A stretch of 64,000 nt of DNA, taken from NCBI GenBank assembly GCA_024742705.1, contig JANSXZ010000012.1, positions 1 to 64,000 of the forward strand, written 5' to 3'. The translations under genes and the position numbers were made by a program. Shown piece after piece: positions 1 through 64,000 of the stretch (position 1 is its first letter; the number at the start of each line of letters is the position of its first letter). Under the pieces are notes generated by a model. It made no database searches and had not been told where the DNA came from. It saw nothing but the letters and a program-made list of their open reading frames with translations. This DNA comes from Paracoccaceae bacterium. GTDB taxonomy: Bacteria; Pseudomonadota; Alphaproteobacteria; Rhodobacterales; Rhodobacteraceae.

Positions 1-657
<657 letters not shown>

Positions 658-670
658 TCACAGCCGGCAA

Positions 671-1540
671 TCATGCGCGCCGGCGCAGTCTTTGCTCGCG
701 GATCAGCGTGTAGAGGCCCGATGCAACGATCAGAACGGCCCCGACCCATGTCAGCATGTCGGGCCGTTCGCCGAACACCACAAAACCGATGGCCAGGGCA
801 AAAACGATGCGGCTGTAGCGGAAGGGCGTGACGAACGATACTTCGCCGATGCGCATGGCCGCGACGATGGCGTAGTAGGACAGAACGCCAAAGGCGATCG
901 CGGCGCCCAGCATCGCCCAGGTGCCCGCGCCGGGCCAGACCGGCGGCGCGCCGCCGGCCAGCGCCAGCACCCCGGCGGCGGGAACCAGCGTGACAAATGC
1001 CAGAAAGCTGAGCTGCATCGAAGAGGTCTGCGGGGGCACGCGCCGGGTGGCCAGATCGCGGATCGCAAGGCCGATCACCCCCTGCACCGCGAAAAGCGAC
1101 ATCGCATCGAAGCTTTCGCCGCCGGGCCGGATCACCAGCATGACGCCGAAGAACCCCGCGAGGATCGCGCTCCAACGGCGCCAGCCCACCGGTTCGCGCA
1201 GGAACAGCGCCGCACCCAGCGTGACCATCAGGGGCGTGGCCTGAAGAATCGCCGAGGCCGAGGATATCGGCGTCAGCGCCAGCGCGGTGATAAAGCCAAC
1301 CGACCCGACCAGTTCGCCGAGGTTGCGCAGGACCACCGGCCCCGACAGCGCCGCCCGCGGCCAGAGCGGCGCCTTCTGAAGCCGGCATATGAAGCCAAAC
1401 ACCGTCGCACCGCCCAGCCCCAGGCACAGGACGATCTGCCACAGCGGCAAGGCGCCGGCCATCAGCTTGATGAACATGTCCTCGATCGCAAAGCCCAGCA
1501 TGGCGGCAGTCATGAGGGCGGCGCCGCGCAGATTTTCCAT
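671..1540 (-). CDS. EamA/DMT-superfamily transporter
   Basis: Inner-membrane transporter of the drug/metabolite transporter superfamily, 289 residues. It is very hydrophobic, with about ten predicted membrane segments arranged as two EamA repeats (roughly residues 5-140 and 150-282) and a basic C-terminus ending LRRRA. Family members export amino acids, nucleosides or drugs; the substrate cannot be read from the sequence. The frame is open further upstream, but I chose the ATG at 1538-1540 because the protein then starts MENLRGAALMTAAMLGF, directly entering helix 1. It lies downstream of eno on the opposite side of a 103-bp divergent gap shared with the AbrB-family gene. Confidence 0.85.
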   Translation of the reverse strand: MENLRGAALMTAAMLGFAIEDMFIKLMAGALPLWQIVLCLGLGGATVFGFICRLQKAPLWPRAALSGPVVLRNLGELVGSVGFITALALTPISSASAILQATPLMVTLGAALFLREPVGWRRWSAILAGFFGVMLVIRPGGESFDAMSLFAVQGVIGLAIRDLATRRVPPQTSSMQLSFLAFVTLVPAAGVLALAGGAPPVWPGAGTWAMLGAAIAFGVLSYYAIVAAMRIGEVSFVTPFRYSRIVFALAIGFVVFGERPDMLTWVGAVLIVASGLYTLIREQRLRRRA

Positions 1541-1643
1541 GTGCCGTTCCTGTTTGGTGGGGAGGGTGCGCGCTCCCTTCGCGCGCGGCCGGCGAAGATG
1601 CAAGCCCTTGGCGCGGATCGGCGCCGATGCTAACCACGCCCGC

Positions 1644-2687
1644 ATGTCGCATCCCAGCCTGATTGCCACCTGCCGGAACACGGCGATCACCGTTGCGGTT
1701 GCCGCCGGTGGCGCCTTCGCCGCGTGGCTGGTTTCGTTCCCTGCCTACCTGCTGACCGGGTCGTCGCTGGGCGTGGCGCTGGCATCCCTGGCCGGGTTGC
1801 GCCTGGAAATCGCACCGCGTTTGCGCGATGTGGCCTTTGTGGTCATCGGTCTGGGAATCGGCAGCACGGTGACGGCGGAAACCACCGAAGCAATCCAGCG
1901 CTGGCCGTTGGCCTTCGTGGTGCTTGGCCTGGCGCTGGTGGTGATGATGGCGCTGTGCAGCCTGCTGTTGCAGCATGGTTTCGGGTTCGACCGGCGCAGC
2001 GCAGTTCTGGCCTCGGCGCCGGGGCATCTCAGCTTTGTGGTGGCGCTGAGCGCGGAACTGGGGCTGGACGGGCTGCGGGTTGTGGTGGTGCAGGCCGTGC
2101 GGCTGTTGTCGTTGACGTTGCTGGTGCCGATCATGGCGTGGATGGCGGGTGTGACGATGACGGGCCTGCCGCTTGCGGGCATCGAAGGGGTGATGCCCTG
2201 GTCGCATATGGCGGTTCTGGGCGTCTTGTCGGTGGCGGTTGGTGTCGGGCTTGGGCGGTTGCGGGTGCCTGCGGCGCTTCTTGTCGGGGCGATGACCGTT
2301 TCGGGCGTGGCGCATGGCGCCGGCTGGACCCACGGGGGGCTGAACCCGGCGCTGGCGACGGTGTCGTTCGTGGTTCTGGGCGGGTTGATCGGCACCCGCT
2401 TCGTGGGCGTCGGATTCGCGACCTTTCGCTCGGCGCTGGGTGCGGGGCTGGCGATCACCTTGCTGGCCAGCCTTGTCTCGGGGATTGCGGCGCTGGTGGT
2501 GGCCTGGGCGATCGGAATGCAGCTTTCGTCGGTTCTGGCGGCCTTTGCGCCGGGCAGTTTCGAAACCATGATCGCGCTGGGCGCGGTTCTGGGGGCCAAT
2601 CCGGGCTTTGTGGCGGCGTCGCATGTGGCGCGCCTGCTGATGCTGACGGTGCTGATCCCGCTGGCGCTGGGCCGGGCGCCGCGTTGA
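1644..2687 (+). CDS. AbrB-family membrane protein
   Basis: Polytopic membrane protein of 347 residues resembling the AbrB/AidB-regulator family (Pfam PF05145), often mislabelled as ammonia monooxygenase. It has about ten hydrophobic segments in two related halves. Each half has a Gly-rich helix pair (LTGSSLGVALASLAGLRL near residue 35 and RVPAALLVGAMTVSGVAHG near 210) and an APG(H/S)-type loop (SAPGHLSFV near 120, FAPGSFETM near 305). That two-fold pattern is characteristic of the family. The molecular function is not established; transport is plausible. I chose the ATG at 1644 because the open sequence upstream is Arg/Pro-rich and lies antisense to the EamA gene. It converges on the Fur-family gene with a 6-base gap. 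Confidence 0.8.
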   Translation: MSHPSLIATCRNTAITVAVAAGGAFAAWLVSFPAYLLTGSSLGVALASLAGLRLEIAPRLRDVAFVVIGLGIGSTVTAETTEAIQRWPLAFVVLGLALVVMMALCSLLLQHGFGFDRRSAVLASAPGHLSFVVALSAELGLDGLRVVVVQAVRLLSLTLLVPIMAWMAGVTMTGLPLAGIEGVMPWSHMAVLGVLSVAVGVGLGRLRVPAALLVGAMTVSGVAHGAGWTHGGLNPALATVSFVVLGGLIGTRFVGVGFATFRSALGAGLAITLLASLVSGIAALVVAWAIGMQLSSVLAAFAPGSFETMIALGAVLGANPGFVAASHVARLLMLTVLIPLALGRAPR

Positions 2688-2693
2688 ACCGCG

Positions 2694-3107
2694 TCACCGC
2701 TTCTTGATCGGCACCCCGAACAGTTCCAGCCGGTGACCGCGCAGTTTGTAGCCCAGTTTGGCGGCGATCTTTTCCTGTAGCGCCTCGATTTCGGGATCGA
2801 CGAATTCGATCACCTCGCCGGTGTTCAGATCGATCAGGTGGTCGTGGTGCGCGCGCTCGGCGTCCTCGTACCGCGCGCGCCCGTCGCCGAATTCCACCTT
2901 CTCCAGGATGCCGGCCTCTTCGAACAGCTTGACGGTGCGGTAGACCGTGGCCAGCGAAATCCGCGGATCGACCGAACTGGCGCGGGCGTGCAGATCCTCG
3001 ACATCGGGATGATCGGCGCTGTCTTCCAGAACCTGCGCGATCACCCGGCGCTGGCCGGTCATGCGCAGGCCGTTCGCCTCGCAGCGGGAGAGGATTGTTT
3101 CGGGCAT
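2694..3107 (-). CDS. Fur-family transcriptional regulator (Fur/Mur type)
   Basis: Metal-dependent repressor of 137 residues. A winged-helix DNA-binding part (residues 1-82) contains the recognition helix SLATVYRTVKLFEEAG at 51-66. The dimerisation/metal-binding part contains H87-H88-D89-H90, E101 and H125, the usual regulatory-site ligands. The only Cys is residue 9, so the CxxC structural zinc sites of E. coli-type Fur are absent. This fits alphaproteobacterial Fur/Mur proteins that sense manganese or iron, but the metal cannot be assigned from sequence. It is divergent from the one-carbon operon at 3364 across 256 bases containing a 12-bp palindrome, CATGCCGGCATG (3246-3257). That palindrome is a possible operator, with no further support. 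Confidence 0.9.
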   Translation of the reverse strand: MPETILSRCEANGLRMTGQRRVIAQVLEDSADHPDVEDLHARASSVDPRISLATVYRTVKLFEEAGILEKVEFGDGRARYEDAERAHHDHLIDLNTGEVIEFVDPEIEALQEKIAAKLGYKLRGHRLELFGVPIKKR

Positions 3108-3282
3108 GGCTTACCGGGTTGCGGCGCTGGGCTGACCGTTTGTACCGTGGCGCGTGGCACAGGGCCACCCCCCGGCGGGGCAAAACTTTGGCCATCGAAA
3201 CCGCTCATCTTTGTGATGAATGATATGGGTGTGCCATGGTGTGGCCATGCCGGCATGCAAAGGGTAAGCAAAGGTCGCGGAT

Positions 3283-3316
3283 CGCGTCTGTCCTGTCGAA
3301 AACCGGCACAGGCGCG
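3283..3316 (+). promoter_or_regulatory. Hairpin in the leader of the one-carbon operon
   Basis: An imperfect inverted repeat pairs 3283-3295 with 3304-3316 (10 Watson-Crick pairs, two G-T wobbles, one C-C mismatch, 8-base loop). It ends 47 bases before the ATG at 3364. There is no T-run after it, so it is unlikely to be an intrinsic terminator. It could be a leader structure controlling the operon. I do not recognise a known cobalamin, SAM or SAH riboswitch consensus in this leader. Confidence 0.35.
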
Positions 3317-3363
3317 CCCTTGCTGCGTCGTAGACAGAGCCACCGGACGAAAGGAATCAGCCC

Positions 3364-3660
3364 ATGCCCGACGTGACCATCGTTTACTGGCGCGACATCC
3401 CCGCCCAGGTCATCGTCGGAAAGGGACGGCGCGGATCAAAACGGCAACTGGAAGAGCGGTTCGAACAGGCCATCGACCGCGCCGCCATGAAGGTGGGCGC
3501 GGACGGGTCGGACGATTATCTTGCCGAATGGCGCAAGGCCGAACCCTATACCGTAGAAGGCGATCCCGACGCCATCGCAGAAGCCGAAGCCCTTCGTCTG
3601 GAACAGGAATACGACCGCGCCCGCATCAAGGCGCTGATCGACAACGACGGATGGGCGTGA
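3364..3660 (+). CDS. Virulence-factor-family small protein (PF13769-like)
   Basis: Soluble protein of 98 residues starting MPDVTIVYWRDIPAQVIVG, a beginning typical of the family named 'virulence factor' in Pfam. The name has little experimental content. The middle is acidic/basic mixed and helical, ending IKALIDNDGWA. It is the first gene of a three-gene operon with a MetF-like reductase (26-base gap) and a pterin-binding methyltransferase, so a role in methyl transfer to homocysteine or corrinoid maintenance is inferred from context only. Start: ATG preceded by GAAAGGAATCAGCCC, a good ribosome-binding site. No signal peptide or membrane segment is visible. Confidence 0.75.
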   Translation: MPDVTIVYWRDIPAQVIVGKGRRGSKRQLEERFEQAIDRAAMKVGADGSDDYLAEWRKAEPYTVEGDPDAIAEAEALRLEQEYDRARIKALIDNDGWA

Positions 3661-3686
3661 CCCGCACACAGCTATGGGAGGCCGCG

Positions 3687-4613
3687 ATGGCTCTGCTGAA
3701 CTTCAAGAAACGTGACCCGCAGCCCGTGGGCGTTTCGCCCGCCGTCGAAGCCTTCCTGCGGGATTATTCCATCGAGGTCATGCCGCGCACCGCCGAGAAG
3801 GTCGACAACTTCCGCGACCTTCTGCCCGAAGGCACCCGCGTCTACATCGCGCATATCGACGGCACCCCGATCGAGGACATGGTGGCCACCGCGCGGCGCC
3901 TGGCCAATGACGGGTTCGCGGTGATGCCGCATTTCCCGGCGCGCATCATCCGCGACCGCGCGACGCTGGCGGACTGGATCGCGCGGTATCAGGGCGAGGC
4001 GGGCGTGCGCCAGGCGCTGTTGCTGGCGGGCGGCGTGAACGAACCGGCGGGCAGCTTCGACAATTCGATGCAATTGCTGGAAACCGGGCTGTTCGACAAG
4101 GCCGGTTTCACCCGGCTGCATGTGGCCGGCCACCCCGAGGGCAACCGCGACATCGATCCCGACGGCGGCGCGCGCAACGTGATGGAGGCGCTGCGCTGGA
4201 AGCAGAAGTTCAGCGAACGCACCGATGCGCAGATGGCGCTGGCCACCCAATTCGCCTTCGAGGCCGGCCCGATCATCGCCTGGGCCGACGGTTTGCGCGC
4301 GGCGGGCATCGACCTGCCGATCCACATCGGCATCGCCGGTCCCGCCAAGTTGCAGACGCTGATCAAATTCGCCATCGCCTGCGGTGTCGGCCCGTCGATG
4401 AAGGTGCTGCAAAAGCGTGCCAAGGACGTGACCAAGCTGTTGCTGCCGTTCGAACCCACCGACGTGATCGCCGAACTGGCCGCGCACAAGGCCGCCAACC
4501 CCGATTTCGGTGTCACCAACGTGCATTTCTTTCCTCTGGGCGGCATCAAGACCAACGCCCAATGGGCCATCGACAATGGCGGCGCCTCGGCCCGGCCCGC
4601 GACCCAAGCCTGA
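3687..4613 (+). CDS. Methylenetetrahydrofolate reductase-like protein
   Basis: MetF-family TIM-barrel protein of 308 residues, close to the usual 290-310. Family signatures that I recognise are an early acidic residue in YSIEVMPRTAEKV (about 27-39), the MPHFPARIIRDR segment near 78 (HxxxR), LLLAGGVNEP near 110 where MetF has its FAD-binding loop, and HPEGNRD near 147. Canonical MetF reduces methylene- to methyl-tetrahydrofolate with FAD. This is a divergent relative and may act with the downstream methyltransferase rather than as the housekeeping enzyme. Start: ATG at 3687 preceded by GGGAGG; the open upstream extension overlaps the previous gene and is Arg-rich. The downstream gene starts 18 bases after the stop. 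Confidence 0.8.
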   Translation: MALLNFKKRDPQPVGVSPAVEAFLRDYSIEVMPRTAEKVDNFRDLLPEGTRVYIAHIDGTPIEDMVATARRLANDGFAVMPHFPARIIRDRATLADWIARYQGEAGVRQALLLAGGVNEPAGSFDNSMQLLETGLFDKAGFTRLHVAGHPEGNRDIDPDGGARNVMEALRWKQKFSERTDAQMALATQFAFEAGPIIAWADGLRAAGIDLPIHIGIAGPAKLQTLIKFAIACGVGPSMKVLQKRAKDVTKLLLPFEPTDVIAELAAHKAANPDFGVTNVHFFPLGGIKTNAQWAIDNGGASARPATQA

Positions 4614-4631
4614 TCTCCCGAAAGGACATCC

Positions 4632-5693
4632 ATGACCCGCACCATCATCGAGAGCAAGACCAAGACGGCCATCATCGGTTTCGACCAGCCGTTCTGCGTC
4701 ATCGGCGAGCGGATCAACCCGACCGGCCGCAAGAAGCTGGCCGCCGAACTGGAAGCGGGCGATTTCTCGACCGTGGAAAAGGACGCCCTGGCGCAGGTTG
4801 CCGCCGGAGCGACGGTTCTGGATGTGAACGCGGGCGTCGTCTATAACTCGAACCCCAACCCGAACGAGACCGAACCGCCACTGATGGTCGAGGTTCTCAA
4901 GCTGGTGCAGGGGCTGGTCGATGTGCCGCTTTGCATCGACAGTTCCGTTCCTGCGGCGCTGAAGGCCGGGCTGGAGGTCTGCGAGGGCCGGCCGCTTCTC
5001 AACAGCGTCACCGGCGAGGAGGACAGGCTGGAACTGATCCTGCCACTGGTGCGGAAGTACAACGTGCCGGTGGTGGCGATTTCGAACGATGACACCGGCA
5101 TTTCCGAAGATCCCGACGTGCGCTTCGCGGTGGCCAAGAAGATCGTGGAACGCGCCGCCGATCATGGCATCCCGGCCCACGACATCGTCGTCGACCCGCT
5201 GGTGATGCCGATCGGGGCGATGGGCACCGCCGGATTGCAGGTGTTCGCACTGGTGCGGCGTCTGCGCGAGGAACTGGGTGTGAACACCACCTGCGGCGCG
5301 TCGAACATCTCGTTCGGGCTGCCCAACCGGCACGGCATCAACAATGCCTTCCTGCCGATGGCCATGGCCGCCGGGATGACCAGCGCGATCATGAACCCCA
5401 TCGCCTTGCCGATCGGGCCGCTGAAAATCGCCGAGAAGAAGGCGGCGCTGGCCGAAAAGGGCGTGATCCTGCCGGATGACATGGATGATGAAACCTTTGT
5501 GCAGTTGATGGGCATGGGGTCGACCAAGGCGCGCGCCGGTTCGGAGATGGAGGCAATCCGCGCCGCCAACTTCCTCACCGACAACGATCCGCACGGCGCC
5601 GAATGGATCCGTTTCAACAAGCCGCCGCTGGCCGAAGGCGAAACCGCGCGCGGCCGTGGCGGGCGTGGCGGCGGACGCCGCCGCCGCGGCTGA
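4632..5693 (+). CDS. Methyltetrahydrofolate:corrinoid methyltransferase (pterin-binding)
   Basis: TIM-barrel pterin-binding enzyme of 353 residues that moves the methyl group of methyl-tetrahydrofolate to a corrinoid protein, like the pterin domain of MetH or AcsE. Signatures are FCVIGERINPTGRK near residue 20, VLDVNAGV near 62, PLCIDSS near 100, the NSVTGEED loop near 123, and GASNISFGLPNR near 220. It corresponds to the stand-alone pterin-binding part of the split methionine synthases known from roseobacters such as Phaeobacter. No corrinoid-binding or homocysteine-binding partner lies in this window. Oddity: the last 14 residues form an Arg/Gly tail, RGRGGRGGGRRRRG, outside the enzyme domain. 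Ribosome-binding site AAAGGA; followed at once by a terminator. Confidence 0.88.
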   Translation: MTRTIIESKTKTAIIGFDQPFCVIGERINPTGRKKLAAELEAGDFSTVEKDALAQVAAGATVLDVNAGVVYNSNPNPNETEPPLMVEVLKLVQGLVDVPLCIDSSVPAALKAGLEVCEGRPLLNSVTGEEDRLELILPLVRKYNVPVVAISNDDTGISEDPDVRFAVAKKIVERAADHGIPAHDIVVDPLVMPIGAMGTAGLQVFALVRRLREELGVNTTCGASNISFGLPNRHGINNAFLPMAMAAGMTSAIMNPIALPIGPLKIAEKKAALAEKGVILPDDMDDETFVQLMGMGSTKARAGSEMEAIRAANFLTDNDPHGAEWIRFNKPPLAEGETARGRGGRGGGRRRRG

Positions 5694-5698
5694 GCCTG

Positions 5699-5733
5699 CG
5701 CAAAAGACGGGCGCTTCGGCCCCGTCTTTTGCG
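5699..5733 (+). terminator. Strong hairpin terminator after the methyltransferase
   Basis: A perfect inverted repeat GCAAAAGACGGG (5700-5711) / CCCGTCTTTTGC (5721-5732), extendable by one C-G pair, encloses a 9-base loop. It starts 6 bases after the stop codon. The 3' arm contains TTTT, and the 5' arm AAAA gives a T-run on the other strand, so it may work in both directions. It closes the one-carbon operon. Confidence 0.85.
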
Positions 5734-5863
5734 GGAATTGACGCAACCGCCGAATTCTTGCCATCTTCCTGTGGTCATTGCCTGACAGTATCGTAAGGCA
5801 ACTCGAGACAGACCGCCCGGAATTCCGCCACCCAAGCGCGGATCGAAGGCTACAGGATCAGGC

Positions 5864-6991
5864 ATGACAGCAGTTTCCATCGTTGGATGCGGATTTGTCG
5901 CGGATCTTTATCTGCGCAGCTTTCGCGTGCATCCCGGCGTGATCCTGCGCGGCGTGTATGATCGCGATCCCGATCGCGCCCGCGCCTTTGCCGCATTCTG
6001 GAATGTGCCATGCTTCGACAGCCTGGCCGCGCTGCTGGCGGATCATCCGCGCGACGGGGTGGTGCTGAACCTGACAAATCCCGGCGAACACACCGCCGTC
6101 ACCCGCGCCTGCCTTCTGGCCGGGGCCCATGTGTTCTGCGAAAAACCCATGACGCTGGACATGGCCGAAGCAACCGACCTGATGGCGCTGGCGCGGTCGT
6201 CGGGGTTGCAACTGGCGTCGGCGCCGTCGAGCGTTCTGGGCGAAACAGCGCAGACCCTGGGCCACGCGCTGCGTGGCGGGGCCATGGGCACACCGCGTCT
6301 GATCTATGCCGAACTGGACGACGGGTTTGTCAGCCAGGCGCCGGTGGCCGACTGGGTTTCGCCTTCGGGGGCGCCCTGGCCTTTTGCCGATGAATTCCGC
6401 GTGGGCTGCACGCTTGAGCACGCGGGATATTACCTCAGCTGGATGATCGCGCATTTCGGTCCCGTGGCCCGCGTCGTCACCGCCAGCGCCGAGATCCTGC
6501 CCGACAAACTGGGTGTGTCCGGCGGCGCTCCGGATTTCTCGGTGGCCACGCTGTTTTTCCGCGGCGGGCTGGTGGCGCGGCTGACCTGTTCGATTGTCGC
6601 GCCGCACGATCATCGCCTGCGCGTGATCACCGATGCCGGCGTGTTGCAGGTGAACAAGGCCTGGGACAACGGCGCGCCGGTCCGGTTTCGCCGCCGGTTC
6701 GTCCTGCGGCGCCGGCTGCTTGAACATCCCATTGGCCGCCGGGTGCGGCTGGCGGCGCGCGCCACGCACCCCAAGGTCAAACGGCTGGGCGCCGCGGCGA
6801 TGAATTTTGCGCTGGGACCGGTCGAGATGCTGGACGCGATCGCCGCGGGGCGCGACAGCCGGCTGGCCGGCGATTACGCGCTGCATCTCAATGAGGTGAC
6901 CCTGGCGGTGCAGTCACGCGCAGCCGGCCAGGTGCAAGAGATGCAGACCACCTGCGCCCCCGCGATGGAGCCGATGCCATGGGCGCGCTGA
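5864..6991 (+). CDS. Gfo/Idh/MocA-family oxidoreductase
   Basis: NAD(P)-dependent sugar oxidoreductase of 375 residues. An N-terminal Rossmann fold (VSIVGCGFVADLYL, residues 4-17, degenerate GxGxxA) is followed by the family-defining EKP motif at 93-95 (VFCEKPMTL). The substrate domain runs from about 125 onward, with CTLEHAGYYLSWMIAHFGP near 182-200. It heads a five-gene operon whose members overlap by a few bases and include two glycosyltransferases and a second Gfo module. A role in making or modifying a nucleotide sugar for a surface glycan is inferred; the substrate is unknown. ATG at 5864 follows an AGGATCAGGC ribosome-binding region. The last 13 bases overlap the next gene. Confidence 0.88.
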   Translation: MTAVSIVGCGFVADLYLRSFRVHPGVILRGVYDRDPDRARAFAAFWNVPCFDSLAALLADHPRDGVVLNLTNPGEHTAVTRACLLAGAHVFCEKPMTLDMAEATDLMALARSSGLQLASAPSSVLGETAQTLGHALRGGAMGTPRLIYAELDDGFVSQAPVADWVSPSGAPWPFADEFRVGCTLEHAGYYLSWMIAHFGPVARVVTASAEILPDKLGVSGGAPDFSVATLFFRGGLVARLTCSIVAPHDHRLRVITDAGVLQVNKAWDNGAPVRFRRRFVLRRRLLEHPIGRRVRLAARATHPKVKRLGAAAMNFALGPVEMLDAIAAGRDSRLAGDYALHLNEVTLAVQSRAAGQVQEMQTTCAPAMEPMPWAR

Positions 6992-7932
6992 CGCTGGTGG
7001 TGACCGGGGCATCGGGCTTTGTCGGGCGCGCGGTGGTGGCCAGCGCGCGGGCGCGCGGCCACACGGTGCGCGCGCTGGTGCGCCGTGCTGATGCCGCCGC
7101 GCCGGAATGGGATGCGCAGGTGCGACTGGCGGTCGCCGATCTGGCCGGTTCCACTCCGCTCGGCGATACGCTTGACGGCGCCGATGCGGTGATCCACCTG
7201 GCCGCGGCGATGCGGGGCGACGCCACCGCCCAGCATCGCGACACGGTCGATGCCACCGATGCGCTTTGTCGGGCAATCCGGGCCTGCGCAAGACCTCCGC
7301 ACCTGGTGCTGGTCAGTTCGATGTCGGTCTATGCTCATGACGCGGTGCCCCCCGAGGGCCTGTTGGATGAAACCGCCCCGCGTGAGGCACGCCCCGAACG
7401 CCGCGATCTCTATTGCCGCAACAAGATCCTGCAGGAAGACGTGGCCACCGGGCATGCCGGCGCCGGCGGTGCCGGCCTGACGATCCTGCGCCCCGGCGCG
7501 GTATACGGCCCCGGCCACCTTTGGAACGCCCATCTGGGGGTGCCGCTGGCTGGCCGGCTGGTGGCATTCTCGCGGCGCGGCGCGGTGCCGTCTGTCTATG
7601 TGAAAACCTGTGCCGATGCGATCGTGCGCGCGGCCGAAACCCGGCCGAAGGATGTGGTGAACCTGATCGATTGCCCGCCGCCGGACCGCGCCGCCTATCT
7701 GGCGGCGATGGGTTGGGACCGGCCGGTGACCGTGGTGCCGTGGCGCGTGCTCGCGACGCTGGGCCGGCTGTTCGGCCCGGTGCCGCGCCCCGGCCTGCTG
7801 CGTCCCGAAATCCTGCGCGCGCGGATGATGCCGGTGCGGTACGATACCGCCCGGATGCAGCGCCTGATGGACGGCGTACCGATGACCGGATTTGCCGAAG
7901 CCATGCGCGCCGCCCGAAAGGAAACGCCGTGA
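6979..7932 (+). CDS. NAD-dependent epimerase/dehydratase (extended SDR)
   Basis: Extended short-chain dehydrogenase of 317 residues, probably acting on a nucleotide sugar. The Rossmann motif TGASGFVG is at 9-16. DGADAVIHLAA near 66-76 and the LVSSMSVY strand at 111-118 supply the usual active-site Ser, and the catalytic pair Y145xxxK149 lies in DLYCRNK. RPGAVYGPG near 170 is also typical of sugar epimerases and dehydratases. The start overlaps the preceding Gfo/Idh/MocA gene by 13 bases and the stop overlaps the GTG of the following glycosyltransferase, so translation is probably coupled. The neighbouring large gene at 10122 carries the same two enzyme types fused in one polypeptide. Confidence 0.88.
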   Translation: MGALTLVVTGASGFVGRAVVASARARGHTVRALVRRADAAAPEWDAQVRLAVADLAGSTPLGDTLDGADAVIHLAAAMRGDATAQHRDTVDATDALCRAIRACARPPHLVLVSSMSVYAHDAVPPEGLLDETAPREARPERRDLYCRNKILQEDVATGHAGAGGAGLTILRPGAVYGPGHLWNAHLGVPLAGRLVAFSRRGAVPSVYVKTCADAIVRAAETRPKDVVNLIDCPPPDRAAYLAAMGWDRPVTVVPWRVLATLGRLFGPVPRPGLLRPEILRARMMPVRYDTARMQRLMDGVPMTGFAEAMRAARKETP

Positions 7933-9143
7933 AGATCGCTTACCTTACCGGCGAATACCCCCGCGCGACCGATACGTTCATCCTGCGCGAGGTTCAGGGC
8001 CTGCGCGCCTTGGGGGCCGAAGTGATCACCTGTTCGGTGCGCACCACACCGCCCAGCCAGCACGTCGGCCCGGAACAGAAGGCCGAAGCCGCCGCCACCT
8101 TCAAGGTGCTCGACACCGCGCGCCGTCCGCTGACCCTGTTGCGGTGCCACCTTCAGGCATTGCGCGCGCCGCGCCGGTACTTCGATGCGCTGCGGCTGGC
8201 CTGGCGGACCGCGCCGCCGGGTTTGCGCAACCTGCTGTTCCAGATGTTTTACTTCGCCGAAAGCGCGGTTCTGGCGGCGCATCTGCGCGAGGCGGGTGTG
8301 ACGCATCTGCACAACCATATCGCCAAATCCAGCTGCACGCTGGCAATGATCGCTTCGGCGATGTCGGGCATCCGGTTCAGTTTCACACTGCACGGGCCCG
8401 ACATTTTCTTCGAACCCTATCACTGGCGGCTGGATGAAAAGATCGCGCGGGCCAGCTTTGTCGCCTGCATCAGCGATTTCTGTCGCTCGCAGGCAATGGC
8501 GTTTTCGCCACCCGATCACTGGTCCAAGCTGCGGATCGTACACTGCGGGGTCGAACCCGACCGCTATGCCCCGGGTCCGCGGGCCGCGCGGCCGACGCTG
8601 CTGTTTGTCGGGCGTCTGGCGGCGGTCAAGGGTGTGCCGGTGCTGTTCGATGCAATGGCGGATGTGATCGCGGCGCATCCCGATGTGCATCTGGTGCTGA
8701 TCGGCGACGGGCCGGAACGCGCCAGCCTCGAACGCCAGTGCGCGCGCATGGGACTGTCGGCGCATGTCACCTTTGCCGGCTACCGTTCGCAGGCCGAGGT
8801 GGCCACGGCGCTTTCGGAAACCGATATCTTCGTGCTGCCCAGTTTCGCGGAAGGCGTGCCGGTGGTGTTGATGGAGGCGATGGCGGCGCAGGTGCCCGTG
8901 GTGACCACCCGCATCGCCGGCGTGCCCGAACTGGTGCAGGACGGCGTGAGCGGCCTGTTGGTGCCGCCGGGCGCGGTGGCACCGCTGGGGGAGGCGCTGC
9001 GCGCGCTTCTGGCCGATGCGGACCGGCGCCGCGCGATGGGGGCGTCGGGCCGGGAAAAGGTGACGGCCGATTACGTTTCGGCACAGGAGGCGGGCAAGCT
9101 GCTTGCGCTGTTCCGCGAAGCTGCAGGGGAGAATGCGCAATGA
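7929..9143 (+). CDS. GT4-family glycosyltransferase
   Basis: Cytoplasmic GT-B glycosyltransferase of 404 residues. The N-terminal acceptor domain begins VKIAYLTGEYPRATDTFILREV. The C-terminal GT4 donor domain has LLFVGRLAAVKGVPVLFDA near residue 221, LVLIGDGPERASLE near 255, and the acidic EX7E-type motif PSFAEGVPVVLMEAMA near 302-317. Such proteins build exopolysaccharide or O-antigen chains. I chose GTG at 7929 because it overlaps the previous stop (GTGA) and produces the conserved N-terminus; longer versions are antisense-like, Arg-rich sequence. The stop overlaps the next start (ATGA). Donor and acceptor sugars cannot be told from sequence. Confidence 0.9.
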   Translation: MKIAYLTGEYPRATDTFILREVQGLRALGAEVITCSVRTTPPSQHVGPEQKAEAAATFKVLDTARRPLTLLRCHLQALRAPRRYFDALRLAWRTAPPGLRNLLFQMFYFAESAVLAAHLREAGVTHLHNHIAKSSCTLAMIASAMSGIRFSFTLHGPDIFFEPYHWRLDEKIARASFVACISDFCRSQAMAFSPPDHWSKLRIVHCGVEPDRYAPGPRAARPTLLFVGRLAAVKGVPVLFDAMADVIAAHPDVHLVLIGDGPERASLERQCARMGLSAHVTFAGYRSQAEVATALSETDIFVLPSFAEGVPVVLMEAMAAQVPVVTTRIAGVPELVQDGVSGLLVPPGAVAPLGEALRALLADADRRRAMGASGREKVTADYVSAQEAGKLLALFREAAGENAQ

Positions 9144-10111
9144 CCGCGCCGGCCAATATCGCCGCAGTCATCATCGGGCGCAACGAAGGCGCCCGTCTGG
9201 TCGCGGGCCTGGCATCTCTGAAAGGCCAGGTTGCGCGCATTGTCTATGTCGACAGCGGGTCGACCGACAACAGCCTCGAAGCGGCGCGCGCCGCCGGGGC
9301 GCAGGTGGTGGAACTGGATCTGGAGCAGCCTTTCACCGCCGCGCGGGCGCGCAACGCCGGCTTTGACGCGCTGGATCCGGTGCCCGAATTCGTCCAGTTC
9401 ATCGATGGCGACTGCATGCTCGAACCCGGCTGGATCGCCGCCGCGCTGGACGCGATGACATCCGTGGCCGATCTCGGCATCGTCACCGGGTGGCGTTCGG
9501 AGATTTACCCGGATGCCAGTGTCTACAACGGGCTGGCGGATTTCGAATGGCATCGACCGGCGGGTGACATCGAAGGCTGCGGCGGCGACATGATGGTGCG
9601 GGGCGCTGTGTTCGCGGCGGTCGGCGGGTTCAACCCTCGGGTGATCGCCGCCGAAGACGAGGAATTCTGCACCCGCGTGCGCAAGGCGGGCTGGCGGGTG
9701 CATCGGCTGCCAGAAGCCATGACGCGCCATGACGCCGACATGCTGCGGTTCGGGCAATGGTGGCAGCGCGCCATCCGAACCGGGCACGGCTTTGCCCAGG
9801 TCGGCGCGTTGCACCCGGAATACTTCGCCCGCGAACGCCAGCGCGTCTGGCTGTTCGGCGCGCTGTTGCCGGCCGTGGCCGTGGTTGCGGCGGTGGTGCA
9901 GCCGCTGGCCCTGCCGGTTGTGGCGCTGATCTATATGCTGTCTTACCTGCGCACCGTGCGCGGGGTCATGGCCGAAGGCCTCGACCTGCGCAGGGCGATG
10001 CATCAATCCGTTTTCCTCAGCCTGTCCAAGCTGCCCAATTTCTGGGGTCTGCTGACCTACCACTGGCGCGTGCTGCGCCGCCGCGACATGGCGATCATCG
10101 AATACAAGTGA
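9140..10111 (+). CDS. GT2-family glycosyltransferase with C-terminal membrane segments
   Basis: Family 2 (GT-A) glycosyltransferase of 323 residues. The N-terminal VIIGRNEGARL at 10-20 and VDSGSTDNS at 38-45 form the nucleotide-sugar pocket. FIDGDCML near 88-95 is the metal-binding DxD equivalent, and AAEDEEFCTRVRKAGW near 170 the acidic catalytic region. A hydrophobic stretch near residues 233-270 suggests one or two membrane helices, placing it at the inner face of the membrane. It begins inside the ATGA overlap with the GT4 gene and ends 10 bases before the fused oxidoreductase/SDR gene, in the middle of the glycan operon. Confidence 0.9.
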   Translation: MTAPANIAAVIIGRNEGARLVAGLASLKGQVARIVYVDSGSTDNSLEAARAAGAQVVELDLEQPFTAARARNAGFDALDPVPEFVQFIDGDCMLEPGWIAAALDAMTSVADLGIVTGWRSEIYPDASVYNGLADFEWHRPAGDIEGCGGDMMVRGAVFAAVGGFNPRVIAAEDEEFCTRVRKAGWRVHRLPEAMTRHDADMLRFGQWWQRAIRTGHGFAQVGALHPEYFARERQRVWLFGALLPAVAVVAAVVQPLALPVVALIYMLSYLRTVRGVMAEGLDLRRAMHQSVFLSLSKLPNFWGLLTYHWRVLRRRDMAIIEYK

Positions 10112-10121
10112 GACGAGAAAC

Positions 10122-12218
10122 ATGGTAAACACCCCCTTGCGCGCCGGCATCGTGGGCGCCGGATACATCGCCTCATGGCATGCCGATACCATCCGCCAGT
10201 TGCCGGGCGTCACGCTGGCGGCCGTCTGTGACATGTCGCCGGGCGCTGCGCAGGCACTGGCCGATGGCCATGGCGCCGAAGCCTATACCGATCTGGATGC
10301 GATGATCGCCAATGCCGGGCTGGACGCGGTGCACATCCTCACCCCGCCCGACAGCCACCGCAACCTTGCCGTTGCCTGCGCCGAGGCGGGATTGCATGTT
10401 CTGGTGGAAAAGCCGGTGGCTGTCTCTGCCGCCGAAACCGCCGAAATGGTGGCCGCGGGCCAAAAGGCCGACCGGTTGATGGCGGCGGGGCACAATTTTC
10501 TCGGAATGCCGGGCTATGAGCGGCTGAAACAGGCGGCGCGGTCGGGTGCTCTGGGCCGGGTTTCGACGGCCGAGATCAACTGGTGCTTTCCGCTGCCGCC
10601 GCTTCGGTCGGGGCCCTTCGGCCTGTGGCTGATGCGCGCGCCGCGCAACCTGCTGCTGGAGCTGGGGCCGCACCTGTTTGCCTTTGCCGTCGATCTGTTC
10701 GGCCCGGTCGAGGTGACGCATCTGGAACTGAGCAAGCCGATCGCCTTGCCGTGTGGCGAAACCCGGCATCAGGGCTGGCGCGTTCTGGCGCGGGCCGGCA
10801 ATGTGGACGTTACATTCAACATCTCGCTGGTTGAAACCGTCGATGACCGCAGCGTGGTCTTGCGCGGATCGAGCGCGCAGGCGCGGTTTGACTATGCCGC
10901 CGACACACTGGTGGTGCGGGGCGAAAACACCGCTGATCTGATCCTGAACCCGCTGGCCGCACAGCTTTCGCAAAGCTGGCAGCACCTGCGCGAAGGCACG
11001 GTGAATGCCGCGCGGCAGGTGCGGTCGCTGAACCGCAAGTCGCCCTATGGTCTCAGTTTTCTAGGCGCCATCGGCAGCTTTTACGACAGCATCGCGCGCG
11101 GCAGGCCGCTGGACGCGCGGTTTGACATGCTGACTGCGCAGGTTGTCATGCAGGGCATCGACGACGCATTGACGCGGTTGCCGTCGATGCCGGTGCCCGC
11201 GCGGCCCAAGGGCACGCCAAAGCCGACCGTCATGGTGATCGGAGGCACTGGATTCATCGGGCGCGCGCTGACCCGCGAACTGGTGGCGCGCGGCCACGAT
11301 GTGCGCGTTGTCAGCCGTGGCCGAAACGGCCCGTTCCCCGATCTGGCCGACCGCGTCGAAACCGTGGCCGTTTCGATGCGCGACACCGCCGGATTGGTGC
11401 GGGCGATGCAGGGGATCGATACGGTGTTCAACCTTGCGAAATCCATGGACAAGACCTGGCACGACGCGCTGGTCAACGATGTGGGCGTCAGTCTCGGAGT
11501 GGCCGAAGCCGCGCGGGACGCGGGCGTGCGCCGGCTGATCTATACCGGCACCATCGCTTCCTATGACATGTCGCGGACACTGGGGCGCATCACCGAAGAC
11601 ACCGGGTTTGCCCGCGATATGAGCGATCGCAACATGTATGCGCGATCCAAGGCGGAATGCGAACGGCGGCTGATGCAGATGCACCACGAGAAGGGGCTGC
11701 CTCTGGTGATCGCGCGGCCCGGCATCGTGGTGGGTGCCGGCGGGCCGTTGCAACACTGGGGCATCGGGCGGTGGCATGGCGCGGGCGCGGTGCGGATCTG
11801 GGGGCAGGGGCATAACGTTCTGCCCTTCGTCCTGATCGACGACGTGACCGATGGCCTGATCCGCATGATGCAGACCGAAGGTATCGAAGGGCAGTCCTAC
11901 AACCTTGTGGGCGATCCTATGATGTCGGCGCGCGATTACTTCGCCGCCATCCACCACCGGCTGGGCGCGCGGCTGAAGGTGACGCCGGGCTCGCTCATGA
12001 TGTTGTTTCTGGCCGACAGTGTGAAACATGTGCTGAAGGTCGGGCTGCTGCGCCGCAAGGGGCTGAGCCGGGCATCGCTGAAGGACTGGAAATCGCGCGC
12101 GCATTACACACGTTTCGACAATGCCAAACCCAAGGCCGATCTGGGATGGGCGCCCGAAACCGATCGTGGAAAGCTGATTGAAGGCGCCATCGGCGACGCC
12201 AATTTGTTCGGCTTTTGA
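10122..12218 (+). CDS. Fused Gfo/Idh/MocA oxidoreductase - SDR epimerase
   Basis: Two-domain enzyme of 698 residues. Residues 1 to about 350 are a Gfo/Idh/MocA oxidoreductase (AGIVGAGYIASWHA at 8-21; EKP at 96-98; ELGPHLFAFAVDLFGP near 185). After a Pro-rich linker (PVPARPKGTPKP near 357-368) comes an extended SDR: GGTGFIG at 374-380, YTGTIASYDMS near 483, Y506xxxK510 (MYARSK) and RPGIVVGAGGP near 531. Both catalytic signatures are intact, so both halves are likely active, probably on successive steps of one nucleotide-sugar pathway. The operon also holds the same two activities as separate genes (5864, 6979). ATG at 10122 follows GACGAGAAAC. Last clear member of the operon. Confidence 0.9.
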   Translation: MVNTPLRAGIVGAGYIASWHADTIRQLPGVTLAAVCDMSPGAAQALADGHGAEAYTDLDAMIANAGLDAVHILTPPDSHRNLAVACAEAGLHVLVEKPVAVSAAETAEMVAAGQKADRLMAAGHNFLGMPGYERLKQAARSGALGRVSTAEINWCFPLPPLRSGPFGLWLMRAPRNLLLELGPHLFAFAVDLFGPVEVTHLELSKPIALPCGETRHQGWRVLARAGNVDVTFNISLVETVDDRSVVLRGSSAQARFDYAADTLVVRGENTADLILNPLAAQLSQSWQHLREGTVNAARQVRSLNRKSPYGLSFLGAIGSFYDSIARGRPLDARFDMLTAQVVMQGIDDALTRLPSMPVPARPKGTPKPTVMVIGGTGFIGRALTRELVARGHDVRVVSRGRNGPFPDLADRVETVAVSMRDTAGLVRAMQGIDTVFNLAKSMDKTWHDALVNDVGVSLGVAEAARDAGVRRLIYTGTIASYDMSRTLGRITEDTGFARDMSDRNMYARSKAECERRLMQMHHEKGLPLVIARPGIVVGAGGPLQHWGIGRWHGAGAVRIWGQGHNVLPFVLIDDVTDGLIRMMQTEGIEGQSYNLVGDPMMSARDYFAAIHHRLGARLKVTPGSLMMLFLADSVKHVLKVGLLRRKGLSRASLKDWKSRAHYTRFDNAKPKADLGWAPETDRGKLIEGAIGDANLFGF

Positions 12219-12313
12219 ACAAAAGACCGCCCTATTTGTCGGTGATTGTTTCGCACAATACGGACACTGATCTTGATCGGACCCCGGCAGACGGGGCGGG
12301 GCGCGCGCGGACA

Positions 12314-12994
12314 ATGATGGACAGCCTGATCGAACTGGAAATCGCCAAACGTTCGGCGCCCCTGCTGAGGTTGTTGCAGGACAAGGGCTATGACATCCTT
12401 GCCCCCAGGGATTTTGCATCGATCCACGCGCTGGTCGCGCAAACCGGCCGCCCGTCGCAATCGCCGATGCTGTCGCTGGCGCGCAACGATTTTTCCCAGG
12501 GCGATGCCTTCTGGCTGTTCCTGATGCAGGACGGTGTCAGCGTGGGCGGATGCGCGGCGCGATACTTCGATCTGAAATCCGAAAGCCTCGACGCCTATCT
12601 GCGCCGCACCTCGCAGCAGCAGTATCAATGCGCCAACGATCCCATCGGGCGTATCGCCGCCCCGGTGGGCCGTGAAATGGGGGGCAAGATGATCTACATG
12701 GGCGAATTGCAGCTGCGCGATACCCACCGCGGGAACTTTGCGGTGGTTGGCGCCTTCGTGCGCCTGCTTCAGGCGATTTCGGCGATCAAATGGCCCGAGT
12801 TCGACTGGATGTACGCCCTCATCCCCCATGAACACCGCCGGATCATCCCGCACTATGGCTACAACCTGCAAATCCCGCAGGCGATCACCTGGCGCGAACC
12901 GGTGCCGGCGGGCCGCAAGAACTCACATATCCTTGCGGCGCTCAAGCGCAGCCATTTCGATCACATCTGGTCTCTGGACGAGGTCGCCGACTAG
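12314..12994 (+). CDS. Uncharacterised protein with GNAT-like features
   Basis: Soluble protein of 226 residues that I cannot assign with certainty. The middle resembles an acetyltransferase core: a beta segment LFLMQDGVSVGGCAARYFD, then MIYMGELQLRDTHRGNFAVV followed by a long helix, and ALIPHEHRRIIPHYGYN near the place where GNAT proteins have their C-terminal strand and helix. A strict acetyl-CoA P-loop (Q/RxxGxG/A) is not evident. The ATG at 12314 is preceded by a weak GGGGCGGGG. A TTG at 12215 overlapping the previous stop would add 33 residues of low-complexity character. It converges with the XRE regulator, the two stops overlapping by 4 bases. Confidence 0.6.
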   Translation: MMDSLIELEIAKRSAPLLRLLQDKGYDILAPRDFASIHALVAQTGRPSQSPMLSLARNDFSQGDAFWLFLMQDGVSVGGCAARYFDLKSESLDAYLRRTSQQQYQCANDPIGRIAAPVGREMGGKMIYMGELQLRDTHRGNFAVVGAFVRLLQAISAIKWPEFDWMYALIPHEHRRIIPHYGYNLQIPQAITWREPVPAGRKNSHILAALKRSHFDHIWSLDEVAD

Positions 12995-13707
12995 ATCAGC
13001 TTGGCGTGGACCAGCGTATAGCGGTTGCCGTTCTGATCGGTGACCGGGGCCATCACCCGGCGATACCGGTGCTGGATATGCGCGGATCCGATCCAGACAT
13101 CTATCGCCTCGTCGGAAACCTTGTAGGGCACGCGCTCCATTTCGGCGTGCGACGCGACAACCCTGTCGATCAGCGCGGGGTCGAATTTTTCGACCGTACG
13201 CATGAAATGATCCTCGCTTTCGATCTGAAAATGCCGTGTCGCCAGGCTGTTGCGCCCCAGCCGGTAGGGGCGCATTATGCGGTCGGTTCCGGCGACCGGA
13301 AAGAACAGATCCACCCGATCGCTGAGCGCGTCGAAATTGTGTAGGCGGTTGTTCTGTGTCGCCAGCCAATCGAGAACCTCGTCGGTGCCGACCTCGAAAC
13401 CGGCCCGCATCATCGCCATCTGTTCGCTGCGCAAGGCTTCGGTATAGGCCTGCGATGCGCGCTGGTGCAGGATCGAACGGCCTTCGTCAGACTGGATTGT
13501 CATCGCCGCCGAGTAATCCGAGAAATAGCTGAGCGGCACGTTGAGCACCCGCGAAAGTTGATCAACGGTGCGAATCGGTATCTCACGGTTGCGCTTGATC
13601 TGGGCGTTCAGGGTTTTGTAATTCACGCCGGCCTGTTTGCAAACGGACGAAAGGCTCTGGCCGCTCGAGTCGCACAGACGTTTGATTTTTTCCGCGACGC
13701 CGTTCAT
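12991..13707 (-). CDS. XRE-family transcriptional regulator with a C-terminal sensor-like domain
   Basis: Protein of 238 residues. Residues 1-63 form a lambda-repressor-like helix-turn-helix (AEKIKRLCDSSGQSLSSVCKQ, then NYKTLNAQIKRNREIPIRTV and LSRVLNVPLSYFSDY). The remaining 170 residues are a mixed alpha/beta domain of unknown family, with IMRPYRLGRNSLATRHF near 146 and a final beta pair RYTLVHAKLI; a PAS-like sensor is possible. I prefer the ATG at 13705-13707 over that at 13717-13719. A GGAG site lies 6 bases upstream of the former, and that site overlaps the latter. A 14-bp perfect palindrome sits just upstream. Convergent with the GNAT-like gene. Confidence 0.75.
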   Translation of the reverse strand: MNGVAEKIKRLCDSSGQSLSSVCKQAGVNYKTLNAQIKRNREIPIRTVDQLSRVLNVPLSYFSDYSAAMTIQSDEGRSILHQRASQAYTEALRSEQMAMMRAGFEVGTDEVLDWLATQNNRLHNFDALSDRVDLFFPVAGTDRIMRPYRLGRNSLATRHFQIESEDHFMRTVEKFDPALIDRVVASHAEMERVPYKVSDEAIDVWIGSAHIQHRYRRVMAPVTDQNGNRYTLVHAKLI

Positions 13708-13721
13708 TTCTGGCTCCATTG

Positions 13722-13735
13722 TCTACATATGTAGA
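13722..13735. promoter_or_regulatory. Palindrome upstream of the XRE gene, putative operator
   Basis: TCTACATATGTAGA is a perfect 14-bp palindrome, 14 bases upstream of the preferred XRE start codon and within the divergent space to the small gene at 13816. Lambda-repressor-type proteins usually bind such dyads and repress themselves. The assignment is inference from position and symmetry. Confidence 0.5.
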
Positions 13736-13815
13736 TACACTATCGACAAACGTTGACACAATCCGAAATCGTGCCATGTTTGTGATTGTCACGAACGAGA
13801 AGCGGGAGCGGGCGC

Positions 13816-14058
13816 ATGACCAGCAACAAGGAAACCGGCCTGTCCGACACTGAAGTCACCCTGATGCTGCTGCGCGCCATTCTCGATCAGAAGGATCCTA
13901 CGATACAGGCCGCGCTTATCAGCAAGCTGGGAAGCGGTGCAATGGCCGAACGCGCGGCGCACTGCATGCGCGAGATGAGCCTTGCGGGAATTTCCGAATT
14001 GCTGCGCGGGTCCGGGCCGGGGGTTCAGGCCCGAACCGTTCCGCCGCGCCTGAACTGA
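13816..14058 (+). CDS. Small uncharacterised protein
   Basis: Predicted soluble, mostly helical protein of 80 residues, starting MTSNKETGLSDTEVTLMLL and ending with a Pro/Arg-rich tail. I recognise no domain. It is preceded by GGGAGCGGGCGC, a plausible ribosome-binding site, and lies divergent from the XRE regulator, sharing the region with the palindrome at 13722. It may therefore be a target of that regulator. It converges with the DUF882 gene after a 6-base gap. The start could also be slightly upstream, but Arg/Ser-rich sequence there argues against it. Confidence 0.5.
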   Translation: MTSNKETGLSDTEVTLMLLRAILDQKDPTIQAALISKLGSGAMAERAAHCMREMSLAGISELLRGSGPGVQARTVPPRLN

Positions 14059-14064
14059 CGAGGT

Positions 14065-14634
14065 TCAGCCGCCCCAGGTGCGGACAGCCCCGCAATCCAT
14101 ATGCACGAAATCCGATCGCGAATATTTGCCCACCCCGCCCGCGCGGCAGGCCGCTGCCGCGCGGGCCATCTGCGCGACCGAACGCGAAGCCATCCGCAAA
14201 TCGGCCGCCTGGCCCTGCATGTGCAGCGAATTGCGTGCGACACCGCGCGACCGTGAGCGCAGCATCGCATTGGTGGCCGGGCTGCGATAGCCCGATAGAA
14301 GCATGTAGGGTTCGTTGACATCCATCAACCGGTGCGCAGCGGCCATGATGTCTATCGTGCGCAGGTCCATGCTGAACTTGTCGTCGGTGCGCCAGTCTCG
14401 CATGAAATGGTTGATTTCGCCAACGGCGTCGCGAATGTACTTGCCCTCGATCCAGTAGATCATGTCGATCCGTTCGCCGGTCCGCCCCGAGTACATGCGG
14501 ATGCGGCGTATGTCGCCCCCGCCGCGCAGGAAGCCTGCTGCATTTGCAAAGGTAGGCGCCGAGGTGAGCGCCGTAGCCGCGAACGCGCCCAACAAGGCAC
14601 GCCGGGTGAACCCCGTCGTCGTAGAATCTGCCAT
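14065..14634 (-). CDS. DUF882 / YcbK-type peptidase M15 family protein, Tat-exported
   Basis: Predicted periplasmic protein of 189 residues. The N-terminus has a twin-arginine signal (FTRRALLGAFAATALTSA, with ANA-A as a likely cleavage site near residue 33). The mature part matches the YcbK/DUF882 fold related to D,D-carboxypeptidase/hedgehog metallopeptidases. SGYRSPATNAMLR is followed by HMQGQAADLR (His and Asp metal ligands) and a final SDFVHMDCG (His ligand), so the zinc triad appears complete. Cell-wall peptide cleavage is the likely role. It is divergent from the L,D-transpeptidase gene at 14984, another peptidoglycan enzyme. ATG at 14632-14634 chosen because it places the RR motif 10 residues in. 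Confidence 0.85.
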   Translation of the reverse strand: MADSTTTGFTRRALLGAFAATALTSAPTFANAAGFLRGGGDIRRIRMYSGRTGERIDMIYWIEGKYIRDAVGEINHFMRDWRTDDKFSMDLRTIDIMAAAHRLMDVNEPYMLLSGYRSPATNAMLRSRSRGVARNSLHMQGQAADLRMASRSVAQMARAAAACRAGGVGKYSRSDFVHMDCGAVRTWGG

Positions 14635-14983
14635 CGTCTGCGTCGTCCCGTACGCTGTCGTTCCTGCCGGCACATGATGTTACATGCACCTTGGCCGCGG
14701 CCCGTGGGCCGCGCCCGGACATCCATCCCCAGATGTGTCACCAGCTATGACATATGGCGATTCTGAGGCCAAGACGTGATTTGTGCAACTTTTTTGAAAC
14801 AAGGATTTTAGGCGAATTTTTGCGCAGAGCGTCCGTGTTTACATGTCCTTAACGGTGCAAGGTGCACAAACGCATCAATCAGGAGGTGTCGAGGGCGGGC
14901 CAAGGGATTGTGAATGGACAAGGATCGCCGCACCGGGTGAATATGCACTCGGGTTTAACGTTCCGGATTTATGAGGGTTGTTC
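14635..14983. other. 349-bp divergent intergenic region between two cell-wall genes
   Basis: The only stretch over 300 bases without a gene. It must hold the promoters of the DUF882 gene (minus) and the L,D-transpeptidase (plus). It contains a palindrome, CGCGGCCC-GT-GGGCCGCG (14696-14713), and an AT-rich block at about 14780-14825 with TTGAAA at 14794-14799 but no convincing -10 box. A further TTAAC-containing block, GGGTTTAACGTTCC, lies about 30 bases upstream of the transpeptidase start. I see no RNA gene or small open frame I would defend. Confidence 0.4.
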
Positions 14984-16582
14984 ATGTTGCCGTCTTTGCG
15001 TCTTCCCGCGGTATTGCTTGCTGCGATGGTCCTTTTGATATCGGGCCTCGCGCCGGCGCAGGCGCAGGTCACCGCCTTCAAGCAGGCCGTCGCCGAAGCC
15101 GCGTCCGACGATCCCGACGTCGCGGCCTTCTACCGGCTGAACGGATATCAACCCATATGGACAGGTGCGGGAACCGCCGATCTGGAACGCCGGCGCGCGC
15201 TGATCGAGGCGCTCGCGGCATCGGAAAACCACGGCCTGCCGCGCGAACGCTATGCGCCCGACGCCTTGCTGGCGCGGATGCGCGATGCCCGCACCACCCG
15301 CGATCTGGGGCTGCTCGAGGTCGAGATCAGCCAGGTGTTCCTGGCCTACGCCCGCGATGTCCAGACCGGCATGATCACCCCCTCGCGCATCGACAAGGGC
15401 ATCGTGCGCGACGTGCCGTACCGCGACCGTGCCGCTTACCTCGTGGAGTTTGCAGATGCCGCGCCGGGCCAGTTCCTGCGCGCGTTGCCGCCCTCCACCC
15501 GCGAATACACCGGCCTGATGGTGCAGCGGCTCAAGCTCGAGCGGCTTCTCGCCCAGGGTGGTTGGGGCCCCGCTGTGCCCGCACGCAAACTGGAACCCGG
15601 CGATTCCGGGCCTGCAGTGATCGCGCTGCGCGACAGGCTGGTTGCTATGGGATACCTGCCGCGCAGTGCCGTGCGCACCTATGACAGTGGTGTCGAACAG
15701 GCGGTCCGGCGTTTTCAGGCGGCGCATGGGCTGGAACCCGACGGCGTCGCCGGCGCCGCAACGGTCGCCGAAATCAACATCGGCGTGGCCGAACGGCTGA
15801 AATCGGTACATGTGGCAATGGAGCGTGAGCGGTGGATGAATCGCGATCGCGGTGCCCGCCATGTTCTGGTGAACCTGACGGATTTCACCGCCCGGATCGT
15901 CGATCACGACCGCGTCACCTTTGAAACCCGTTCTGTCATCGGGCACCGCGATCTCGATCGTCGCACGCCCGAGTTTTCGGATGTGATGGAGCATATGGTC
16001 ATTAATCCCAGCTGGTATGTTCCGCGTTCGATCATCACCAAGGAATACCTGCCCAAGCTGCGTGCCAATCCCAACGCCGTAAGCCATCTGGAAATCACCG
16101 ACAGCCGCGGCCGCGTGGTGAACCGGGGCGCCGTGAACTTCGCCGCCTATTCGGCGCGGTCCTTCCCCTATTCGATGCGCCAGCCGCCCAGCAACCGGAA
16201 TGCGCTGGGGCTGGTCAAGTTCATGTTTCCGAACAAGCACAACATCTACCTGCACGACACGCCGGCGAAAAACCTGTTTCAGCGCGAGGTGCGGGCCTAT
16301 TCGCATGGCTGCATCCGCCTGAGCCAGCCGTTCGAATTCGCCTACGCCCTTCTGGCCCGCCAATCCGATGACCCCGAGGAGGCGTTTCATTCGGTTTTGC
16401 GCACGGGCCGCGAAACCCGTGTGGATCTGGAGCAGCCCGTTCCGGTGCACCTGATCTACCGCACTGCCTTCACATCGGCGAAGGGCGATCTGGAATTCCG
16501 CCGCGACATCTACGGCCGCGACGCCAAGATCTGGGAGGCGCTGCGCCAGCAGGGGGTGGCCCTGCGGGGCGTTCAGGGCTAA
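14984..16582 (+). CDS. L,D-transpeptidase with peptidoglycan-binding domain (YcbB type)
   Basis: Exported cell-wall cross-linking enzyme of 532 residues. It has a signal peptide ([22 protein letters not shown], cleavage near residue 26), then a helical scaffold. A peptidoglycan-binding repeat ([23 protein letters not shown] near 205-228, [17 protein letters not shown] near 240-256) is followed by the YkuD catalytic domain with HDTPAKNLF near 422-430 and SHGCIRL at 440-446; Cys443 is the nucleophile. Length and order match the YcbB/LdtD class that forms 3-3 cross-links between diaminopimelate residues. ATG at 14984 is preceded by TGAGGGTTGTTC; a TTG two codons upstream is possible. Divergent from the DUF882 gene; lpxD follows 40 bases later. 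Confidence 0.93.
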
Positions 16583-16622
16583 GCGTCATGGCCTGACGGA
16601 TCACTTCCCGGGAGGCTGGGCA

Positions 16623-17714
16623 ATGCCCCACACAATTCGTGAAATCGCCACCGCGCTGGGCGCACGGGCCGAAGGCGACCTCGACCTGCCGATCTCGGGC
16701 GCGGCTGAACCGGCAGATGCCGCGGCAACCGACCTGGCCCTCGCGATGTCACCAAAATACGCCGATGCTCTGGCACAGGGTGCTGCGCGTGCGGCGCTGA
16801 TGTGGCCGGGCGCCGACTGGCGCGGCTACGGTCTTGGGGCCGCTATCTTTCCCGCCCGGCCGCGCTATGCCATGGCCGGGCTTACCGCCGCGCTGGATCC
16901 CGGCCCGGGGTTCGCGCCGGGCATACATCCGTCGGCGGTGATCGATCCCGACGCGCGGCTGGACGAAAACGTGTCGGTCGGCCCGCTCAGCGTAATTGCC
17001 GCCGGCGCCCACATCGGCCCCGGATCGGTGATCGGGCCCATGTGCTTTGTCGGAAAGGACGCGCGGATCGGCGCGGCGGCGCTGCTGCGCGAAGGCGTGA
17101 CCGTGGCGGCGCGCGCCCGCATCGGGCAGCGCTTCATCGCCCAACCCGGCGTGCGCATCGGCAGCGACGGTTTTTCCTATGTCACGCCCGATGTCTCGGC
17201 CGCCGAAAAGGCCCGCGCGACGCTGGGTGACAGCGAGGGCGCGGCGGCCCAGAGCTATACCCGCATCCACTCGCTGGGCGGCGTCGAGATCGGCGACGAT
17301 GTCGAGATCGGCGCGAACTCCTGCATCGACAACGGCACCATCCGCGCCACGCGCATCGGCGACGGCACCAAGTTGGACAACCTGGTCCATATCGGCCACA
17401 ATGTGGTGATCGGGCGCGATTGCCTGCTGTGCGGGCAGGTCGGCATCGCCGGATCGGCGCGCATCGGCGACAATGTGGTGATGGCCGGCCAATGCGGTGT
17501 CTCGGACAACATCTTCGTTGGCAACGGGGTGGTCTGTGGCGGCGCGACGAAGCTGATGTCGAACGTGCCGGCCGGGCGTGTCATGCTGGGATATCCCGCC
17601 ACCCGGATGGATACGCAACTGGAAAGCTACAAGGCGCTGCGCCGCCTGCCTCGGGTTCTGCGCGATATCGCGGCGTTGCAAAAGGCGGTTTTCAAACCCG
17701 GCGAGAATGAATAA
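16623..17714 (+). CDS. lpxD: UDP-3-O-acylglucosamine N-acyltransferase
   Basis: Lipid A biosynthesis enzyme of 363 residues that adds the second 3-hydroxyacyl chain from acyl-ACP to UDP-3-O-acyl-glucosamine. An N-terminal uridine-binding domain (residues 1 to about 100) is followed by left-handed beta-helix hexapeptide repeats ([13 protein letters not shown] near 100 through [11 protein letters not shown] near 300). The catalytic histidine lies in LVHIGHNV (His259), and a C-terminal helical part ends the protein. It is usually found with lpxA/fabZ. Here it is instead followed by an acyl carrier protein and a ketoacyl synthase, the start of an acyl-chain module. Preceded by GGGAGGCTGGGCA. Confidence 0.95.
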
Positions 17715-17745
17715 ACCACCGCCAAGTTTGGGCGAAAGGGGCGTC

Positions 17746-18003
17746 ATGACGGTTTCTGCGAAAGTCATCGAAATCATTGCCGAACAGGCCATGCTGGACC
17801 CCGCCGACATCACCCACGACAGTTCCTTGCAGGATCTCGGCATCGACTCGCTGGGCCTGGTCGAGAGTATATTCGCCATCGAAGAGGCGTTTGACATATC
17901 GGTACCGTTCAACGCCAACGATCCTTCCGACAGCGATTTCGACATCACCTCGGTGGCCTCGATCGTGGCCGGGATCGAGCGTTTGATCGCCGAACAGAAA
18001 TAG
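17746..18003 (+). CDS. Acyl carrier protein (specialised)
   Basis: Acyl carrier protein of 85 residues with the phosphopantetheine site at Ser35 in DLGIDSLGLVESIF. It differs from housekeeping AcpP in having an insertion rich in Asp/Ser/Asn (FNANDPSDSDFD, near 54-65) before the last helix. Located between lpxD and a KAS II-type synthase, it probably carries a specialised acyl chain, perhaps for lipid A, although the long-chain AcpXL sequence of rhizobia is not what is seen here. The ATG at 17746 is preceded by GAAAGGGGC. An upstream ATG at 17707 overlapping the lpxD stop would add 13 residues unlike any ACP N-terminus. Confidence 0.88.
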   Translation: MTVSAKVIEIIAEQAMLDPADITHDSSLQDLGIDSLGLVESIFAIEEAFDISVPFNANDPSDSDFDITSVASIVAGIERLIAEQK

Positions 18004-18015
18004 GACCGGGTGCCC

Positions 18016-19224
18016 ATGCATCGCGTTGTTATTACCGGAGCGGGCACCATAAATCCGCTGGGACAATCGGTGCCCGCCACGCTTGAGGCGATGCGCGAGG
18101 GGCGCTGCGGGATCGGACCGCTCGCGTTTCGCGATGTCGATCGTCTGATGATCCGCATCGGCGGACAGGTGCGCGATTTCGCGCCGGAAACCCGCTTCAA
18201 CCGGCAGCAGCTGTCGCTTTATGACCGGTTCACCCAATTCACCCTGATCGCCGCCAAGGAGGCGCTCGCCCAGTCCGGGCTGGAATTCAGCGGCGAACTG
18301 GCGGCGCGTTCGGGGGTGATCCTGGGCACGGCCGGGGGCGGTGTGGGGACCTGGGACGAAAACTATCGTTCGGTCTATGAAGAGGGCAAGAACCGCGTGC
18401 ACCCCTTCGTGGTTCCCAAGCTGATGAACAACGCCGCCGCCAGCCATGTGTCGATGGAGCACAATCTGAAGGGCCCGACCTTCACGGTTTCGACCGCCTG
18501 CGCGTCGTCGAACCACGCCATGGCGCAGGCCTTCGCGATGGTGCGCAGCGGCATGGCACCGGTGATGATCACCGGCGGATCGGAATCGATGCTGTGCTTT
18601 GGCGGGGTCAAGGCGTGGGAAGGGCTGCGCGTGATGTCCAAGGATGCCTGCCGCCCGTTCAGTCTGGGGCGAAACGGGATGGTTCAGGGCGAAGGCGCGG
18701 GAATCTTCGTGTTCGAGGATTACGACCACGCCCACGCGCGCGGCGCGGAGATCCTGTGCGAGGTCGTCGGATCTGGCATGTCGTCGGATGCGGGCGATAT
18801 CGTGATGCCATCCAAGCAGGGCGCGGCCCGCGCCATCGAAGGCGCCCTGGCCGAGGCCCGGATCGCGCCCGACAAGGTCGGATACATCAACGCCCACGGC
18901 ACCGGAACCGCCGCCAATGACAAGACCGAATGCGCCGCGGTCGCCGATGTTTTTGGCCCACATGCCGACAGCCTGATGATCTCGTCGACGAAATCGATGC
19001 ACGCGCATCTGATCGGCGGCACCGGCGCGGTCGAACTTCTGGCCTGCGTGATGGCGGTGCGCGACGGGGTGATCGCGCCAACCATCGGCTATGAAGAACC
19101 CGATCCCGAATGCGCACTGGACGTGGTTCCCAACGTGGCGCGCGAGGCGGATGTGGAATATGCGCTCAGCAACGCCTTTGCCTTTGGCGGGCTGAACGCG
19201 GTGCTGGCGGTGCGCCGGATCTGA
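18016..19224 (+). CDS. Beta-ketoacyl-ACP synthase, FabF (KAS II) type
   Basis: Condensing enzyme of 402 residues that elongates acyl-ACP with malonyl-ACP. The thiolase fold has a complete Cys-His-His triad: Cys162 in VSTACASSNHA, His294 in NAHGTGT and His331 in STKSMHAHLIGG (many FabF proteins read SMTGH at the last site). GGSESMLCFGG near 186 and NAFAFGGLNAVL near the C-terminus are also typical. It follows the special ACP by 12 bases, so the two probably work as a pair. The start could be GTG at 18010 (4 bases after AGGA) or ATG at 18016; I list the ATG. It abuts the convergent Ppx gene without any gap. Confidence 0.92.
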   Translation: MHRVVITGAGTINPLGQSVPATLEAMREGRCGIGPLAFRDVDRLMIRIGGQVRDFAPETRFNRQQLSLYDRFTQFTLIAAKEALAQSGLEFSGELAARSGVILGTAGGGVGTWDENYRSVYEEGKNRVHPFVVPKLMNNAAASHVSMEHNLKGPTFTVSTACASSNHAMAQAFAMVRSGMAPVMITGGSESMLCFGGVKAWEGLRVMSKDACRPFSLGRNGMVQGEGAGIFVFEDYDHAHARGAEILCEVVGSGMSSDAGDIVMPSKQGAARAIEGALAEARIAPDKVGYINAHGTGTAANDKTECAAVADVFGPHADSLMISSTKSMHAHLIGGTGAVELLACVMAVRDGVIAPTIGYEEPDPECALDVVPNVAREADVEYALSNAFAFGGLNAVLAVRRI

Positions 19225-20337
19225 TCAGAACGGCCCGTCCTCCAGAACGCCGTCGGCGCTCATCTGGGCATAGAGCAGACCCTCGCGCAGGCCGCGGTCG
19301 GCCACCGAAAGCTGATCGGTCGGCCAACACCGCAGCAACGCCTGAAGGATCGCGGCGCCCGACATGATCAGCGCCTGACGGTCCTCGCCAATGCGCGGAT
19401 CGCGCCGCCGCCCGGTCGGACCCAGATCGAGATAGGTGCGGATCACCCTGTCGATCTGGTCCGAGGTCATGCGCAGCCCGTCGACCTTGGTGCGGTCATA
19501 GCGCTTCAGGCCCAGATGGCTGGCGGCAACCGTGGTCACGGTGCCCGATGTCCCGACAATCTGAAACCCCGCGCGCGCCTGTTCGTCCTTGTAGGGGGCG
19601 AATTCGGTCAGGTTTTCTTCGAAGAACCAGCTCATCAGCGCGAAACGCGCCGAATCGTCCTCGACATCGTTGAACTGGTCGCGCAGCGTCGCGACGCCCA
19701 ATGGCACGCTGATCCAATCCACCACCTTGGCGGCGGGAAAGGGGCTTTCGGCGGGGTGGAAACCGGCGTGCAGCCGCATGATCGCCTTGGGCCGGTCGCG
19801 CCGGGGCACCGACGCGAGATCGATCCACACCAGTTCGGTCGAGCCGCCGCCTATGTCCACGACCAGCAGGTTTTCGGTTTTCGTCGAAACCAGTGGCGCG
19901 CATGAAATCACCGCCAGCCGGGCCTCTTCCTCGGGTTGGATGATCTCCAGTTGCAGGCCGGTTTCACGGCGTACCGTGCGGATGAAATCGCGCGCGTTGT
20001 GTGCCCGGCGGCAGGCCTCTGTCGCCACAAGCCGCATGCGCGAAACCTTGTTGCGACGCAGCTTTTGCTGGCAAATGCGCAAAGCTTGCACGGTGCGCGC
20101 CATCGACGCCCGCGACAGTCGGCCTGATTTCTCGAGTCCGGCGCCAAGCTGCACCGACTTCGAGAAGCTGTCGACCACATGGAAGCCGCTGCCCTTGGGT
20201 TGGGCAATCAGCATCCTGCAGCTGTTCGTCCCCAGATCCAGCGCAGCATAAAGCGCATCCGGTTCCGGAGGCAGGGGCGCGGGGCTTTCGACCGCTATGG
20301 GGAACGCGCCCGCACCGTCGGGACGCTTGGGCGCCAT
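19225..20337 (-). CDS. Ppx/GppA-family phosphatase
   Basis: Exopolyphosphatase / guanosine pentaphosphatase family protein of 370 residues with the actin-like ATPase fold. The first phosphate loop is ALDLGTNSCRMLI near residues 32-44, TEACRRAHN near 106 follows, and the second phosphate loop VVDIGGGSTELVWI is near 160-173. GTSGTVTTVAAS near 265 completes the nucleotide-binding set. It degrades polyphosphate or pppGpp; sequence cannot tell which. A Pro-rich N-terminal extension of about 28 residues (PIAVESPAPLPPEPDA) precedes the domain. No rlmE gene, a frequent neighbour in this group, is seen next to it. It converges with fabF. Confidence 0.9.
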   Translation of the reverse strand: MAPKRPDGAGAFPIAVESPAPLPPEPDALYAALDLGTNSCRMLIAQPKGSGFHVVDSFSKSVQLGAGLEKSGRLSRASMARTVQALRICQQKLRRNKVSRMRLVATEACRRAHNARDFIRTVRRETGLQLEIIQPEEEARLAVISCAPLVSTKTENLLVVDIGGGSTELVWIDLASVPRRDRPKAIMRLHAGFHPAESPFPAAKVVDWISVPLGVATLRDQFNDVEDDSARFALMSWFFEENLTEFAPYKDEQARAGFQIVGTSGTVTTVAASHLGLKRYDRTKVDGLRMTSDQIDRVIRTYLDLGPTGRRRDPRIGEDRQALIMSGAAILQALLRCWPTDQLSVADRGLREGLLYAQMSADGVLEDGPF

Positions 20338-20556
20338 CTGTCACGCCCTCCGATTTCGAGTTGTAACCAAAGTATGACGCATTGCCGATCCGCGCAAGTG
20401 GGCGTATGGGCGCCGAACGGGGTGCGGCCGCCGACAATGTCGTTTTGCGCCGCGCATCGTCGGCCCCGTGGCTTGTGCCGCGGGTCGCCAGGCGCGAAAC
20501 TCGGGCCGACGCGCCACCCCCCGGTCGGCGCCCCGAGCAAGGACACAGCAGGGCAG

Positions 20557-21261
20557 ATGCACGACATTTTGGCAGGGTTTCGCGCTGCGCTGGGATTGAT
20601 CGCGACGTTTGATGCCGAACTGTGGGACATCAGCCTGCGGTCGCTTCAGGTCAGCCTGTCGGCGCTGGTCATCGCCTCGGCCATCGCGATTCCCCTTGGC
20701 ACCTTGCTGGCGGTGCAGAGATTCCGTTTCCGGCGGCTGGTGATTTCGGTGATCAACGCGCTGATGGGATTGCCGCCGGTGGTGGTGGGGTTGATGGTGT
20801 ATCTGCTGCTGTCGCGGTCGGGGCCGTTCGGCGTATTGGGGCTGTTGTTCACGCCCTGGGCGATGATCGTGGCACAGGTGATCATCATCACGCCGCTGAT
20901 CGCATCGATTGCGCATCAGGCCATGCGCGAACTCTGGGCCGAATATCACGATCTGCTGATTTCGCTGAATGCGCGCAAATCGCAGCGCATCGCCACGCTG
21001 ATATGGGACGGCCGGCGCAGCCTGCTGACCGCCGCGCTGGCCGGCTTTGGCCGGGCCATAGGCGAGGTGGGCGCCATCATGATCGTCGGCGGCAACATCG
21101 ACCAGGTCACGCGGGTTCTGACCACGGCGATCGCGCTGGAAACCTCGCGCGGGGATTTTGCCCTGGCACTGGGGTTGGGGTTCGTGCTGATCGGGCTGGC
21201 GCTGATGGTCAGCCTGGCCACCCACTGGCTGTCGCGCACCGAAAGCGGCGAAAGATGGTAA
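20557..21261 (+). CDS. tupB: ABC transporter permease, tungstate (TupB) type
   Basis: Inner-membrane permease of 234 residues with about five to six helices and a MetI-type permease domain. The coupling segment is AEYHDLLISLNARKSQRIATLIW, leading into LAGFGRAIGEVGAIMIVGGNI near 163-183, a signature of the TupB/WtpB/ModB oxyanion group. The order permease-ATPase-binding protein and the features of the binding protein point to tungstate or molybdate. Start: ATG at 20557 after CAGGGCAG. The long open extension upstream overlaps the divergently placed Ppx gene. The 219 bases up to the Ppx gene show no clear ModE-type palindrome. Confidence 0.82.
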   Translation: MHDILAGFRAALGLIATFDAELWDISLRSLQVSLSALVIASAIAIPLGTLLAVQRFRFRRLVISVINALMGLPPVVVGLMVYLLLSRSGPFGVLGLLFTPWAMIVAQVIIITPLIASIAHQAMRELWAEYHDLLISLNARKSQRIATLIWDGRRSLLTAALAGFGRAIGEVGAIMIVGGNIDQVTRVLTTAIALETSRGDFALALGLGFVLIGLALMVSLATHWLSRTESGERW

Positions 21262-21962
21262 ACGCGATGTTTCCGCTGGCGTTGCAGGGCGTGACGGTTG
21301 CCCGGCGGGGCCGCCCGGTGCTGGGCCCTGTGGACCTGGTGCTGGGGCAGGGCGGGCCGACGATGATTCTCGGGCCGAACGGATCGGGCAAGACAACACT
21401 GTTGCGGGTCATGCACGGCCTTGAACGGATCGGCGCGGGATCGGTGGGCTGGCAACGCGACGCCCCCGACCGGCGCGCCTTTGTGTTCCAGACGCCGGTG
21501 ATGCTGCGCCGGTCGACGATCGAAAACCTGTGCTATCCCCTGCGGTTGCGGGGTGTGGGGCGGGCCGATGCGCGGCAGGCCGCGGCCGGATGGCTGGCGC
21601 GGATCGGACTGTCGGATCACGCCCACCGCCCGGCAACGCGGCTGTCGGGGGGCGAACGCCAGAAACTCGCGCTGGCTCGGGCGCTGATCGGGCAGCCCGA
21701 TGCGGTGTTCCTGGACGAACCTTGCTCCAATCTCGACGGCCACGCCACCCGCGAGATCGAAACGCTGTTGCGCGCGGCGGCGCAATCGGGCACACGGATC
21801 GTCATGGCGACCCATGACATGGGGCAGGCGCGCAGGCTGGCGGCGGATGTTGTCTTTCTGGTGGCGGGCCGGATTGTAGAAACCGGCGCGGCGCCGGCCA
21901 TTTTCGCCGCACCAAAAACGCCGGCGTTCCGCGCCTTTCTGAACGGAGATATCGTGACATGA
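21255..21962 (+). CDS. tupC: ABC transporter ATP-binding protein, tungstate (TupC) type
   Basis: ATPase subunit of 235 residues. Walker A GPNGSGKT is at 40-47, the signature motif LSGGERQKLALARAL starts at 130, Walker B AVFLDEPCSNLD starts at 150, and the H-loop His is residue 187 (MATHDMG). It has no C-terminal TOBE regulatory domain, as expected for TupC and unlike ModC. The start overlaps the last 7 bases of the permease gene, and the stop overlaps the ATG of the binding-protein gene by 4, so all three are one operon. The ATPase itself appears intact although its binding protein is not. Confidence 0.87.
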   Translation: MVNAMFPLALQGVTVARRGRPVLGPVDLVLGQGGPTMILGPNGSGKTTLLRVMHGLERIGAGSVGWQRDAPDRRAFVFQTPVMLRRSTIENLCYPLRLRGVGRADARQAAAGWLARIGLSDHAHRPATRLSGGERQKLALARALIGQPDAVFLDEPCSNLDGHATREIETLLRAAAQSGTRIVMATHDMGQARRLAADVVFLVAGRIVETGAAPAIFAAPKTPAFRAFLNGDIVT

Positions 21963-22715
21963 GACAGCTTGCACTGATTCTGGCCCTGCTGCTGGCGGGC
22001 CTGCCGCTGCGCGCGGACGAGATGAAGATGGCGGTGACCACGTCGTTCCAGAATTCGGGATTGGCCGATGTGCTTTTGCCGGCGATCAAGGCGGATCTGG
22101 GGCTGGACCTGCGGCTGCTGGTGGTGGGCACCGGGCAGGCATTGCGGCTGGGTGCCGCGGGCGATGTGGATGCGGTGCTGGTGCATGCGCGCGCCGCCGA
22201 GGAGGACTTCGTGGCCGCCGGCCACGCCACCCGGCGACGATCCCGCCGGCATCGCCGTGGCGCGGAATGCGGCGGGCGCGTTCAACCGCATCGCCAGTGC
22301 CGGCGCCGCCTTTGTGTCGCGCGGCGACGACAGCGGCACCCACAAGGCGGAACTGCGGATCTGGGACCGCGCGGGAACGGATGGCGGGCCGTCCGGGCGC
22401 TGGTATCGGTCGGTTGGCGCCGGAATGGGCGCCGCCCTGAACACCGCCGCCGCGATGCAGGCGTACATCCTGACCGACCGGGCCAGTTTTCTGAACTTCG
22501 GCAACCGGCGCGGCCTGAAGATCCTGTTTGCCGGCGATCCGGCCCTGTTCAACCAATACGCGTACCTGCCGGTCAATCCGGCGCGGCATCCGCACGTCAA
22601 TCACAGTGCCGCGCAGGCGCTGGAAGGCTGGTTGACCAGTGCGCGCGCCGCCGGTCTGATAGATGGTTACACCCTGGCCGGGGAACGGCTTTTCACGTTC
22701 AACGCGGTGCGCTAG
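21959..22715 (+). pseudogene. tupA: Tungstate-binding protein gene (tupA), broken by an out-of-frame deletion
   Basis: The N-terminal part (signal peptide LALILALLLAGLPLRADE, then VTTSFQNSGLADVLLP and VVGTGQALRLGAAGDVDAVLVHARAAEEDFVAAGHAT) reads in one frame up to about 22230. The rest of the protein (DDPAGIAVARNAAGAFNRIA, SRGDDSGTHKAELRIW through LAGERLFTFNAVR) continues in a different frame to the stop at 22713-22715. Compared with known TupA proteins, about 15 residues of the VMYNDFVIVGP region are missing at the junction, so this is a deletion, not a single-base slip. The shifted frame stays open far into the downstream gene. The protein is probably non-functional unless the defect is an assembly error. 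Confidence 0.85.
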
Positions 22716-24232
22716 CCGCGGCCTTCGAAAAGCTGCGCATAGTCCGCGCGCAGCACGTTCTTTTGCACCTTGCCCATCGTGTTGCGCGGCAGCGCGTCGA
22801 TTGTCAGGATCTGGCGCGGATGTTTGTAGCGCGCCAGCGCCGCCGCGACCGCGCGCATCAGGGCATCGGGGTCAGGGGCGGCGCCTTTGTCGGGCACCAC
22901 CAGCGCCAGAACGGTTTCGCCAAAGTCCCGGTGCGGCACGCCGATCACGGCGCTTTCCAGCACACCCGGCTGATCGTCGAGGACCAGTTCGATTTCCTTG
23001 GGGTAGATGTTGTAGCCACCCGAGATGATCAGATCCTTGTCGCGCCCGACAATCTGGAGGTATCCGTCAGCGTCGAGCCGCCCCAGATCGCCGGTGATGA
23101 AAAACCCGTTGTCGCGCAGTTCGGCCGCGGTTTTCTCGGGCATGTTCCAATAGCCCTTGAACACGTTGGGGCCGCGCACTTCGATCTGGCCGACATCGCC
23201 CGCAGGCACGTCGGCGCCGGTTTCGGGATCGGCGATGCGCAGTTCGACCCCTGGCAGGGCAAACCCCACCGTGCCCGCGCGGCGTTCGCCGTCATAGGGA
23301 TTGGAGGTGTTCATGTTGGTTTCCGTCATCCCGTAGCGTTCCAGGATGCGGTGCCCGGTGCGGTCTTCGAACCGGGCATGGGTTTCGGCCAGCAATGGGG
23401 CCGAGCCCGAGATGAACACCCGCATATGCGCGGTGGCGGCCCGGTCAAGGCGCGGATCGTCCAGCAGGCGGGTATAGAACGTGGGCACACCCATCATCGC
23501 GCTGGCGTCGGGCAGCGCGGCCATGATCGCATCCAGATCGAAGCGCGGGTGAAAGATCATGGCGCCGCCGGCCACAAGGCTGACGTTGGAAGCCACGAAA
23601 AGGCCGTGCGTGTGAAAGATCGGCAAGGCGTGGATCAGAACGTCGTCCGCCGAAAACCGCCAATGGGCGGCCAGGGTGCGCGCGTTCGACACCAGGTTCT
23701 CGTGGCTCAGCATGGCGCCCTTCGATCGCCCGGTGGTGCCCGAGGTATAGAGAAAGGCGGCCAGATCATCGGCACCGCGCGCAACGGTCGCAAAGGTGTC
23801 TGGCGCGGCGTCCGCGGCTTCGGCCAGCGATCCGGTGCCATCGGCGTTCAGCACCGCCAGACCTGCGCCCGCCGCTTGCGCCACCGGCGCCAGGGCGGTC
23901 TCGGCGGCCGCGCCACAGACCAAAAGCGCGGCGCCGCTGTCCTCGGCGAAATAGCGCACTTCGCTTGCGGTATAGGCGGTGTTCAGCGGCAGGAACACCA
24001 GGCCCGCCTGCGCGCAGGCCGCATAGAGCGCAAGCGCATCGGCGGATTTTTCGATCTGCGCGGCCACCCTGTCGCCGGGGCGCAGGCCGGTTTGCGTGAT
24101 CGCATGGGCAAGGCGCGCCGCCCTTCGCAGAAAGGCGTCGTGGGTGATGATGCGCCCGTCGGGCAAATGCAGGAACGCGGTGCCCTTGCCGCTGTGCTGT
24201 CCGAATAGGGCGTCAAAGAGATGATTTGCCAA
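22712..24232 (-). CDS. matB: Malonyl-CoA synthetase (malonate-CoA ligase)
   Basis: ANL-superfamily acyl-CoA synthetase of 506 residues, the usual MatB length. The ATP-binding P-loop LYTSGTTGRSKGAM is at 161-174, the YGMTETNMNTSNPYDG adenylate motif near 302-317, and the hinge GRDKDLIISGGYNIYPKEIE near 397-416. The C-terminal catalytic Lys lies in LPRNTMGKVQKN near residue 490. The MTETxMNxSNPYxGxRRxGTVG pattern is typical of malonate-specific members. It makes malonyl-CoA from malonate. It starts at TTG (24230-24232); no ATG or GTG is available near the conserved N-terminus MANHLFDALF. It converges on broken tupA with a 4-base overlap. Confidence 0.9.
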   Translation of the reverse strand: MANHLFDALFGQHSGKGTAFLHLPDGRIITHDAFLRRAARLAHAITQTGLRPGDRVAAQIEKSADALALYAACAQAGLVFLPLNTAYTASEVRYFAEDSGAALLVCGAAAETALAPVAQAAGAGLAVLNADGTGSLAEAADAAPDTFATVARGADDLAAFLYTSGTTGRSKGAMLSHENLVSNARTLAAHWRFSADDVLIHALPIFHTHGLFVASNVSLVAGGAMIFHPRFDLDAIMAALPDASAMMGVPTFYTRLLDDPRLDRAATAHMRVFISGSAPLLAETHARFEDRTGHRILERYGMTETNMNTSNPYDGERRAGTVGFALPGVELRIADPETGADVPAGDVGQIEVRGPNVFKGYWNMPEKTAAELRDNGFFITGDLGRLDADGYLQIVGRDKDLIISGGYNIYPKEIELVLDDQPGVLESAVIGVPHRDFGETVLALVVPDKGAAPDPDALMRAVAAALARYKHPRQILTIDALPRNTMGKVQKNVLRADYAQLFEGRG

Positions 24233-24282
24233 GGCGGGTGCCTATCGTTCTGGAATTGAAAACGGTGGTTGCGGGCGCGCCG

Positions 24283-25299
24283 TCAGCCCGACGAGGCGCG
24301 GCGCAGCGCCTCCAGCGCATCGGGACGGTCGAGCGCGGATTTACCGATGTCGAGGCCATGTTTGTCGGGGGCCGCGTGGCCGCGCAACAGGGTCTGAAGA
24401 TCGGCCTGAACCTCGGCGGGCAGGGCCGCCTGCGTGCGGTTGTCGACCAGCAGCGATTCCGCGGCAATACCTTCGGCATAGATGATGTGATGCCGGTCGA
24501 ACAGGATCTGGACGTATTCGACAAACCCGCCTTCCTCGATGCGCACCGTATCGCCGTTGACCAGGTGGCGCGCCTTGATCAGCACCTCGGGCTGGCCCAC
24601 GCCCAGACGGTCCGAACGTTGATAGATGAACAACCGGTGGTCGGGGCTGACCAGCAGATCGTTTGCGTTGTTCAGAACGCCCTTGGCGATGCGCACCGGC
24701 GCGAAGGCGCCCACGCCGCGTACGGTGCTGTGGCCGATCCACCGGACCGCCTGCGCGCCCTCATCGCGGGTCAGAACCCGGTCGCCGGGGGCGATGTTCT
24801 CGATCGGCACCTGCGCGCCTGTGGCCATTGTTATGCGGGTGCCGCGGGTGAAGGCGACTGTTGCGATGCGGGCAAAGCGGGCCGCAGCGCCGGCGCGTTC
24901 GGCGCCCACCAGAACATAATCGGTGCGCGCGCGCAGCGCCGCCAGCGGCAGGATGTAGGTCTGTGCCACATGGTCCGATGCGTCCACCTCGATCAGCACC
25001 AGCGCCTCGGCGGTGCGGCCATCGGGCGACATCAGCGTGGTCAGGCAATCCAGGTGAACCCGCGCGCCGATCCGGCCCGCGCCGCTGGCTTCGCCAATCT
25101 CGAGGGCCCCGGTTTCGTCCATCCGCAGCGTCAGCCGCAACAGGCGCGCATCGGCGGCAAGGCTGTAGACATCGTCGGGCACCAGATCCGCCAGCCCGCC
25201 CATCGCATCGCCCTGATTGGCCCCGCGGATCGCCCGCAGGGCATCGGCGGTATAAACCTGCATCGACTGGGCTGGGCTGAAGCTGCGCGTATCGGTCAC
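24283..25299 (-). CDS. Hint-domain protein lacking the catalytic cysteine
   Basis: Protein of 338 residues: a roseobacter-type N-terminal part of about 145 residues, mostly beta, then a Hint_2-type domain (about 148-290). The Hint domain has GTRITMATGAQVPIENIAPGDRV, VRWIGHS, the LLVSPDHRLFI block (His in the TxxH-like position) and a VNGDTVRIEE segment. Active Hint domains start with Cys or Ser; here the position is Ala149 in VAFTRGTR, so the first acyl shift of self-cleavage is not possible. This probably makes it a structural or binding domain. Start GTG at 25297-25299 after AAGGAACCGCC. No signal peptide is seen. Exact role unknown. Confidence 0.8.
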   Translation of the reverse strand: MTDTRSFSPAQSMQVYTADALRAIRGANQGDAMGGLADLVPDDVYSLAADARLLRLTLRMDETGALEIGEASGAGRIGARVHLDCLTTLMSPDGRTAEALVLIEVDASDHVAQTYILPLAALRARTDYVLVGAERAGAAARFARIATVAFTRGTRITMATGAQVPIENIAPGDRVLTRDEGAQAVRWIGHSTVRGVGAFAPVRIAKGVLNNANDLLVSPDHRLFIYQRSDRLGVGQPEVLIKARHLVNGDTVRIEEGGFVEYVQILFDRHHIIYAEGIAAESLLVDNRTQAALPAEVQADLQTLLRGHAAPDKHGLDIGKSALDRPDALEALRRASSG

Positions 25300-25432
25300 G
25301 GCGGTTCCTTGGACGGTGCAACGACCACAGGCTAGGAGTGCTGCGCGTCCGGGTCAATCGGTGGTGTTTCGCTGGCATCTGGTTTGTTGCGGGTGTTACC
25401 TATGCGTCGTTGGAAAAACTGGGAGACTGAAG

Positions 25433-26212
25433 ATGGATCTGGGAATTGCGGGCAAGCGCGCGTTGATCTGCGCCAGCAGCAAGGGGCTGGGGCTGGGCTG
25501 TGCCGAAGCGCTCGCCGCTGCGGGCGTGAATCTGATCATGAACGCGCGCGGGGCCGAAGCCCTGAACGCCTCGGCCGAGGCGATTCGCGTGGCGCATGGT
25601 GTTGAGGTGACGGCCATCACCACCGATATCACCACCGCCGAAGGCCAGTCACAGGTTCTGGCGGCGGCGGGCGATGCCGACATCCTCGTCACCAATGCGG
25701 GCGGTCCGCCGCCGGGCATGTGGTCGGATTGGGACCGCGAGGATTTCATCAAGGCGCTGGACGCCAACATGCTGACGCCCATCGCTCTGATGAAGGCGAT
25801 GTTGCCGGGCATGATGGACCGCGGATGGGGCAGGGTGGTCAACATCACGTCGCAATCGGTGCGCGCGCCGATCGGCGTGCTGGGGCTTTCGAATGCGGCG
25901 CGCACCGGGCTGACAGGGTATGTCGCCGGCACCGCGCGGCAGGTGGCGGGCAAGGGTGTGGTGATCAACAACCTTCTGCCCGGTATCCACGCAACCGATC
26001 GCGCCGATGCGCTGGACGGTGGCGTGGTCAAGGCGCAGGGCATCACGCTGGACGAGGCGCGCGCGAAGCGCGCCGCGACGATACCGGCGGGGCGCTACGG
26101 CACGCGGCACGAGTTCGGCGCGGCCTGTGCGTTTTTGTGTTCGCAGCACGCCGGGTTCATTGTCGGCCAGAACCTGCTGCTGGACGGTGGCGCCACCAAC
26201 CTGACGATGTAG
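25433..26212 (+). CDS. SDR-family protein with altered catalytic residues
   Basis: Short-chain dehydrogenase-like protein of 259 residues. The cofactor-binding region reads ALICASSKGLGLGCAEALA at 10-28, an atypical TGxxxGxG in which SSKGLGLG replaces it, and VTNAGGPPPGMW at 87-98 is the NAG motif. At the active site the Tyr-xxx-Lys pair is replaced by Ser153-NAA-Arg157 (GLSNAARTGL). It matches an SDR subgroup annotated as beta-ketoacyl-reductase-like that lacks the standard tetrad. GGPPPG and a final GQNLLLDGGATNL are also typical of that subgroup. Substrate unknown. ATG at 25433 preceded by GGGAGACTGAAG. Stands alone; the next gene is 130 bases downstream. Confidence 0.85.
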   Translation: MDLGIAGKRALICASSKGLGLGCAEALAAAGVNLIMNARGAEALNASAEAIRVAHGVEVTAITTDITTAEGQSQVLAAAGDADILVTNAGGPPPGMWSDWDREDFIKALDANMLTPIALMKAMLPGMMDRGWGRVVNITSQSVRAPIGVLGLSNAARTGLTGYVAGTARQVAGKGVVINNLLPGIHATDRADALDGGVVKAQGITLDEARAKRAATIPAGRYGTRHEFGAACAFLCSQHAGFIVGQNLLLDGGATNLTM

Positions 26213-26342
26213 CGCCGTCGCGGCGTGTCGGGGGGGCGGTCGGCACGGGCCCCCGCCACGCCCGAGGCTTGCACCGGGTCGCGCCCGTTGGTATCGGGCA
26301 CGGATCCGATGACGCTGATCGGGACAAGGCAACGAGGCTTTC

Positions 26343-27443
26343 TTGCGCGCGCATCCTCCTCCGGGCACCCCAAGGCTGGAAATCCGCCATCTGATCCGCC
26401 GCTTTGACGGGCGCGCGGTGGTGGACGATGTGTCGCTGCGGATCATGCCGGGGCAGGTCACCTGCCTTTTGGGCCCGTCGGGCTGCGGCAAATCCACCAC
26501 CCTGCGGATGATCGCCGGCGTCGAAATGCAGGACAGCGGCGAAATCTACGTCGATGGCGCCCTGATCTGCGACACCGTCCATCGTGTGCCGCCCGAACGG
26601 CGCGAGATCGGCCTGATGTTCCAGGATTTCGCGCTGTTTCCGCATCTGTCGGTTGCGGGCAACGTCGCCTTTGGCCTGTCGGGCACGCGGGCCGAGAAAC
26701 GCGCCCGCGTTGCGGCGCTGCTCGAGCGGGTGGATCTGCTGGATTACATCGACGGCTATCCGCATCAACTTTCGGGCGGGGAACAACAGCGCGTGGCGCT
26801 GGCCCGCGCGCTGGCGCCGCGTCCGCGGATCATGCTGATGGACGAGCCGTTTTCAGGGCTCGACAACCGCTTGCGCGACGGCATCCGCGACGAGACGCTG
26901 GCCTTGCTGAAGGAAGAAGACACCGCCGTTCTGCTGGTCACCCACGAGCCGGAAGAAGCGATGCGCATGGCCGATGAGATCGCCCTGATGCGCAGCGGCC
27001 GCATCGTGCAGCAGGGCGCACCCTATAATGTCTATACCCGGCCGGTGGATCGCGCCGCCGTATCTTTCTTCAGTGATACCAATGTGTTGCGGGCCAAGGT
27101 TCAGGGCGCCCTGGCGATGACACCCTTCGGCCGCTTCCTGGCGCCCGGCGTGGCCGACGGCACCGAGGTGGATATCGTCTTTCGGCCGCAGCATGTGCGC
27201 ATCGATTTCGACCGTTCGGGCAAGGGCCCCGCACCGACCGCATCGGACGGCACGCCGGCGCGCGGCGTCGTCGAGCGGGCGCGTTTCATGGGCAACGAAA
27301 GCCTGGTTGAATTCCGCATGGACTACGACGGTTCGGTGCTGAAGGTCACGGTTCCGAATGTCTTCCTGCCGGGCAAGGGCAAGGCGATGTGGCTGACCAT
27401 CCGGCGCGACAGGTGCTTTGTCTTTCCGTCTCAGCCGCGGTAA
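26343..27443 (+). CDS. ABC transporter ATP-binding protein, FbpC-like
   Basis: ATPase of 366 residues: Walker A GPSGCGKS at 44-51, Q-loop Gln94, signature LSGGEQQRVALARAL from 143, Walker B IMLMDEPFSGLD from 163, H-loop His201. A C-terminal TOBE-like domain of about 120 residues contains VFRPQHVRIDF, ARFMGNESLVEFRM and FLPGKGKAMWLTI. Closest in layout to FbpC/PotA ferric-iron or polyamine importers. No permease or binding protein lies beside it, so it is an orphan subunit here. Start TTG at 26343, with GAGG ending 5 bases upstream; no ATG is in frame nearby. The 3' end overlaps the convergent WYL regulator by 13 bases. Confidence 0.85.
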   Translation: MRAHPPPGTPRLEIRHLIRRFDGRAVVDDVSLRIMPGQVTCLLGPSGCGKSTTLRMIAGVEMQDSGEIYVDGALICDTVHRVPPERREIGLMFQDFALFPHLSVAGNVAFGLSGTRAEKRARVAALLERVDLLDYIDGYPHQLSGGEQQRVALARALAPRPRIMLMDEPFSGLDNRLRDGIRDETLALLKEEDTAVLLVTHEPEEAMRMADEIALMRSGRIVQQGAPYNVYTRPVDRAAVSFFSDTNVLRAKVQGALAMTPFGRFLAPGVADGTEVDIVFRPQHVRIDFDRSGKGPAPTASDGTPARGVVERARFMGNESLVEFRMDYDGSVLKVTVPNVFLPGKGKAMWLTIRRDRCFVFPSQPR

Positions 27444-28096
27444 TCGGCCAGCGTTCTGCCCGGCTCGTCCACGAACAGTTCGGGCAGTGGATCGGCCGCT
27501 TCGATCAGATCGATACGGAACTCGCGGAAATCCCCGCGCATTTCGCACCAGGCGGTCAGGATCCACGCCCGGTGCGCATAGGCCATCCGCAGTGGCCGGA
27601 CCCGCCGGGCGGTGATGCGGCCCTCGGGGTCGCAATAGGTCAGCCGCAGTTTCTGGCGCGTCTTGATGGCGGTGCGCAGAACCGCCCGATGCCCAAGGCC
27701 GCGCGCCGCGTTGGCAAAGGGCGAAACGGCGGTTTTCCACTGTGCCACGGCGGGGATTGCTTCGGTGGGCAGCGCGGCGTCGATCTTTTCGGCCAGCCGC
27801 AGCGCCGCCGCTTTCAGATCGGGATCGCCGGCTTCGGCGACGATGGCTACACCCAGGTTCAGCGCGTCGAGTTCCGCCTCGCTCAGCGACAGCGGCGGCA
27901 GCGCCACCTCGCGCGCCATGCGGTAGCCGGTGCCGCGCGTGCCGCTGACCGGAAATTCCGAAGCAGCGAGCCAGTCCATGTCGCGGTAGACGGTGCGCAC
28001 CGAAACGCCGGTGCGCGCGGCGATGTCGCTGGCGCGGTGGGTATGGCCGTCGCGCAGGATGTCGAGGATATCAAACAGTCTGTCGCTGCGCCGCAT
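27431..28096 (-). CDS. YafY/DeoR-type regulator with WYL domain
   Basis: Transcription regulator of 221 residues. The N-terminal winged helix-turn-helix is MRRSDRLFDILDILRD through IAARTGVSVRTVYRDMDWLAAS (residues 1-47). The central linker SLSEAELDALNLGVAIV follows, and the C-terminal WYL-type ligand-binding domain begins near 145 (LRLTYCDPEGRITARRVRPL, then HRAWILTAWCEMRGDFREFRIDLI). The WYL motif itself reads WIL here. The ligand is unknown; some WYL domains bind nucleic acids or nucleotides. It lies divergent from tatA, with a perfect inverted repeat 7 bases upstream of its start, so autoregulation is likely. Its 3' end overlaps the ABC ATPase gene on the other strand. Confidence 0.88.
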   Translation of the reverse strand: MRRSDRLFDILDILRDGHTHRASDIAARTGVSVRTVYRDMDWLAASEFPVSGTRGTGYRMAREVALPPLSLSEAELDALNLGVAIVAEAGDPDLKAAALRLAEKIDAALPTEAIPAVAQWKTAVSPFANAARGLGHRAVLRTAIKTRQKLRLTYCDPEGRITARRVRPLRMAYAHRAWILTAWCEMRGDFREFRIDLIEAADPLPELFVDEPGRTLADYRG

Positions 28097-28102
28097 GGTT
28101 CG

Positions 28103-28126
28103 CTCCTGACATCAAAATGTCAGGAG
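28103..28126. promoter_or_regulatory. Perfect inverted repeat, putative operator of the WYL regulator
   Basis: CTCCTGACAT (28103-28112) and ATGTCAGGAG (28117-28126) are perfect 10-bp inverted arms with a CAAA spacer, 7 bases upstream of the regulator ATG on the minus strand. The size and symmetry suit a dimeric DeoR/YafY helix-turn-helix protein. It is also 143 bases upstream of tatA, so it could affect that promoter, although autoregulation is simpler. Confidence 0.7.
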
Positions 28127-28268
28127 TGTGCGGCACGGTCAAGGCCTGGCCGGAAATCCGGGCCAGGGCGCGCGCGCCTGGCGGTTTGTGTCTTTTCCCC
28201 GGCGGCGCCGGCGCGATACCACCGACAAAACGATTCCGCGCATTGCGCACCAAAAGGAGTGTGAAGAC

Positions 28269-28505
28269 ATGTTGAACAATATCGGCCTGCCCGGCCTTCT
28301 TCTGATTGCGGTTGTGGTTCTGGTTCTGTTTGGCCGGGGCAAGATCAGTTCGCTGATGGGCGAGGTGGGCAAAGGCATCACGTCGTTCAAGAAAGGCATC
28401 AACGAAGGCACCAAGGAGCTCGAATCGGCAGAAACCGACGACGCCGCCACCGCGCCGCGCGCCGATGCCAAGACCGACATGAACATCGAAAAAGACAAGG
28501 TCTGA
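28269..28505 (+). CDS. tatA: Sec-independent translocase subunit TatA
   Basis: Pore-forming subunit of the twin-arginine translocase, 78 residues. A single N-terminal membrane helix ([16 protein letters not shown], residues 6-21) is followed by the conserved FGRGKI hinge (canonical FGxxKLP), an amphipathic helix ([18 protein letters not shown]) and an acidic/Lys-rich tail. First gene of tatABC, 6 bases before tatB. Preceded by AAGGAGTGTGAAGAC, a strong ribosome-binding site. The Tat-exported DUF882 protein at 14065 is a likely substrate. Confidence 0.96.
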
Positions 28506-28511
28506 TCGCGA

Positions 28512-28964
28512 ATGTTCGACATGGGCTGGACCGAGCTTCTGGTCATCGGCGTTGTGGCGCTGATCGTTGTGGGGCCGAAGGATTTGCCGGTGCTGTTCCG
28601 CAGCGTTGGCCGCTTCGTCGGCAAGGCCCGTGGCATGGCACGCGAGTTTTCCAGCGCCATGAACGAGGCGGCGGATCAATCCGGCGTGCGCGATGTGGCG
28701 AAGTCGCTGAAATCCGCGACCAATCCGATGGGCGCGGCTCTGGACGGGGTCAAGGATGCAGCGAAGTCGATGACCGAGTTCGATCCTGACAGCGAGACCG
28801 GGAAACTGGCCGCCGACCGCGCCGAGAAAGCCAAGAAGATACAGGCCGCGTCGGCCCGCGCCGCCGCCGAGCGCAAGGCGCGCGAAGCCGCCGAGGCGCT
28901 GGCCAAGGCCGAGGAATACGAGGCCGAATTGGCTCGGCCGGGCCCCGAGGATCGCGAGAAATGA
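28512..28964 (+). CDS. tatB: Sec-independent translocase subunit TatB
   Basis: Twin-arginine translocase receptor subunit of 150 residues. The N-terminus [26 protein letters not shown] contains the membrane helix (about 8-21) with the conserved Glu8 and the Gly-Pro hinge. An amphipathic helix ([16 protein letters not shown]) and a long Ala/Glu/Lys-rich coiled region (about 95-145) follow. It forms the substrate-recognition complex with TatC. Its stop overlaps the tatC start by 4 bases (ATGA). Confidence 0.96.
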
Positions 28965-29818
28965 GCCACCCAGACGAGATAGAGGACAGCAGCGCCCCGT
29001 TGATCGAGCATCTGGCCGAATTGCGCCAGAGGCTGATCAGTTCGGTCATCGGGTTTCTCATCGGCATGGTGATCTGCTTTACCGTGGCCACGCCGATCTT
29101 CAACTTCCTGACCGCACCGTTGTGTCAGGTGCTGGCCGAGCGTGGGCAGGATTGCGACCTGATCTTCATCAGCCCGCAAGAAGGCTTTTTCGTTGCCATC
29201 AAGGTATCGCTTCTGGGCGGTCTGATGCTGGCGTTTCCGTGGATCGCCTTGCAGATGTGGCGGTTTGTGGCGCCGGGCCTCTACAAGAACGAAAAGGGTG
29301 CCTTCCTGCCCTTCCTGATCAGTTCGCCGGGGATGTTCCTGGCCGGCGCGGCCTTTGCGTTTTATGTGGTCACGCCGCTGGCCTATGATTTCTTCCTTGG
29401 GTTCCAGCAGTTTGGCAGCGGCGGCGAGGCGGTGCCCGGCGAGGCTGCGCCGCTGTCGGTGGTGTTCCAGGGTTCGGCGCAGGAATACCTGAACCTGACG
29501 ATCAAGTTCATCGTCGCATTCGGGCTGTGTTTCCAGTTGCCGGTGCTTCTGACGTTGATGGGCAAGGCCGGGTTGGTCAGTGCCGAGGGCCTCGGCAACG
29601 TGCGAAAATACGCGGTGGTGGGTATTCTGGTTTTGGCCGCGCTGGTCACGCCGCCGGATGTGATCACCCAGGTGATCCTGTTCGTGGTGGTCTACGGGCT
29701 GTACGAGGTGTCGATCTTCCTTGTGCGCCGGGTCGAAGGCAAGCGCGAGGCGCGGTTGCGGGCGGAAGGCTTTTACGATGACGAAGACGATTTCGCCGAC
29801 GGGGACGACCTGAAGTGA
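28961..29818 (+). CDS. tatC: Sec-independent translocase subunit TatC
   Basis: Core receptor of the Tat system, 285 residues with six predicted membrane helices. Conserved parts visible are the cytoplasmic start [17 protein letters not shown] (11-27, contacting the RR motif), [16 protein letters not shown] near 68, [14 protein letters not shown] near 104, and the last helices [24 protein letters not shown] near 230-253. An acidic tail ([11 protein letters not shown]) ends the protein. Coupled to tatB by ATGA and to the following ATPase gene by GTGA. Confidence 0.97.
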
Positions 29819-30669
29819 CCGACCCTCTTGAACGGATCGCCGCGGCGCTGGAGCGTATGTCGCCAGCGCCGCTTTCGGCCCCCGATTTCGATGCGGCTTC
29901 GGCCTTTGTGTGGCATGTCGAACCGGATCGCCTGACCCCGGTGCCCCATGCGGATTGGATCGATGCCGATCTTCTTCTCGGCGTCGATCGGGCGCGCGAC
30001 ACGCTGCTCGACAACACCCGGCGTTTCGCGGAAGGGTTCGTGGCCAACAACGCGCTGTTGTGGGGCGCGCGCGGCATGGGTAAATCCAGCCTGGTCAAGG
30101 CGGTGCACGCGCGGCTGAACGCGCGCCATGCCAACCTGAAGCTGGTGGAATTGCAGCGCGAGGATCTGCCGTCGGTCGGGCGCCTTCTGGCGTTGCTGCG
30201 GCAGGCGCCGGGCCGCTTCGTGCTGTTTTGCGACGATCTTTCGTTCAGCCACGACGATCAGCACTACAAGAGCCTCAAGGCGGTTCTCGACGGTGGCATC
30301 GAAGGCAGGCCGGACAACGTGGTGCTCTATGCCACGTCCAACCGGCGCCACCTGATGCCCCGCGACATGATCGAAAACGAACGCGCGCGCGCGATCAACC
30401 CCGGCGAGGCGGTCGAGGAGAAAGTCTCACTTTCGGATCGCTTCGGGCTGTGGCTGGGGTTTCATCCCTGCTCGCAGGACGATTACCTTGCGATGATCGA
30501 TGCCTACTGCGCCGCCTATGGCGTGCACAGCGATCCCGAAACCCTGCGGGCCGAGGCGATCGAATGGCAGGCAACGCGGGGCGCGCGATCGGGGCGCGTG
30601 GCCTGGCAGTTCTTTGTCGATCTGGCCGGGCGGTCGGGCGTGCGTCTGGCGCAATTGCCGCCGGGCTGA
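29815..30669 (+). CDS. AAA-type ATPase, DUF815 family
   Basis: ATP-binding protein of 284 residues with Walker [10 protein letters not shown] near 83-91, Walker [11 protein letters not shown] near 135-144, and a sensor-like [16 protein letters not shown] near 165-180. This arrangement is that of the DUF815 family, whose function is not established. No membrane segment is seen. The GTG start at 29815 lies within the tatC stop (GTGA), suggesting it is made in fixed proportion to TatC. Whether it assists Tat substrates or is merely co-transcribed cannot be decided here. MFS gene 37 bases downstream on the same strand. Confidence 0.85.
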
Positions 30670-30706
30670 TACCGCGAAGGGGCCGCCCCCGCCGAAGGTC
30701 CGTTCC

Positions 30707-31894
30707 ATGCGTAGCCCGCCCCATATCGTCACGCTGATCCTGCTGACCGCTGCCGCAACCGTTTCGCTGAACATGTTCCTGCCGTCGCTGGTGAACATCG
30801 CGCGGGATTTCGAGGCCGATTATGCGGTGGTCAGCCTGGCGGTGGGCGGATACCTCGCGGTGACGGCGGTGTTGCAGGTGGTCATCGGGCCGGTATCCGA
30901 CCGTTACGGGCGGCGGCCGGTGATCCTGGCGGCGCTGGTTGTCTTTGCGCTGGCGTCGGTGGGTTGCCTGCTGGCGCAATCGGTCTGGGCGTTCCTCGCC
31001 TGGCGCATGGTGCAGGGTGCGGTGATCGCCGGAGCCGCGCTGTCTTCGGCGGTGGTGCGCGACATGATGCCGCCGAAACAGGCGGCGGGGCGGTTGGGCT
31101 ACATCGCCATGGCCATGGCGGTGGCACCGATGCTGGGCCCGATGCTGGGCGGGTTTCTGGACGTGGCCTTTGGATGGCGCGCCAGCTTTGCGGTGTTCGC
31201 CGCGATGGGGCTGGGGCTTTTGCTTCTATGCTGGATCGATCTGGGCGAAACGCATCACCGGCGCGCCACGTCGCTGGGCGCGCAGTTCGCGACCTATCCG
31301 GCCCTGATCCGGGCGCCCATGTTCTGGGGCTATGCGCTGTGCAAGACATTCTCGACCGGCGCGTTCTACGCCTTTCTGGCGGGCGTGCCGCTTGTGGCGC
31401 GGGATGCCTTCGGGATGCAGCCGGGCGAACTGGGGCTCTACATCGGGTCGATCACCGGCGGCTTCTTCATGGGCAGCTTCATCGCGGCGCGGATGGCACC
31501 CCATGCGGCATTGGCGACAACGATGCTGACCGGGCGTATGGTGGCCTGTGGCGGCCTGACGGTCGGGTTGATCCTGTATGCGGCCGGCTTCCAGCATGAA
31601 CTGGCGTTGTTCGGCCCAACGCTCTGCGTGGGAATCGGCAACGGGATCACCATGCCGGGCGCCAGTTCCGGGGCGATGTCGGTGCGTCCCGATCTGGCAG
31701 GCAGTGCCGCGGGGCTGGCCGGTGCCATGACGGTTGCGGGCGGTGCTGTTCTGACCACGCTGTCGGGCGCGGTGGTGCCGGCGACGGGCGGAGTGCCCGT
31801 GCTGTTGTGGCTGATGCTGGCGGCTTCGGCGCTGGGGCTGGCGGCGGCGGTCTGTGTGGCGCGCGCCGAAGCGCGCGGCCCTCAGTTGACGTAG
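30707..31894 (+). CDS. MFS drug-resistance transporter, Bcr/CflA type
   Basis: Twelve-helix proton-coupled exporter of 395 residues. Motif A reads GPVSDRYGRRPVILAA near 62-77 in the loop between helices 2 and 3. The helix 4-5 region has VVRDMMPPKQAAGRLGYIAMAMAVAPMLGPMLGG near 117-150, the antiporter motif C context. Resembles Bcr/CflA proteins that export bicyclomycin, chloramphenicol or small metabolites. ATG at 30707 is preceded by GAAGGTCCGTTCC; the open frame upstream overlaps the ATPase gene. The 3' end overlaps the convergent nlpD-like gene by 13 bases. Confidence 0.9.
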   Translation: MRSPPHIVTLILLTAAATVSLNMFLPSLVNIARDFEADYAVVSLAVGGYLAVTAVLQVVIGPVSDRYGRRPVILAALVVFALASVGCLLAQSVWAFLAWRMVQGAVIAGAALSSAVVRDMMPPKQAAGRLGYIAMAMAVAPMLGPMLGGFLDVAFGWRASFAVFAAMGLGLLLLCWIDLGETHHRRATSLGAQFATYPALIRAPMFWGYALCKTFSTGAFYAFLAGVPLVARDAFGMQPGELGLYIGSITGGFFMGSFIAARMAPHAALATTMLTGRMVACGGLTVGLILYAAGFQHELALFGPTLCVGIGNGITMPGASSGAMSVRPDLAGSAAGLAGAMTVAGGAVLTTLSGAVVPATGGVPVLLWLMLAASALGLAAAVCVARAEARGPQLT

Positions 31895-33072
31895 GGGGTG
31901 GGATCGACGCTGTCGAACCCTTCGCGCACCTCGAAATGCACATAGGCATCCTTGCCGGGGCGCACCTTGGCCAGCGTCTGACCGCGCGTGACGCTGTCGC
32001 CCTTGTCGACCAGGATATCGGTCACATTGGCGTAGACGGTCAGAAGGTTGGGGCCGTGGCGCACCACGATGATCGGCACGCCGTTGGAATCCTCGGTGAT
32101 CGCGGCCACCGTGCCCGCCGCCGCCGCACCCACGCCTGATCCGGGTTCCGCGGCGATATCGAGGCCCTCGTTGCGGCCCTTGGAATAGTCGCGGATGATG
32201 CGCCCGCGCACCGGCAGATCCATGCGCGACTGGCGTGGCGCGGCCGTGGTTTCGCCGACGTCGGCCACCACCTCTTCCGAGACGGGCCGCGTTGTGGTCA
32301 GGGGTTCCACATCCTCGTCGGGCAGGGGGCTGGCGGCGCTGGGCGGCACCGGCGTGGGCGTGCCGCTGCCCGGTGGCGGAACATCGGCGGGCTGTTCGGT
32401 GCGGCGCGGCGGGATCGCTGCGGCGACCGGGATCAGCAGGTATTGTCCCTCGCGCAGCGCGAAATCCGGGCCCAGTCCGTTCCAGTCGGCCAGCGACCGC
32501 ACCGGCACCTGATAGAGCCGGGCGATGGTATAGGCGGTTTCGCCGCGTTCGACCTTGTGGCGGATCGGTTCTGGCCCCAGGTCGGGGCGTTCGGTTGCCG
32601 GGGCAGGGGCGGGGGCCAGCGCGGTGGTTGTCACGGGCGCGGTGCCGGGCGTGGTGTCCGGCGCGGTTGCGATCGCGGCACCGGCCAGCAGCGTGATGTC
32701 GATGGCGCCGGGGGTGCCGGGCGCCGGTTCGGATACGCGGCGCGGCAGCGCGAGAACCTCGCCGCCACGCAGTTTCACATCCGGCGGGATGCCGTTGAAA
32801 CGGGCCAGCGCGGCGCTGTCCACCCCGACCCGCGCGGCCACGTCGGCCACCGTGTCGTCGGTTCGCGCCAGCGCAACCTGATAGGTGGGATAAGAGATCA
32901 CGCCGCGGGCATCCGGGGCGGGCCTGTTGGCGGTCGCGCGGGCATCGCGCACGGCCTCGGCGGTGCTGAAGCCGCCGACATTGCCGCGCAGGTCATAGTC
33001 CAGAGGTTGCGAGCAGGCGGCCAGCGCAATGGCCACCGCGCCAAGCGACACCTGGGTCAAAATCGAACGCAT
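31882..33072 (-). CDS. NlpD-like lipoprotein with two LysM and an M23 domain
   Basis: Envelope lipoprotein of 396 residues. The signal peptide ends at the lipobox LAAC (Cys20). LysM 1 is near 60-110 (VALARTDDTVADVAARVGV), LysM 2 near 175-220 (HKVERGETAYTIARLYQVP), a Pro/Thr-rich linker follows, and the LytM/M23 domain occupies about 285-393. The usual zinc site HxGxD is NEGLD here, so one ligand His is lost although the later VHFEVREG block remains. That suggests an activator of N-acetylmuramoyl amidases, as for E. coli NlpD/EnvC, rather than an enzyme. Downstream of surE-pcm, the conserved NlpD context. ATG at 33070-33072 chosen to place the lipobox correctly. Confidence 0.87.
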   Translation of the reverse strand: MRSILTQVSLGAVAIALAACSQPLDYDLRGNVGGFSTAEAVRDARATANRPAPDARGVISYPTYQVALARTDDTVADVAARVGVDSAALARFNGIPPDVKLRGGEVLALPRRVSEPAPGTPGAIDITLLAGAAIATAPDTTPGTAPVTTTALAPAPAPATERPDLGPEPIRHKVERGETAYTIARLYQVPVRSLADWNGLGPDFALREGQYLLIPVAAAIPPRRTEQPADVPPPGSGTPTPVPPSAASPLPDEDVEPLTTTRPVSEEVVADVGETTAAPRQSRMDLPVRGRIIRDYSKGRNEGLDIAAEPGSGVGAAAAGTVAAITEDSNGVPIIVVRHGPNLLTVYANVTDILVDKGDSVTRGQTLAKVRPGKDAYVHFEVREGFDSVDPTPYVN

Positions 33073-33125
33073 CCCGATATCCTCTTGCCCCTTGTTCTGC
33101 GGGGCTTTGCCAAACCGTTTTCGCC

Positions 33126-33773
33126 TCAACCGTCCTTGCCCAGCCCTTCCAGAAGCGGGACAAACCGCACGGGTCGCAATTCGTCGTAGACCGGCCCGCT
33201 TTCGGTGCGCCGCACGCGGATCAGCGTCTGAACCGTGTCCGACTGTCCCACCGGGACAACCATGATACCGCCGATCTTCAGCTGTGCCAACAGCGGCCCG
33301 GGCGGATCCTCGGCGGCGGCGGTCACGATGATGCGGTCGAACGGCGCCTGATCGGGCAACCCGTGCGAGCCATCGGCGGTAAAAGCCGTGATATTGGCGA
33401 GTTGCAGTTCCTCGAACACCCTGCGCGCCTCGCGCACCAGCCGGATGTGCCGGTCGACGGTATAGATCCGCCGCGCCAGCTTGCTGAGGATCGCCGCCTG
33501 ATAGCCCGATCCGGTGCCCACCTCGAGCACCTTGTCGCGCGGGCTGACCTGCAAGGCCTGCGTCATCAACCCCACGACCGAAGGCTGGCTGATGGTTTGC
33601 CCGCAGGCGATCGGCAGCGGCATGTCTTCATAGGCACGTTCGGAAAACAGGCCGCGCACGAAGGCGCCCCGGTCGATCTGCTCCATGGCCGACAGCACAC
33701 GCCCGTCCGTCACCCCCTTGGAGCGCAGAGCGTAGAGAAACTGCATCTTGGTTTCGGCCGCCGGTCCGGTCAT
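33126..33773 (-). CDS. pcm: Protein-L-isoaspartate O-methyltransferase
   Basis: Repair methyltransferase of 215 residues that methylates isoaspartyl residues of aged proteins using SAM. The substrate loop [24 protein letters not shown] near 51-74 and the SAM motif [17 protein letters not shown] near 82-97 are clear. [14 protein letters not shown] near 146 (motif II) and a C-terminal GxMVVPVGQ motif near 169 follow. It overlaps the surE stop/start by 4 bases (ATGA) and is followed after 53 bases by the nlpD-like gene, the classic surE-pcm-nlpD stress cluster. Confidence 0.95.
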
Positions 33774-34558
33774 GCGCGTTCGATCGACCGATGCGCGTCA
33801 AGAACGTCATGCGCTGTCAGGTCGGCGCGCATTGGCGTGACCGAGACGTACCCGTCCAGATTCACGGCAGCATCGCTGCCTGCGGCGGTCGGCTCTTGCT
33901 GATTGCCACCCTTGATCCACAGGAACCGCCGGCCCGAAGGCGACAGATGCGGTTCGACGCCGAACCTGGTGTTGCGGCGAAACCCCTGCGGGGCGATGCG
34001 AAATCCCTTGACCCCGGCGGCCGGCACCGGCGGGAAATTCACGTTGTAGAACAGCCGGTAGTCGGCGGTTTCTTCGGGCGTGATCGCCAGGATGCGCCGC
34101 ACCACCTCGGCGCCGTGCACTGCGGCGGCCTCGAACGGGTTTTCGGAATCGACGTTGGCGGGCCCGTAATACTGCGACAGCGCGATAGCCGGAAGGCCTT
34201 GCAAGGCCGCTTCGAGCGCGCCGCCGATGGTGCCCGAGTAAAGCGCGTTCTCGGCGGCGTTGTTGCCCCGGTTCACCCCCGACAGCACCAGATCCGGCGG
34301 CGTGTCCTTCATGACGTCGTGCAGCCCCGCCAGAACGCAATCGGCGGGCGACCCTTCGGCGGCGAACCGGCGGTCGTCCATCTGCGACACCATCATCGGA
34401 TGGGTGTAGCTGATGCAGTGGCCCACGCCCGATTGCTCGAAGGCGGGCGCCACGGTCCAGACTTCGCCATCGCGACCTGCCAGTTCGGTTGCGACGGAAT
34501 GCAGAACCCGCAACCCCGGCGCGTTGATGCCGTCGTCATTGGTGATCAGAATACGCAT
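33770..34558 (-). CDS. surE: 5'/3'-nucleotidase SurE
   Basis: Metal-dependent nucleoside monophosphate phosphatase of 262 residues, the usual family length. The metal site begins [16 protein letters not shown] (Asp8, Asp9), with [13 protein letters not shown] near 92-102 ([21 protein letters not shown]) and [10 protein letters not shown] near 72. It salvages nucleotides under stress. First gene of surE-pcm-nlpD on the minus strand; the upstream SDR gene stops 91 bases before. No strong terminator is visible in that gap. Confidence 0.95.
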
Positions 34559-34649
34559 GAAATTTGGCCCCTTTGGCCCTTATTAGGCGAGGGGATGCGT
34601 CAGAACAAGGCATGTTGGCCCCAGCCGCCGCAGCCAGAGCGCAGATGCG

Positions 34650-35297
34650 TCAATGCGCGAAAATTTCCGCCACAAGGCGCGCGGCCTCGTCGCCGGGATT
34701 GGCCAGATCCGTACGGTCTTCGCCGGGATAGAACCGGGCCCGCAACGCCGTGGGCATCGGCGCCGGCGACAGCACATGCACCGCCGGACCCGTGCGCGCG
34801 GTTTCGGCGGCCCAGGCGCGCGCCAGGGCGATTTGCGCCGCCTTGCTGGCGCCGTAGGCACCGTGGAACGGACGCCCTGCAACGCTGGCGTCATCCATAA
34901 ACACGGCCGTGCCGGCGGTGCCCAGCAAAGGCGCCACAAAGGGGATCAGCACCGACACCGCATTGGCGTTGACCTGCATGGACTTGTCCCAGTCGCGCGC
35001 ATCCACATGGTTGGCCGGGCTGAGAGGCGCTGCATGGATCGCGGTGTGCACCCACAGATCGACGGCGCCCCACCTGTCGTGTACCGAACGGCACAGCGTG
35101 GCCATCGCTGCCGCATCGGTGATGTCCATCGGCGCCAGCGTCGCCTGTCCGCCGGCGGCCTTGATACGGTCGTCAAGCTCTTCCAGGGCGCCTACGGTTC
35201 GGGCAACCGCCACGACATGGTGGGTGGCGGCCAGCGTTTCGGCCAGCGCCGCACCCAATCCGCGCGATGCGCCGGTGATCAATGCAATTTTCGTCAT
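34650..35297 (-). CDS. SDR-family oxidoreductase
   Basis: Classical short-chain dehydrogenase of 215 residues with a complete signature: TGASRGLG at 8-15, MDITDAAAM near 58, and catalytic Ser in DDASVAGRPFHGAYGASKAAQ with Tyr and Lys in YGASK near 151-155. The canonical NAG is replaced by THT/AIHAAPL at about 87. Specific substrate unknown. The ATG at 35295-35297 is chosen because upstream sequence is Arg/Pro-rich. It lies downstream of purF (95-base gap holding a short GC hairpin near 35324-35339) on the same strand. Confidence 0.85.
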   Translation of the reverse strand: MTKIALITGASRGLGAALAETLAATHHVVAVARTVGALEELDDRIKAAGGQATLAPMDITDAAAMATLCRSVHDRWGAVDLWVHTAIHAAPLSPANHVDARDWDKSMQVNANAVSVLIPFVAPLLGTAGTAVFMDDASVAGRPFHGAYGASKAAQIALARAWAAETARTGPAVHVLSPAPMPTALRARFYPGEDRTDLANPGDEAARLVAEIFAH

Positions 35298-35391
35298 GCG
35301 CGTCTCATGAACCGGACAAGCGGGCGGGGTCAACCCCGCGCGGGCGCCGAAGCGCGATTTGGCCGCGCCACGACGGCGCGGCGGCACCGGA

Positions 35392-36855
35392 TCATTCGGC
35401 GGCGGTTTTCAGCACGAAGCCTTTTTCGATCATGTCCGCCGGTTTCACGGGGTATTCCCCCGAGAAGCAGGCATCGCAATACTGCGGCTGATCTGCGTTG
35501 CGGCCCTGCGCCTCGCCAACCGCGCGATACAGACCGTCCAGCGATATGAACCGCAGACTGTCCACGGCCAGATGATCGCGCATTTCATCCTCGCTCATGG
35601 TGGCGGCCAGCAGCTTTTCGCGCTGCGGCGTGTCGACACCGTAAAAGCAGGGCCAGGCCGTCGGCGGCGAGGCGATGCGGAAATGCACCTCGGCGGCACC
35701 GGCGTCCAGGATCATCTCCTTGATCTTGCGGCTGGTGGTGCCGCGCACCACGGAATCGTCGACAAGGATCACACGTTTGCCGCGGATCAGCGCGCGGTTC
35801 ACGTTCAGCTTGAGACGCACCCCCATGTTGCGGATCTGTTCGGTGGGTTCGATGAACGTGCGGCCCATGTATTGGTTGCGGATGATCCCCATCGCGTAGG
35901 GGATACCCGATTGCAGCGAAAACCCGATCGCCGCCGGCGTGCCGCTGTCGGGCACCGGGCAGACCAGATCGGCCTCGACCGGCGCTTCCTTGGCCAGTTC
36001 ACGGCCGATCGCCTCACGGGTTTCATAGACCGACCTGCCACCAAGGATACTGTCGGGGCGGCTGAAATAGACGTGTTCGAAGATGCAGAACCGGGGTTTG
36101 CGCCGGCGAAAGGGAAAGTGGCTTTCGATTTCGTTGCCGGCGGTGGCGACGATCATCTCGCCGGGTTCGATCTCGCGGACGAAGTCCGCGCCGATGATGT
36201 CCAGCGCACAGGTTTCGGAACTGAGCACCCATCCGTCGTCGCCCACCTTGCCCAGAACCAGAGGCCGCACACCCAGCGGATCGCGCACCCCGATCAGCTT
36301 GGTCCGGGTCATGGCGACAACGGAGAACGCGCCCTCGACGCGGCGCAGCGCGTCTTCCATGCGTTCGGGGATGTTGCGTTGCAGGCTGCGCGCCATCAGG
36401 TGGATGATGCATTCGCTGTCGGAAGACGACTGGAAGATCGAACCGCGTTCGATCAGCTCGCGCCTCAACGCATCGGCATTGGTGATGTTGCCATTATGCG
36501 CGATCGCCGCGCCGCCCATCGAGAATTCGCCGAAGAACGGCTGGACGTCGCGGATCGCCGTCTGCCCCTTCGAGCCTGCGGTGGAATAGCGCACATGCCC
36601 GATGGCCAGCGGGCCGGGCAGGGTTTCCATGATCTTTTCCGAGGTGAAGGTGTCGCGCACATATCCGAACCGGCGGGCCGAATTGAAGCCGTGTTCGGGA
36701 TCGTGGCTGACGATGCCGCCTGCCTCCTGGCCCCGGTGTTGCAGCGCGTGAAGTCCCAGCGCGACGAAGGTCGATGCGTCCTTGACGCCGACAACGCCGA
36801 AGATACCGCATTCCTCGCGCAGCTTGTCGTCGTCGAAGGGATGGGAGGGCGGCAT
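35392..36855 (-). CDS. purF: Amidophosphoribosyltransferase
   Basis: First committed enzyme of purine synthesis, making phosphoribosylamine from PRPP and glutamine. 487 residues. A short propeptide (MPPSHPFDDDKLREE) precedes nucleophile Cys16 in ECGIFGVVG. The glutaminase domain has HRGQEAGGI and IGHVRYSTAGS; the phosphoribosyltransferase domain has VCPVPDSGTPAAIGF and the PRPP loop VILVDDSVVRGTTS. ATG at 36853-36855 chosen; an in-frame TTG a few codons upstream is less likely. A large perfect hairpin separates it from cvpA, so it probably has its own promoter in the 110 bases between. Confidence 0.97.
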   Translation of the reverse strand: MPPSHPFDDDKLREECGIFGVVGVKDASTFVALGLHALQHRGQEAGGIVSHDPEHGFNSARRFGYVRDTFTSEKIMETLPGPLAIGHVRYSTAGSKGQTAIRDVQPFFGEFSMGGAAIAHNGNITNADALRRELIERGSIFQSSSDSECIIHLMARSLQRNIPERMEDALRRVEGAFSVVAMTRTKLIGVRDPLGVRPLVLGKVGDDGWVLSSETCALDIIGADFVREIEPGEMIVATAGNEIESHFPFRRRKPRFCIFEHVYFSRPDSILGGRSVYETREAIGRELAKEAPVEADLVCPVPDSGTPAAIGFSLQSGIPYAMGIIRNQYMGRTFIEPTEQIRNMGVRLKLNVNRALIRGKRVILVDDSVVRGTTSRKIKEMILDAGAAEVHFRIASPPTAWPCFYGVDTPQREKLLAATMSEDEMRDHLAVDSLRFISLDGLYRAVGEAQGRNADQPQYCDACFSGEYPVKPADMIEKGFVLKTAAE

Positions 36856-36964
36856 GATGGCGTCGGACAATGGGCAGCTCCGAATCCGTTGGTGAGGCAA
36901 GCACCGCTATAGTGCGTGCGCCGGCGTGTGTCACGAAAAGATCATACAGGGCGCACCGGGTAAA

Positions 36965-37007
36965 CCCCGCGCGATCCGGCCCGGCACCGCGGCCGGATCG
37001 CGCGGGG
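36965..37007 (-). terminator. Perfect 17-bp hairpin between cvpA and purF
   Basis: CCCCGCGCGATCCGGCC (36965-36981) and its exact reverse complement (36991-37007) flank a 9-base loop. It lies 42 bases after the cvpA stop on the minus strand. A short TTTA, not a long T-run, follows on that strand, so termination may be partly factor-assisted. This is the longest perfect inverted repeat in the window. Confidence 0.7.
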
Positions 37008-37049
37008 TGTCTCGGGTGGATGCGATGAAACCCTGTGCGCCGAGATGGC

Positions 37050-37604
37050 TCAGCCGCCGCAGTTGCCCACCAGTTGTTCGTATTGCGCGGTGATCCAGCT
37101 GAGCGCCTGTTCGGGGTCGCGGTCTTCGATCTGGCCTGTGAGCCGGGAAAACACCTGCGCCGAACGGCTGTCATCGACAATCGCGAAGCTCTGGCCCGTC
37201 ATCACCGTGTCGTAGACGAAGAACCCGATGGCAACCAGAAGGATGCCCCGCGCGACGCCGAAGATGAATCCCATGCCCTGATCCACCCCGCCCAGCGCCG
37301 AGCGTTGCACCAGCGCCGAAAACAGCGGTGTGAAGAACGACACCACGATCAGCGCAACGGCGAAGACCGCCGCGAAGGCGCCGATAATGCTCAGTTCGCA
37401 ACTGTCGGCGATGAATTCACCGATGACGGGGATTTCCTTGACCAGCGGTTCCACCTGCGGGGCGAACAGAAAGGCCAGTATGGCGGCGGCGATCCATCCC
37501 GCGATGGCCATGCCCTCGCGCACCAGACCGCGCGAATAGGCAAGCAAGGCCGACAGAATGATGATCACGGCAACCACGCCGTCGATGATGGTGAAACCTT
37601 CCAT
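37050..37604 (-). CDS. cvpA: CvpA-family membrane protein
   Basis: Inner-membrane protein of 184 residues with four hydrophobic helices (about 7-24, 28-47, 67-92, 108-127) and a soluble C-terminal part ending YEQLVGNCGG. The start GFTIIDGVVAVIIILSALLAYSRGLVRE is the CvpA signature. The family is linked to colicin V production and envelope integrity; the biochemical role is unknown. It sits between radA and purF, a common arrangement for cvpA-purF, here with a strong hairpin before purF. 24 bases downstream of radA. Confidence 0.92.
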   Translation of the reverse strand: MEGFTIIDGVVAVIIILSALLAYSRGLVREGMAIAGWIAAAILAFLFAPQVEPLVKEIPVIGEFIADSCELSIIGAFAAVFAVALIVVSFFTPLFSALVQRSALGGVDQGMGFIFGVARGILLVAIGFFVYDTVMTGQSFAIVDDSRSAQVFSRLTGQIEDRDPEQALSWITAQYEQLVGNCGG

Positions 37605-37628
37605 AGGGTGCCCTGTCTTTTCCTGCTG

Positions 37629-38993
37629 TCAGCCCGCGCCAAACACCTCGCCCACGAACCCTGTCAGATCGCCCGGTCTGGTCAAGACCATTCCGTTCCC
37701 TGCACCCGTCTTGCCGCCCGCTGGCGCGATGGCTGCGGTGAAACCAAGTTTTTGCGCTTCTTTCAACCTGTTTTCGGTTTGTGGCGCCGGCCGCAACGCC
37801 CCGGACAGGCTGATTTCGCCAAAGACGACGGTTTCGGCGGGCAGCGCGGCGTCTTCGCGCGCGCTCAGAAGGGCCGCGGCCACTGCCAGATCGGCGGCGG
37901 GTTCGGAGATTTTCAGCCCGCCGGCGACATTCAGATAGACGTCGAGCCCGGTGAACGGGATGCCGCAGCGCGCCTCGAGCACCGCAAGGATCATCGCAAG
38001 GCGGCTGCCGTCCCAGCCGACCACCGCGCGGCGTGGCTGGGCGTGCGGCGAAGGCGCGACCAGCGCCTGCAATTCCACCAGCACCGGCCGGGTGCCTTCG
38101 ATGCCCGCGAACACAACCGATCCCGCGCTGGGCGTGCCGCGTTCCGACAAGAACAGCGCCGAGGGGTTCAGCACCTCGGCCAGCCCCATGCCGGTCATTT
38201 CGAACACGCCGATTTCATCGGCCGGGCCAAAGCGGTTCTTGACCGCGCGCAGGATCCGGAACTGATGGCCGCGCTCGCCTTCGAAATACAGCACCGTATC
38301 GACCATGTGTTCCACCACGCGCGGCCCGGCGATCTGGCCGTCCTTTGTGACGTGGCCCACCAGCACGACCGACACGCCGCGTTCCTTGGCAAAGCGCGTC
38401 AGCTCATGCGCCGCGGCGCGCACCTGGCTGACCGATCCGGGCGCGCTTTCGACATTGTCGGACCACATCGTCTGGATCGAATCGATGATTGCCAGCGCCG
38501 GGCGTTCGGCTTCCAGCGTGGTCAGGATATCGCGCAGGTTGGTTTCCGCGGCCAGCCGCACCGGCGCATCCGACAGGCCCAGCCGCTGCGCGCGCATCCG
38601 CACCTGCGCCGATGCTTCCTCGCCGCTTACATACACCGTCGGCAGGCCCGCACGGGCAAAGGCCGCGGCCGCCTGCAACAGCAGCGTCGATTTGCCGATG
38701 CCCGGATCGCCACCGACCAGAACCGCCGAGGCCGGCACCAGGCCTCCGCCCAGCACGCGGTCCAGCTCGCCCAGGCCGGAACGGGTGCGCGGCGGCGGCG
38801 TTTCGCGGGTGTCGAGGCCGCTCAGCGCCACCGGATTGCCGCGCCGGCCGCCCAGGGTTTTCGAAGCCGGCCCCGAACTCAGCGGCTTTACCTCGCTCAG
38901 CGTGTTCCAGGCGCCGCAGCCATCGCACTGGCCCGACCATTTGGAAAAGCTGGCGGCGCAATCGGCGCATTGGAACGTTCTGGATTTTGCCAT
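37629..38993 (-). CDS. radA: DNA repair protein RadA (Sms)
   Basis: Branch-migration ATPase acting in recombination and repair, 454 residues. An N-terminal zinc finger has Cys9, Cys12, Cys23 and Cys26 (QCADCAASF, GQCDGCG). The RecA-like core follows, with Walker A GGDPGIGKST near 97-106, YVSGEEASAQVRMRA near 129, Walker B PALAIIDSIQT near 174, and the RadA-specific KNRFG motif near 253. The C-terminal domain is Lon protease-like (about 285-450). All elements are intact. Followed by cvpA after 24 bases. Confidence 0.96.
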   Translation of the reverse strand: MAKSRTFQCADCAASFSKWSGQCDGCGAWNTLSEVKPLSSGPASKTLGGRRGNPVALSGLDTRETPPPRTRSGLGELDRVLGGGLVPASAVLVGGDPGIGKSTLLLQAAAAFARAGLPTVYVSGEEASAQVRMRAQRLGLSDAPVRLAAETNLRDILTTLEAERPALAIIDSIQTMWSDNVESAPGSVSQVRAAAHELTRFAKERGVSVVLVGHVTKDGQIAGPRVVEHMVDTVLYFEGERGHQFRILRAVKNRFGPADEIGVFEMTGMGLAEVLNPSALFLSERGTPSAGSVVFAGIEGTRPVLVELQALVAPSPHAQPRRAVVGWDGSRLAMILAVLEARCGIPFTGLDVYLNVAGGLKISEPAADLAVAAALLSAREDAALPAETVVFGEISLSGALRPAPQTENRLKEAQKLGFTAAIAPAGGKTGAGNGMVLTRPGDLTGFVGEVFGAG

Positions 38994-39038
38994 GCCCGCT
39001 TGTGCCCCAGCCTCTGTCCCGGTGCAAGCGGCGGCCGC

Positions 39039-39785
39039 CTAGCGGACCGCTTCGATCGGCCCGTCGGCCCGCCCGTTGATGAATTGCGACAGGTAGGGAT
39101 CGTCCGCCGCGTCCATCCCGGCCACCGGCCCGGTCCACTGGATCACGCCATCATGCAGCATCGCCACCCGGTCGGCAATCGCGCGCACGCTGCTCATGTC
39201 GTGGGTGATGGTCATCGCGGTGGCTCCCATTTCCACGACGATCTCACGGATCAGGTCGTTGATCACGCCGGCCATGATCGGATCGAGCCCGGTTGTGGGT
39301 TCGTCGAAGAAGATGATCTCGGGCTCGGCGGCGATGGCCCGCGCCAGCCCCACGCGCTTTTGCATCCCGCCCGACAGCTCGGATGGAAACCGGTCGGCGA
39401 CCTCGGGCTTCAGCCCGACGCGGCGCAGTTTTTCGATTGCGATGGCGCGAGCCTCGTCGACGGGGCGCTTCAGCGATCCGCGCAGCAGCCGGAACGCGAC
39501 ATTCTGCCAGACGCTGAGCGAATCGAACAGCGCGGCGCCCTGGAACAGCATCCCGAAGCGCGCGAGGAACGCGTCGCGGTCGCCGGTGCGGATGTCCTGG
39601 CCATCGACGAGGATGCGCCCGGCGTCGGGGCGGATCAGCCCCAGCACGCATTTCAGCGCCACGCTCTTGCCGGTTCCGGAACCGCCGATGATCACCATCG
39701 AGGACCCGCGCGCGATCTCGAGAGACATGCCGCGCAGCACCCGGTTGGGGCCAAACCGCTTGTGGACATCCTGCATTACGATCAT
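39039..39785 (-). CDS. mlaF: MlaF-type ABC transporter ATP-binding protein
   Basis: ATPase of the Mla/MCE lipid-transport complex, 248 residues. Walker A GGSGTGKS is at 34-41, the signature LSGGMQKRVGLARA near 137-150, Walker B EIIFFDEPTTGLDP near 155-168, and the H-loop is in TITHDMSS. The Met in LSGGMQKR is typical of MlaF. It keeps outer-membrane lipid asymmetry with MlaE and an MCE-domain partner. The start overlaps the mlaE stop (ATGA). No mlaD, mlaB or mlaC gene follows; radA comes next after 45 bases. Confidence 0.92.
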   Translation of the reverse strand: MIVMQDVHKRFGPNRVLRGMSLEIARGSSMVIIGGSGTGKSVALKCVLGLIRPDAGRILVDGQDIRTGDRDAFLARFGMLFQGAALFDSLSVWQNVAFRLLRGSLKRPVDEARAIAIEKLRRVGLKPEVADRFPSELSGGMQKRVGLARAIAAEPEIIFFDEPTTGLDPIMAGVINDLIREIVVEMGATAMTITHDMSSVRAIADRVAMLHDGVIQWTGPVAGMDAADDPYLSQFINGRADGPIEAVR

Positions 39786-40567
39786 AGCGAGAAGAACACC
39801 CCTGTCAGGACGAAATTCGCCGCCAGGATCAACACCGCCGCCGCCTCGACCGACGATTTGGTGGCGCGGCCCACACCCTGGGCGCCGCGCCCCGAATTCA
39901 TCCCGAAATAACAGCCCATCACCGTGGCGATACCACCGAAGGCACAGCCCTTGGCAAGGCTCGACAGGATGTCGCGCGGTTCAAGGAAATCGACCGTATT
40001 GGCGAGGTAGGCCGCCGGATTGAACCCCAGGTTCTGCACCGCCACCGCATAGCCGCCGAAGATGCCGATCACGTCGCCCACGCCCACCAGAACCGGCACC
40101 GTCAGCAATCCGGCGATCACCCGCGGCACCACCAGGTACTTCATCGGATGCGTCGACAGCGTGACCAGCGCGTCGATCTGTTCGGTTACCTTCATGGTGG
40201 CGATTTCCGCCGCGATCGACGATGTGACGCGCGCCGCGATCATCAGGCCCACCAGCACCGGGCCCAGTTCGCGCACCATGCCGATGGCGACGATCTGGGG
40301 CACCACCGCTTCGGCGTTGAAACGCGCGCCGCCGGCATAGATCTGCAACGCCAGCGCGCCGCCGGTGAACAGCGCCGTCAGCCCGACCACCGGCAGCGAC
40401 AACCACCCCACATGCAACAGCGCATGGCCCAGTTCGCGCGGATAGAACGGCGGCCGCAGCATGTGCCCGGCGGCGGTGCCGGCAAAGATCGCCACCCGCC
40501 CCAGCGCGGCCAGCAAGGCGATCGCCATCCGCCCGATGTGCGCCAGCGGCCGTGCGGCAGGGTTCAC
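39782..40567 (-). CDS. mlaE: MlaE-type ABC transporter permease
   Basis: Lipid-transport permease of 261 residues with five to six helices and the MlaE/DUF140 signature: [18 protein letters not shown] near 97-114, [14 protein letters not shown] near 120-133, and the [16 protein letters not shown] segment near 145-160. Near the C-terminus is [25 protein letters not shown] start overlapping the alr stop (GTGA), so it is coupled to alanine racemase translation. Together with mlaF it forms the membrane and motor part of a phospholipid transporter. Confidence 0.92.
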
Positions 40568-41613
40568 TCGGTATACCTGCGCGCATAGCGCGCGCCCATC
40601 GATGTCAGAATTTCGTAACCGATGGTTTCCGCATAGCCGGCCAGATCGTCAACCGTTTGATAGGTGTTGAGGATGGTCACACTGGCCGGATCGCGGTTCA
40701 GATCGGTGATGTCGGCGGTGATCAGGTCCATCGACACCCGCCCGACGATCTGGCAGGGCACACCATCGGCGTAGACGGTGGCCCGCCGCCCGCTCATGGC
40801 GCGAATCAGACCGTCGGCATAGCCGGCCGAAATCGTGGCGATGCGGCTGTCGCGGGGGGCGGTCCAGCTGTTGCCATAACCGACGGTTTCACCGGCCATC
40901 ACCGTGCGCACCTGGATCACCGGCAGATCCAGCGTGACCACCGCGCCCGCATCCTCGAACGGGGCGCCGCCATAGAGCCCGACGCCGGGACGTGTCAGAT
41001 CGAAATGGTAATCCTGCCCCAACAGGATGCCGCCCGTCGCCGCCAGCGAAAGCGGTACATCGCAATCTGCGGTCAGTTCGCGAAAGGTGCGCAACTGGAT
41101 GCGGTTCATCGGGTGGCCCTGATCGTCGGCGCAGGCGAGGTGCGACATCAGCAGAACCGGGTTTTGCGCCAGCGCGATGTCACGCAGCGCTGCCCATTCG
41201 CCGGGTTCCATGCCCAGACGGTTCATGCCGGTGTCAAGCTGCACGCCGAAGGGTTGGTCGGGGATCGATTCGACATGGCGCACCATCTGATCCACCGAAT
41301 TCAGCATCGGGATCAGATCGGCGTCGCGGATCAGCGCCGTGTCGCCCTCCATATGGCCCGAGAACACCGCGATCACCACATCCGGGCCCAGCACCTTGCG
41401 CAGCGCGACACCTTCCTGGGCGACGGCAACGAAGAATTGCCGCGCGCCGGCTGCGGCCAGCGCGCTGGCCACGCGCCCGGCACCCAGGCCATAGCCATCG
41501 GCCTTGACCACCGCCGCGGTGTCGCAGTCGGTCATTGCGTCCAGCGCCAGCCAGTTCTGGACCAGCGCGCCAAGGTCGATCGTCAGGGTACCCGTGCTCA
41601 TGGGTGCGTTCAT
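40564..41613 (-). CDS. alr: Alanine racemase
   Basis: PLP enzyme interconverting L- and D-alanine for peptidoglycan, 349 residues. PLP-binding Lys37 is in [11 protein letters not shown]. The second catalytic Tyr is in [11 protein letters not shown] near 251-261, GMNRLGM near 124 gives the substrate-site Arg, and [17 protein letters not shown] near 289-305 the dimer-interface motif. I placed the start at 41611-41613; the long open region upstream is Arg-rich and overlaps the next gene. Coupled to mlaE downstream; 19 bases after the 2OG oxygenase gene. Confidence 0.94.
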
Positions 41614-41632
41614 GACATGGGCGCGGCGGGCG

Positions 41633-42586
41633 TCAAGAGGAAAGCCGCCCCGCCGTGCGCGGCTTGTGCGCCTCGTACCCCGCCTGAAGTTCGGCGCGCA
41701 GAAATTCGCCGAAAACCAGCGGGTCGAAACGCGGCGTGCCGGTGCCGGGCAGAGGGGCCACGACCGTGTGAACATGTGGATCGAAGAAGAACGGGCACGA
41801 AAACCGCGCACGCCCCGACAGGTTGATCACCCGGTGCGGCGTGGCCCGCAGCCGGCCGTTGGTCATGCGTTGCAGCATCTGCCCCACGTTGACAACGAAG
41901 CTGCCGGGCAGCGCCGGCGCGTCGACCCACGCGCCGGCCGGGGTGCGCACCTGCAAGCCGCCGGCGTCGTCCTGGGCCAGAAGCGTCAGCGCGCCGAAAT
42001 CCACATGCGGCGCCGAGCCGTACAGATCCCCGGGGCGATCCGGTGGCGCCGGCGGGTAATGCAGCAGCCGCAGCCAGATCGTCGGTTCGTCAAAGGGCCG
42101 CATCGCGTCGGGATCGGTGACGCCCGCCGCTTCGAAGGCAACGCCGAGGATCTGCCGCGCCAGCCCCGAAAGGGCCCCGACACAGGTTTCAAGCGCCGGG
42201 CGGAAGCCGGGCAGGTCGGGCCACTGGTTCGGACCCGACAGGTAGGTGTCGGGGCGGGCCACTCGATCCTCGCGCATCATCATGAAGCTGGCCGACTGGT
42301 TCGGCCGGGTGACACGGGCCAGTTCGGTGGTCACATCGGTGGATGTGCCCAGCGGGATATAGCCGCGGTGCGCCTCGTTCACCGCCACCTCCATTTTTTC
42401 CGCAAGGGGCCGGGCATGGAACCGAACGGAGGCGTCGAAGACATCGTCGATGATCCGCTGCGCGACACCGTGGTTGACCACATAGCCAAAGCCGGTGCCG
42501 CCGTAGGCCCGGCGAAACGCCTCGGTCAGCCGGGGCCGGGGCCAGGCCATGTCGATCACCGGGATTTCAGTGAATTCCCCGGTCAT
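41633..42586 (-). CDS. 2-oxoglutarate/Fe(II)-dependent oxygenase (isopenicillin-N-synthase-like)
   Basis: Oxygenase of 317 residues with the DIOX_N domain ([13 protein letters not shown] at 8-20, [10 protein letters not shown] at 32-41) and the C-terminal iron domain. Iron ligands are His194 and Asp196 ([12 protein letters not shown]) and His251 (ATPHRVIN). The 2OG-binding Arg261-x-Ser263 is in [10 protein letters not shown]. The complete set indicates an active oxygenase. The substrate is unknown; bacterial relatives include ethylene-forming and small-molecule hydroxylases. It stands 12 bases after a VWA-protein gene and 19 before alr. Confidence 0.9.
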
Positions 42587-42598
42587 CGGGCAGCGGCG

Positions 42599-43402
42599 TC
42601 AGGGATAGTCAAAGTACATCCTGTTGCGTTCCCAAAGGTCTTCGCCGACCATGCAATTGTAGGGCGCGGGTGGCACATATTGCACCGGCACCGCCGTGGC
42701 CGGCGCCAAAGCCGGTGCCGCGCCGATTTCCAGAACCAGCTTGCGCCGCACGGCCATCGCGAATTCATCCCAATGCAGCACCGGGATCACGAAGGCGCCG
42801 GGGCCGCCGATCACGCAGCGTTCGTAATAGACATCCAGGTCGGGGATGCCCCAGCGTTCGGAAAACGCATCCTGCGTCATCAGTGGCAGGCCGTTGATGG
42901 TGAACCCGCGATCCAGAACCGCGGCGCGGGCGCGCAACACCGGGCGGCCCTGGTTGTTGGGGCCGTCCCCCGACACATCGATCACGCGGCGGTAGCTGGT
43001 GAACCCGTTGTCGGCAAAACTGTCGGCGGCATAGAGCAACGCCCCCGAAATCGACGTGCGCCGCATCCCGTCGTCGAAATGCGCGGTGATCCTGCCGGCC
43101 ACGGCGGCGGCCGACTCGGCGCTGTCGATCAACGTCCAGGGCACCACCACCGATTGCGCGTGTTCGCCCGCCCATTCCACATATGTCACCGCGATCCGGC
43201 CGATCATTCCGTTGCGGACCGCGCCCAGAACCTCGTCCGAGGTCAGCGCCGAAGCATAGCCGCGCCGCTGGATCTCAAGCTCGACGGGCGACATTGATCG
43301 CGACACGTCGACCGCAAGGAAAAGCTGCACGTCCACCTCGACATCGCGGGCGATGGCCGGCAGCGACCAGACAAGAAAGACAAGGGCGAGAACGATGCGC
43401 AT
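42599..43402 (-). CDS. DUF1194 / von Willebrand factor A domain protein, exported
   Basis: Protein of 267 residues with a signal peptide (MRIVLALVFLVWSLPAIARD, cleavage near 19). A VWA domain begins at once: LFLAVDVSRSMSPVE with the metal-adhesion motif DVSRS (DxSxS) at 32-36, the conserved Thr in RRTSISGALLYAA near 129, and Asp in VIDVSGDGPNN near 159. This matches DUF1194, a periplasmic VWA family common in Rhodobacteraceae, role unknown. ATG at 43400-43402 gives the clean signal peptide. Confidence 0.88.
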   Translation of the reverse strand: MRIVLALVFLVWSLPAIARDVEVDVQLFLAVDVSRSMSPVELEIQRRGYASALTSDEVLGAVRNGMIGRIAVTYVEWAGEHAQSVVVPWTLIDSAESAAAVAGRITAHFDDGMRRTSISGALLYAADSFADNGFTSYRRVIDVSGDGPNNQGRPVLRARAAVLDRGFTINGLPLMTQDAFSERWGIPDLDVYYERCVIGGPGAFVIPVLHWDEFAMAVRRKLVLEIGAAPALAPATAVPVQYVPPAPYNCMVGEDLWERNRMYFDYP

Positions 43403-43491
43403 GACGGTATTTCGCCCGATAGCGCACCGGCCTGTCAATCCGTTCCCACGCGATTGTGTCCGACGCCCGGCCTTCCGCCCGCCGGGTGCCT

Positions 43492-44994
43492 TCAGAACCC
43501 GACGTCGGCGTCGTTGTCGACCTGTTGCCAGGGTTTCACCAGGTTGCCGAAGCGGGTGAACCGGCCCTCGAAGCTCAGCTCGATCGATCCGATGGGCCCG
43601 TGGCGCTGTTTGCCGATGATCACCTCGGCCTTGCCGTGCAGACGCTCCATGCGCTCCTGCCAGCTGGCCATTTCGTCCAGACGGTCGTCGGACGGTTTCT
43701 CGCGTTCGGCATAGTATTCCTCGCGGAACACGAACATCACCACATCGGCATCCTGTTCGATGGATCCCGATTCGCGCAGGTCGGACAGCTGCGGGCGCTT
43801 GTCCTCGCGATTTTCCACCTGCCGGCTGAGCTGGGACAGCGCGATCACCGGAATGTCGAGTTCCTTGGCAATGGCCTTGAGGCCCTGGGTGATCTCGCTG
43901 ACCTCGTTGACGCGGCTGTCCTTGGCCGATGCCGGACGCACCAGTTGAAGGTAGTCCACGATCAGCACGTCCAGGCCATGCGTCCGCTTCAGCCTGCGCG
44001 CGCGCGCGGCCAGTTGGCTGATCGGCAGGGCGGGCGTGTCGTCGATGAACAGCGGGCAGGCCTCGAGCGATTTGGCGGCCTCGACGAACCTGCGGAATTC
44101 CGGTTCGGTCAGGTCGCCCCGGCGGATCTGTTCGCTGGGCACCTCCGAGGCCTCGGACAGGATGCGCGCGGCCAGCTGTTCGGCGCTCATTTCCAGGCTG
44201 TAGAAGCCGACCACGCCGCCATCCACCGTGCCGGTCGACCCATCGGTCAATTGCCCGCGCTTGTAGGCGCGCGCGATGTTGAATGCGATATTGGTGGCCA
44301 GCGATGTCTTGCCCATCGACGGCCGCCCGGCCAGGATCAGAAGGTCTGACCGGTGCAGCCCGCCCAGCTTCTTGTCCATGTCGATCAGCCCGGTCGACAC
44401 CCCCGAAAGACCGCCCTGCCGCTGGTAGGCGGCGTTGGCGACGTTGACGGCATCCGTCACCGCGCGCAGGAAGCTCTGAAAGCCGCTGTCGGTCTGGCCC
44501 TGCTCGCTGAGCTTGTAGAGCTGCTGTTCGGCCTCGACAATCTGCTCGCGCGGCTCCGAGGCCACATCGACCTTGGCTGCCTTGGCGCTGATGTCTCGGC
44601 CCAGCCCGATCAACTGGCGGCGAATGGCCAGATCATAGATCATCTGCGCGTAGTCGCGCACCGCGAAGGCGCTGATCGCGGCCCCCGCCAGCCGCGCCAG
44701 ATAGGCCGGGCCGCCCAGTTCCGCGAGGCCGGCATCGTCCTCCATGAAGGATTTCACCGTGACCGGCGAGGCCAGCGCGTTCTTGGCGATGCGGCTGGCG
44801 CAGATCTCGTAGATGCGCGCGTGCACCGGATCGTAGAAATGGCCCGAATGGATGATCGACGCGATGCGGTCGTAGACGTCGTTGTTTGTCAGGATCGCGC
44901 CCAGAAGCTGCTGTTCGGCCTCGATGGAATGGGGAAGTGCGTCTGCAGTGCCGTCGCCGTCGGCGGACGCGCCGAAGCTGGTGATCTCGTTCAT
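43492..44994 (-). CDS. dnaB: Replicative DNA helicase
   Basis: Hexameric helicase of the replication fork, 500 residues. The N-terminal collar domain begins near residue 20 (PHSIEAEQQLLGAILTNNDVYDRI). The RecA-like motor has Walker A ILAGRPSMGKTS near 221-232, Walker B LDVLIVDYLQLV near 330-341, motif IV SQLSRQVENREDKRP with the arginine-containing loop near 372-386, and DVVMFVFREEYY near 405. Uninterrupted, with no intein. It lies downstream of pyrE with a 200-base gap. Confidence 0.97.
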   Translation of the reverse strand: MNEITSFGASADGDGTADALPHSIEAEQQLLGAILTNNDVYDRIASIIHSGHFYDPVHARIYEICASRIAKNALASPVTVKSFMEDDAGLAELGGPAYLARLAGAAISAFAVRDYAQMIYDLAIRRQLIGLGRDISAKAAKVDVASEPREQIVEAEQQLYKLSEQGQTDSGFQSFLRAVTDAVNVANAAYQRQGGLSGVSTGLIDMDKKLGGLHRSDLLILAGRPSMGKTSLATNIAFNIARAYKRGQLTDGSTGTVDGGVVGFYSLEMSAEQLAARILSEASEVPSEQIRRGDLTEPEFRRFVEAAKSLEACPLFIDDTPALPISQLAARARRLKRTHGLDVLIVDYLQLVRPASAKDSRVNEVSEITQGLKAIAKELDIPVIALSQLSRQVENREDKRPQLSDLRESGSIEQDADVVMFVFREEYYAEREKPSDDRLDEMASWQERMERLHGKAEVIIGKQRHGPIGSIELSFEGRFTRFGNLVKPWQQVDNDADVGF

Positions 44995-45195
44995 GCTGCC
45001 CTCGGTTTTCTGCGGACCCCGACTTAGCCGCGCCGGCCCGCGCGGTGCAACGTGTATATCCTGTGGACGGGCTGTGGAAAACTTCCGCCCCGATGCGGCC
45101 CGTGCCGCACACGCATCATGTTGCCATCAACGCGGTGCGACGGTCAACATCTTGTGTGACGCGGGATCGCGTCGTGGCACGCCTGCGACAGCGGG

Positions 45196-45876
45196 TCAGG
45201 CTTTTGCCCGTTTTTCTTGCCATGCCTTGGGCGCGGTCAGGAAAGTCTCGACCTCGGCCAGCGTGGCGGCGTCGAACTTGCCCATCTCGCGCGCCGCCGC
45301 CAGTACGTCCCACCATGTGCACAGGTGATGCAGGGCAATGCCATGATCGCCCAAGGTTTTTTCGGTGTCCGGAAAGATGCCGTAGTAAAAGATCACGGCG
45401 GTATGCCCACAGCTGGCGCCGGTTTCGCGAATCGCATCCACGAACGACAGTTTCGAGCCGCCGTCGGTTGTCAGATCCTCAACCAGCAGAACGCGCTGTC
45501 CCGGCGTCATCGCGCCTTCGATTCGGGCGTTGCGGCCATAGCCCTTGGGCTTCTTGCGGACATAGCTCATCGGCAGGGCCATCCGCTCGGCCACCAGCGC
45601 GGCAAAGGGAATGCCCGCGGTTTCGCCGCCCGCGATGTTGTCGAAGGCCTCGAAACCGGCGTTGCGCATCACGGTGACCGCAAGGAAATCCATCAGCGTC
45701 GAACGGATGCGCGGAAACGAGATCAGCTTGCGGCAATCGATGTACGTCGGGCCGGGCAGACCCGAGGCATAGATGAAGGGCGTTTCGGCGTTGAAGTGCA
45801 CCGCTTCGACTTCCAGAAGCATACGCGCCGAAAGCCGTGCGATTTCTTCGGCCGGAGGAAAGGAGGAAGGGATCAT
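45196..45876 (-). CDS. pyrE: Orotate phosphoribosyltransferase
   Basis: Pyrimidine biosynthesis enzyme forming OMP from orotate and PRPP, 226 residues. Signatures are [22 protein letters not shown] near 34-55, the flexible loop [16 protein letters not shown] near 106-121, and the PRPP-binding motif [13 protein letters not shown] near 129-141. The C-terminus is a helical extension ([26 protein letters not shown]). 55 bases downstream of pyrC on the same strand. ATG at 45874-45876 after GGAGGAAAGGAGGAAGGG, on the minus strand an AG-poor context, so translation may depend on coupling with pyrC. Confidence 0.95.
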
Positions 45877-45931
45877 GCATGCAGCTTTCTGTCGGGTTGG
45901 CCGGTGGCGGCGGTCGGGCGGCGGGTGTGGA

Positions 45932-46975
45932 TCATGTCTCGACCTGCCAGTGCAGATCGAATCCTGGATCGAAGATCGTCACCGGACCGGCGCCAGTGTC
46001 CAGCGTGCCGCCGCCACGCCGCGGCGCCCCGCGGCGCAACACGATCCGCGTGTCGTTTTCGGGCAGCCGGTAAAACGCCGGCCCGTGCCGCGAGGCAAAG
46101 CCTTCCAACCGGTCCAGCGCATCGCTGGTTTCGAACACCTCGGCCAGGATCGCCATCGTATCGGTGGCGGTAAAGCATCCCGCGCAGCCGCAGGCGCTCA
46201 GTTTGTCGGGGTCGGGGTGCGGTGCGCTGTCGGTGCCCAGAAAGAACCGCGCATCGCCGGATGTCGCGGCCTCAAGCAGCGCGCGGCGGTGGGATTCGCG
46301 TTTCGCCACCGGCAGGCAATAATAGTGCGGCCGGATGCCACCAGCGAGGATGTGATTGCGGTTGATCACCAGATGATGTGTCGTGATGGTCGCACCCAGG
46401 TCGCCGCCGGTGTCCGACCGGGCATACTGCACCGCGCCTTCGGTGGTGATATGCTCCATCACCACGCGCAGGCCCTGCGTGCGGCGGCGCAGCGGATCGA
46501 GAACCCGATCGATGAACACCGCCTCGCGGTCGAAGATGTCGATATCGGCATCCGTCACCTCGCCGTGCACGCACAGCGGCAGGCCGATTTCGGCCATGCG
46601 TTCCAGAACCGGTTGAATCCGGTCGAAGCTGCGCACGCCGCTGGCGGAATTGGTGGTGGCCCCGGCCGGATAGAGCTTGACCGCATGGATCAGACCTTCG
46701 GCCTTTGCGCGCGCCACGTCATCGGGATCGGTTTCATCGGTCAGGTACAGCGTCATCAGCGGCTCGAACCGCGCGCCTTCGGGCAGCGCCGCGAGGATGC
46801 GCTGGCGATAGGCGCGGGCATCGTCGGATGTGACCACGGGCGGCACCAGGTTGGGCATGACGATCGCGCGGGCGAAATGGCGCGCGGTCTCGGGCAGGAC
46901 GGCCTTCAGCATCTCGCCATCGCGCAGGTGCAGGTGCCAGTCGTCGGGTCGGGTCAGGGTCAGCGTCTTGGACAT
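45932..46975 (-). CDS. pyrC: Dihydroorotase
   Basis: Zinc amidohydrolase closing carbamoyl-aspartate to dihydroorotate, 347 residues (type II PyrC, near 345). Metal ligands are His14 and His16 in [10 protein letters not shown] and the carbamylated Lys100 in [17 protein letters not shown] near 131 and TTHHLVIN near 169 supply further His ligands, and LGTDSAPH near 240 the catalytic Asp. A CGCAGCF segment near 255 is typical of this class. Forms a pyrimidine pair with pyrE. The start at 46973-46975 gives the known [18 protein letters not shown]-terminus. Confidence 0.95.
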
Positions 46976-47034
46976 GAGGCCGCATAGCACAGCCGCGCCC
47001 GCCGGGGCCAGAGGCCTTGCGCGGCGCCTCAGCC

Positions 47035-48006
47035 TCAGAGCCCGTCGTCGTCTTCCTGGTCCGCGGCACGCGCCTCGCGCGCGGCCTTCTCGGCCTCGAG
47101 TTGCACCAGCCGCCGGCGCAGTTTGGGCGCTTTCATCCGCTGCGTCACGCTGCGGCACACCGCCATTTCCAGTTCCGCGCGACGCTGGCGTTGCAGCCGG
47201 GCGATCAGCGCGCGCAGATAGGGCGGATAGCTGCGCCGCTCGCGGAACAGCCGCGCAAAGCGCAGCGCGTCCAGACGGTCTTCGCCGGCATCCGCCAGCA
47301 TCCGGTACAGGATATCCATGCCGATCATGTGGCCCTGCAGATCCTTGCCGAGAAACGGCAGGCGCAGCCGCGTCACGCCGGGCCGGTGAAACAGCGCGGC
47401 ATGCATCGCGTCCAGATCCTCGTGCGGATCATAAAGCACGAAGGCGTGGTCGGCCGCCTGCAGCATCTCCGGGGCGTATCCGTACCGGTCGTTGAACGAC
47501 ACGAACCGCATGTCCAGATAGCGCCGGTCCCATTCCGTGACCCGCGGATCCAGAGTGGCCTGAGGCTGTACCGCGATCACCGTCGCCCCCGGCGCGGCGA
47601 TCGAAAACGCCGCCGCCGCATAGCCGCCGGGCCCGGCGCCATAGAACACGACGCGATCGAAGTCCTCGAAGAAGGCATCGTCGATCAGCCGGTCGAAGAA
47701 AGCATAGACGTTCGGATCGCGGAACCATGTGTCGCCGTCCGAGATCAAGCACAGATGCGACCAGCCCAGCGCGCGAACCATGTCAAAGCCCAACGGATGC
47801 GCGTCGCGGGATAGGGCGTGGATGCCCTGAATCGATTCGAAACTGACCAGCAGCGTGTTGCGATCGTCGATGAAGGTGGCGAAATGCGCGTTGCCCAGCG
47901 GCTGAAACAGGCCCTGGGCGTTGGCGATGTCGGCGAGGCTCTCGATCCAGGCGGATTTGTCCAGCCCGGCCAGCGAGATGTCCATCGGATGCTCGTCGTC
48001 CTGCAT
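47035..48006 (-). CDS. Uncharacterised protein with alpha/beta-hydrolase-like elbow lacking Ser
   Basis: Protein of 323 residues, no signal peptide. The core reads [38 protein letters not shown] near 118-155, very like the nucleophile elbow GxSxGG of alpha/beta hydrolases. The Ser position is Gly, however (GAGPGG), so catalysis by the usual triad is not expected. An Arg/Lys/Glu-rich helical tail (about 260-323) follows. Similar genes in roseobacters are, as far as I recall, sometimes named phosphoadenosine phosphosulfate reductase; I see no CysH signature. It lies downstream of the glycosyltransferase/sulfotransferase genes with a 117-base gap, so a role in the same glycan pathway is possible. 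Confidence 0.55.
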
Positions 48007-48123
48007 GTCTGCGTTCCTCTCACCGGTTGCGTTGAGGTGAACCGGTTGTTGTTGTGCATATCGCGACAATACGGCGAAAATTGGCAAAAACTAAGGGTCT
48101 GGAGGGTTTTGCGCGGCGCCGGC

Positions 48124-50451
48124 TCAGCTTTCCATGTCGTCCAGCGCGGTGGCATAGGCGGCGCGTTCGACGGCGGTCAGGCGCAGGGCGGTGGCACGGT
48201 CGAGAAGCGCGGCAAAATCGGGCCGGGCGCGCAGCGCGGCGGCGCGCGCGACGTGCCATGCCACCGCATCGCGGTGCAGCCGCGCGACCTGCGGGTCGGC
48301 CATCAGCCGGTCGCGCTCGGCCAGCATGCGCGGCAGGTTGCGCTGGATCGACAGGTCGGTGGTGTCGTTCCAGTCCATGCGCAGCCAGTAGTTCAGGCCG
48401 ATGCCGCGATCCACATGCAGCGCGCGCCCGCGCTGGCGCTTGATCAGAAAACCCTCGGCGCTGCGCAGCGCATAATGATTGAGTTGCACCAGATCATAGC
48501 CGACGGTCTTGCGCGACGACCGCCAGCCGCGTCGCGCCAGCGCCTCGGTCACATCCACGCCCGATCCGTTGGCCCATCGGATCCGGTCCGACATTTCGGG
48601 CAGCGGCTTGTTCGGGCGGTGCCCGCCCAGCCGCGCATAGGCGTCCAGCCCGTTTTGCAGCGTCTTGAAACCCCAGGCGACATGCGGCTTGGGGCAATAG
48701 CTGGGGGCGCATCGTTCGAACTGGGCGATCACGGGTGCGTCGCGCAGCCCGACGACGCCGTTGTGCCCGAACAGCCGCCAGGTCATCGCGATGTGGCTGG
48801 TGCCCGGGGGCATCCGCGCCAGAAGCGCGTCCAGACAGCCGTTTCCGGTGCGGATGTTGATGAATTCGTCAACGTCGATGTGGGCCACCCAGTCGGCCGC
48901 GCGTACCACAGGATCGGCGCGCGCGGTGTTCAGCGCGTGTTGCTGGGGCGAGTTGCCGCGCCAGTCGTCGTTGCGTCGGTGATGGACGATTCCCAAGGTG
49001 GCCAGCCGATCCAGCAGATGATCGGTGCCATCGCTGCAATCGTTGGTGTAGATCACGAAATCGGTGAACCCGATGGCGCGGTGGTGCGCCAGCCATTCCA
49101 GGATGTAGGGCGCTTCGTTCTTCATGCAGGCAATGATCGCCGCCCTTGGCCCGGCCAGCGCGTGCGCCCGGGCGTCTTCGTGCGTCGCGGCCGGATTGGG
49201 GGCAAAGGCCGGGCCGGGCTCGGTCAGGTCGGCGGTGCCATGCCGGTTGTCGGGCGCCAGGCCGGATCCGGCCAGGGTGGCGTATTGCGCCTGCGCCTCT
49301 GCCGGCAGCGCCGGGTTGACCGGGGGCAGACGGTTGGCCTTTTCGATCCGGTGCCAGACCGCCAGAAGGTACTGCGACGCGCGATATCCGAACAGCGGAT
49401 CCGCCTCGCGCCATGCGCCGGTGTCGTCCGGCGGGCGCAGCGCATCGGCCAGCCGCCGCGCCGCTGCCGGATCTTCCGCGCCGCGCGCCGCCAGTTCGAT
49501 TTCGGCGGTCACGCCATCGGCAAAGGCCGCGCCCGCCGCATGCAGGCTGCCCGGCGGGATCGATGGCCCGGCCACCGCAAGGTCGCGCAGGATGTCCAGC
49601 CACAGCGGCGCGGGCACATGGAACGCGCCGCCGTCCACCACCTGCGTCAGCAACACATTCATCGCCCGCGCCCGCGCCAGCCAGGCCGCCGGCAGCGGCT
49701 GGCGCACCGGCCGGGCGGGCGGCGCCGGCAGGTCTGTGCCCAGCCCCATCAGCGCGGCCACGGCCCGGCCCGCGCCGGCCCCGGCCAGCGCTTCGGCATC
49801 CGCCGCCACCGCAGTCAGGCTGCCGGCGCCGAACGCGCCCTCCCACAGTGCCCGCAGGCCGGCGACATCGATCCAGAACGGCGGTTGCTGGATTTCGTCG
49901 AAGTCGCGCCGCGCGGCGTCGTGCGGTGAAGGCGCGTCGCGGGCCGCACGCCAGGCCGCCGGATCGGCCGCCAGCGCCAGATCACGGCCCAGCGGCGCGC
50001 GACGGCCCATCATCACCTGCCAGCCATAGTGCCGCGCCAGCATCCGAGCCGGCGCCTCAAGCTGCATGATCAGCGATATCTCGCTGCCCAGCGGCCGCAG
50101 CATCCGACAGAGCCGCGCCACCTCGGATGGGTAGCGCAGCGTGCCTGCCAGATGCGGCGCCACCAGCAACAGCTTGCGCGGCTTCGCATCGGCGATGTTC
50201 TGGCGCAGCCGGGCCAGCATCTCGTCGCGCGCGCGGCTCTGGGCGGCGGGATGGGCCTGGCCATGCGCCGCGCGCAGCGGGTCGACATGCGCGGGGTCCA
50301 GCGCCGCCATTACCAGCCCGTGGTGATGCGGGCCGGGCGCGTCGGGCAACAGCGCGCCATCGGCGGCCAGCGCCGCGCCGGCTCTGCGCAGGATGTCGTG
50401 CACCGTTTCGGCCCCGGCCTGCATCGGTCCGATATGGATCACGATCTTCAT
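48124..50451 (-). CDS. Large protein: degenerate sulfotransferase-like domain plus GT2-type glycosyltransferase
   Basis: Protein of 775 residues. The N-terminus MKIVIHIGPMQAGAETVHDIL resembles the sulfotransferase phosphate loop (HIGPxKTGTTSLQ) but has lost the Lys-Thr-Gly-Thr residues (QAGA), so PAPS binding is doubtful. A middle region of about 300 residues is Ala/Pro-rich. From about 435 there is a GT2 (Glyco_tranf_2_4) domain: AIIACMKNEAPYILEWLAHH, YTNDCSDGTDHLLD, and the metal motif HIDVDEFINI near 530. The C-terminal RDAVAWHVARAAALRARPD is shared with the GT2 protein at 51071, showing common descent. Overlaps the sulfotransferase-like gene by 4 bases (ATGA). Confidence 0.75.
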   Translation of the reverse strand: MKIVIHIGPMQAGAETVHDILRRAGAALAADGALLPDAPGPHHHGLVMAALDPAHVDPLRAAHGQAHPAAQSRARDEMLARLRQNIADAKPRKLLLVAPHLAGTLRYPSEVARLCRMLRPLGSEISLIMQLEAPARMLARHYGWQVMMGRRAPLGRDLALAADPAAWRAARDAPSPHDAARRDFDEIQQPPFWIDVAGLRALWEGAFGAGSLTAVAADAEALAGAGAGRAVAALMGLGTDLPAPPARPVRQPLPAAWLARARAMNVLLTQVVDGGAFHVPAPLWLDILRDLAVAGPSIPPGSLHAAGAAFADGVTAEIELAARGAEDPAAARRLADALRPPDDTGAWREADPLFGYRASQYLLAVWHRIEKANRLPPVNPALPAEAQAQYATLAGSGLAPDNRHGTADLTEPGPAFAPNPAATHEDARAHALAGPRAAIIACMKNEAPYILEWLAHHRAIGFTDFVIYTNDCSDGTDHLLDRLATLGIVHHRRNDDWRGNSPQQHALNTARADPVVRAADWVAHIDVDEFINIRTGNGCLDALLARMPPGTSHIAMTWRLFGHNGVVGLRDAPVIAQFERCAPSYCPKPHVAWGFKTLQNGLDAYARLGGHRPNKPLPEMSDRIRWANGSGVDVTEALARRGWRSSRKTVGYDLVQLNHYALRSAEGFLIKRQRGRALHVDRGIGLNYWLRMDWNDTTDLSIQRNLPRMLAERDRLMADPQVARLHRDAVAWHVARAAALRARPDFAALLDRATALRLTAVERAAYATALDDMES

Positions 50452-51074
50452 GCTGAACCGGCGCGCGGGTTGGCGTTGACCTTGCCCCACCAAGGCAGAT
50501 CGCGCCCGACAAATCCGGCGACCCGCGCCCGCGCGTCCGGTGCGGCGACATCCACCTCGAGAAAATCGTCGGCCCCCGCGAAGATCCGCTGCAGGAAATC
50601 ATAGTGGCCGTCGATCCAGCGGCAGCGCGCCGCGTCGGTGCCGCCAAACCCGGCCGGCAGCCCAGGCACGGCCCCCTCGGGCAGCCGCGAGGTTCCCAGG
50701 TCCGACCAGGCCAGCATCGACCGCGACATCGCGCTGGCCGCGCGCCGTGTCGCCAGGAAGCGGATGCCGGGATGGTGCCTGCGCAAGGCTTCGATGATAC
50801 CGTAATCCGTCTGCGGCCAGACCGACAGACCCGCGCGCAGCACGCTCATCTCCGACACCGCGTCGAATTCGTCCAGAAGCGCGCCAGGATCGCCGGTTCC
50901 GAAGTACCCGCGGTACATCAGCACGCCCACGAACTTGCGCTGGATCGCCGGGTTCGCGGTCTGGCGGGGCCGGATGCGGTGGTCGGCCACCTTCAGCCCG
51001 GCCAGCTTCAGCGCCCGTCCCAGCGTCGTCGTGCCCGATTTCGGCAGTCCCAGGTTCACCGTCAGCAGCGTCAT
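50448..51074 (-). CDS. Sulfotransferase-like protein
   Basis: Protein of 208 residues. The 5'-phosphosulfate loop is well preserved near the N-terminus, VNLGLPKSGTTTLGRAL at 6-22. A later RFLATRRAASAMSRSMLAW near 106-124 corresponds to the 3'-phosphate-binding Arg/Ser segment of PAPS sulfotransferases. A glycan acceptor is suggested by the flanking glycosyltransferases, to which it is joined by 4-base overlaps on both sides; the acceptor itself is unknown. The ATG at 51072-51074 follows directly on the end of the upstream GT2 gene. Confidence 0.78.
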   Translation of the reverse strand: MTLLTVNLGLPKSGTTTLGRALKLAGLKVADHRIRPRQTANPAIQRKFVGVLMYRGYFGTGDPGALLDEFDAVSEMSVLRAGLSVWPQTDYGIIEALRRHHPGIRFLATRRAASAMSRSMLAWSDLGTSRLPEGAVPGLPAGFGGTDAARCRWIDGHYDFLQRIFAGADDFLEVDVAAPDARARVAGFVGRDLPWWGKVNANPRAGSA

Positions 51075-52141
51075 GGCTTCAGCCCCAACCGCGCGATCAG
51101 CGCCGCCTCGTCCGGGGGCAGCAGCGGCGCCGCGGCCAGCGCGCGCCGCAGCGCCTCGGTGGCCGGGTCGGTGCGCAGCTGTGCGATGCGGGCATGATGC
51201 CAGGCCACCGCGTCGCGGTGCAGCGCGGCAATCTCGGGATCCGCCTTCAGCCGTGCCAGCGCCTCGTGCAACTGCGGCAGGCGGCGCCGGATCGACAGAT
51301 CCTGCCAGGCCGGATCGTTGCGCGCCCGCCAATACCCGTCGTCAAAGGCGCGGTGCGCGCGGTTCACGTCGCCCCTGTCGATCTTCAACAGATAGCTGTC
51401 CAGCGCGCGCAACGCATAATGGTTCAGCGTGGCAAAGCGGCGCGCGCCCCGCGCCGGAAACTTGCGGATGCGGCGCTTGGCAGCGGCGCGGGCAAAGGCA
51501 TCGGGCACCTGACGCCCGCTGCCATCGGTCCATCGCGGCACCTCTGCGCCCCGGCGCAGGAACGGCCGGTGCGCGCCCAGGTACCACAGGGGAAAATCCG
51601 CCCGCGTCAGTGTCTTCACCTCGATCGCCGTCTCGCCGCACCACAGGTCCGGGTTGTGGCTGCGGTCGAACTGGCCAATCACCGGGCGATCGCGGAACGC
51701 AGACACACCGCAATTGGCGAAGAACTGGAAGCTCAGCGAAATCGCCGCCGGGGCGCCGCAGGCGGCGATCAGGTCGTCAAACCGGCCGGCGCCGACGTGA
51801 ATGTTGACGAACTCGTCCACATCCGCCACCCAGACCCAGTCGGCCGCCCGCACCACCGGCCGGCGCGCGGCGTCTTTCAGCGCCTCCATCTGGTAATTGC
51901 GGCCCTGCGCCGGGTTGGCCAGATGCACCACCCCGCCGCGCCGCGCCAGCGCGTCCAGCATGGCATCTGTGCCATCGCTGCAATCGTTGGAATAGAACAG
52001 GAAATCGGTGACCCCGGCCATCCGGTGCCAGGCAATCCATTCCAGAAGGAACGGCGCCTCGTTCTTCACGCATGTCACCGCGACGATCCGCCGGCCCTGC
52101 GGCGGCGGCCCTCGATCCCGGCTGGCTGTGGCGTCTTGCAT
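51071..52141 (-). CDS. GT2-type glycosyltransferase (Glyco_tranf_2_4)
   Basis: Protein of 356 residues with a GT-A domain: IVAVTCVKNEAPFLLEWIAWHR near 19-40, FYSNDCSDGTDAMLD near 48-62, metal motif WVADVDEFVNI near 105-115, and ANCGVSAFRDRPVIGQFDR near 143-161. The C-terminus (LHRDAVAWHHARIAQLRTDP) is shared with the large protein at 48124. No membrane segment. First gene of the minus-strand cluster; the 164 bases upstream separate it from the divergent cox operon. The start at 52139-52141 is an ATG without a striking ribosome-binding site; the upstream open sequence is Arg-rich and lies antisense to coxD. Confidence 0.85.
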   Translation of the reverse strand: MQDATASRDRGPPPQGRRIVAVTCVKNEAPFLLEWIAWHRMAGVTDFLFYSNDCSDGTDAMLDALARRGGVVHLANPAQGRNYQMEALKDAARRPVVRAADWVWVADVDEFVNIHVGAGRFDDLIAACGAPAAISLSFQFFANCGVSAFRDRPVIGQFDRSHNPDLWCGETAIEVKTLTRADFPLWYLGAHRPFLRRGAEVPRWTDGSGRQVPDAFARAAAKRRIRKFPARGARRFATLNHYALRALDSYLLKIDRGDVNRAHRAFDDGYWRARNDPAWQDLSIRRRLPQLHEALARLKADPEIAALHRDAVAWHHARIAQLRTDPATEALRRALAAAPLLPPDEAALIARLGLKP

Positions 52142-52208
52142 CGGCTTGGCCCCGTGGCCTCGCGCTGCTGCGCCGGCCCGGCCATTGTCATGGCATTCCG
52201 CGCGCGGG

Positions 52209-52279
52209 GCGTCAACGCGCCTGCCGGGCAAGGCGGCGGCACGCGCAAGGTTGACGCGGCCGCCGCCGCTGTGCACTTC
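52209..52279 (+). promoter_or_regulatory. Inverted repeat and weak promoter-like elements upstream of coxD
   Basis: GCGTCAAC (52209-52216) and GTTGACGC (52250-52257) are perfect inverted 8-mers 33 bases apart. TTGACG within the second arm (52251-52256) could be a -35 box, followed after 17 bases by a poor -10 match CACTTC. The position between the divergent GT2 gene and coxD fits a regulated promoter, but the evidence is only symmetry and spacing. Confidence 0.3.
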
Positions 52280-52305
52280 TGGGCGCCACACCAACAGGAG
52301 CGCCC

Positions 52306-53223
52306 ATGACCCCCCCCAATTCCATTGATGCCGTCCAGCAGATGCTCGCCGCCCAGAACTACATCTGCGGACGCGCCCTGGCGACCGTGGTCTTCCTGTC
52401 GCTGCGGCTCGGCCGGCCGCTGTTTCTCGAAGGCGAGGCCGGCGTCGGCAAGACCGAAATCGCCAAGGCCATCGCGGCCGGACTCGACCGTCGCCTGATC
52501 CGCCTGCAATGCTACGAGGGCCTCGATGCCGCCAGCGCGGTCTACGAATGGAACTTCCCGGCCCAGATGATCGCGATCCGCACCGCCGAAGCCGCAGCCG
52601 CCGGCACCACCACCGACCGCAAGGCACTTCAGGCCGAACTCTTCTCCGACGACTTTCTCGTCGAACGCCCACTGCTCGAGGCCATGCGCCCGGATCCGCG
52701 CGGCGCCCCGGTCCTGCTCATCGACGAACTCGACCGAACCGACGAACCCTTCGAGGCTTTCCTGCTCGAGGCTCTTTCCGATTTCCAGGTGACAATCCCG
52801 GAAATGGGGACCGTCAAGGCCCCCGAACCGCCGGTGGTGATCCTGACCTCCAACCGCACCCGCGAGGTGCACGACGCGCTCAAACGGCGCTGCCTCTATC
52901 ATTGGGTCGATTATCCCACCTTCGACCGCGAGGCCGAAATCCTCGCCGCCCGCGCCCCCGAAGCCGCCGCCAGCCTCAGCCGCGAGGTCGTCGCCTTCGT
53001 CCAGCAACTGCGCACCGAAGACCTCTTCAAGAAACCCGGCGTCGCCGAAACCATTGACTGGGCCAAGTGCCTGCTCGCCCTCGACGTGATCTCGCTCAGC
53101 CCCGAAGTCATCGCCGACACGCTCGGCGCGATCCTGAAATACCAGGACGACATCCAGAAACTCCAGGGCTCCGAGGCAAAGCGCCTGCTCGACGCCGCGC
53201 GCGCCCGGCTCGAACCGGCATGA
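52306..53223 (+). CDS. coxD: MoxR-type AAA ATPase (CoxD-like)
   Basis: AAA+ chaperone ATPase of 305 residues: Walker A GEAGVGKT at 43-50, Walker B VLLIDELDR near 136-144, the MoxR-type EALSDFQVTIPEMG insertion near 155, sensor 1 ILTSNRTREV near 177 and an arginine finger in KRRCLYHWVDYP. In carboxydotrophs the CoxD protein works with VWA protein CoxE in maturing the molybdenum active site; the same pairing with a downstream VWA gene (coxE) is seen here. First gene of the cox cluster. A repeat element lies between it and coxE. Confidence 0.88.
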   Translation: MTPPNSIDAVQQMLAAQNYICGRALATVVFLSLRLGRPLFLEGEAGVGKTEIAKAIAAGLDRRLIRLQCYEGLDAASAVYEWNFPAQMIAIRTAEAAAAGTTTDRKALQAELFSDDFLVERPLLEAMRPDPRGAPVLLIDELDRTDEPFEAFLLEALSDFQVTIPEMGTVKAPEPPVVILTSNRTREVHDALKRRCLYHWVDYPTFDREAEILAARAPEAAASLSREVVAFVQQLRTEDLFKKPGVAETIDWAKCLLALDVISLSPEVIADTLGAILKYQDDIQKLQGSEAKRLLDAARARLEPA

Positions 53224-53250
53224 TCGCGCCGCCGCCGGCACCGCGCATCC

Positions 53251-53315
53251 GGCTTTCCTTTTGCCCGAAATATCCCCGGGGTCCGGGGGCTGGCCCCCGG
53301 TTCCTGCGGCGCAGG
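53251..53315. repeat. Two-part palindromic repeat, copy 1 (inverted orientation)
   Basis: In the gap between coxD and coxE. It contains the inverted repeat CCGGGGGC-TG-GCCCCCGG (53283-53300) next to a box that reads, on the minus strand, CCCCGGGGATATTTCGGGC, followed by AAAAGGAA. A second small palindrome CCTGCGGCGCAGG (53303-53315) follows. Copies 2 (59713) and 3 (63532) have the same plan: GC-rich inverted repeat, then GGATATTT, then a GCAAAAGGAA-like tail. Confidence 0.7.
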
Positions 53316-53323
53316 AGGCGCTG

Positions 53324-54589
53324 ATGCCCGAATATGCCCCGCTCGAATTGCCGGAAAACCCCCGGCTTGCCGAAAACATCACCCACTTTGCGCGCGCGCT
53401 GCGCAAGGCCGGCCTGCCGATCGGGCCCGGTCGGGTGATCGATGCGGTCCGCGCCGTCGAAGCCGCCGGCTTCACCTCGCGCACCGATTTCTTCTGGACC
53501 CTGCACGCCTGCTTCGTGAACCGGCCCGAACATCGCGTCGTCTTTGCCCAGGTGTTCCGGCTCTACTGGCGCGATCCGCAATACATGGAAAAGATGATGG
53601 CGCTGCTGACGCCGCTGGTGCGCGGGGTCCAGGAGGAACGCACCGCCCAGGCCGCCGAAAAGCGCGCCGCCGAGGCGCTGCTCGACGGTGCCAACCGCAA
53701 CGTCGACCGGCCCGAAGACAGCGACAACGACGAAGAGACCCTGATCGAGGTCGATGCCTCGCTGACGATGTCCGAAACCGAACGGTTGCGCACGCTCGAT
53801 TTCGAACAGATGAGCACCGATGAGGTGGCGCGCGCCAAGCGCATGCTGGCGCAGCTTTCACTTCCGGTCAAACCCTTGCCGTCGCGCCGCGGGCAGGCCG
53901 CGCTGCGCGGCGCGCAGATCGACTGGCGCCGCAGCCTGCGCGCCGCCATGCGCCAGGGCGGCGAAATGCATCACATCGCACGCCGCACGCCGCGTCCGCG
54001 CTGGCCCAACCTGGTGGTGCTCTGCGATATCTCGGGCTCGATGAGCCAGTACAGCCGGATCATCCTTCATTTCCTGCACGCCGTCTCCAACGCCAAGGGT
54101 GCGGGCTGGGCGCGCGTGCATGCCTTCACCTTCGGCACCCGGCTTACGAACATCACCCGCCATCTCGCGCGGCGCGATGTCGACGCGGCGCTGGCCGCGG
54201 CCGGCGCCGAGGCCCAGGACTGGGAAGGCGGCACCCGCATCGGCGATGCCATCGCCACCTTCAACCGCGACTGGTCGCGGCGGGTGACCGGGCAGGGCGC
54301 CGTGGTCCTGCTGATCACCGACGGGCTGGACCGGGGCGATCCGGAACCGCTGGCGCGGGCGATGGAACGGCTGCACCTGTCGTCGCGGCGGCTGATCTGG
54401 CTGAATCCGCTGTTGCGCTGGGAAGGGTTCGCGCCCCGCGCGCGCGGCATTGCGGCGATGCTTCCGCATGTCGACAGCTTTCGCGCGGGGCATTCGATCG
54501 CCTCGCTGGAAGATCTGGCGCAAGTCATTGCGCGCCGCGACGATGCCGGCGAAAAGGCCCGGCTGATGGCCAGCCTTGCGTCCGGCTGA
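53324..54589 (+). CDS. coxE: VWA-domain protein CoxE
   Basis: Cytoplasmic protein of 421 residues. An N-terminal helical part (LAENITHFARALRKAGLPIGPGRVIDA near 16-42) is followed by an acidic, low-complexity middle (RPEDSDNDEETLIEVDAS) and a C-terminal von Willebrand A domain with the metal site CDISGSMSQYSR at 234-245, Thr in EGGTRIGDAI near 303, and Asp in VLLITDGLDRGD near 330. Matches CoxE, partner of the MoxR ATPase. Start ATG at 53324 preceded by a strong GCAGGAGGCGCTG. The upstream in-frame extension falls in the repeat element and is rejected. Confidence 0.9.
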   Translation: MPEYAPLELPENPRLAENITHFARALRKAGLPIGPGRVIDAVRAVEAAGFTSRTDFFWTLHACFVNRPEHRVVFAQVFRLYWRDPQYMEKMMALLTPLVRGVQEERTAQAAEKRAAEALLDGANRNVDRPEDSDNDEETLIEVDASLTMSETERLRTLDFEQMSTDEVARAKRMLAQLSLPVKPLPSRRGQAALRGAQIDWRRSLRAAMRQGGEMHHIARRTPRPRWPNLVVLCDISGSMSQYSRIILHFLHAVSNAKGAGWARVHAFTFGTRLTNITRHLARRDVDAALAAAGAEAQDWEGGTRIGDAIATFNRDWSRRVTGQGAVVLLITDGLDRGDPEPLARAMERLHLSSRRLIWLNPLLRWEGFAPRARGIAAMLPHVDSFRAGHSIASLEDLAQVIARRDDAGEKARLMASLASG

Positions 54590-54687
54590 CCCGCCGCGCT
54601 ACCAAAAGGAGCGCCTTGCGGCGCATTACATGTTTTGCCGGCGCCCGGCCACAAACGACCGTGCCGGCCCCGGCGGGAGGAGCCCAG

Positions 54688-55656
54688 ATGGACCGTTTCG
54701 AACAGATACCCGAAACCGCGCTGGCCTGGCACGAGGCGGGCCGCGGGGCCGCGCTGTGCACGGTGGTGCAGACGTGGGGCAGCGCGCCGCGCCGTGTCGG
54801 CGCGCAGCTTGTGGTGTCGGGCGGAGGCGAGATCGAAGGTTCGGTGTCGGGCGGCTGTGTCGAGGGCGCGGTGATCGTCGAGGCGATCGAGGCCATCGAG
54901 ACCGGCGCGCACCGGATGCTGGAATTCGGCGTCTCCGACGACGATGCCTTCGCTGTGGGCCTGGCCTGTGGCGGCACCATCAGGGTGCTGGTCGAGCCGG
55001 TAGGTGGCGCGCTTCCGGTGCCCTTGCTGGCCGCGCTGGTCGAGGCGCGCGCGGCGCGCCGGGCGGTGGCCTATGAGGTCGATCTGGCGCATGGCACGCG
55101 GCGTCTCACCGAAGGCCACCCCGAAAGGCTGCGCATGGATCGGTCGGGGTTCGAGCCGGACGGCGAGGTTTTCGTCGCGGTGCACAACCCGCCGCTGCGG
55201 CTGATCGTTGTCGGCGCCGTGCATATCGCGCAGGCGCTGGTGCCGATGGCGCGGATCGCCGGATACGACCCGGTTCTGATCGACCCGCGCGAGGTGTTCG
55301 GTGCGTCCGACCGGTTTCCGGGCGAGAAGATCCTGCTGGAATGGCCCGATGCCGCGGTCACGGCGTTGGGGCTGGACGCGCGCACAGCATTGGTGCTGCT
55401 GACCCATGACCCCAAGCTCGACGATCCGGCCATCGCCGCGGCCCTTGCGGCGGATGTCTTCTACATCGGTGCGCTGGGATCGACGCGCACCCATGCCGCG
55501 CGGGTCGAACGGTTGCGCGCCGCGGGTTTTTCGGATGACCGGATCGGCCGCATCCACGGGCCTGTCGGCCTTGATATCGGGGCCGCCGGTCCCGCCGAGA
55601 TCGCGGTGGCCATCCTGGCCGAGATGACAGCGGTGCTGCGCGGCCGGCGGCCATGA
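54688..55656 (+). CDS. coxF: XdhC/CoxF-family maturation protein
   Basis: Protein of 322 residues: an N-terminal XdhC_CoxI domain (ALCTVVQTWGSAPRRVGAQLVV near 22-43, GSVSGGCVEGAVIVEA near 50-65) and a C-terminal Rossmann domain (LRLIVVGAVHIAQALVPMARIAGY near 171-194, YIGALGSTRTHAARVERL near 265-282). XdhC-type proteins bind molybdenum cofactor, aid its sulfuration and deliver it to xanthine-dehydrogenase-family enzymes. The context, directly before the molybdopterin-binding gene and the coxSLM genes, fits. Start after GGGAGGAGCCCAG. The stop overlaps the next ATG by 4 bases. Confidence 0.9.
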   Translation: MDRFEQIPETALAWHEAGRGAALCTVVQTWGSAPRRVGAQLVVSGGGEIEGSVSGGCVEGAVIVEAIEAIETGAHRMLEFGVSDDDAFAVGLACGGTIRVLVEPVGGALPVPLLAALVEARAARRAVAYEVDLAHGTRRLTEGHPERLRMDRSGFEPDGEVFVAVHNPPLRLIVVGAVHIAQALVPMARIAGYDPVLIDPREVFGASDRFPGEKILLEWPDAAVTALGLDARTALVLLTHDPKLDDPAIAAALAADVFYIGALGSTRTHAARVERLRAAGFSDDRIGRIHGPVGLDIGAAGPAEIAVAILAEMTAVLRGRRP

Positions 55657-56651
55657 AGTTCGGGCCGGTTCCGGTGGGCCGGGCCGGGGGCGCGATTCTG
55701 GCGCATTCGGTCACCGCGGGCGGCCGCAAGCTGCGCAAGGGGCTGTTGCTGGAGGCGGCGCATGTCGAAACGCTGCGCGCGGCTGGCATCGAAGCGGTGA
55801 TCGTGGCGCGGCTGGGCCACGACGACATGCATGAGGACGCCGCCGCCGCGCGGCTGGCCAGCGCGCTGGTGCCCGACCCCGAGGCCGCCGGGCTGCGGTT
55901 GACCGAACCGTTCACCGGGCGGGTCAACCTGATCGCCGCGGGGCCGGGTGTTGTGGTTCTGGATGCCGCCGCCATCGCCGCCTTCAACGCGGTCGATCCG
56001 ATGATCACGGTCGCCACCGTGCCGCAGCATCAGCAGATGCGGGCCGGTGGCATGGTGGCCACGGTCAAGGTGATCGCCTACGGGGTGCGCGCCGCGCATG
56101 TGCAAGCCGCCTGCGACCGGGCCGTTGCCGCCATCAGGTTGTGCGCGCCGGTGATGCGCGACGCGGGCCTGGTGATCACCGCCATTCCGGGCGGGCCGGA
56201 CGACACCAAGGGCGTGCGCGCGATCGCCGACCGGCTGGCTGCGCTGGGCATGGATCTGGCCGAATGTATCACCGTACCGCACCGGAGCGCCGATCTGGCC
56301 GCGGCGCTGGCGCGGGTGGGTGGCGACATGGCGCTGGTGCTGACCGGATCCGCCACGTCCGATCCCGACGACGTGGCGCCGGCGGCGTTGCGCGCGGCGG
56401 GCGGCACCGTTGCCCGTTACGGCATGCCGGTGGATCCCGGCAACCTGCTGTTTCTGGGCGCGCTGGACGGGCGGCCGGTGATCGGGCTGCCGGGCTGTGC
56501 CCGGTCGCCGGCGCTGAACGGGGCGGATTGGGTGCTGTCGCGGGTGGCCTGCGGGCTGAGCGTGGATGCCGCCGACATCGCCGCGATGGGCGTTGGCGGA
56601 TTGCTCAAGGAAATACCGACGCGGCCGCAGCCGCGCGCCGGACGGCGTTGA
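55653..56651 (+). CDS. Molybdopterin-binding protein (MoCF-like domain)
   Basis: Protein of 332 residues. An N-terminal part starts MKFGPVPVGRAGGAILAHSV and leads to a MoeA/MogA-type molybdopterin-binding fold from about 165: RDAGLVITAIPGGPDDTKGVRAIADRLAALG, then ALVLTGSATSDPDDVAPAALRAAGG near 229. The order TGSATSDPDD is the counterpart of the TGG(D/S) loop of MoCF domains. It probably handles molybdenum cofactor or its cytidylation for the adjacent hydroxylase. Coupled by ATGA overlap to the XdhC gene; 100 bases before coxS, a gap where a promoter for the structural genes may lie. Confidence 0.82.
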   Translation: MKFGPVPVGRAGGAILAHSVTAGGRKLRKGLLLEAAHVETLRAAGIEAVIVARLGHDDMHEDAAAARLASALVPDPEAAGLRLTEPFTGRVNLIAAGPGVVVLDAAAIAAFNAVDPMITVATVPQHQQMRAGGMVATVKVIAYGVRAAHVQAACDRAVAAIRLCAPVMRDAGLVITAIPGGPDDTKGVRAIADRLAALGMDLAECITVPHRSADLAAALARVGGDMALVLTGSATSDPDDVAPAALRAAGGTVARYGMPVDPGNLLFLGALDGRPVIGLPGCARSPALNGADWVLSRVACGLSVDAADIAAMGVGGLLKEIPTRPQPRAGRR

Positions 56652-56751
56652 TTCTCCGGCCTGTTTGTCGCGCGGTCACATTTTTTGGTTCTCAATGGCG
56701 AGGGGCCGTGTTTAAGTCGCCCCAAAGCAAACGATCTTACGGGAGGATAAC

Positions 56752-57234
56752 ATGACACAGGTCTCAATGACCGTGAACGGCAAGAGCGCGACCGGCACTG
56801 TCGAAGGGCGCACCCTGCTGTCTTCGTTCCTGCGCGACACGCTGGAACTGACAGGCACACATGTCGGCTGTGACACAAGCCAGTGTGGCGCCTGCGTGGT
56901 GCATGTGAACGGCGTGGCGGTCAAGTCGTGCACCATGCTGGCCGCCGAGGCCGATGGCGCCGAAGTTGCCACCATCGAGGGCCAGGCCAATGCCGACGGA
57001 TCGCTGAACGTGATCCAGCAGGCGTTTCAGGACCATCACGGCCTGCAATGCGGGTTCTGCACGCCGGGCATGGTGATGTCGGCGGCGGCGCTGCTGAAGG
57101 ACAACCCGAAACCCACCGAAGCCGAGGTGCGCGAATACCTCGAAGGCAACATCTGCCGCTGCACCGGGTATCACAACATCGTCAAGGCGATCATGGCGGC
57201 ATCCGGCCAGGACGTGGCGATCGCGGCCGAATAA
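56752..57234 (+). CDS. coxS: Molybdenum hydroxylase small subunit, two [2Fe-2S] clusters (CoxS)
   Basis: Iron-sulfur subunit of 160 residues passing electrons from the molybdenum site to FAD. The N-terminal plant-type [2Fe-2S] cluster uses Cys40, Cys45, Cys48 and Cys60 ([13 protein letters not shown]). The C-terminal cluster uses Cys100, Cys103, Cys135 and Cys137 ([18 protein letters not shown]). All eight are present. Preceded by GGGAGGATAAC. It is followed 99 bases later by coxL. Order S-L-M, the arrangement of form II clusters, differs from the M-S-L order of respiratory CO dehydrogenase operons. Confidence 0.95.
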
Positions 57235-57333
57235 GACAGCACGCCGACGGAGACGGGCCGGGCGATCCCGGTTCGATCCCGCGGCCGATACAGACGGGCC
57301 CAGACCCGTTGGATTCACAGGGAGGATCAAGAC

Positions 57334-59697
57334 ATGCCCAAAGACGGAGGCATCGGCGCCAGTTCAAAGCGCCGCGAGGACGTCCGGTTTCTGACCGGCG
57401 CCGGAAACTACACCGATGACATCAACCTGCGCGGACAGGCCTATGTGCATTTCCTGCGTTCGGACATCGCACACGGCACCATCACCAACATCGATACCGC
57501 CGCCGCCAGCGCGATGCCCGGTGTCGTCCGCATCTTCACCGGCGCGGATTTCCAGGCGGTGGGCGGCTTGCCCTGCGGCTGGCAGATCACAGACCGTTTC
57601 GGCGAGGCGATGAAGGAACCGCGCCACCCGGTGCTGGCCGACGGCAAGGTGCGCCATGTGGGCGAACCGATCTGCGCCGTGGTGGCCGACACGCTGGAAC
57701 AGGCGCGCGACGCCGCCGAGGCGATCGTGGTCGACATCGACGAACTGCCCGCCGTGGTCGACATGGCGAAGGCGCTGACCGCCGACAGCCCCAAGGTGCA
57801 TGACGACCTGTCGGACAACATGTGCTATGACTGGGGCTTCGTCGAGGAAAACAAGGAAGCGGTGGAAGAGGCGTTCCGCAACGCGGCGCATGTGACCACC
57901 TGCGAATTGACCAACAACCGTCTGGTGGCGAACCCGATGGAGCCGCGTGTGGCGCTGGGCGACTATGACCGCAGCAGCGACAACTCGACGCTCTATACCA
58001 CCAGCCAGAACCCCCATGTGATCCGCCTGCTGATGGGCGCCTTCGTTCTGGGGATTCCCGAGCACAAGCTGCGGGTGGTCGCCCCGGATGTGGGTGGCGG
58101 CTTTGGCACCAAGATCTTCCATTATGCCGAAGAGGCGCTGTGCACCTTCGCGGCAAAGGCGCTGAACCGTCCGGTGAAATGGACCTCGACTCGCTCCGAA
58201 GCCTTCGTTTCGGATGCCCACGGCCGCGATCACGTCACCACGATCGAACTGGCGCTGGATGCCGACAACAACTTTACCGCGGTGCGCACCTCGACGCTGG
58301 CCAACATGGGGGCTTATCTGTCGACCTTCGCGCCGTCGGTTCCCACTTGGCTGCACGGCACGCTGATGGCGGGCAACTACAAGACGCCGCTGGTCTATGT
58401 GAACGTGCGCGCGGTCTTCACCAACACGGTGCCGGTGGATGCCTATCGCGGCGCGGGCCGCCCCGAGGCGACCTTCCAGCTGGAGCGGGTGATCGACAAG
58501 GCGGCGCGCGAACTGGGGGTGGATCCCATCGCGCTGCGCCGGCAGAACTTTGTCAGCGAGTTCCCCTACCAGACCCCCGTCGCGGTGGCCTACGATTCGG
58601 GCGATTTCCACCGCCTGATGGACAAGCTGGAAGCGCAGGCCGATTTCGAAGGTTTTGCCGCGCGCCGCGCCAAGAGCGAAGCCGAAGGCAAGCTGCGCGG
58701 GCTGGGCATCAACTGCTTCATCGAGGCCTGCGGCATCGCGCCGTCGAACCTGGTGGGGCAGCTGGGCGCACGCGCCGGGCTGTACGAAAGCGCAACGGTG
58801 CGTGTCAACGCGACCGGCGGGCTGGTTGTCATGACCGGCAGCCACAGCCACGGGCAAGGCCATGAAACAGCCTTTCCGCAGGTGATCGCCGAGATGATCG
58901 GGATCGACGAATCGATGATCGAGATCGTCCATGGCGATACCGCCAACACACCGATGGGCATGGGCACCTATGGCTCTCGGTCGATCGCTGTCGGCGGTTC
59001 GGCGATGGTGCGCGCGACCGAGAAGATCATCAACAAGGCCAAGAAGATCGCGGCCCACCTGATGGAAGCCTCGGAGAGCGACATCGAACTGAAGGATGGC
59101 GCCTTCAGCGTGGCCGGCACCGACAAGTCGGTGGCCTGGGGCGACGTGACGCTGGCGGCCTATGTGCCGCACAACTACCCGCTGGAAGACATCGAGCCGG
59201 GCCTCGAGGAGACCGCCTTCTACGATCCGTCGAACTTCACCTATCCGGCGGGCGCCTATGCCTGCGAGGTCGAGGTCGACAAGGAAACCGGGGCGGTGAC
59301 CATCGCGAAGTTCACCACCGCCGACGACTTCGGCAACGTGATCAACCCGATGATCGTGGACGGGCAGGTGCATGGCGGTCTGGTGCAGGGCATCGGCCAG
59401 GCGCTTATGGAGAACGCCGCCTATGACGAGAACGGCCAGCTGCTGAGCGCGTCCTACATGGATTACGCGATGCCGCGGGCCTCGGATGTGCCGATGTTCA
59501 CGGTGGATCACTCGAACGGCACGCCATGCACGCACAACCCCCTGGGTGTGAAGGGCTGTGGCGAGGCCGGAGCGATCGGATCGCCGCCGACGGTGGTGAA
59601 TGCGGTTGTCGATGCGTTGCAGTCGGGTGGTCACAAGGTCGATCATGTGGACATGCCGGTTTCGCCGGCGCGGGTCTGGGCGGCGATGCAGGGCTGA
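57334..59697 (+). CDS. coxL: Molybdenum hydroxylase large subunit, form II CoxL
   Basis: Catalytic subunit of 787 residues binding molybdopterin cytosine dinucleotide. The active-site loop is A370-Y-R-G-A-G-R376, the form II signature; form I CO dehydrogenases have AYRCSFR with the Cys that bridges copper. Glu744 in [12 protein letters not shown] is the usual proton-accepting Glu near molybdenum. [10 protein letters not shown] near 250 is the MPT-binding loop, and [10 protein letters not shown] near 543-552 another cofactor-binding segment. The gene is complete. Substrate is therefore uncertain, perhaps an aldehyde or aromatic compound; CO as energy source is unlikely. Ribosome-binding site GGGAGGATCAAGAC. 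Confidence 0.95.
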
Positions 59698-59712
59698 TTG
59701 GGAACGACGGGA

Positions 59713-59765
59713 CCGGAGGGGCCAGCCCCTCCGGACCTCCCCGGGATATTTTGAGCAAGGGGAAG
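59713..59765. repeat. Two-part palindromic repeat, copy 2
   Basis: Between coxL and coxM. A perfect 10-bp inverted repeat CCGGAGGGGC-CA-GCCCCTCCGG (59713-59734) is followed by ACCTCCCCGGGATATTTTGA and GCAAGGGGAAG. It has the same plan as copies 1 and 3. The hairpin in the mRNA between coxL and coxM could lower expression of coxM relative to coxL. Confidence 0.72.
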
Positions 59766-59805
59766 CGGGCGGTGTGGCGCCCTGATCCCTTGCAGGAGGA
59801 CTGAG

Positions 59806-60597
59806 ATGTACAATTTCGAATTCGTGAAACCGGCGACTTTGGCGGATGCCGTGGCGGCGTTGTCGGGCGAGGATGCGCAGGCGCTGGGCGGCGGCCAAAC
59901 GTTGATTCCGACGCTGAAGCAGCGGCTTAACCAGCCGGGCACCCTGGTGTCGCTTCTGTCGATCCCGGAAATGGTGGGGGTCTGCAAGACCGACGATGGC
60001 GCGCTGAGCGTGGGCGGGGCGACCACCCATGCGACGGTGAGCGCCGAGGCGGCGGTGGACTTCCCGGGCCTTGCCGGGCTGGCCAGCCATATCGGCGATC
60101 CGGCGGTGCGCAACCGGGGCACGATCGGCGGTAGCCTGGCCAACAACGATCCGGCGGCGTGCTATCCGGCGGCAGCGCTGGGCACCGGGGCAACCATCGT
60201 CACCAATGCTCGCGAGATTGCGGCGGACGACTATTTCCAGGGCATGTTCGCGACCGCGCTGGAAGAGGGCGAGGTGATCACCGAGGTGCGTTTTCCGGTT
60301 CCCGAGGTGTCGAACTATCAGAAGTTCGTGCAGCCGGCGTCGCGGTTTGCACTGGTTGGCGTGTTCGTTGCCAAATATGCGGATGGCGTGCGGGTTGCGG
60401 TGACAGGTGCGTCCGAGGAGGGCGTGTTCCGCTGGAGCGAAGCGGAAGCCGCGCTTTCGGCCATTTTCTCGGTGGATGCGCTGGCCGGCCTCTCGGTTCC
60501 GGCGGATGGCATGATCGGCGACTTGCACGGCACACCGGCATATCGGGCGCATCTGGTTGCCGTAATGACACGGCGCGCGGTTGCCGCCGCGGCCTGA
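59806..60597 (+). CDS. coxM: Molybdenum hydroxylase medium subunit, FAD-binding (CoxM)
   Basis: FAD-binding subunit of 263 residues, a little under the usual 280-290, transferring electrons to an acceptor. The FAD-binding motifs are ALGGGQTLIPTLKQRL from residue 27 and TIGGSLANNDPAACYPAAAL from 106 (the TIGG...D motif), plus the C-terminal CO_deh_flav domain (SRFALVGVFVAKYADGVRVAVTGA near 181-204). Preceded by TGCAGGAGGACTGAG. Last gene of the cox operon; a strong T-tailed hairpin follows 33 bases after the stop. Confidence 0.94.
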   Translation: MYNFEFVKPATLADAVAALSGEDAQALGGGQTLIPTLKQRLNQPGTLVSLLSIPEMVGVCKTDDGALSVGGATTHATVSAEAAVDFPGLAGLASHIGDPAVRNRGTIGGSLANNDPAACYPAAALGTGATIVTNAREIAADDYFQGMFATALEEGEVITEVRFPVPEVSNYQKFVQPASRFALVGVFVAKYADGVRVAVTGASEEGVFRWSEAEAALSAIFSVDALAGLSVPADGMIGDLHGTPAYRAHLVAVMTRRAVAAAA

Positions 60598-60630
60598 CCG
60601 CAACGGCCATCGGTACATTGATAGAGATAG

Positions 60631-60659
60631 AAGGCGGGCCCCGAGCGGCCCGCCTTTTT
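60631..60659 (+). terminator. Rho-independent terminator of the cox operon
   Basis: AAGGCGGGCC (60631-60640) pairs exactly with GGCCCGCCTT (60647-60656) around a 6-base loop, followed by a T-run ending TTTTTC. Downstream of coxM on the plus strand. Confidence 0.9.
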
Positions 60660-60711
60660 CGCTTTTTCGGACCTGCGTTCGGAAGACAGCGACGGGCAGG
60701 ACGCCGGGAAT

Positions 60712-60753
60712 CAAAAAGGCCGGGTGCCACCCCTTTTGGGACGGCATCCGGCC
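60712..60753 (-). terminator. Rho-independent terminator of infC
   Basis: On the minus strand GGCCGGATGCC (60753-60743) pairs with GGCACCCGGCC (60728-60718) with one mismatch. An inner CCC/GGG extension surrounds an AAAA loop, and the stem is followed by TTTTTG. It lies 22 bases after the infC stop. Together with the cox terminator it gives a back-to-back pair between convergent genes. Confidence 0.88.
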
Positions 60754-60774
60754 AAAATGTCTGTGGTCTTGCGA

Positions 60775-61320
60775 TTACTTGGTGATCGGGCCGATCAGCA
60801 TGATCATCTGGCGGCCTTCCATCTTGGGGAAGTTTTCCACCTTGCCGATTTCCTTGGTGTCTTCGGCGACACGCTCTAGCAGTTCGCGACCGAGGTTCTG
60901 GTGCGCCATCTCGCGCCCGCGAAACCGCAGCGTGACCTTCACCTTGTCCCCGTTTTCGAGAAACTTGAAGACATTGCGCATCTTGACATCGTAGTCATGG
61001 GTGTCGGTGTTCGGGCGGAACTTGACCTCCTTGATCTCGATGATCTTCTGTTTCTTGCGGGCCTCGGCTTCGCGCTTCTGGGTTTCGTACTTGTACTTGC
61101 CGAAATCCATGATCTTGCAGACCGGGGGATTGGCGTTGGGCGAGATTTCGACCAGATCGAGACCGGCCTCCTCGGCCAGTTGCATCGCTTTTGCCGGGTG
61201 AACCACGCCGACATTTTCGCCGTCGGCGCCGATCAGACGGATTTCCGGGGCGCGGATCTTGTCATTGACGCGGGGGCCTGTGTCACGTTGCGGCGGCGCG
61301 TTGTGGGGTCTGCGGGCTAT
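60775..61320 (-). CDS. infC: Translation initiation factor IF-3, apparently starting at AUA
   Basis: Initiation factor of 181 residues that binds the 30S subunit and proof-reads start-codon selection. The N-domain ([20 protein letters not shown] through [20 protein letters not shown]) leads via the Lys-rich linker [17 protein letters not shown] to the C-domain ([32 protein letters not shown]-like [13 protein letters not shown]). The conserved N-terminus is in frame back to codon 61318-61320, which is ATA. Between it and the in-frame TGA upstream there is no ATG, GTG or TTG. A good site AAGGAAG lies 6 bases upstream. The first ordinary start, GTG at 61206, would lose 38 conserved residues. E. 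coli infC also uses a rare start (AUU) for autoregulation. Confidence 0.92.
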
Positions 61321-61522
61321 GTCTTGCTTCCTTCGATGGCTGCTGAATTCAGGGTGTCAAAGTAACGGGCGGGCCGTGGCACTGCAAGGCGGATTTAGGG
61401 CAATTGCAGCCAAAAGTAAGGCATTTGCAGGGGGAACCATTCGCATTCGGGGCAGTTATGTCTGTGAAGACATCGTGCCGGCCTGATGATCTGTGCGGGC
61501 ACGAACAGAAAGGATGTACGAT

Positions 61523-62284
61523 ATGAAGACGGGTCTGTGGATTGCGATTGCGGTGGCTGCTGGCGGCGCGGGTTATTACTTTTACGAGGTCGCGTCGCGC
61601 CCCGACGCATCGCTGACGGATGCGGTGGCGCCGCTGCCCGCACCGGTTGAGGCGCCCGGGCCCGGCGTTTCACTGCGCGAAGCGCCCGCGGCGCCGGAAA
61701 CGCCGACGCCTGAACCGCAGGAGGCGGCGCGCGCTGTTGTGGACGCCTTGGGTGCTGAGGCCGAGGCGCTGGCAGAGCGGGCCGAGGAGGTTGGTGGCGC
61801 GGTGGCGCGTGAGGCCGAGCAGGCGGTGGCGGCCGCCGTAGAGGCGGTGGAGGCCGGGCAGGCCAGCGCCGAGGATACGGCAGAGACCGCGCGCCGCCGG
61901 CTTGAAGCCCTTGCCGACGCCGCCGAAGCCGAGGTGCGCGAGGCGCTTGACACTGCCGTGCCGTCGCCAGACGCGCCCGAGACGCCATCACCGGCGGCGC
62001 AGGACGCGGTGGAGGAGCCGGCGCCGGGCGAGACCGAGGCCGTTGTGGCGCCCGATGCCGTCGCACCCGAGGCGCCGGCCGCGTCAGGGGACGCGGTGAC
62101 ACCGCCCGAAGTGCTTACGGCCAAGGGTTTCCGCCCCGATGCGGTGCGAGCCCTGATCGACGGCAGCGACTTGGCGGCCACCCAAAAGGCGCTGTTGAAG
62201 GCGGCGGTGCGGCAGGTGGAGGACAATCCGGCGCTGCTCGAGGGGGTGCTGGAACGCCTGCGCGCGGCGCTTCTGCCGTCGTGA
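61523..62284 (+). CDS. Membrane-anchored Ala/Glu/Pro-rich protein, unknown
   Basis: Protein of 253 residues. N-terminal membrane helix GLWIAIAVAAGGAGYYFY (residues 4-21); then a long Ala/Glu/Pro-rich region: Pro-rich near 40-70, coiled-coil-like near 75-145 (ALAERAEEVGGAVAREAEQA), Pro/Ala-rich near 150-200. A final ordered helical domain of about 50 residues, KGFRPDAVRALIDGSDLAATQKALLKAA to the end, is the likely functional part. It probably spans the periplasm. No domain recognised. ATG at 61523 follows AAAGGATGTACGAT; an upstream in-frame ATG at 61514 overlaps that site and is less likely. Convergent with the MFS gene, 1 base apart. Confidence 0.7.
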   Translation: MKTGLWIAIAVAAGGAGYYFYEVASRPDASLTDAVAPLPAPVEAPGPGVSLREAPAAPETPTPEPQEAARAVVDALGAEAEALAERAEEVGGAVAREAEQAVAAAVEAVEAGQASAEDTAETARRRLEALADAAEAEVREALDTAVPSPDAPETPSPAAQDAVEEPAPGETEAVVAPDAVAPEAPAASGDAVTPPEVLTAKGFRPDAVRALIDGSDLAATQKALLKAAVRQVEDNPALLEGVLERLRAALLPS

Positions 62285-62285
62285 T

Positions 62286-63461
62286 CTAGGTGGAACGCGG
62301 ACGGTTCATGCGAAACGACAGCAACAAGATGGCCAATGCACAGAACGCCCCGGCGCCGCCCGCGATGCCGAGGGCACCCAGCCCGGCGCTGCTGACCACG
62401 GCGGCGCCAACGGCCGAGCCGGCGGCTGCGCCGACGTAGATCGAGGCGGCGTTCAGCGCGAGCATCACCTGGGCATTGGCCGGATCGAGGCCGATCAGCC
62501 GCTCTTGCTGGGCGGCCATGAACGACCAGCCGATTGCTGCCCAGACAAAGCAAAGCGCGAAAAAGCCCGGCGCGGCAAAGGGCAGCAACGAAAAGACGGG
62601 CATGATCGCGATCTCGCCGACAGCCAGCAAAGCAAGCGTCGGGCCCGCGCCGATGCGATCGGTCAGCCGCCCGCCGGCGAGATTGCCGGCCACCGCGCCG
62701 ACACCGAACATCAGCAGCGCAAGGGTAATGCCGTCGCGGCCGAAACCCATCGTCGTGGCCAGCAGCGGGGCGATGTAGGTGTAGATGATGTAGATGGCCC
62801 CCAGAAAGAAGCTGGTGAAGCCGATGGCGAGCATATGGCGCAGGTTGGCGAGGGTGCGGCCAAGATCGGCCAATCCGACGGGGGCAAACCCCAAGCCGGC
62901 GGGCACGATGACCCAGATGCCCCAGATTACCGGCAGCGCCAGAACAGCGACCAGCCCGAATGCCGGCCGCCAGCCGAACGTATAGGCGATGAAGCTGCCC
63001 GCCGGCACGCCCAGCACCTGCGCCAGTGTCAGGCCGAAGAAGACCGCCGCCAGCGCGCTGGCGCGGCGGCCCGGAGGGCTGAGCCCGGCGGCGACGGCGG
63101 CGGAGACCGGTGTCACCAGGCCGGCCCCCGCCGCAGCGACAACGCGCGACAGGAAGATCGTGGCCGGATCGGGAGCGAAGGCGGCCATCAGGCAGGACAG
63201 CGCGAAGATGAGGAGCGCCGACGCGAGCAACCTGCGCCGCCCGATGCGCCCGGTGAGCGACACCAGCAGCGGCGAAAGCACCGCGTAGGCCATCGCGTAG
63301 ACCACCATGATCATGCCCGCCTGCGGGGCAGTCATCGCGAGATCCTGGGCCAGCGGGTTCAGCAGGCCGACGAGCATGAAGGCCCCCATGCCGATCACGA
63401 AATTCGCCGCCGAAAGGATCGGGATGACGCGGTCGGTCGCGGTGGATGCGGAGGCTGTCAT
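62286..63461 (-). CDS. MFS transporter
   Basis: Twelve-helix transporter of 391 residues starting near MTASASTATDRVIPILSAANFVIG. Motif A-like SLTGRIGRRRLLASALLIF near 69-87, motif in helix 4-5 RVVAAAGAGLVTPVSAAVAAGLSPPGRR near 105-132, and a second-half motif AGGRLTDRIGAGPTL near 268. Likely a small-molecule or drug exporter. The ATG at 63459-63461 is chosen; upstream sequence falls in the repeat copy 3 region and is Arg/Pro-rich. Converges on the gene at 61523. Confidence 0.88.
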   Translation of the reverse strand: MTASASTATDRVIPILSAANFVIGMGAFMLVGLLNPLAQDLAMTAPQAGMIMVVYAMAYAVLSPLLVSLTGRIGRRRLLASALLIFALSCLMAAFAPDPATIFLSRVVAAAGAGLVTPVSAAVAAGLSPPGRRASALAAVFFGLTLAQVLGVPAGSFIAYTFGWRPAFGLVAVLALPVIWGIWVIVPAGLGFAPVGLADLGRTLANLRHMLAIGFTSFFLGAIYIIYTYIAPLLATTMGFGRDGITLALLMFGVGAVAGNLAGGRLTDRIGAGPTLALLAVGEIAIMPVFSLLPFAAPGFFALCFVWAAIGWSFMAAQQERLIGLDPANAQVMLALNAASIYVGAAAGSAVGAAVVSSAGLGALGIAGGAGAFCALAILLLSFRMNRPRST

Positions 63462-63531
63462 GTCGGGATCTTTCGCTGGACGGTGCGGGTGGTTCGATGT
63501 CCCGAAGCCAGCGTGGGCCATGCGCGGTGCA

Positions 63532-63598
63532 GGGGGGCCTTCTGCCCCCCGCGTGCCCCTGGGCACGCCCCCCCGAGGATATTTTTCGCGAAAGGAAG
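63532..63598. repeat. Two-part palindromic repeat, copy 3
   Basis: GGGGGGC...GCCCCCC (63532-63550) and GCGTGCCC-CT-GGGCACGC (63551-63568) are followed by CCCCCCGAGGATATTTTTCG and CGAAAGGAAGG. Same plan as copies 1 and 2 with two stem units. It lies between fpr (its stop at 63613) and the MFS gene. Such elements resemble the interspersed palindromic repeats of Rhodobacteraceae genomes. Confidence 0.72.
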
Positions 63599-63612
63599 GC
63601 CGGAGCGGGCGG

Positions 63613-64000
63613 TCAGCCGACGAACGCCTTCTCGACGACATATTCGCGCGGTTCCGAATTCGCGCCCTCGCGCAGGCCATGCGCTTCTAGAATGGCCTTT
63701 ATGTCGAGGTTGAGGCCCATCGAGCCGCAGACCATGGCGCGATCGGTTTCCGGCGACATGCGGTCGATTCCGAGTTCGCGGAACACGGTGCCGTTTTCGA
63801 GCAATGTGGTGATGCGGCCCATGCGTGGGCTGTCCTCGCGGGTGGTGGTGGGGTAATAGACCAGCTTGTCGAGTGCGGGTCCGATCAATTCGCGGAGCAG
63901 TTCGTTTTCGCCCAACGATTGCACCAGTTGGCGGCCGTATTCCAGTTCGGCGACTTCGCGGCAGGTGTGGGTGAGAATGATCCGGTCGTAATCCTCGAAG
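63613..64000 (-). CDS. fpr: Ferredoxin-NADP reductase, C-terminal part (runs off the right edge)
   Basis: C-terminal 128 residues of a bacterial-type (FPR) flavoprotein passing electrons between NADPH and ferredoxin or flavodoxin. Visible are the NADP-binding part FEDYDRIILTHTCREVAELEYG, DKLVYYPTTTREDSPRMGRITTLL, then MVCGSMGLNLDIKAILEAHGLREG and the C-terminal FAD-contacting VEKAFVG, a signature end of the family. The N-terminal FAD domain and start lie beyond position 64000. The window breaks it; no damage in the visible part. Confidence 0.95.
   Translation of the reverse strand, partial: FEDYDRIILTHTCREVAELEYGRQLVQSLGENELLRELIGPALDKLVYYPTTTREDSPRMGRITTLLENGTVFRELGIDRMSPETDRAMVCGSMGLNLDIKAILEAHGLREGANSEPREYVVEKAFVG

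Follow-up and report, generated by a model that had tools for sequence, protein, structure and literature searches.

Within the window, the stretch of 64,000 nucleotides that was analysed, a compact group of minus-strand genes raises the question of what a set of glycosyltransferases, a sulfotransferase-like protein and a hydrolase-like protein might make together, and of whether every one of its domains is a working enzyme. The first-pass annotation had described three minus-strand genes joined by 4-base overlaps, and the gene lengths, positions and overlaps are all as given there; the sequences GLPKSGTTTL in PST and HIGPMQAGAE in FUS are likewise found in the translations. The family concerned, the Rhodobacteraceae, the Roseobacter group included, is abundant in the sea. 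The features are as follows, with the evidence for each in brackets.

51071..52141, minus strand: GT2A, a family 2 glycosyltransferase of 356 aa (PF13704, E 3e-21; DVDE at residues 107-110)
50448..51074, minus strand: PST, a P-loop protein assigned to the sulfotransferase superfamily, 208 aa (invariant loop; Sulfotransfer_4 in orthologues)
51024..51056, minus strand: putative 5'-phosphosulfate-binding loop of PST, NLGLPKSGTTT, residues 7-17 (alignment)
48124..50451, minus strand: FUS, a 775-aa fusion of a pseudo-sulfotransferase domain and a GT2 (Pfam, alignment, AlphaFold2)
49462..50451, minus strand: N-terminal domain of FUS, about residues 1-330, a sulfotransferase homologue without PAPS motifs (hhalign)
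48127..49146, minus strand: C-terminal GT2 domain of FUS, residues 436-775, DVDE at 526-529 (PF13704, 1.1e-23; GT-A structures as best fold matches)
47035..48006, minus strand: P4, an alpha/beta-hydrolase-fold protein of 323 aa with Gly125 at the nucleophile position (AlphaFold2, Foldseek, alignment)
47620..47646, minus strand: elbow of P4, FYGAGPGGY, residues 121-129, strand-turn-helix, Gly instead of Ser (alignment, model)
48007..48123, minus strand: gap between FUS and P4, where an FkbM methyltransferase gene and GT2B, both present in relatives, are absent (locus comparison)
45932..46975, minus strand: pyrC-like gene, conserved downstream neighbour and boundary marker, outside the function (locus comparison)
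52306..53223, plus strand: MoxR-type AAA ATPase gene, conserved divergent neighbour and boundary marker (locus comparison)

The GT2A/PST and PST/FUS junctions are overlaps of the ATGA type, and 117 bases separate FUS from P4. In the window P4 is followed by pyrC, pyrE and dnaB, and the divergent MoxR-type AAA ATPase and CoxE-like genes lie on the opposite flank. Pfam searches with the single window proteins return PF13704 for GT2A and for the C-terminus of FUS, and leave the other parts without a match above cut-off. The gene order in relatives is GT2A, PST, FUS, optionally the FkbM gene and GT2B, then P4 and pyrC-pyrE-dnaB, with MoxR/CoxE divergent upstream. Reading frames overlap or nearly do so across relatives, and the 4-base overlap of GT2A with PST is seen again in 32 of 35 orthologous loci. 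The 40 fetched loci contain PST in 35 cases, FkbM in 23, GT2B in 38 and P4 in 35; these loci were picked for holding FUS, so that the counts describe the cassette and not its frequency. The FkbM gene of relatives matches PF05050 in 20 of 22 cases.

Frequency is given by a survey of 199 Rhodobacteraceae genomes, one per genus, in which presence was read from search tables; the threshold for FUS was set between E values of 3e-136 and 2e-111, where the table has a gap. FUS occurs in 56 genera and PST in 54; both are present in 53, FUS only in 3, PST only in 1 and neither in 142 (Fisher p 2e-43). Because three genera keep FUS without PST, sulfation appears to be dispensable for the cassette. An independent PST-motif scan of one genome per species yields approximately 270 PST-encoding relatives, and in the best 80 of these 270 loci GT2A is found in 72 and FUS in 72, mostly at the same chromosomal place. 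The first-pass annotation had set its proposal against a scatter of homologues that do not occur together; across the 40 fetched loci, the best 80 PST loci and the 199 genera, the cassette is instead syntenic and co-occurring. Cargo of a mobile element or phage was considered and rejected, as PST has no plasmid or phage match and the chromosomal position is fixed. Where the best PST loci depart from this order PST has moved; in five loci (L181, L189, L190, L205 and L048) it stands between N-acetylmuramoyl-alanine-amidase-type and PBP1A-type genes, and FUS is kept in at least three genomes with a relocated PST (G005, G138 and G044). One relocated PST (L161:7628-14878) lies amid polysaccharide-export-like and YjbH-like genes, as judged by eye. 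The literature searched contains no description of the cassette, no phenotype and no experimental data, and within that literature this small Rhodobacteraceae gene set at a fixed chromosomal spot is so far undescribed.

The glycosyltransferases are the most readily assigned members. Both GT2s match PF13704 above cut-off (3e-21 for GT2A, 1e-23 for the FUS C-terminus), the acidic DXD-type motif of GT2A, DVDE, is invariant in 27 aligned sequences, and the C-terminal half of FUS is a GT-A glycosyltransferase whose DVDE motif is also invariant. In the tree GT2A, the GT2 domain of FUS and GT2B form three clades, each with 100% support, indicating three old paralogues that travel together. The block RDAVAWHxARxAxLR, which the first-pass annotation had taken as common to the GT2 proteins, is indeed shared by the two window GT2s (51170-51240 versus 48230-48300, 14 of 20 positions identical), but it is peculiar to this genome and was rejected as a family hallmark: the same block in 26 orthologous GT2A/FUS pairs has a mean identity of 6.6 of 20 and a maximum of 10 of 20. 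The DNA differences within LHRDAVAWH sit at third codon positions, which does not favour recent gene conversion; old conversion and convergence are candidate causes of the likeness.

Assignment of PST to the sulfotransferase superfamily is supported by conserved motifs and profile matches. The sequence NLGLPKxGTT is invariant in 36 of 36 orthologues, R111 is invariant and S119 is conserved in at least 90%; the PKxGTT loop and this R...S pair, which follows the central strand and was assigned by sequence position, correspond to the PAPS-binding motifs of the superfamily. Sulfotransfer_4 (PF17784) is matched by 32 of 36 orthologues, with a best value of 3.9e-11, whereas the window copy alone reaches 0.017, below the Pfam cut-off. 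All eight matches of PST to PDB profiles are sulfotransferases, although these matches are weak (best E 0.27).

The N-terminal half of FUS is matched convincingly by no Pfam family in the 40 members searched, and its ancestry becomes visible only through an intermediate set of Rhodobacteraceae proteins fetched by the motif HIGxxKTGTT. Profile-profile alignment of the FUS N-terminus with these proteins using hhalign gives a probability of 99.8 and an E value of 3.2e-29 over 276 columns, compared with less than 1% for three unrelated cassette profiles used as controls (A3, A5 and A6), and the HIGxxKTGTT proteins in their turn match 3rnl, a sulfotransferase of known structure, at 1e-8. The P-loop, its Lys included, is absent from all 40 aligned FUS orthologues, and the 62 other orthologues inspected have no P-loop either; in the 40 aligned sequences the 3'-phosphate site has also lost its R and S to other residues, while G149, R150, W193, D195, W203, F207, G208 and R260 are invariant. 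The finding that the residues of the P-loop and 3'-site are lost while other positions are invariant suggests that the domain has been retained although the usual mode of PAPS binding is closed to it. It would therefore be classed as a sulfotransferase homologue and not filed as an active sulfotransferase. The missing P-loop of the fused domain had been noted in the first-pass annotation as a decay of this gene, an explanation that was rejected since the loop is absent from every orthologue seen; the loss is ancestral rather than local. Derivation of the domain from PST is not supported either (hhalign 1.9%), the two belonging to different sulfotransferase subfamilies. The AlphaFold2 model of FUS has a mean pLDDT of 86, and among the top 50 Foldseek matches of whole FUS, a search in which the N-terminal domain was not isolated, only nucleotide-sugar GT-A-type structures appear. 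The proposed sulfotransferase nature of PST and of the FUS N-terminus thus finds support in Sulfotransfer_4 and in profile-profile comparison, and the fold search with whole FUS adds no match to it.

P4 presents a second case of the same kind. Its AlphaFold2 model (pLDDT 93.9) has an alpha/beta-hydrolase fold, and Foldseek returns many hydrolases (best E 6e-7, TM-scores 0.34-0.45), the matches including the entry 2c7b and, at TM-scores of 0.39-0.45, esterases, 6oyc (Gap123 glycosylation complex) and 6yuo (serogroup A meningococcal capsule O-acetyltransferase). The hydrolase-like elbow without its Ser that had been remarked in the fourth gene is real: between the strand at 118-124 and the helix at 126-137 the residue is Gly125, and Gly occupies this position in 36 of 36 aligned sequences, none of which has the elbow nucleophile of a GxSxG motif. 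In sister loci the P4-type domains retain GxSxG, for instance as GASMGGY, and it follows that the P4 of the cassette has lost its nucleophile. Several P4-type domains are fused into large proteins with GT2 and HIG sulfotransferase-type domains, which ties P4 to glycosyltransfer and sulfotransfer. Such modular proteins, up to 1742 aa long, occur at L240, L241, L244, L247 and L249-L251, and no description of them in these sister lineages was found in the literature searched.

Taken as a whole, these observations are best explained by a cytosolic cassette that makes a sulfated glycan with two non-catalytic binding or positioning parts, an explanation to which we give about even confidence. The cassette would be a vertically inherited Rhodobacteraceae set of soluble, cytosolic glycan enzymes in which GT2A and the GT2 domain of FUS add sugars to an acceptor that is produced elsewhere, with GT2B adding a third GT2 transfer in most relatives. 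PST would move sulfate from PAPS onto the growing glycan, and the FkbM enzyme may methylate the glycan in about half of the relatives. Since catalytic residues are lost throughout the family, the N-terminus of FUS and P4 probably have a binding or positioning role in place of a catalytic one: the former, having lost PAPS binding, most likely keeps the acceptor or the sulfated glycan in place for the fused GT2, and the latter, without its nucleophile, is most likely a binding partner. The first-pass reading of the locus as one for a sulfated surface glycan is upheld by sequence as far as the superfamily assignment goes, and the sulfated surface product is a candidate beyond it. What is shown is which domains and motifs are there, that the genes are syntenic and occur together, and that catalytic residues are missing across the family; the scaffold roles, the envelope destination, sulfation and the sequence of steps are inferred. 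A broader proposal, put forward tentatively and with less than even confidence, is that of a lineage-specific modular system, present in roughly a quarter of the genera of the family, in which sulfotransferase and alpha/beta-hydrolase domains turned non-catalytic steer partner glycosyltransferases in making a sulfated envelope glycoconjugate.

Several alternatives bear on these proposals. PST might be another P-loop transferase or a kinase-like enzyme and the product an unsulfated glycan, as suggested by the sub-threshold Pfam value of the window copy, by the weakness of the best PDB profile match and by the supply of sulfate donor. In the bacterium's own assembly, which is about 90% complete, neither an APS kinase (PF01583) nor a Sat-type ATP sulfurylase (PF01747) was found, and a PF01507 reductase-type gene lies at C9:65102-65677, just beyond the window. 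The absent PAPS-making genes count against sulfation in this strain; our tentative reading is that a gap in the assembly is more probable here than a real loss. Of the 199 family genomes 185 have an APS kinase, which for that reason is uninformative as a marker separating genomes with the cassette. Against a non-sulfotransferase PST stand the family-level matches to Sulfotransfer_4, the invariant loop and R...S pair with their superfamily counterparts, and the exclusively sulfotransferase, though weak, PDB profile matches, and we consider this alternative distinctly improbable. It is more improbable still that the cassette is decaying in this genome and the pathway on its way out. The window cassette is divergent and lacks both FkbM and GT2B, and the long branch of its FUS (2.18; median 0.52) adjoins that of G079, which is also a reduced copy; however, long branches meet at that point of the tree, and composition may also drive long branches. 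All four frames are open, the active-site motifs of both GT2s, the PST loop and the overlaps are intact, and two other genera without GT2B (G047 and G079) keep the core.

The destination of the product is a separate matter. The cassette contains no priming enzyme, flippase, polymerase or exporter/transporter, which counts against the preferred explanation. This absence, and the solubility of all its parts, might be expected if the target of glycosylation and sulfation is a protein or small metabolite (e.g., flagellin, a lipoprotein or some secreted product) instead of a surface polysaccharide or glycolipid. The fold matches of the GT2s include protein glycosyltransferases such as collagen galactosyltransferase and SunS, and one P4 match is a component of the Gap123 adhesin glycosylation complex, but fold matches at such TM-scores cannot tell acceptors apart. 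Moreover, across 120 loci the cassette is accompanied by no conserved gene for an acceptor protein or for secretion and by no biosynthetic core, and a protein or metabolite target is judged unlikely. The preferred reading, that of a sulfated envelope glycan, would, if true, have consequences for how these bacteria attach, are recognised by phages and live alongside algae. The function of the cassette is directly testable, as its position is fixed, its markers are single-copy and variants that have lost genes exist in nature; the FUS pseudo-sulfotransferase/GT2 together with a P4 without nucleophile, whose nucleophile-bearing relatives are at hand, lends itself well to the study of pseudoenzymes in glycan synthesis.

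Comparison with known systems places the cassette close to several of them. Like PAPS-dependent sulfotransferases (Sulfotransfer_3/_4; 3rnl), PST has the PKxGTT loop and R...S pair, and the FUS N-terminus is homologous over about 276 columns to HIGxxKTGTT members; unlike them, PST is short (208 aa) with low single scores, and the FUS domain lacks the two cofactor motifs in all orthologues seen. The PF13704 (Glyco_tranf_2_4) match, DVDE motif and GT-A fold are those of CAZy GT2, whereas the keeping together of three ancient paralogues, one of them fused to a pseudo-sulfotransferase, sets the cassette apart. P4 resembles the alpha/beta-hydrolase-fold glycan acyltransferases (6yuo and the Gap123 component 6oyc) in its fold and strand-turn-helix elbow, and P4-type relatives keep GxSxG and are fused to GT-containing proteins, but in P4 itself the nucleophile position is Gly in 36 of 36 sequences, and its TM-scores are only 0.39-0.42. 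Sulfated glycans and sulfotransferases also feature in the sulfated capsular polysaccharide loci of marine Cobetia (PMC11766843) and Vibrio (PMC11641403); those are capsule loci, whereas the present cassette is small, fixed in the chromosome and without genes for export or polymer formation. Within the same family, the R. capsulatus genes rcc01081-01086, rcc01932 and rcc01958-01960 are described as genes of capsular polysaccharide biosynthesis, chain initiation and wzc/wzb/wza export (PMC10218006); they too are Rhodobacteraceae envelope glycan genes, set apart from the cassette by that description. The kinds of enzyme in the cassette are known, and what is unusual is its double pseudoenzyme content.

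What the first reader, a model, noticed from the sequence alone, without database searches (positions are those of the whole stretch)
60775..61320. infC appears to start with an AUA codon
Seen: the conserved IF-3 N-terminus ([23 protein letters not shown]) is in frame from 61320 downwards and its first codon is ATA (61318-61320). An in-frame TGA lies 12 codons further up with no ATG, GTG or TTG between, and an AAGGAAG site is correctly spaced. Known: IF-3 discriminates against non-canonical starts, and E. coli infC uses AUU for self-regulation. Inference: this organism uses AUA for the same autocontrol loop.
Basis: partly seen in the sequence, partly recalled or inferred. Interest (0 to 1): 0.75.

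Follow-up and report, generated by a model that had tools for sequence, protein, structure and literature searches.

The report
IF-3 gene starting with AUA

Summary
On the minus strand infC (60775-61320) is in frame from ATA 61318-61320; after the upstream TGA (61357-61359) there is no ATG/GTG/TTG, and AAGGA (61329-61333) is well placed. It is neither an error nor a quirk of this organism. Codon 1 is ATA 145, ATC 15, CTG 2 and never ATG/GTG/TTG in 162 distinct Rhodobacteraceae infC genes, all with a Shine-Dalgarno match; the codon changed at least 14 times on their tree. A rule-based caller gives ATA/ATC/ATT in 132 of 159 alphaproteobacterial loci and 53 of 62 loci of other classes of the phylum. 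Control: infA has ATG at the matching place in 30 of 30. This is the known infC situation: AUU in E. coli, AUA in Staphylococcus aureus (PMC13009471), ATC in Streptomyces (PMC5472188). IF-3 autocontrol is therefore the best explanation, inferred and not shown. An extra finding: Arg codon 4 is AGA in 71 of 78 family genes against 1.1% of later infC Arg codons, probably to keep a weak start site open. Ordinary, well supported.

The parts
60775..61320 (-). infC, translation initiation factor IF-3, 181 aa plus stop
   Evidence: single IF-3 match in the genome
61318..61320 (-). AUA start codon
   Evidence: ATA 145 / ATC 15 / CTG 2 in 162 distinct family genes
61329..61333 (-). Shine-Dalgarno AAGGA
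   Evidence: conserved columns -13 to -9 in 84 family genes; a match of at least 4 nt in 162 of 162
61309..61311 (-). AGA at Arg codon 4, a rare codon nearly fixed in the family
   Evidence: 71 of 78 Arg codons at this place against 1.1% of 1295 Arg codons from codon 9 on in the same genes
61357..61359 (-). in-frame TGA upstream; with no canonical codon after it, it excludes a canonical start further up
60713..60753 (-). likely intrinsic terminator of infC: GC-rich hairpin followed by UUUUU
   Evidence: fold of 60708-60765: -28.8 kcal/mol, z -4.89 against shuffles; the simple scan did not list it

Best explanation
infC of this Rhodobacteraceae bacterium is translated from AUA by the initiator fMet-tRNA. 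The A at the third codon position mismatches the CAU anticodon, so IF-3 on the 30S subunit destabilises the initiation complex. When IF-3 is scarce the AUA is used more; when it is plentiful it is rejected: a negative feedback loop on IF-3 level, as for AUU in E. coli infC. A good Shine-Dalgarno site and a weakly folded start region (helped by AGA at codon 4) keep the weak start usable. Shown here: AUA is the first codon of the conserved reading frame, and the non-canonical class is conserved. Inferred: fMet initiation at AUA and IF-3-dependent repression.
For: Codon 1 is ATA 145, ATC 15, CTG 2 and canonical 0 of 162 distinct family genes, all with a Shine-Dalgarno match. Of the ten most divergent family genomes, read last, eight give ATA or ATC too. 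There are at least 14 changes of the codon on the family tree and no gene on it is canonical, although ATA to ATG is a single transition. Codon-like conservation begins at codon 1; upstream only AAGGA and CC at -2/-1 are strong, with weaker columns at -21, -20 and -17. In 11 of 155 other alphaproteobacterial loci the stop codon stands directly before the ATA or ATC, which excludes any upstream start there. Rule-based calls: ATA 90, ATC 33, ATT 9 of 159 class loci; ATT 19, ATC 22, ATA 12 of 62 loci of other classes. infA control: ATG at the MAK start in 30 of 30 (rows). E. coli infC is annotated from ATT. AUA initiation at S. aureus infC was seen by Ribo-RET (PMC13009471, passages). Streptomyces infC has ATC, and IF-3 feedback on infC is described (PMC5472188, passages).
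Against: No expression, proteomic or ribosome-profiling data for this organism. The caller used beyond the family is imperfect: on infA it put the start at a wrong codon in 3 of 30, and for one named family locus (L321) it chose a TTG 24 codons above the aligned ATA. Of 159 class loci, 14 are called ATG/GTG/TTG, 1 CTG, and 12 have no Shine-Dalgarno-backed candidate (9 of these 12 hold some canonical codon); 10 further loci called non-canonical also hold a canonical codon with a match of 4 nt or more. The same doubt applies to 2 of 84 and 3 of 80 family loci and 6 of 62 loci of other classes. So the state is not universal in the class. One family genome (L437, a 42%-identical IF-3) could not be resolved. 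infC here is not next to rplT as in E. coli, so other layers of the E. coli regulation need not apply.
Confidence: 0.9

Rival explanations
1. Translation starts at a canonical codon elsewhere in the frame (GTG 61206 downstream, or an upstream codon in relatives), and the ATA is just an internal or untranslated codon.
For: GTG 61206 opens a 143-aa ORF. In 57 of 162 family genes some ATG/GTG/TTG lies between the upstream stop and codon 1 (105 have none).
Against: A start at 61206 (codon 39) would drop the first 21 of the 70 residues matched by IF3_N (18-87) and leave 38 codons with codon-like conservation untranslated (one search shows this for codons 1-30). In this window no canonical codon lies upstream. 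Only 2 of 162 have an upstream canonical codon with a Shine-Dalgarno match of 5 nt or more. The first downstream canonical codon sits at different places in relatives, codon 11 at the earliest and most often 46, 39, 40 or 18.
Confidence: 0.03
2. The ATA is a sequencing or assembly error for ATG.
For: A single base would make it ATG; the genome is a draft of 41 contigs.
Against: 145 of 162 distinct family genes have ATA and none has ATG.
Confidence: 0.01
3. AUA is the real start, but it serves only to hold IF-3 synthesis low (a fixed weak start), without feedback by IF-3.
For: A weak start lowers expression by itself: S. aureus reporters with non-canonical starts gave about 10% of AUG in poor medium, up to 30% for one in rich medium (PMC13009471, passages). 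Nothing here measures IF-3 dependence.
Against: GTG or TTG would also be weaker than ATG, yet none of 162 uses them; the codon is always ATA, ATC or CTG. [quoted passage not shown] ATT, ATC and CTG are named in PMC6199135 (passages).
Confidence: 0.06

Closest known systems
Escherichia coli infC AUU start with IF-3 translational autocontrol
   Same: IF-3 gene; AUH start after a Shine-Dalgarno site; E. coli ATT seen
   Different: AUA in place of AUU; infC lies away from rplT here, whereas the E. coli record has thrS, infC, rpmI and rplT side by side
Staphylococcus aureus infC AUA start (PMC13009471, passages seen)
   Same: The same codon, AUA, at infC, seen there by retapamulin ribosome profiling
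   Different: A distant phylum; here the evidence is comparative only
Streptomyces infC ATC start (PMC5472188, passages seen)
   Same: AUH start of infC, described there as IF-3 feedback
   Different: ATC; in the Rhodobacteraceae ATC is the minority state (15 of 162)
Rhodobacter sphaeroides pifC (Babic et al. 1997)
   Same: IF-3 gene of a member of the same family; it should have the same kind of start
   Different: The paper is not held; I saw only citations of it in PMC6199135 and PMC2268962, which do not give its start codon. I recall, unchecked, that it discusses a rare initiation codon.

Membership tests
infC with non-canonical start under IF-3 autocontrol | the gene encodes IF-3 | tested here: met
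   TIGR00168 261.2 bits against a cut-off of 60; Pfam IF3_N and IF3_C
infC with non-canonical start under IF-3 autocontrol | first codon is AUU, AUC, AUA or CUG, with no canonical start in frame nearby upstream | tested here: met
   codon 1 non-canonical in 162 of 162 relatives
infC with non-canonical start under IF-3 autocontrol | Shine-Dalgarno site at normal spacing | tested here: met
infC with non-canonical start under IF-3 autocontrol | the non-canonical class is conserved although the codon varies | tested here: met
   at least 14 codon changes on the tree of 162, no canonical codon among them; infA control ATG in 30 of 30
infC with non-canonical start under IF-3 autocontrol | expression repressed by IF-3 and released by change to AUG | not testable with these tools
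   needs reporter fusions
E. coli-type infC operon (thrS-infC-rpmI-rplT) | infC next to rpmI and rplT | tested here: not met
   rplT lies on contig C10, infC inside C9 with other genes on both sides

The most novel reading that the evidence does not exclude
In Rhodobacteraceae the control element is more than the start codon: a family-conserved stretch AAGGA-N8-AUA-GCY-CGC-AGA-CC combines an IF-3-rejected start with a rare AGA at codon 4. The AGA would add a second layer of control, for example slow early decoding with peptidyl-tRNA drop-off on infC mRNA, so that IF-3 supply is set both at initiation and in the first codons.
Probability: 0.07. Interest if true: 0.5.

Novelty: new member of a known kind. 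Interest (0 to 1): 0.25.

Why it matters
It shows that the IF-3 feedback start is a deep, lineage-wide feature that gene callers restricted to ATG/GTG/TTG will miss or misplace. It also offers a natural set of ATA, ATC and CTG variants in one family for asking how IF-3 ranks non-cognate starts. The preference for AUA in genomes where AUA is rare inside genes (3.5% of Ile codons in 43 window ORFs) and the nearly fixed AGA at codon 4 are small open questions. The main claim itself is expected from known biology.

Tried and rejected
Sequencing error, a downstream GTG start and an upstream start were considered and rejected. A structured leader or known RNA element: Rfam gave nothing in 60500-61800 up to E = 1, no upstream column from -150 to -22 exceeds 0.4 bits in 84 family genes, and the start region folds less well than shuffles (z +1.30). 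The simple scan found no sigma-70-like promoter in 60500-61700.

That AGA at codon 4 is plain codon usage was rejected, although AGA is already commoner in codons 2-10 of window ORFs (4 of 44 Arg codons) than overall (1.8%). Openness as its cause is supported but not unique: the native start region is easier to open than synonymous recodings (mean z -1.37 over 84 genes), and changing AGA to CGC costs 1.16 kcal/mol on average over 71 genes, more in 85% and less in 14% of them. infA shows the effect too (z -0.99, 30 genes), window ORFs less (z -0.50, 43 ORFs with uncurated starts). None of these tests corrects for shared ancestry.

Literature: eight searches. No listed title is a survey of infC start codons in Alphaproteobacteria; the lists show at most 20 papers each and most subscription papers are not in the library, so this says little about print as a whole. 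Babic 1997 and the 64-codon initiation study PMC5397182 could not be opened.

Rows dropped or not read. Genomes without an IF-3 match were not counted: 8 of 295, 13 of 289, 1 of 120. Duplicates by sequence were merged: 6 of 90 family loci. The 162 distinct family genes are 84 and 77 from the 80 named loci (make-up). So about 85 of the 287 family genomes with IF-3 were read at codon level there, ranked by similarity or as listed, not at random. One search found the N-terminal pattern in 247 of 295 genomes; its table is cut, and by eye every listed match begins ATA or ATC, though the pattern also allowed ATG, GTG and TTG. 40 genomes had IF-3 but not the pattern: 30 are in the counts. The other 10 were read later and are not in the 162: ATA in six, ATC in two (in L433 it is the codon before the aligned one, by my reading of the printed sequence), one cut off by the contig end (L436), one unresolved (L437). 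A naming slip made the last count miss some loci; one search repeats it.

Full report
What is there. The minus strand of the window carries infC from 61320 down to 60775: 181 codons and TAA. The product is IF-3 by NCBIfam and by both Pfam domains; residues 16-179 align with an IF-3 chain of solved structures (8jsg_A, which I take from recall to be the E. coli protein). It is the only IF-3 match in this genome. The first codon of the conserved N-terminus is ATA. The upstream in-frame stop is TGA at 61359-61357, with no ATG, GTG or TTG after it. AAGGA lies at 61333-61329. Downstream a strong hairpin with a U-tract (60753-60713) looks like the gene's terminator. The neighbours are a divergent 263-aa ORF without a Pfam match and converging molybdopterin dehydrogenase subunit genes, so infC appears to be a single-gene unit (inference). 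rplT, which lies beside infC in E. coli, is on another contig.

Is it real? They do. Among 162 distinct Rhodobacteraceae infC genes (84 named loci, 1), codon 1 is ATA in 145, ATC in 15 and CTG in 2; none is ATG, GTG or TTG. All 162 have a Shine-Dalgarno match of at least 4 nt, in 158 at aligned spacing 6 or 7. Ten family genomes with divergent or partial IF-3 were read last: six ATA, two ATC, one cut off, one unresolved. In 84 family genes nucleotide conservation is near zero upstream of -21, strong at AAGGA and CC at -2/-1, and codon-like from codon 1 on. On a FastTree tree of infC codons 11-178 the start codon changed at least 14 times, and none of the 162 genes is canonical. ATA to ATG is one transition, so the absence of ATG points to selection against it; this is an argument from the counts, not a fitted model. 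As a control, the infA genes of 30 of these genomes have ATG at the MAK start in all 30; the rule-based caller that I use for wider comparisons picked that ATG in 27 of 30.

How far it reaches. With that caller, 132 of 159 alphaproteobacterial loci (4 of them of the window's own family, the rest mostly one per family code) get ATA (90), ATC (33) or ATT (9). 14 are called ATG, GTG or TTG, 1 CTG, and 12 have no Shine-Dalgarno-backed candidate; 10 of the non-canonical calls have a canonical competitor with a weak match (loci). In 62 loci of other classes of the phylum the calls are ATT 19, ATC 22, ATA 12, canonical 3, none 6 (loci). In 11 of 155 alphaproteobacterial loci outside the family the stop codon stands directly before the ATA or ATC, so nothing upstream could be the start there. 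The sampling is not corrected for relatedness, and about one call in ten may be misplaced.

Mechanism. In E. coli, infC begins with AUU (annotated start checked), and IF-3 autoregulates its own translation through it (PMC5472188 and the works it cites, passages). S. aureus infC begins with AUA, seen by retapamulin profiling, and the authors think autoregulation likely (PMC13009471, passages). Streptomyces uses ATC (PMC5472188). B. subtilis is given as AUU (PMC1805508, passages). In vitro, with engineered tRNAs, weaker third-position pairs are excluded by IF-3 (PMC10158994, abstract and passages). The Rhodobacteraceae case fits: the codon varies among ATA, ATC and CTG and is never canonical in the genes read. 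That IF-3 represses AUA here is inferred from these facts; I have no measurement.

A second conserved feature. Arg codon 4 is AGA in 71 of the 78 family genes with Arg there (84 genes), while AGA is 1.1% of 1295 Arg codons from codon 9 on in the same genes and 1.8% of Arg codons in 43 window ORFs, 4 of 44 in their codons 2-10. The named loci repeat it: 73 of 79 (79 of 80 loci usable). In 130 other class loci AGA is 41% and 50% of Arg at codons 3 and 4 against 4% later. The start region is easier to open than synonymous recodings (mean z -1.37, 84 genes), and AGA to CGC would on average cost 1.16 kcal/mol. infA shows a milder form (z -0.99; infC against infA p = 0.005). The simplest view is that a weak start codon needs an unstructured site and AGA supplies it in GC-rich genes. 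A separate role of the rare codon is possible but unsupported.

Verdict. Observation confirmed; AUA start very likely; autocontrol likely by analogy with known infC genes. It is one more member, and a whole family of members, of a known kind. No listed title of the eight literature searches was a survey of this, but the R. sphaeroides pifC paper of 1997, which may state it, could not be opened.

Noticed in passing
L074 and L076, codon 1 of infC: Two Rhodobacteraceae infC genes start with CTG ([10 protein letters not shown]) in place of ATA; CTG is named among codons that IF-3 inhibits (PMC6199135 passages), so the class is kept though the codon changed.
   Followed up: partly
L152, L210, L215, L229, L232 of the class sample: A minority of alphaproteobacterial infC genes, these five in genomes of 0.6-1.8 Mb, are called with ATG or GTG starts: possible losses of the feedback start in small genomes.
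   Followed up: no
window 61309-61311: AGA at Arg codon 4 of infC is nearly fixed in the family although AGA is about 1% of later Arg codons of the gene.
   Followed up: partly
L437 (G135): One family genome carries an IF-3 only 42% identical to the window's, with another N-terminus whose start could not be resolved; divergent gene or foreign contig.
   Followed up: no
window 61493-62284 (+): Divergent 263-aa ORF, rich in Ala and Glu, with an N-terminal hydrophobic stretch and no Pfam match.
   Followed up: no
window 57334-60597 (+): Molybdopterin dehydrogenase large-subunit and FAD-binding-subunit genes that converge on infC.
   Followed up: no
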